Shown: positions 1 through 16,005 of the stretch, in pieces
Layout: each line of letters opens with the position of its first letter
Position numbering within the stretch: the first letter of the stretch is position 1
Notes under the pieces: model-generated
Told to the model about the DNA's origin: nothing
Seen by the model: the letters and a program-made list of their open reading frames with translations, nothing else
Databases searched by the model: none
Source: Gemmatimonadota bacterium
GTDB lineage: Bacteria; GCA-2686955
Reading direction: 5' to 3'
Length of the DNA stretch: 16,005 bases
Assembly (NCBI GenBank): GCA_002686955.1
Contig: NYZA01000165.1
Location: forward strand, 1-16,005
Translations under genes and position numbers: made by a program

Positions 1-1038
1 CCTCTTGCCCGGCTTCAACTTCAAGCGGTGCGCCGATTTGCGCGTGATCCTCGCCACCAATATCGGTTCGCCGCCTTGGCCGAGGGAGAGATAGACCAGC
101 ATCTGTCCGGGACCGAACTCTCTGAGCTCCACTATGTCGAGCCGGAAGACGTTGAGAATGCTGTGCCTCGCTTCGGCCTCGAGCGCGAGGCTCACGTCGC
201 TCGCATGGATCTGCACGCGGACCGGCTCGCCGAGAACGTGATCGAGGCCGCCGACGTAGAGGGGACCGAGGGGGCTGGTGAGCTCGGAGAGGTGGTACTC
301 GTGGTCGTGCCGGCTCACCGTCGCTTCGATCACGCTGCGCGGATCGTCGTGCGTCGCCTCGGCGAGATCGTGCCGGCTCAACACCTGTTGCGGTGAGCCG
401 GTTTCACGGATCCGACCGGACTCGAGCCAGATCACATGATCGGCGAGGCGAGCGATCTCGCTCATAGAATGGCTGACGTAGAGCACCGGTATCTCCAGGT
501 CGGCGTGGAGGCGCTCCAGGTACGGCAGAATAGCCCGGCGCGCTCTCTGGTCGAGCGAGGCCAGCGGCTCGTCGAGGAGCAGCAGCTCGGGGCTGCGGAG
601 CAGCGCGCGGCCGATCGCGACCCGCTGCTGTTCCCCACCCGATAGACGCGAGGGATGGCGATGGAGCAGCTTTTCGAGGCCGAGCCACTCTACGACGGTC
701 CGGAGCTCGAAGCGTCTTCGTCGCTTGGGCACCCGGCGTGCACCGTAGAGCAAATTGGCGCGCACGCTGAGGTGCGTAAAGAGATTGGCGTGCTGAAACA
801 CGAAGCCGAGCGGGCGCCGATGGGCCGGCACACAGATCCCCCGCTCGCTGTCGAGCCAGATCCGCTCACCGATCTGGAAGCGCCCCGATACCTGGCGCTC
901 GAGCCCCCCGACGCATCTCAGCAGAGTGGTCTTGCCGGAGCCGGAGGGGCCGAGTACGCCGGTGACGCCGCGCGCCGGCGCTTCGAACGCGGCATCGAGC
1001 GAGAAGGAAGCGAGCGAGAGCTCGAGGCGGGCCTTCAC
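1..1038 (-). CDS. modC: molybdate ABC transporter ATP-binding protein ModC (3' end outside window)
   Basis: ATPase subunit that powers molybdate import through ModB at the inner face of the membrane. Translation from a GTG at 1038 gives 346 codons that stay open to the window edge, so the C-terminus is missing. Visible motifs are Walker A GPSGSGKT (residues 30-37), Q-loop Gln82, signature LSGGEQ (132-137), Walker B LLLLDEP (152-158) and H-loop His190. After the ATPase domain, from about residue 215, comes a C-terminal region whose last part (about 290-346) resembles the TOBE/Mop molybdate-binding domain of ModC. The GTG overlaps the modB stop as GTGA, which fits translational coupling and fixes the start. 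The family assignment rests on this domain order together with the adjacent modA and modB. A related anion importer (tungstate) cannot be excluded from sequence alone. Confidence 0.93.
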
Positions 1039-1709
1039 GGTGCCACGTGCTCCAGCCGTCGATTGGCCGAATACACCGCTACGAGAACGACGAAAGAGAA
1101 GAGCAACATCCCCGCGGAGAGCAGATGGGCCTGCGTGTACTCCAAAAGCTCCACATGATCGTAGATGGCTATCGAGAGTACCTGAGTGCGCCCGGGAATG
1201 CTGCCGCCGACCATCAGAACGACGCCGAACTCCCCGACCGTATGGGCGAAGCCAAGGGTGGCAGCCGTCAGGAAGGCGGATCGTGTGAGGGGGAGCACGA
1301 CGGTGACGAAGCGGTCCAGGGGGGACGCGCCCAGGGTGGCCGCCGCCTCGAGCGGACCGGATCCGATCGCCATGAAGCCGTTTCGGAGCGGCTGCACGAC
1401 GAATGGCAGCGAGTAGAGCACACTTCCGATCACCAGGCCGGGGAAGGAGAAGACCAACCGGTCCCCTCCGGCGGCCTCCCACGGCCCTCCGATCGCACCG
1501 TGTGGACCCAGAACGACGAGCAGATAGAAGCCGAGAACGGTCGGGGGCAGCACGAGCGGCAAGGCGACCACCGCTTCGATCGGCGTGCGCAATCGCGACG
1601 CGGTTCGGCTGAGCCACCAGGCCAGCGGCGTTCCCAGCACTAAGAGGACGACGGTGGTGGTGGTCGCGAGGCGAAGTGTGAGTACGATCGGCGCCCAGTC
1701 GATCGTCAT
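1035..1709 (-). CDS. modB: molybdate ABC transporter permease ModB
   Basis: Inner-membrane permease of 224 residues that forms the molybdate channel. It begins [15 protein letters not shown] and has several hydrophobic segments. The cytoplasmic EAA loop, contacted by the ATPase, is visible as [20 protein letters not shown], followed by [16 protein letters not shown], which is typical of ModB. The frame is open further upstream to 1880. The ATG at 1709 was chosen because it has a GGAGGG ribosome-binding site 5 nt upstream, overlaps the modA stop as ATGA, and gives the usual family length. It sits between modA and modC with 4-nt overlaps on both sides, so the three should be made together from one mRNA. 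Confidence 0.95.
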
Positions 1710-2536
1710 GGTCCCTCCTCGGCCCCGGGAAGGCCGTACCCCTCCTCGGCGATCAGAGTCCGTCCTTCGTTCCCGGCTAGAAAACGCAGATAGTCGCGAG
1801 CCGCGCTCTTTTGTGCTCCAACTTCCAGCAGCACCCCATTCTGCCGGATCGGGGAGTAGAGCTCGAAGGGGACCGGCCAAACCCGCTTCGAGCCCACGTC
1901 ACGCACCATCGAAGCGGGGACGAATGCGAAATCGGCGCTGCCGCTGCTCACGAATTGAAAGGCTTGGGCCACGTTCTCCCCGCGAACGATCTTCGAGGAG
2001 AGCGCCTCGGCGAGACCGAAGTGTCGGATCGTTTCGATGGCCGCTCGCCCGTAGGGGGCCGCTTCCGGATTGGCGATCGCCAGCCGCTGGAATCGGCCTT
2101 CACGCAGCGCGGTCGGTCCATCGATGAGATCGATCCCTTTCGCCGAGTAGAGCACCAGCGATCCGAGCGCATAGGTAAAGGCGGTTCCGCGCACGGCGAA
2201 GCCATGCTCCACCAACTGCGCGGGTCTCTCCTCGTCCGCCGCCAGAAAGAGCTCGAAGGGGGCTCCGTTGACGATCTGCGCGTAGAGCTTGCCGGTCGAT
2301 CCCGAGCTGGCGACAAGCGAGTGCCCCGTCTTCGCCTCGAAGCCGCGCGCCAGCCGCTCCTGTGTGCTTCGAAAGTTCGCCGCCACCGCGACGTGCACCG
2401 TGTCGGCCGCCGCATCGCCGATCACCGCTCCCCCAGCGAGACAGAGCAGGAGGATCGGCACGGCGCGGAGCAGGTGTGGGTGGTGCGGGGGCATGGGAGC
2501 TCGATGACGTAGATGGCGAGCGCGGAAGAATAGCAT
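1706..2536 (-). CDS. modA: molybdate ABC transporter periplasmic substrate-binding protein ModA
   Basis: Periplasmic protein that captures molybdate and delivers it to ModBC. The N-terminus has a basic region, a hydrophobic core ([16 protein letters not shown]) and a likely signal-peptidase site near DAAADT. The mature protein starts [20 protein letters not shown] and contains [20 protein letters not shown] and [11 protein letters not shown], the classic ModA ligand-pocket blocks. The ATG at 2536 overlaps the dnaE2 stop by one base (TGATG), giving 276 residues. An in-frame ATG at 2494 gives a more normal-length signal peptide and may be the true start, but neither has a strong ribosome-binding site. 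The odd point is context: it follows an SOS polymerase gene without a gap. Substrate could be molybdate, tungstate or both. Confidence 0.93.
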
Positions 2537-5500
2537 CAATGGAAATCCCGGCTACCCCCCGAGACCCCCTCGCCCGAAAGCTCCGGCTCCCAGAGGCGGT
2601 CGGCGATCAGATGAACGACACCATGCTCCGATTGGATCTTTCCGGCGACCGCGAGCAGCGACACCGTCTTCACGATCACGGCGTGCGCCTTGAAAACCTG
2701 CTTCCAGATCACCACATTCACGAAACCTGTCTCATCCTCTAGCGTCATGAAAGTGACGCCGGATGCGGTTCCGGGGCGTTGGCGACAGATCACCACGCCG
2801 GCAACGCGAATTCGGCGCCCGTGGGGCATGCGGAAGACCTCCTCCGCGGTGGGAAATCCCTGAGCACGCAGCTCCGGTCTGAGCGGCCCGAGCGGGTGGC
2901 CGCGCACGCTCAGCCGGGTCGCGTGGTAGTCCCAGGTGATCGTCTCGAGCGGGTCGAGCGAGCGGAAGGCAGGGGTCGACTCGTTCCCGGTCAGCAGTAA
3001 GGGCGCGCGACAGGCGTGCACCAGGCCCCGCACATGCCATAGTGCTCGGCGGCGATCCGAACCGAAAGCGCCTGCTTCGGCCAATAGAGTGAAGGCGCGG
3101 TCGTTCAGTCTCGGAGGGGCGCTGCAGCGCCGAACGAAGTCCTCCAATCCCGCGAACGGTGCTTCTTCTCGAAGCGTTTCGATCCGCTCGCCGTCGGCGA
3201 CCCGCATCCCTTTGATGTAGCGAAACCCGAGGCGAACCGACCGAGCCCCATCTTCCTCTTCCATAGTGCAATCCCAGCGACTCTTCCGCACATCGACCCC
3301 CCACACCCGAACCCCGTGCCTGCGGGCATCCTCCACGAGCGTGGCGGGAGAGTAGAAGCCCATCGGTTGCGCATTGAGAATGGAGCAGAGGAACTCGGCC
3401 GGGTAGTGACATCGAAGCCAGGCCGAGGCGTAGCTGATCAGAGCGAAGCTGGCGGCATGGCTTTCCGGAAAACCGTACTCACCGAAGCCGCAGATCTGCT
3501 TGAACACCCGTTCGGCGAACTCCTTCTCGATCCCTTTCGCCAACATCCGTTGAATCAGCCGGTCCCGATGATGTTCCATCCGCCCCGTCTTGCGCCAGGC
3601 CGCCATGTCGCGCCGGAGCTGATCCGCCTCACCCGGTGTGTAGTCGGCCGCGACCACCGCCAGCTTCATCACTTGCTCCTGAAAGAGCGGCACCCCCAGG
3701 GTCTTTTCGAGCACGGGGCGCAGGCTCTCGTGCGGATACTCCACCGCCTCTTCGCCGTTGCGCCGCCGTAAATATGGATGCACCATCCCACCCGTGATCG
3801 GCCCGGGGCGCACGATGCTCACTTCGATCACCAGATCGTAATAGTGTCGCGGCCGCAGCCGGGGCAGCATCGCCATCTGCGCCCGGCTCTCGATCTGAAA
3901 CACCCCGACCGTATCGCCGGCGCAGATCATGTCGTAGGTGGCGGAATCATCGGGCGGAATGGTGGCCATCGAGAGCTCGATCCCTCGCTCCCGCAACAGC
4001 TGGAAACAGAGATCGATCTGCGTGAGCGCGCCGAGACCCAACAGATCGACCTTGAAGAGCCCGAGCGCCTCGACATCCTCCTTGTCCCACTGAATGACGG
4101 TTCGCTTCTCCATCGTGGCGTTTTCGATCGGGACCAGATCGTGCACCGGCTCGTGCCCCAGCAGAAAGCCCCCGGGGTGGATCGAAAGATGGCGCGGAAA
4201 ATCGAGGATCTCATCTGTCAGCACCGCGAGGTGGCGATGGGCCCGGTGATGTGGATCGAGGCCGGCCCGCAGCAAGAGCTCCGGCGTTACCCGCTCGCTG
4301 TACGAAGCGAGCTTCGCCAGCCGATCGAGCGAGGTCTCGGCGATCCCGAGGGTCTTGCCCACCTCGCGAATGGCGGAGCGGGCGCGGTAACGGATCACAT
4401 TGGCCACCATCGCGGCGTGGTCGCGCCCGTACTTCTCGTAAACGTGCTGGATCACCTCTTCGCGCCGCCCGTTGGCGACATCGAGGTCGATGTCGGGGGG
4501 CTCCGCCCGCTCCTCCGAGAGGAAGCGTTCGAAGAGCAGATTCATCCGCACCGGATCGATCGCCGTGATCTCGAGGCAGTAGCAGACCACCGAATTCGCC
4601 GCCGATCCCCGCCCCTGACAGAGAATTCCCTCCCGCCGGCAGAACTCCACGATCTCCCACATCGTAAGAAAGTAGCCGCCGTAATCGAGCCTCTCGATCA
4701 CCTCGAGCTCCCGCTCGAGCTGCCGCATCACCCGCTCCGGAATGGTGTCGCCATATCGCCCCCGCGCCCCCTGGACCGCCAGCTCCCGCAGCCAGGTCGT
4801 GGTCGTGCGCCCATCGGGCAGACGCTCGGCAGGGTAACGATAACGAATATCGTCCATCGAAAAGGAGCAACGTTCGGCGACCTCTCGGGTGCGCGCGACC
4901 GCATCGGGCAGATCGCTGAACAGGGCCGCGAACGCATGCGGCGACCTCAGCGCATGCTCGCTGTTCGGACGCAATGTCCGCCCCGCGCTCGCCAGAGTGA
5001 CACCGTGCCGAACGCAGGTCAGAACATCGTGTAGCTGCCGCCGAGCCGGAGAGTGATAGAGAACCTCGGTCGCCGCCACCGCCCGAATCCCGTAACGATC
5101 GATCCGCTCCCGCGCGCGCGCCTCGAGATCGGGCTCCTCCGGGCGCTTGTGGCGGCTCACGAGCGCATAGAGCCGGTCGCCGAAAGCGTCGCGCAGATCG
5201 CCCGCGACCGCATCGCATCGTCCCGCATCGTCCTCCGCCAAGAGGCTCCCCTCACCACCCCAGAGCGCGATCAGATCCTCCGCGTGCGCACAGACCTCGC
5301 CCCACGAAACGATCGACTCCCCTTTCAGACACCGGCGCCGCCCCCGAGTGAGCAAGCGACAGAGCCGCGCATACCCTTCTCGATTCCGCGCGAGCAGAAT
5401 GATTCGCGAGCCGTGCTCGGAATCTTTCCCCACCGTCACCTGCGACCCGATCAGGAGCCGAACCCCCAGCTCTCGGGCCTTGACGTGCGCCCGAACCACC

Positions 5501-5640
5501 CCGTGCACCCCGTCGCGATCGGTCAGCGCGAGCGCCCGCAACCCCAGATGATGCGCCTCTTCGACCAGCTCGTCGGGATGGCTCGCCCCTTCCAAGAAGG
5601 AGAAGTTCGATTTGCACCAGAGGGGGCTATAGCGCTGCAT
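2536..5640 (-). CDS. dnaE2: error-prone DNA polymerase III alpha subunit DnaE2 (ImuC)
   Basis: C-family DNA polymerase of 1034 residues that carries out SOS translesion synthesis with ImuA and ImuB. The N-terminal PHP domain (about 1-270) opens with [15 protein letters not shown], typical of DnaE2. The palm carries PPDIDLD with catalytic Asp383 and Asp385, and the third acid, Asp532, is in FKVDLLGLG. Further on are SIHPGGF (about 486-492), the fingers, a helix-hairpin-helix region, and an OB-fold near [19 protein letters not shown]. The C-terminus ends in SRDFH, as most DnaE2 proteins do. Length is normal and no frame break was seen. The ATG at 5640 lies 6 nt after the imuB stop, with GGAG and AAAGG just upstream. 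Its stop overlaps the modA start by one base. Confidence 0.97.
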
Positions 5641-5646
5641 CCTTTC

Positions 5647-7242
5647 TCACTCCACCACCCCGTGGAGATACCAACGTTTGCGGCGCCGATCGCAGTAGAC
5701 CCAGACAATATCGCCCCGGCGAAACTCGGCGAAATGGTACTCGCGGTGAATCAAATTGTGCCACCACGCCCCGGAAAAGATGTACGGACCACTCTTCTTC
5801 ACCACCGGCCCGGCCTCCAGCTCCGCGAGCAGCCACCCGTCGGGCTCGATCCGTGGGCGGGGGGGGAGCGGACGCGGCCGCTGCTCGATCCGCCGAATCA
5901 AAGGGAGCGGCGACGCATCGGCATCGGCGAGATGAGGCAGCGACAGATGCTCCATCGGCTCCCACCCGTATGAAGCCTCCGGCAGATGCCCCGGCCGCAG
6001 CACCGCCCGCACCACCGCATCGTTTCCGAGCTCGGCGCGAACCCGTGCCAGCGCACGATCGCCCGCCTCGATGTCGCGCTTCGGCGCATCGACGAAGAGA
6101 AGAAGCTGCTCCTCGGTCGCCGCGACTCCACCCGCCACCAGCGCGATCCTCTCGACCGCTCCGGCGAGCTCGAGCCGGTCGAGGCACAGATGGACCAGAT
6201 GCAAAAGCTGCGTCGCATCGAGGGTCGGAGCCGCGGGGCGGAGCGACTTATGAAGAAAACGGGCATCCTCGGAAAGGGCGGACGATTGCTCCAGCGTCAG
6301 ATCCAGATCGAGCTGGGCCAGCGCATCGCCCCGGCCGACCAGACGTTCCAGCAAGGGATGGAGCAGACGCGAGAAATGGAAAACGAGTTGGCTCACATCG
6401 GCGACGGGCGGCTCCAAATCGATCCCCGACTCCAGAGGAGCTTCGTAAGCGACACTTTGCAGAGGCAGCGGATCTTCCCCCTGCGCCAGACGATGAAGAC
6501 GCAGCAGCTCGGGACCGAAGCGCTTCCCCAATCCCCCGGCAGGCAGCTCCAAGAGATCGCCGACGCTGTAGGCGCCCAGCTTCTCCAATGCATCGAGGCT
6601 AGCCGGAGAGAGCGAGAGCCGCTCCAGAGGGACCCGCCGCGCCATCGCGGCCTCGCGAGACCGATCGCGGAGGTGGAGCGTGCCGGGCATCGCCGCCCCC
6701 CGCGAGGCGCGCCGCCCCCTCGCTTTCGCCTCCGCTCGGCTCCCGATGCCGCGATCCGCGCTCCCTTGGCGCAGCCCCCGCGCCACGGCGAAAGTCCCAA
6801 AACGGGTCCATCCCACCACCACCAAGGAACAGAACTCCTCGGCTCGCAGCCGAGCCCGCAGCCGATCCCCCCACACCCGCAGATCGGGATGAAGCCGCTC
6901 CAGCCCGCTCGCATCGAGCCAGAACACTCCGGGATCGCCGGGAAAAGGCTCGATCTCGGGAGAGAAAGAGCGCAATTGTGTCGCGACCTCTTCCCGTCCC
7001 CTTTCGATCCGCTCGCTCGAGATCACCCCGGCCCGCAGCTTGGCGCAGATCGAGAGCCCCGCGGCATAGCGCATCTCCCGTCGAATCCCCAACCTGGCGG
7101 CGGCCGCGTTGACCCAGAGGATCTTGCCCTGGGGACGATCGTGCTCCACCACCACCGCCGGATCATCGCGCCATTCGGCATGGTCCCGCAGCAGGAGCTG
7201 GAGGGGGAAGGCCGGCAGATCAACGCAGGCCAGCCGGTCCAC
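5647..7242 (-). CDS. imuB: ImuB, Y-family polymerase-like mutasome hub protein
   Basis: Y-family-like protein of 531 residues that bridges DnaE2, ImuA and the sliding clamp during SOS mutagenesis. The palm begins RLACVDLPAFPLQLLLR, where Asp8 occupies the place of the first Y-family catalytic Asp. The usual catalytic D-E pair is D-A here (Asp110-Ala111 in WLDAS), so catalysis is probably lost, as in characterised ImuB. A helix-hairpin-helix segment (LEKLGAYSVGDLLELPAGGL, about 216-235) and a little-finger region follow. The C-terminus (GPYIFSGAWWHNLIHREYHF and WYLHGVVE) is the conserved ImuB tail. I could not pick out a clear QLPLF-type clamp-binding motif. The GTG start at 7242 overlaps the end of imuA by 23 nt and has a GGAG ribosome-binding site 8 nt upstream. 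Confidence 0.95.
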   Translation of the reverse strand: MDRLACVDLPAFPLQLLLRDHAEWRDDPAVVVEHDRPQGKILWVNAAAARLGIRREMRYAAGLSICAKLRAGVISSERIERGREEVATQLRSFSPEIEPFPGDPGVFWLDASGLERLHPDLRVWGDRLRARLRAEEFCSLVVVGWTRFGTFAVARGLRQGSADRGIGSRAEAKARGRRASRGAAMPGTLHLRDRSREAAMARRVPLERLSLSPASLDALEKLGAYSVGDLLELPAGGLGKRFGPELLRLHRLAQGEDPLPLQSVAYEAPLESGIDLEPPVADVSQLVFHFSRLLHPLLERLVGRGDALAQLDLDLTLEQSSALSEDARFLHKSLRPAAPTLDATQLLHLVHLCLDRLELAGAVERIALVAGGVAATEEQLLLFVDAPKRDIEAGDRALARVRAELGNDAVVRAVLRPGHLPEASYGWEPMEHLSLPHLADADASPLPLIRRIEQRPRPLPPRPRIEPDGWLLAELEAGPVVKKSGPYIFSGAWWHNLIHREYHFAEFRRGDIVWVYCDRRRKRWYLHGVVE

Positions 7243-7879
7243 GGTAGATCTCCAGATCGCTCCATCCCGGAGCGCGGCGTTTGTCTTTCAAAACCTGAAC
7301 CCGACATCGAAAGCGGTCCTCCCCGATCCGTTCCCGTCGCGTCTCGGCCCGCAGCGAAACCAGAGAGCCGATCGACGCCGCATGCGCCCCTTTTTCCGTC
7401 AGACAGAGCAAGGCCGCGCCATGATTTTGCGCCAGCCCCAGCAGACGAGATTGCGCCGCCATCGGCACGCGGGCTTCGGGCCCCAGATCGAGCACCACCA
7501 GGCCGAAGCCCCCGGAGCGCAAGAGGTGGTCGGCCGCGCGGACCGCTCCATGCCCGCCACGCGCGCGCACCACCACCAGCGCCCGCAGATCGACCCCGCT
7601 CTTCGCCGCGTCGGGGGGGTAGAAGGTGCTGGAGCGGGCCGAGATCCAAGCGACACTTTCCCCCTTCGATTGTGCGTCGCGCAGCACCCGAAACGCCAGA
7701 GTCAGCGTGGCGGAAGGACCGAGCGACGAAAGCTCCGCCAGGCGCCCGGCCAGCTCGTCGAAGCCCCAGACCGCTGGAACCTCTTCGGGCCACGCCCCGA
7801 GCCGCATCTGTCGCGGCGAGAGCAGTGGCTTTGGCAGATCGAGATCGCGGATCCGCAGCGGAAAGGAGGCGCCGCTCAT
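7220..7879 (-). CDS. imuA: ImuA, RecA-like mutasome accessory protein
   Basis: RecA/SulA-like protein of 219 residues that works with ImuB and DnaE2 in SOS mutagenesis. A Walker-B-like strand FGLVVLDLG (Asp131) is clear, and a GTASIGSLVS-like RecA-fold strand region (ASIGSLVSLRAETRRERIGE) follows. The segment expected to hold the P-loop (AELSSLGPSATLTLAF, about 48-63) lacks the GK[ST] triplet, so ATP binding is doubtful. The C-terminal block FRCRVQVLKDKRRAPGWSDL matches the family's ending. The ATG at 7879 overlaps the lexA stop as ATGA, with AGGGGAG upstream as ribosome-binding site. The neighbours make the assignment secure even though ImuA proteins diverge strongly. Confidence 0.9.
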   Translation of the reverse strand: MSGASFPLRIRDLDLPKPLLSPRQMRLGAWPEEVPAVWGFDELAGRLAELSSLGPSATLTLAFRVLRDAQSKGESVAWISARSSTFYPPDAAKSGVDLRALVVVRARGGHGAVRAADHLLRSGGFGLVVLDLGPEARVPMAAQSRLLGLAQNHGAALLCLTEKGAHAASIGSLVSLRAETRRERIGEDRFRCRVQVLKDKRRAPGWSDLEIYRGPAGLR

Positions 7880-8658
7880 GACTTCGCGCTCCCCTCGCCC
7901 GGTCCCCTGTGACCGTGATTTCTTGCGTAAGTCGTCGAGGTCTCGTCGTCGCTCGCAAGGCGCGACGACGAGGCGCGGTGGGGCCTGCGTCGAGGAGGAG
8001 CAACGCCGCGAGCGGCAACGGGGACCGGCGAATTGCGTAAGAAATCACGGTCACAGGGGACCAGAAAGCGACGCACTTCGATCACCCTGCCCAGGATTTT
8101 CAGCTCGTCCGGCTCGGGCTCGATCGGCTCGAACTCGGGGTTCTCGGGCCGCAGAATCGCGCGCCCCTCCCGAAAATGCAGGGTTTTCACCGTGGCCTCG
8201 TCGCCCACCAGAGCCACCACCACTTCACCCGCGCGGGCCGTCGCCTGCCGCCGCACGATCACCAGATCGCCGGGCAAAATCCCCACCCCGATCATGCTCC
8301 GCCCCCGCACCCGCAGCGCGAAAAGCTCCTCGGGAGAAAAGGAATGCTGCACCGAGAGATACCCCTCGGGATCCTCGATCGCCTCGCTCAATCCCCCGGC
8401 CTGAACCCGCCCCAAAAGCGGCACCATCGCGCTCCGCCCCCAATCCCCCGGCAGCCGATACCCCCGCGAAAGCCCGGGGCTCTGCAAGAGATGCCCCTCC
8501 CGCACCAACGCGCTCATATGGGCCCGCGCCGACTCCACCGCACGAAACCCGAAGGCCCGCTGCACCTCACGCACCGTCGGAGGATCCCCCCCCAGAATCC
8601 GCCGGCGCATATATTCGAGAATCTTTGCCCGGGTCTCCCCGCGCGGCGTGCGGCCCAT
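7876..8658 (-). CDS. lexA: SOS repressor LexA with an atypical C-terminal extension
   Basis: Transcriptional repressor that self-cleaves when bound to RecA filaments and so releases the SOS genes. The N-terminal winged helix-turn-helix spans about 1-70 (PPTVREVQRAFGF). The cleavage bond is Ala87-Gly88 in GRVQAGG. The catalytic dyad is Ser121 (GRSMIG) and Lys158 (ATVKTL). The normal LexA fold ends near residue 199 (GRVIEVRRFL), but the frame runs on to residue 260. Residues about 200-253 are encoded by a 162-bp inverted-repeat element, and the last residues, GEGSAKS, probably belong to the original end. The ATG at 8658 is set by an AGGAGGAA ribosome-binding site. The frame is open to 8763, but that would place the start upstream of the promoter. 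The stop overlaps imuA as ATGA. Confidence 0.95.
   Translation of the reverse strand: MGRTPRGETRAKILEYMRRRILGGDPPTVREVQRAFGFRAVESARAHMSALVREGHLLQSPGLSRGYRLPGDWGRSAMVPLLGRVQAGGLSEAIEDPEGYLSVQHSFSPEELFALRVRGRSMIGVGILPGDLVIVRRQATARAGEVVVALVGDEATVKTLHFREGRAILRPENPEFEPIEPEPDELKILGRVIEVRRFLVPCDRDFLRNSPVPVAARGVAPPRRRPHRASSSRLASDDETSTTYARNHGHRGPGEGSAKS
7901..8062. repeat. 162-bp inverted-repeat element inserted in frame at the 3' end of lexA
   Basis: Two perfect 24-bp inverted arms, at 7901-7924 and 8039-8062, start with GGTCCCCTGTGACCGTGATT and enclose 114 bp. Inside is a second perfect hairpin with 11-bp arms (7942-7952 and 7962-7972) and a 9-nt loop. Another ggggacc copy lies at 8020-8026. The element is exactly 54 codons long, so lexA stays open through it. 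It encodes no protein of its own that I recognise and looks like a non-autonomous REP- or MITE-like element. No target-site duplication was obvious. Confidence 0.8.
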
Positions 8659-8685
8659 GGTTCCTCCTCGTTGGGACCTGATCAC

Positions 8686-8714
8686 AAGGTAGCAGACAAA
8701 TGTCTGGCACGCAA
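8686..8714 (-). promoter_or_regulatory. lexA operon promoter
   Basis: On the minus strand a -35-like TTGCGT (8714-8709) is followed after 17 nt by a -10-like TACCTT (8691-8686). This would start transcription near 8679, leaving a 5' leader of about 20 nt that holds the lexA ribosome-binding site. The boxes match sigma-70 consensus only partly, but the spacing is ideal and a palindrome fills the spacer. Confidence 0.6.
8693..8706. promoter_or_regulatory. candidate LexA operator between the -35 and -10 boxes
   Basis: CAGACA-AA-TGTCTG is a perfect 6+2+6 palindrome lying wholly within the 17-nt promoter spacer upstream of lexA, the expected place for an autorepression site. It is neither the E. 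coli CTGT-N8-ACAG box nor the GAAC-N4-GTTC box. The role is inferred from symmetry and position. Confidence 0.6.
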
Positions 8715-8869
8715 GCCGACGGGAACGATTTTTTGAACAATCGGAATTTGGAGGACCGCGCACTCGTCTCTGGTCACCGCCGATCCAGCCTGTCCCGCTC
8801 CCCGGCTCCGCACCCCTATCCTGCCGCTGAAGCAGCTTCTTCCCAAATCCCCTCTCCCCATCGTCAGCG

Positions 8870-8885
8870 GACAGATTTGCCTGTC
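8870..8885. promoter_or_regulatory. second palindrome upstream of lexA
   Basis: GACAG-ATTTGC-CTGTC is a perfect 5-bp inverted repeat about 210 bp upstream of the lexA start, in the 305-bp space between lexA and the glycosyltransferase stop. Read on the minus strand it contains CAG-GCAAAT-CTG, close to the CAG-ACAAAT-GTCTG of the promoter site. It may be an auxiliary LexA site. The rest of 8715-8963 shows nothing I can name. Confidence 0.3.
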
Positions 8886-8963
8886 ATGCTCCCCGAATCC
8901 CTGCCGCAAATCGTGCCTGAAACTCCGATGATCCTGCACGTGAACCGTGGGTGACCGTGGACG

Positions 8964-9920
8964 CTACGGACGAAGTTTGCGGAAGGTCGACGTGATGGTG
9001 GCCGCTCCGGTGGCCAGGGCGACGCTCCAGGCGATGGGGGGCCACAGCACGAGGCTCACGAGCTTCGCCATGATGGGTGTCTGGGCCAAGACGCTCCGCC
9101 ACAGGGGAATCGGCGCCGCGGCAAGGACAAGGACCGTGCCCCACGCAACGACACCTCCGCCGGGACCCGACAGGGCCATGACCAGCCCGAATGGCAGCAG
9201 GAAGCTGGCGATCCAGCTGAGGCCGATGGGCCACCCCAGGTTCATGTCGAAGCCTTTGAAGGTTGGCGCGTGTCGTCGCCGCGCCAGAACACTCGCATGG
9301 ACTTTTTGCAGGTAATCGGTGACCAGCGAAAGCATCGTGTATTGCTTCAGATGGATCGCCTCGAAGGCAGGGTCCACGGTAACCCAGACGTCGTTCCGGA
9401 AACATCGTGCCGTGAACTCGTAGTCCTCGTAGGTGATCAACTCGGGGTCAAAGCCGCCAACGCGATCAAAGGTCGACCGTCTCACCAGCATGTGAGATGT
9501 CGATCCGAGTTGGCGGTTACCAGGTGGCTTTCTCAAGAGCCTGTAGCGGATGATGGCGTTCTGGATGGCTTCGATGGGCCCATTGGACAATGGGTCGAAT
9601 CGATACACACCGCATACGACGTCGTGCTCGGGGCAATCGATTTGCGCGTGGACGAATGCGCGCCCCTCGGCGTTGAGTTGGACGTCCGAATCAAGGAAGA
9701 GGATGAACTCTCCGTGGGTATCTCGTGCTCCCACGTTTCGGGCCACACCAGGAGGTGTCTTTTCTGAAAGCCAGATTGCGCGGGCCGTGGGCCCGACTTC
9801 CGGCGGTCCACCGGGTGAGGAGTCGACCACGACGATCTCGGCATCGAGTCCTTCCAGGGAGGCGAGAACCCGATCGAGAGTAGGACTCCGATATGCAGGG
9901 ATGACGATGGTCAGCAGCAT
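8964..9920 (-). CDS. family 2 glycosyltransferase with C-terminal membrane segments
   Basis: Inverting GT-A glycosyltransferase of 318 residues, expected at the cytoplasmic face of the membrane and moving a sugar from a nucleotide or lipid donor. The N-terminus LLTIVIPAYRS is the GT2 opening and is followed by VVDSS (Asp33). The metal-binding DSD (77-79) sits in FILFLDSDV, and an acceptor-side ED (165-166) in TYEDYEF. GSTSHMLVRRSTFDRVGGFD is the usual GT2 block before it. About three hydrophobic segments lie after residue 225. The ATG at 9920 is the only one that leaves the GT2 start intact; no strong ribosome-binding site is visible. The frame is open upstream to 10298, but that part is not GT2-like. 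It shares strand with the membrane protein upstream, so a surface-polysaccharide role is likely. Acceptor and sugar are unknown. Confidence 0.88.
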   Translation of the reverse strand: MLLTIVIPAYRSPTLDRVLASLEGLDAEIVVVDSSPGGPPEVGPTARAIWLSEKTPPGVARNVGARDTHGEFILFLDSDVQLNAEGRAFVHAQIDCPEHDVVCGVYRFDPLSNGPIEAIQNAIIRYRLLRKPPGNRQLGSTSHMLVRRSTFDRVGGFDPELITYEDYEFTARCFRNDVWVTVDPAFEAIHLKQYTMLSLVTDYLQKVHASVLARRRHAPTFKGFDMNLGWPIGLSWIASFLLPFGLVMALSGPGGGVVAWGTVLVLAAAPIPLWRSVLAQTPIMAKLVSLVLWPPIAWSVALATGAATITSTFRKLRP

Positions 9921-10086
9921 GGGGCGCCGACATGGTGATTCACCACGTCCGCTGGTCAATGCCTGGGGTGAGCACGGTCGCATCGTGGCCGTGTCGCGCG
10001 ACTGACAGCACGGTACGGACGGATTCGTGGACCGCCGCCCCGTCGAGAAAACCGCAACCGGAAATGCAAACGCCGATACGAGCCAT
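9911..10086 (-). pseudogene. elbB: elbB relic: N-terminal piece of ElbB/DJ-1-like glyoxalase
   Basis: From an ATG at 10086 the minus strand encodes 48 residues beginning MARIGVCISGCGFLDGAAVH, with ESVRTVL, then ATVLTPGIDQ, ending at a TGA at 9940. This closely follows the start of ElbB (SGCG, DG, HE, then a PDxxQ-like turn). Shifting one base just after IDQ restores DVVNHHVG, the next conserved ElbB block (normally xVINHxTG), in a frame that stops at 9911 inside the glycosyltransferase start. ElbB is normally about 215 residues. Only the first quarter remains, with an apparent single-base frameshift, and the catalytic region is absent. It is best read as a decayed gene left at a recombination point. 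Confidence 0.8.
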
Positions 10087-10227
10087 GGGCGAATCTCGCG
10101 GACCAAGCCTGTGCAGAAAGTGAGGACGAGCACGATATCACGAGAACCGTCTCCGCTCACAGGCGAGCAGATGTGCCGAGGGGGAAGATCCGAGCATCGC
10201 CGCGGGCCGACTTCTGGAAGATGCCGA

Positions 10228-12036
10228 TCAGCTGTCGACGATATCTTTCGATCCGGACGGAGCGGACCGGAGGACTCTCCGCGCAGTCCGGACCCCACTT
10301 CGACCGGGTCCGAGACCCCAGAGGATCACCGCTGCTGCCGCAAGACCCGTGATCCACGCCCCCACGGCGCCGGCCGTCGACCCGTAGGTCAATCGGACCA
10401 TCCCCGGAGCCTCTCCATCCACGGAGAGCATTCCGTCGCGCCGGCTTGGCTCGGCGACGACTGCGTCCCCAGCGGCGGACCACCCCGACCCAAAACCCTG
10501 GTTGACCGTCAAGTAGCCAGGACCTTCCCCGTCGATACGGAAGGCCATCTCGTTGGGCGACCACCGCACCAGGGTCGCAATCCCGTCGCCCGTCCACCAA
10601 CCGGGCCCAAGGTACTCCGGCTCTCCATGGGCGCGAATTCCGGGAGGCGTCGTCCGAAACGGAAGATCGATCTTCAAGAACCCGAGATTGAGGGCAGGGG
10701 CGATCGACGCGGGGCCGGGAACCCAGCGCACCTGCCGAAACGTATCGGCCCGTTCGTGCAGCCGAAGATCCAGGTCCTTCATCCGCGTCCCCAGGTACTG
10801 ACGCGCCGAATGATGAGCGGGTCCGATCGCCGACGCAATCGCCACCAAGATCACCCACCGGCCCGACCCGGCCCAACGGGCCTCGAGCCGGTCCCGAATC
10901 GCGTCGAGCCCCAGAGCAGAGAACGGCAGGAGCGTCATGGCGACCACGACCAATGCACGGGAGGGATTGCGAATCGATCCAAGAATCGGCCACTCGCGAT
11001 GCCATCGGGCCAACGAGGGACCATTCGAATCCGGCGCGACCTCCGGCATGCCTGCCGACCAGGCCTCGATGCCGATGTTCGAACCGAGGCTGTAGAACCC
11101 AAAGACCCCGGCGACGACCGCCAGTGGCCACAAGCGTCGCCTCTGAATTGCAAAGCCCAAGATGGCCAGGCCGGCCGCCACGGGGCCGACGTACCCGACC
11201 GATTCCCACAGGGTCGGCGAGTTGTCCCATGTCACCAGGGCTCGCAACGCACCGGCGGGCGTGAAAGAGAACCCGACCCATTCCCGGGAGCCGAAACCAC
11301 TTTCGCCCCAACCGATGGGAACGAGGCGCGCAGCACCGATCAGCGCCGAGATCAACGCCATCCAGACCAGCCATCGACAAGGCCTCAGCGACTTCGATCT
11401 CGCACCGTCGATGAATGCAAGGCCCGCGGCCCAGACCACCAGGTAGACGACGTGATATGGATCCGCCTCGAGAAGAACGATCCCCAGAACCGCTCCTGCA
11501 AGAACAGCTGAGCGCGGATCGTTCCAGTGCCTTCGCGATGCGCGAATCGTGAGCCACATGCCGAGCGGAAGCCAAGCATGGGCCATGTGGTTGAACCACC
11601 CGTTGACCAGGTAGACCGGGAGAGAATTGGACACGGAGAATACGAACGCAGGTAACAGCGCCGCCGAGCGGGTTGCCCCGAGCTCACGAGCCGTCAACGC
11701 AAGGCCGAGTCCACCGACCAAGGCAAAGAGGACCATTTCAGCGATGACGCCGCGATGCACCCCCAGCAGAAGATGAAGTAGAAAAGTCGGGCTGAAGTGC
11801 TCCGCGATGGGGTCATTGGAAAAGCTGGTTCCGCCGTTCGCATACGGATTCCAGAGTGGCACCTGGCCATGCTCGACCACCGCCTGTCGTGCGGCAGAGA
11901 GCATGATGTTGTTTTGGAAATCGGTCTGACCTTCCCAGGAAGCGAAGCGGTGTAGCGTCGTAGCAACCAGGATCAAGGGCACAAGAATGACCGAGAGTTT
12001 CCACGTGCTCCGAGCTCGACGGGCCCCGTTCCTCAC
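10228..12036 (-). CDS. YfhO-like polytopic membrane protein, putative GT-C type glycosyltransferase
   Basis: Integral membrane protein of 602 residues. After a first membrane segment (SVILVPLILVATTL) comes a periplasmic-type loop with VPLWNPYANGGTSFSNDP, the hallmark of YfhO-like and related GT-C membrane proteins. Roughly ten further hydrophobic segments run to about residue 395. A soluble C-terminal part ends with GSGWSAAGDAVVAEPSRRDG, the YfhO-type β-rich region before a final membrane segment (ITGLAAAAVILWGL). Such proteins are thought to move sugars from lipid carriers onto surface polymers. The substrate here is not predictable. The GTG at 12036 has a purine-rich GGGAGAGGGG 6 nt upstream and overlaps the stop of a short upstream frame as GTGA. 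A glycosyltransferase follows on the same strand after 307 bp that hold the elbB relic. Confidence 0.8.
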   Translation of the reverse strand: MRNGARRARSTWKLSVILVPLILVATTLHRFASWEGQTDFQNNIMLSAARQAVVEHGQVPLWNPYANGGTSFSNDPIAEHFSPTFLLHLLLGVHRGVIAEMVLFALVGGLGLALTARELGATRSAALLPAFVFSVSNSLPVYLVNGWFNHMAHAWLPLGMWLTIRASRRHWNDPRSAVLAGAVLGIVLLEADPYHVVYLVVWAAGLAFIDGARSKSLRPCRWLVWMALISALIGAARLVPIGWGESGFGSREWVGFSFTPAGALRALVTWDNSPTLWESVGYVGPVAAGLAILGFAIQRRRLWPLAVVAGVFGFYSLGSNIGIEAWSAGMPEVAPDSNGPSLARWHREWPILGSIRNPSRALVVVAMTLLPFSALGLDAIRDRLEARWAGSGRWVILVAIASAIGPAHHSARQYLGTRMKDLDLRLHERADTFRQVRWVPGPASIAPALNLGFLKIDLPFRTTPPGIRAHGEPEYLGPGWWTGDGIATLVRWSPNEMAFRIDGEGPGYLTVNQGFGSGWSAAGDAVVAEPSRRDGMLSVDGEAPGMVRLTYGSTAGAVGAWITGLAAAAVILWGLGPGRSGVRTARRVLRSAPSGSKDIVDS

Positions 12037-12143
12037 GCGCGCCCCTCTCCCTCATGGCTCCGCCGATGACGGCGGCGGCGAGACGTCCGAACCACGAGCC
12101 GAGCAAGACGAGTCAGCTGCTCGAGCTCCATCGGTTCATTCAC
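12033..12143 (-). CDS. short ORF coupled to the membrane protein gene, doubtful
   Basis: A 36-codon frame from a GTG at 12143 (VNEPMELEQLTRLARLVVRT, then an Arg-rich tail) ends in a TGA that overlaps the GTG of the membrane protein as GTGA. The frame is open upstream for about 22 more codons, so it may be the tail of a decayed gene rather than a leader peptide. I do not recognise it. The overlap is the only argument in its favour. Confidence 0.25.
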   Translation of the reverse strand: MNEPMELEQLTRLARLVVRTSRRRRHRRSHEGEGRA

Positions 12144-12290
12144 CGGATCCACAACTCCCCTCCGACCCCAGGTGAGGATGGGCTCGTCGTCCGGTGCTCT
12201 CGACGTTGTTCGTCATGGTCCATTCCCGATCCCCTTCTTGGCTCCGCGAGCAGGCGTCGGCTCGGGTCGAGAGGCCCGCACACCCGATCC

Positions 12291-12494
12291 GATTGGCATA
12301 AGGGTCCGCGCAAGAATAACTTGTCATTTGGCATCCCATCTGCACCACATCTCCGGCCGATCGGTGAGCTCCGAAATCCTCGAAATAGCCCGACTATTCC
12401 TCCGGTTTCGGAGCTCACCGATCGCCCAGATCAGAAGCACATATGGGCGCCAAAACAGCATTCTATTCTTGTGCGGACCCTTTGTGTGGCGATC
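12291..12494. repeat. long imperfect inverted repeat (about 100 bp per arm)
   Basis: Left arm 12291-12389 and right arm 12393-12494 are imperfect reverse complements. The inner 19 bp (12358-12376 and 12406-12424, CGATCGGTGAGCTCCGAAA) match perfectly. An outer 18-bp block (12301-12318 and 12464-12481, AGGGTCCGCRCAAGAATA) has one mismatch. Blocks between are recognisably similar (TTTGGC, CCCAT). The centre adds AATAG-CCCGA-CTATT. It may be a MITE-like element or two diverged head-to-head copies of a gene start. The flanking stretch 12144-12290 holds nothing I can name. Confidence 0.75.
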
Positions 12495-13034
12495 ATGGCG
12501 AAGACCGAGGCGGAAGGGGAGCTGTCCGTTGTATGGTGCCGACGGAGCGCACCGCCCGGGGTGGCCGAAGATCTTCGAGAAGCAATTCCAAAGCAAGCCG
12601 ATCTTCACCAGCTGCTCCCGGGTTGGCCGCGGCACCGGAACCGCCGCGTCTACTCCCAATTCATAGTAGGCGACCTCGACGGCGACCCCGCCCCCGAGGG
12701 GTTCATGGGCCCCTGCAGGACCATGGGTGACTGGGCCTTCAACGTCGACGGCTTCCCGATCGAATCGAACCACAAGATGGGCACCGGCGCCGGCACCCTC
12801 GCCGACCTGGACCACGATGGCGACACCGACATCATCATGCAGTTCGACGACTCGGTCCGCGTCTACGACACCCCCGGCGTCTGGGACGCCGATCGCATCG
12901 ACTGCGCCCGCTGGATGTACGACAATCGGATCGTCCGCGATCTCAACGACGAAAGCCACGCCCCTGCGCTCGCCGGCGCACTTCACTCCGGCCGGATTCC
13001 ACTCTCGCCACAGATCGCCACCGATCGACCATGA
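12495..13034 (+). pseudogene. fragment of an FG-GAP/VCBS-repeat protein
   Basis: A 179-codon frame from an ATG at 12495 whose middle is clearly repeat-protein sequence. LLPGWP leads to FIVGDLDGDPAPEGF. Then GFPIESNHKMGTGAGTLADL leads to DHDGDTDIIMQFDDSVRVYD and CARWMYDNR. The DLDGD and DLDHDGDTD blocks are the Ca-binding loops of FG-GAP/VCBS blades, preceded by GWP/GFP linkers common in secreted proteins of GC-rich FCB-related bacteria. Two blades cannot form a propeller. There is no signal peptide, the first 40 residues look random, and after YDNR the sequence turns into unconvincing Ala/Ser/His-rich text. I read it as a truncated internal piece of a larger secreted protein. Its 5' end abuts the inverted repeat. 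Confidence 0.65.
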
Positions 13035-13102
13035 ACCGCGACCGGCAAAAGCCCGAACAGAACCCCTCGCGTCCCCCGTCGGAAGAGTGGCAGACTCACC
13101 CC

Positions 13103-13933
13103 ATGACGCCCGCCGATCCACCTTCGAGCCCCCTCCGATCCCTCACCCACGTCGCCGAATCGTCGCGAACGAAATGGATCGGCAAGAGACTGGAGATTCG
13201 CGACGCAGTCACCAGCACGATGCACATCGCCGGCGCCTGGGCCAGAGGTGGGGAGGAGAGTGATGCCGAGCCGATGCCCCACGGCTCGATCGTCGTGGCC
13301 CGCGAGCAGACCGGTGGGCGTGGCCGGCACGGCCGCGTCTGGAGCTCCCCCCGCGATCTGGGACTCTACCTCTCCGTTCTCCTGCGGGTGCCTCCTTCGT
13401 CTCCCCCGATCGCGCCGCTCGCACCAGCCGCCGGGCTGGCCGTGGCCGAGGCACTCTCACCGATCGTCGCGGCCCCGGTTGGCCTCAAATGGCCCAACGA
13501 CGTGCGCATCGGCCGGAAGAAGGTGGCCGGACTCCTGGCCCACGCCGACAGTCGACGGGGCAGGATCGATTCGGTTGTGCTCGGTGTTGGCATCAACATT
13601 TTCCAAGACGCCGACGATTTCCCTCCGGAGCTCCGCGGTGTCGCCACCAGTCTGATACTCGAGGGCGGATCCGTAGGCGGACCGGACGTAGTTCTCGCCG
13701 CTCTGCTCCCGCGCCTCGAGAACCGCATCGATACAGTATTCGCCGGAGACTTCCAGAGCCTGGTCCCAGGCTGGAACGCCGCCTGCGACCATCTGGGGAG
13801 GCCGGTCGAAATCCTCCACGGCGGTGACTCAATCAAAGGCCGCGCGATCGGCATCGACGCCCAGGGCCGGCTACGCCTCTCCGATCGAGACGGAAAGGAG
13901 CGAGCCGTTGGAGCCGGTGAGCTGATCGAATAG
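13103..13933 (+). CDS. birA: biotin--[acetyl-CoA-carboxylase] ligase BirA (monofunctional)
   Basis: Cytoplasmic enzyme of 276 residues that makes biotinyl-AMP and attaches biotin to the carboxyl carrier protein. The biotin/ATP loop is GRGRHGRVW (72-80), followed by GLYLSVLLRV. KWPNDV (129-134) and KKVAGLL (139-145, catalytic-site Lys) follow, and VVLGVGINI closes the core. The C-terminal SH3-like domain is seen in GRPVEILHGGDSIKGRAIGI. There is no N-terminal DNA-binding domain, so it should not act as the repressor found in E. coli. The frame is open from 13031. The ATG at 13103 was preferred because the extra 24 residues are low-complexity and carry no family signature, though its GGAAGAG lies rather far upstream. 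It follows the FG-GAP fragment by 68 bp and appears transcribed alone. Confidence 0.93.
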   Translation: MTPADPPSSPLRSLTHVAESSRTKWIGKRLEIRDAVTSTMHIAGAWARGGEESDAEPMPHGSIVVAREQTGGRGRHGRVWSSPRDLGLYLSVLLRVPPSSPPIAPLAPAAGLAVAEALSPIVAAPVGLKWPNDVRIGRKKVAGLLAHADSRRGRIDSVVLGVGINIFQDADDFPPELRGVATSLILEGGSVGGPDVVLAALLPRLENRIDTVFAGDFQSLVPGWNAACDHLGRPVEILHGGDSIKGRAIGIDAQGRLRLSDRDGKERAVGAGELIE

Positions 13934-14353
13934 CGTAGCGTCCGATTCTGTACACACCTCCGACCTGATTCCGTGCACGAAAATCCTCGGTAGCAGTGCG
14001 AAGTGTCGGCGAAGAAATGCCGTCCAGCGTTTTCGCCAAAGGTGATGTTCACACACGTGAAACCATTTTCCGCGCCGACCCATAGTCGACCTTCTTGGAG
14101 GCGATATGCGAAGTCGCTTCTCCGCCCGCAAAAGCGACGCAAGCTCCGGCGGTCGTCATCCACGAATAGGCAAAAGGCCGACACTTTTGAACGCGTGTGC
14201 GGCCGGCACTAGCCCGCGTTTCTCACTAACTTTCGTCGCGGAGGCGTAGTGCTGCTACGTCGCACAAGGCGAAACGGTGGGAAGTGCCGGCAGGGCAGGG
14301 AAATGTGCGGTTGCAGTAGGAATCTCGTGAGATTTCCGGGCTAGCATTGAGCG
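13934..14353. other. 420-bp non-coding stretch with small palindromes
   Basis: No convincing gene was found in any frame. It is visibly less GC-rich than its neighbours. It holds an imperfect hairpin (14176-14184 with 14195-14204), a hairpin CGTAG-TGCTG-CTACG (14245-14259) enclosed by TTTCG/CGAAA (14231-14235 and 14270-14274), and AATCTC-GT-GAGATT at 14321-14334, 19 nt before the next start codon. It may hold the promoter of the downstream gene, but no clear -35/-10 pair stands out. Confidence 0.5.
14321..14334. promoter_or_regulatory. palindrome just upstream of the pyruvate-kinase-like gene
   Basis: AATCTC-GT-GAGATT is a perfect 6+2+6 inverted repeat ending 19 nt before the ATG at 14354. 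It could be an operator or a leader hairpin. Nothing else supports a function. Confidence 0.3.
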
Positions 14354-15367
14354 ATGAAACTCCAGAGCACCCCCCCGATCCCGGCGAGTGACCGCCAGAG
14401 CCCGCCCGCGGTGCTCACGCTCGGTCCAGCGAGCTGCGATGCCGCGATCTTGGCCCAGCTTCTGCCGGTGGCCGAGCGCTTCCGGCTCAACAGCGCGCAT
14501 CTCGATCCGGGAGGGCTGGTCGGATGGTTGGATCGGCTGGAGGCGCTTTTCGAGGCCGAGGGGCGTTCGGTGCCGGTCGTCGTCGATCTTCAGGGGGCGA
14601 AGATGCGGATCGGGCGTTTCCCATCGATCCCGCGGCTGCCGGGACGGGTCGAGCTCGTTCCGGGCGACCGGTCGGAGCGCGCGGACACGATTCCGGTCCC
14701 TCATCCCGGACTCTTTCGACACGCGGCGCCGGGCGATCGGCTCTTTCTGAACGACGCCCGGGTCGAGCTAGAGATCGAGCGGGTCGGAGACGAGCGGATC
14801 GGCGCCCGAACCGTGCGCAACGGTCCACTCGAGGCCTCGAAGGGGATCAACCGCGCCCCGCATCCGCTCCCCTTCGAGGCGCTCTCGGATCGGGACGCAT
14901 CGATGATCGACGCCTCGATCGGGCGGCCCTTCGTCGAGTACGCACTATCTTTCGTGCGGAGTGCGCAAGATGCCGGACTGCTTCGCCCACGGCTCGGGGG
15001 GCATCGCCTGATCGCGAAGCTCGAGCGGACCGAGGCGATCGCGCATGTCCGAGAGATCGACGCGGCCTTCGACGAGAGCTGGCTCTGCCGCGGCGATCTG
15101 GGGGCGCAGGCGGGGGTGGGCGAGCTGGGGCCGATTCAGAGGCGGATCGCGACGCTGATCCCCTCGCTGCGGAACCCCTGCTACCTGGCGGGCCAAGTGC
15201 TGGAGCATATGACTCACTTCCCCGAGCCGACCCGCAGCGAGGTCGTCCATCTATACGAGGTCGCGCGGAGCGGCTTCGCCGGCGTCGTGCTCTCCGACGA
15301 AACGGCGATCGGGCGGCATGTGGCCGAAGTGGCGGGCTTTCTGGCGCGCGCAGCGCCGGAAGAGTAG
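14354..15367 (+). CDS. pyruvate-kinase-like protein lacking the C-terminal domain
   Basis: A 337-residue relative of pyruvate kinase, which normally makes pyruvate and ATP from PEP and ADP and is about 470 residues or longer. Family blocks in order: TLGPASCD (22-29), FRLNSAHL (43-50, the MRLNFSHG site with Ser-Ala-His), VVVDLQGAKMRIG (76-88), a short B-domain with GDRLFLNDARVELEIE, SKGIN, LSFVRSAQD, IAKLE with Lys222 and Glu224, RGDLG with metal-site Asp248, and PTRSEV to LSDETAIG. The TIM barrel is thus present. The substrate-binding Thr of ATQMLESM is Gly280 (AGQVLEHM), and the protein stops just after the barrel. Activity as a true pyruvate kinase is uncertain. The ATG at 14354 is the only start that includes TLGPASCD; its ribosome-binding site is weak. 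It stands alone between birA and tRNA-Gln. Confidence 0.82.
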   Translation: MKLQSTPPIPASDRQSPPAVLTLGPASCDAAILAQLLPVAERFRLNSAHLDPGGLVGWLDRLEALFEAEGRSVPVVVDLQGAKMRIGRFPSIPRLPGRVELVPGDRSERADTIPVPHPGLFRHAAPGDRLFLNDARVELEIERVGDERIGARTVRNGPLEASKGINRAPHPLPFEALSDRDASMIDASIGRPFVEYALSFVRSAQDAGLLRPRLGGHRLIAKLERTEAIAHVREIDAAFDESWLCRGDLGAQAGVGELGPIQRRIATLIPSLRNPCYLAGQVLEHMTHFPEPTRSEVVHLYEVARSGFAGVVLSDETAIGRHVAEVAGFLARAAPEE

Positions 15368-15380
15368 GGGGATTCGTCCG

Positions 15381-15417
15381 CGGAGCCGATTTCTCGAAGA
15401 GGGGATGGTCGGCTCCG
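15381..15417 (+). terminator. hairpin after the pyruvate-kinase-like gene
   Basis: CGGAGCCGA (15381-15389) pairs perfectly with TCGGCTCCG (15409-15417) across a 19-nt loop, 13 nt after the stop codon. There is no T-run, so it would be at best a weak or factor-dependent terminator. Confidence 0.35.
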
Positions 15418-15433
15418 GGAGAGTGAATCGAGT

Positions 15434-15463
15434 TTGACGCTGCCCGAGGGCTTGATGTACAAG
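15434..15463 (+). promoter_or_regulatory. putative tRNA-Gln promoter
   Basis: A -35-like TTGACG (15434-15439) and a -10-like TACAAG (15458-15463) are separated by 18 nt and end 23 nt before the tRNA. This places the start of transcription about 15-18 nt upstream of the mature 5' end. Confidence 0.5.
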
Positions 15464-15486
15464 CACTTCATGAACAGTGGACACGC

Positions 15487-15561
15487 TGGGGCGTGGCCAA
15501 GAGGTAAGGCACCGGATTTTGGTTCCGGGGATCGTAGGTTCGAATCCTACCGCCCCAGCCA
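15487..15561 (+). tRNA. tRNA-Gln (anticodon TTG), CCA encoded
   Basis: A complete cloverleaf is visible. The acceptor stem TGGGGCG (15487-15493) pairs with CGCCCCA (15551-15557), followed by discriminator G and an encoded CCA. The D-arm contains GGCCAAGAGGTAAGGC. The anticodon stem CCGGA/TCCGG encloses the loop TTTTGGT, giving anticodon UUG. The T-arm is GTAGG-TTCGAAT-CCTAC. It reads CAA glutamine codons. A run of seven T follows the CCA directly and may end transcription. The DNA to the right is sharply AT-rich, which makes this tRNA a plausible integration site. Confidence 0.97.
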
Positions 15562-15628
15562 TTTTTTTACTCTTCTTTTAAAGAAATAAATGTTTTGCTT
15601 CACATACGCTCCATTTGTCTACCCAATT
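15562..15628. other. AT-rich spacer between tRNA-Gln and the cupin gene
   Basis: Starts with seven T immediately after the tRNA CCA, then TTCTTTTAAAGAA, a near-palindrome. Base composition changes abruptly here. No second copy of the tRNA 3' end, which would mark an attachment site, lies within the window. Confidence 0.5.
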
Positions 15629-16005
15629 TTAATTTTTTGCCTCACAGACAATAAGAGAAACTTTTTTATTAGAAGGGTTTATAAATTTATGTCTTACTTT
15701 CTTTGGAAAATAAAAACCGTCTTTTTCTGACAAAATAAATTTTTCTTCTTTGTTATCAAAACATACATATATTTCGATATTTCCTGAAATCACTAACAAA
15801 CTCCTTTCAATTTCTAAGTCTATTTCTTGTTCGCTCACTGCCATTTGCTTGTGTTTGAGGTAGCTCAAAACGAGCCACCGACCAATTAAGTGCTCCAAGG
15901 CCATGGCGTCACGCCGCTTGCGTTCTTCTTCACCCAATTCGGAATCTGGCAGGACGGTGTCGGCAAAACGTCGCGCTTCGGTTTTGTAAATCGGTTCACT
16001 GTCCA
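15629..16005 (-). CDS. cupin-domain protein, 3' part (5' end outside window)
   Basis: The frame is open from the right window edge to a stop at 15629, giving 124 residues. The C-terminal half (SLLVISGNIEIYV, then FILSEKDGFYFPKKVRHKF and SLIVCEA) has the cupin β-strand pattern, with the P-x3-x-H turn that normally carries a metal-binding His. Similar domains occur in sugar-nucleotide isomerases and mannose-6-phosphate isomerase type II, but the exact role cannot be told. The N-terminal half (EARRFADTVLPDSELGEEER, then ALEHLIGRWLVLSYLKHKQM) is helical and unrecognised. It is encoded by DNA of balanced composition, whereas the cupin half is very AT-rich. Codon use is unlike every other gene in the window. 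Confidence 0.6.
   Translation of the reverse strand, partial: DSEPIYKTEARRFADTVLPDSELGEEERKRRDAMALEHLIGRWLVLSYLKHKQMAVSEQEIDLEIERSLLVISGNIEIYVCFDNKEEKFILSEKDGFYFPKKVRHKFINPSNKKVSLIVCEAKN

Follow-up and report, generated by a model that had tools for sequence, protein, structure and literature searches.

The window analysed here, a 16,005-nucleotide stretch of a Gemmatimonadota genome, contains a lexA-imuA-imuB-dnaE2 gene cassette and two palindromic elements. The lexA gene (7876-8658, minus strand; ATG at 8658, stop codon at 7876-7878) is the lexA2 of the cassette and encodes 260 aa, with Pfam LexA_DNA_bind and Peptidase_S24 matches. Its stop codon overlaps the start (ATGA) of an imuA-like gene with a RecA fold (7220-7879, minus strand; PF00154 RecA match). 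Further downstream are imuB, a Y-family polymerase-like gene (5647-7242, minus strand; PF00817 IMS), and dnaE2, or imuC, the error-prone DNA polymerase III alpha (2536-5640, minus strand; 1034 aa; PF07733, PF17657, PF02811, and PF14579). All three downstream genes are present and intact, and LexA2 is probably the SOS repressor that governs this error-prone polymerase operon. One palindromic element, of family A (7901-8062, unstranded; 162 bp), lies within lexA itself; the other, of family B (12302-12480, unstranded; 179 bp), adjoins an FG-GAP-type gene fragment. Because both flanks of the family A element belong to one conserved operon (lexA on one side, imuA-imuB-dnaE2 on the other), a chimeric assembly join at the repeat is unlikely.

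The family A element in lexA is bounded by terminal inverted repeats. An inverted-repeat search recovers arms of 37 nt (7901-7937 and 8026-8062) that are 89% complementary, and the outer 24 nt of each arm (GGTCCCCTGTGACCGTGATTTCTT) pair perfectly. As single-stranded DNA, the plus strand folds at -64.7 kcal/mol, compared with -35.8 +/- 3.2 for shuffled sequences (z = -9.1); the minus strand gives z = -8.4, and the RNA of the lexA strand gives z = -7.4. A search of Rfam with the element returned no match. The element is exactly 54 codons long and is free of stop codons throughout the lexA frame: the lexA codons CGC TTT CTG run directly into its GTC CCC, and its final GGA CCG runs into GGC GAG GGG AGC GCG AAG TCA TGA. 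An open frame of this length is unremarkable alone: any one frame is free of stops in about 32% of composition-matched shuffles, and three of the six frames of the lexA copy are open. The first-pass annotation had described a 162-bp element with perfect 24-bp inverted arms, 54 codons without a stop, and a return to GEGSAKS and the ATGA overlap; the arm search, the fold, and a direct reading of the sequence agree with it on each point.

At the protein level, the element is encoded as a C-terminal tail that has no counterpart in other LexA proteins. The alignment comprises 26 rows, the window protein and 25 other LexA sequences that are 54-63% identical to it, except for the other LexA of this genome (32%). 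In all 25, the C-terminus is the VRR-x-L(E) strand plus 0-11 residues, and only in the window protein do 54 extra residues follow, placed exactly after VRRFL and before GEGSAKS. The new tail beyond VRRFL that had been proposed for this LexA is thus an insertion into a form that is uninterrupted in every other LexA aligned. A database search for relatives found no other protein with a comparable LexA tail. Apparent tail matches in two loci (L041 and L067) were rejected as chance continuations beyond a stop codon. The remainder of the protein is that of a LexA, with wHTH and S24 domains; both the Ala87-Gly88 cleavage dipeptide and the Ser121/Lys158 dyad have been preserved and do not vary in the alignment. 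In an AlphaFold2 model the core has pLDDT values mostly above 90 and the tail values of 46-60, without stable structure; the tail is thus predicted to be disordered and to leave the catalytic core intact. The predicted tail, which would be translated as part of LexA2, is arginine-rich (10 R/K versus 5 D/E in 54 residues) and includes the peptides NSPVPVAAR and LASDDETSTTYAR. A second, canonical LexA without a tail is encoded elsewhere in the same genome (contig C90; L125, G000:C90), and its presence may further reduce the cost of altering LexA2.

The source assembly (4.28 Mb in 270 contigs, 84.5% complete) contains three near-complete copies of family A and several partial ones, and the lexA element is therefore a repeat. 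Family A ranges in length from 129 to 166 bp, with ends CTGGTCCCCTGTGACCGTGAT... (also given as GGTCCCCTGTGACCGTGAT). One copy (C28:1762-1929; 88% identity over 168 bp) is flanked by the 3' end of a DUF1573 gene on one side and by a zinc-ribbon gene on the other, and looks as if it had been inserted at a stop codon. At this locus (L002, 1502-1670; G000:C28), the DUF1573 TGA stop falls at the first bases of the element and a TAG lies at its far end. The other copy (C4, about 1450-1613; 84% over 99 bp) is internally shortened to 129 bp and lies in the opposite orientation, in frame, inside a HEAT-repeat protein, where it splits a HEAT_2 unit. Without its 43-aa insert the protein has a HEAT_2 score of 75.2 bits instead of 54.0, and the match becomes continuous over the junction. 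In-frame coding insertions therefore account for two of the three near-complete copies (those in lexA and in the HEAT-repeat gene), and the third is at a stop codon. The HEAT-repeat case, in a protein unrelated to LexA, shows that coding insertion has happened more than once. Partial copies are present on contigs C111 and C131. Contigs C153 and C135 have the core of the lexA element in common; these two loci (L006 and L007) represent a third palindrome type, which shares only that core (GCGTTGCTCCTCCTCG ... CTCGTCGTCGCGCCTTGC) with the lexA element, and on C135 the third-type palindrome adjoins a family B copy. A match to the arm pattern on C142 was discarded as a single match with no inverted partner, and the reading phase common to the lexA and HEAT-repeat insertions (a VPxxRDxLRx start) is not significant with only two cases.

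Family A is a dispersed palindromic repeat that is tolerated as coding sequence; the suggestion in the first-pass annotation that a mobile repeat had been tolerated as protein is borne out by the dispersed copies and by the HEAT-repeat insertion. No copy was found in 59 other genomes, including one other genome of the phylum, or in phages and viral contigs; plasmids yielded one 37-bp match of chance level, in a haloarchaeon. The other genome of the phylum is without this lexA, so no empty-site allele is seen there.

The family B element in the window is a MITE-like palindrome with the terminal inverted repeat GGGTCCGCGCAAGAATA; the genome holds at least 40 copies of it, at 81-91% identity. A search for the family B terminal repeat GGGTYCGCGCAAGAATA gives 165 sites, versus one for the reversed control pattern. 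Thirty-four copies could be delimited, in size classes of 40, 87-98, and about 180 bp, and 18 of them are flanked by exact 3-bp duplications, mostly TAA, TTA, AAA, and TCA. Terminal inverted repeats together with 3-bp target duplications point to MITEs moved by a DDE transposase; some IS5-group elements make TNA duplications of this kind. A genome full of such elements further indicates that small mobile palindromes are active now or were so recently. Most of the 34 copies appear to be intergenic or fall in GC-rich ORFs that are spurious, and these were not counted as coding insertions. One copy (L153, 1502-1681; G000:C108:14735-14918) is in frame in what seems to be the signal peptide of a lipoprotein, ahead of FG-GAP repeats, where it reads as RTRFAPVL, 61 aa, and SLFALSACSS. 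Family A is not merely a form of family B, but the family A copy on C28 contains GGGTCCGCGCAAGAA, which resembles a family B end.

These observations, a dispersed palindrome read in frame in lexA and in a HEAT-repeat gene and absent from lexA orthologues, very probably reflect the insertion of a short, non-autonomous mobile element into the last codons of lexA2, yielding a LexA with a disordered 54-residue tail. A family A element of 129-166 bp would have entered the final codons of the gene; with a net insert length that is a multiple of three, one stop-free phase would have joined the lexA reading frame, and the product would be LexA plus the tail. The insertion would have persisted because its position is past the final conserved beta-strand of the protease/dimerisation domain and because the imuA start that overlaps the lexA stop is left as it was. 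The extension appears to be tolerated and is probably near-neutral for LexA function. Transposition is the presumed route by which family A was copied. Several points weigh against the insertion account. No clear target site duplication accompanies family A (none at lexA or C28, and a possible 5-bp GGCGC repeat at C4 only), just three copies are near complete, the one other genome of the phylum offers no empty-site allele, and none of the Y1_Tnp and DDE_Tnp_1 genes of the 84.5% complete assembly has ends matching family A. Two DDE_Tnp_1 genes (on C143 and C75) have no family A-matching ends, DDE_Tnp_1 being the sole Pfam DDE family searched.

The element might instead act mainly as RNA, a 160-nt hairpin at the lexA/imuA boundary that modulates mRNA processing or the translational coupling of imuA-imuB-dnaE2, with the tail as a by-product. 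The RNA hairpin is indeed very stable and ends some 20 nt upstream of where imuA begins, and MITE hairpins elsewhere influence mRNA stability (PMC3733652). Such a hairpin, however, would be unwound by translating ribosomes, the element occurs in no related species in which its structure could be compared, the reading frame has been kept, and the remaining family A copies lie in unrelated contexts; a primarily RNA-level role is unlikely, though the hairpin may affect imuA expression. That the tail is instead an adaptive, selected part of LexA (e.g., an extra DNA contact, a degradation signal, or a means of altering autocleavage) is very unlikely. In its favour, the frame stays open, the tail is arginine-rich, and the operon is intact; yet the tail occurs in one genome only, giving no comparative signal, and is predicted to be disordered. 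The outer arms, moreover, still form a perfect palindrome and so show no sign of protein-level evolution after insertion.

The first-pass annotation had also tentatively linked the ends of the element to Y1 (REP-associated) transposases, and this link finds no support. The assembly contains a single Y1_Tnp gene (on C59), a fragment that appears from its sequence to be IS200/IS605-like and whose flanks carry no palindromes of the lexA-element kind; family B, with its terminal inverted repeats and 3-bp duplications, is unlike IS200 or RAYT insertions. REPs measure 20-40 bp and have a GTAG or CGTC foot, the GTAG types being linked to RAYTs, and DNA-repair genes, uvrA and dnaE2 among them, repeatedly carry intragenic REPs (PMC3733652). 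Family A is like these in being a palindrome in a coding region, and the lexA2-imuAB-dnaE2 setting fits the DNA-repair-gene pattern; it differs in its 162-bp length, in ends (CTGGTCCCC) that lack a GTAG or CGTC foot, and in that no RAYT was found. Despite its palindromic form, the precedent of REPs in repair genes, and the chance that a RAYT is missing from the incomplete assembly, family A is very unlikely to be a REP element that owes its mobility to a Y1 RAYT transposase.

Other known systems also offer likenesses. Like the MITEs of DDE-type insertion sequences, the elements described here have terminal inverted repeats, lack a transposase ORF, and occur in many copies, with 3-bp target duplications in family B; unlike them, family A has no demonstrable target duplication, and no parent insertion sequence was found among the DDE_Tnp_1 genes of the incomplete assembly. 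ERIC and the enterobacterial RU are MITE-like repeats of 103-168 bp that are fused in frame with host ORFs (Delihas 2007, PMC2759123). Family A shares this in-frame arrangement, whereas those are enterobacterial families known from annotated gene loci and involve other host genes. That palindromes can be set in frame in proteins was established for the Rickettsia palindromic elements (RPEs) by Ogata et al. (2000, 2002), as cited in PMC10969869. RPEs are likewise palindromes of about 100-150 bp that lie in frame in unrelated protein genes and are retained as coding sequence. Family A has the corresponding features, a palindromic repeat at several genomic places that is read in frame in two protein genes unrelated to each other, but its host belongs to an unrelated phylum and has a larger, GC-rich genome, and its copies are few compared with the dozens in Rickettsia. 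By these descriptions, as opposed to sequence, family A resembles RPEs in kind only.

As far as the literature searched shows, the sequence family of the lexA element, its lineage, and its host gene are all new, but its kind is already known. A broader reading, in which the phylum has an RPE-like system outside Rickettsia with repeated in-frame entry (into lexA2, the HEAT-repeat protein, and the lipoprotein signal peptide), and in which the tail or the hairpin of lexA2 alters how the imuAB-dnaE2 mutasome is controlled and hence the mutation rate, is speculative and on balance quite unlikely. The occurrence in lexA2 raises the simple question of whether the tail changes LexA2, and it agrees with an earlier remark that DNA-repair genes, dnaE2 among them, are repeated sites of intragenic palindromes (PMC3733652). 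Palindromes that encode protein in frame are best known from Rickettsia; the present case extends them to a barely sampled phylum and a GC-rich genome, where one of them sits in a repressor of the SOS response that probably controls an operon for an error-prone polymerase.
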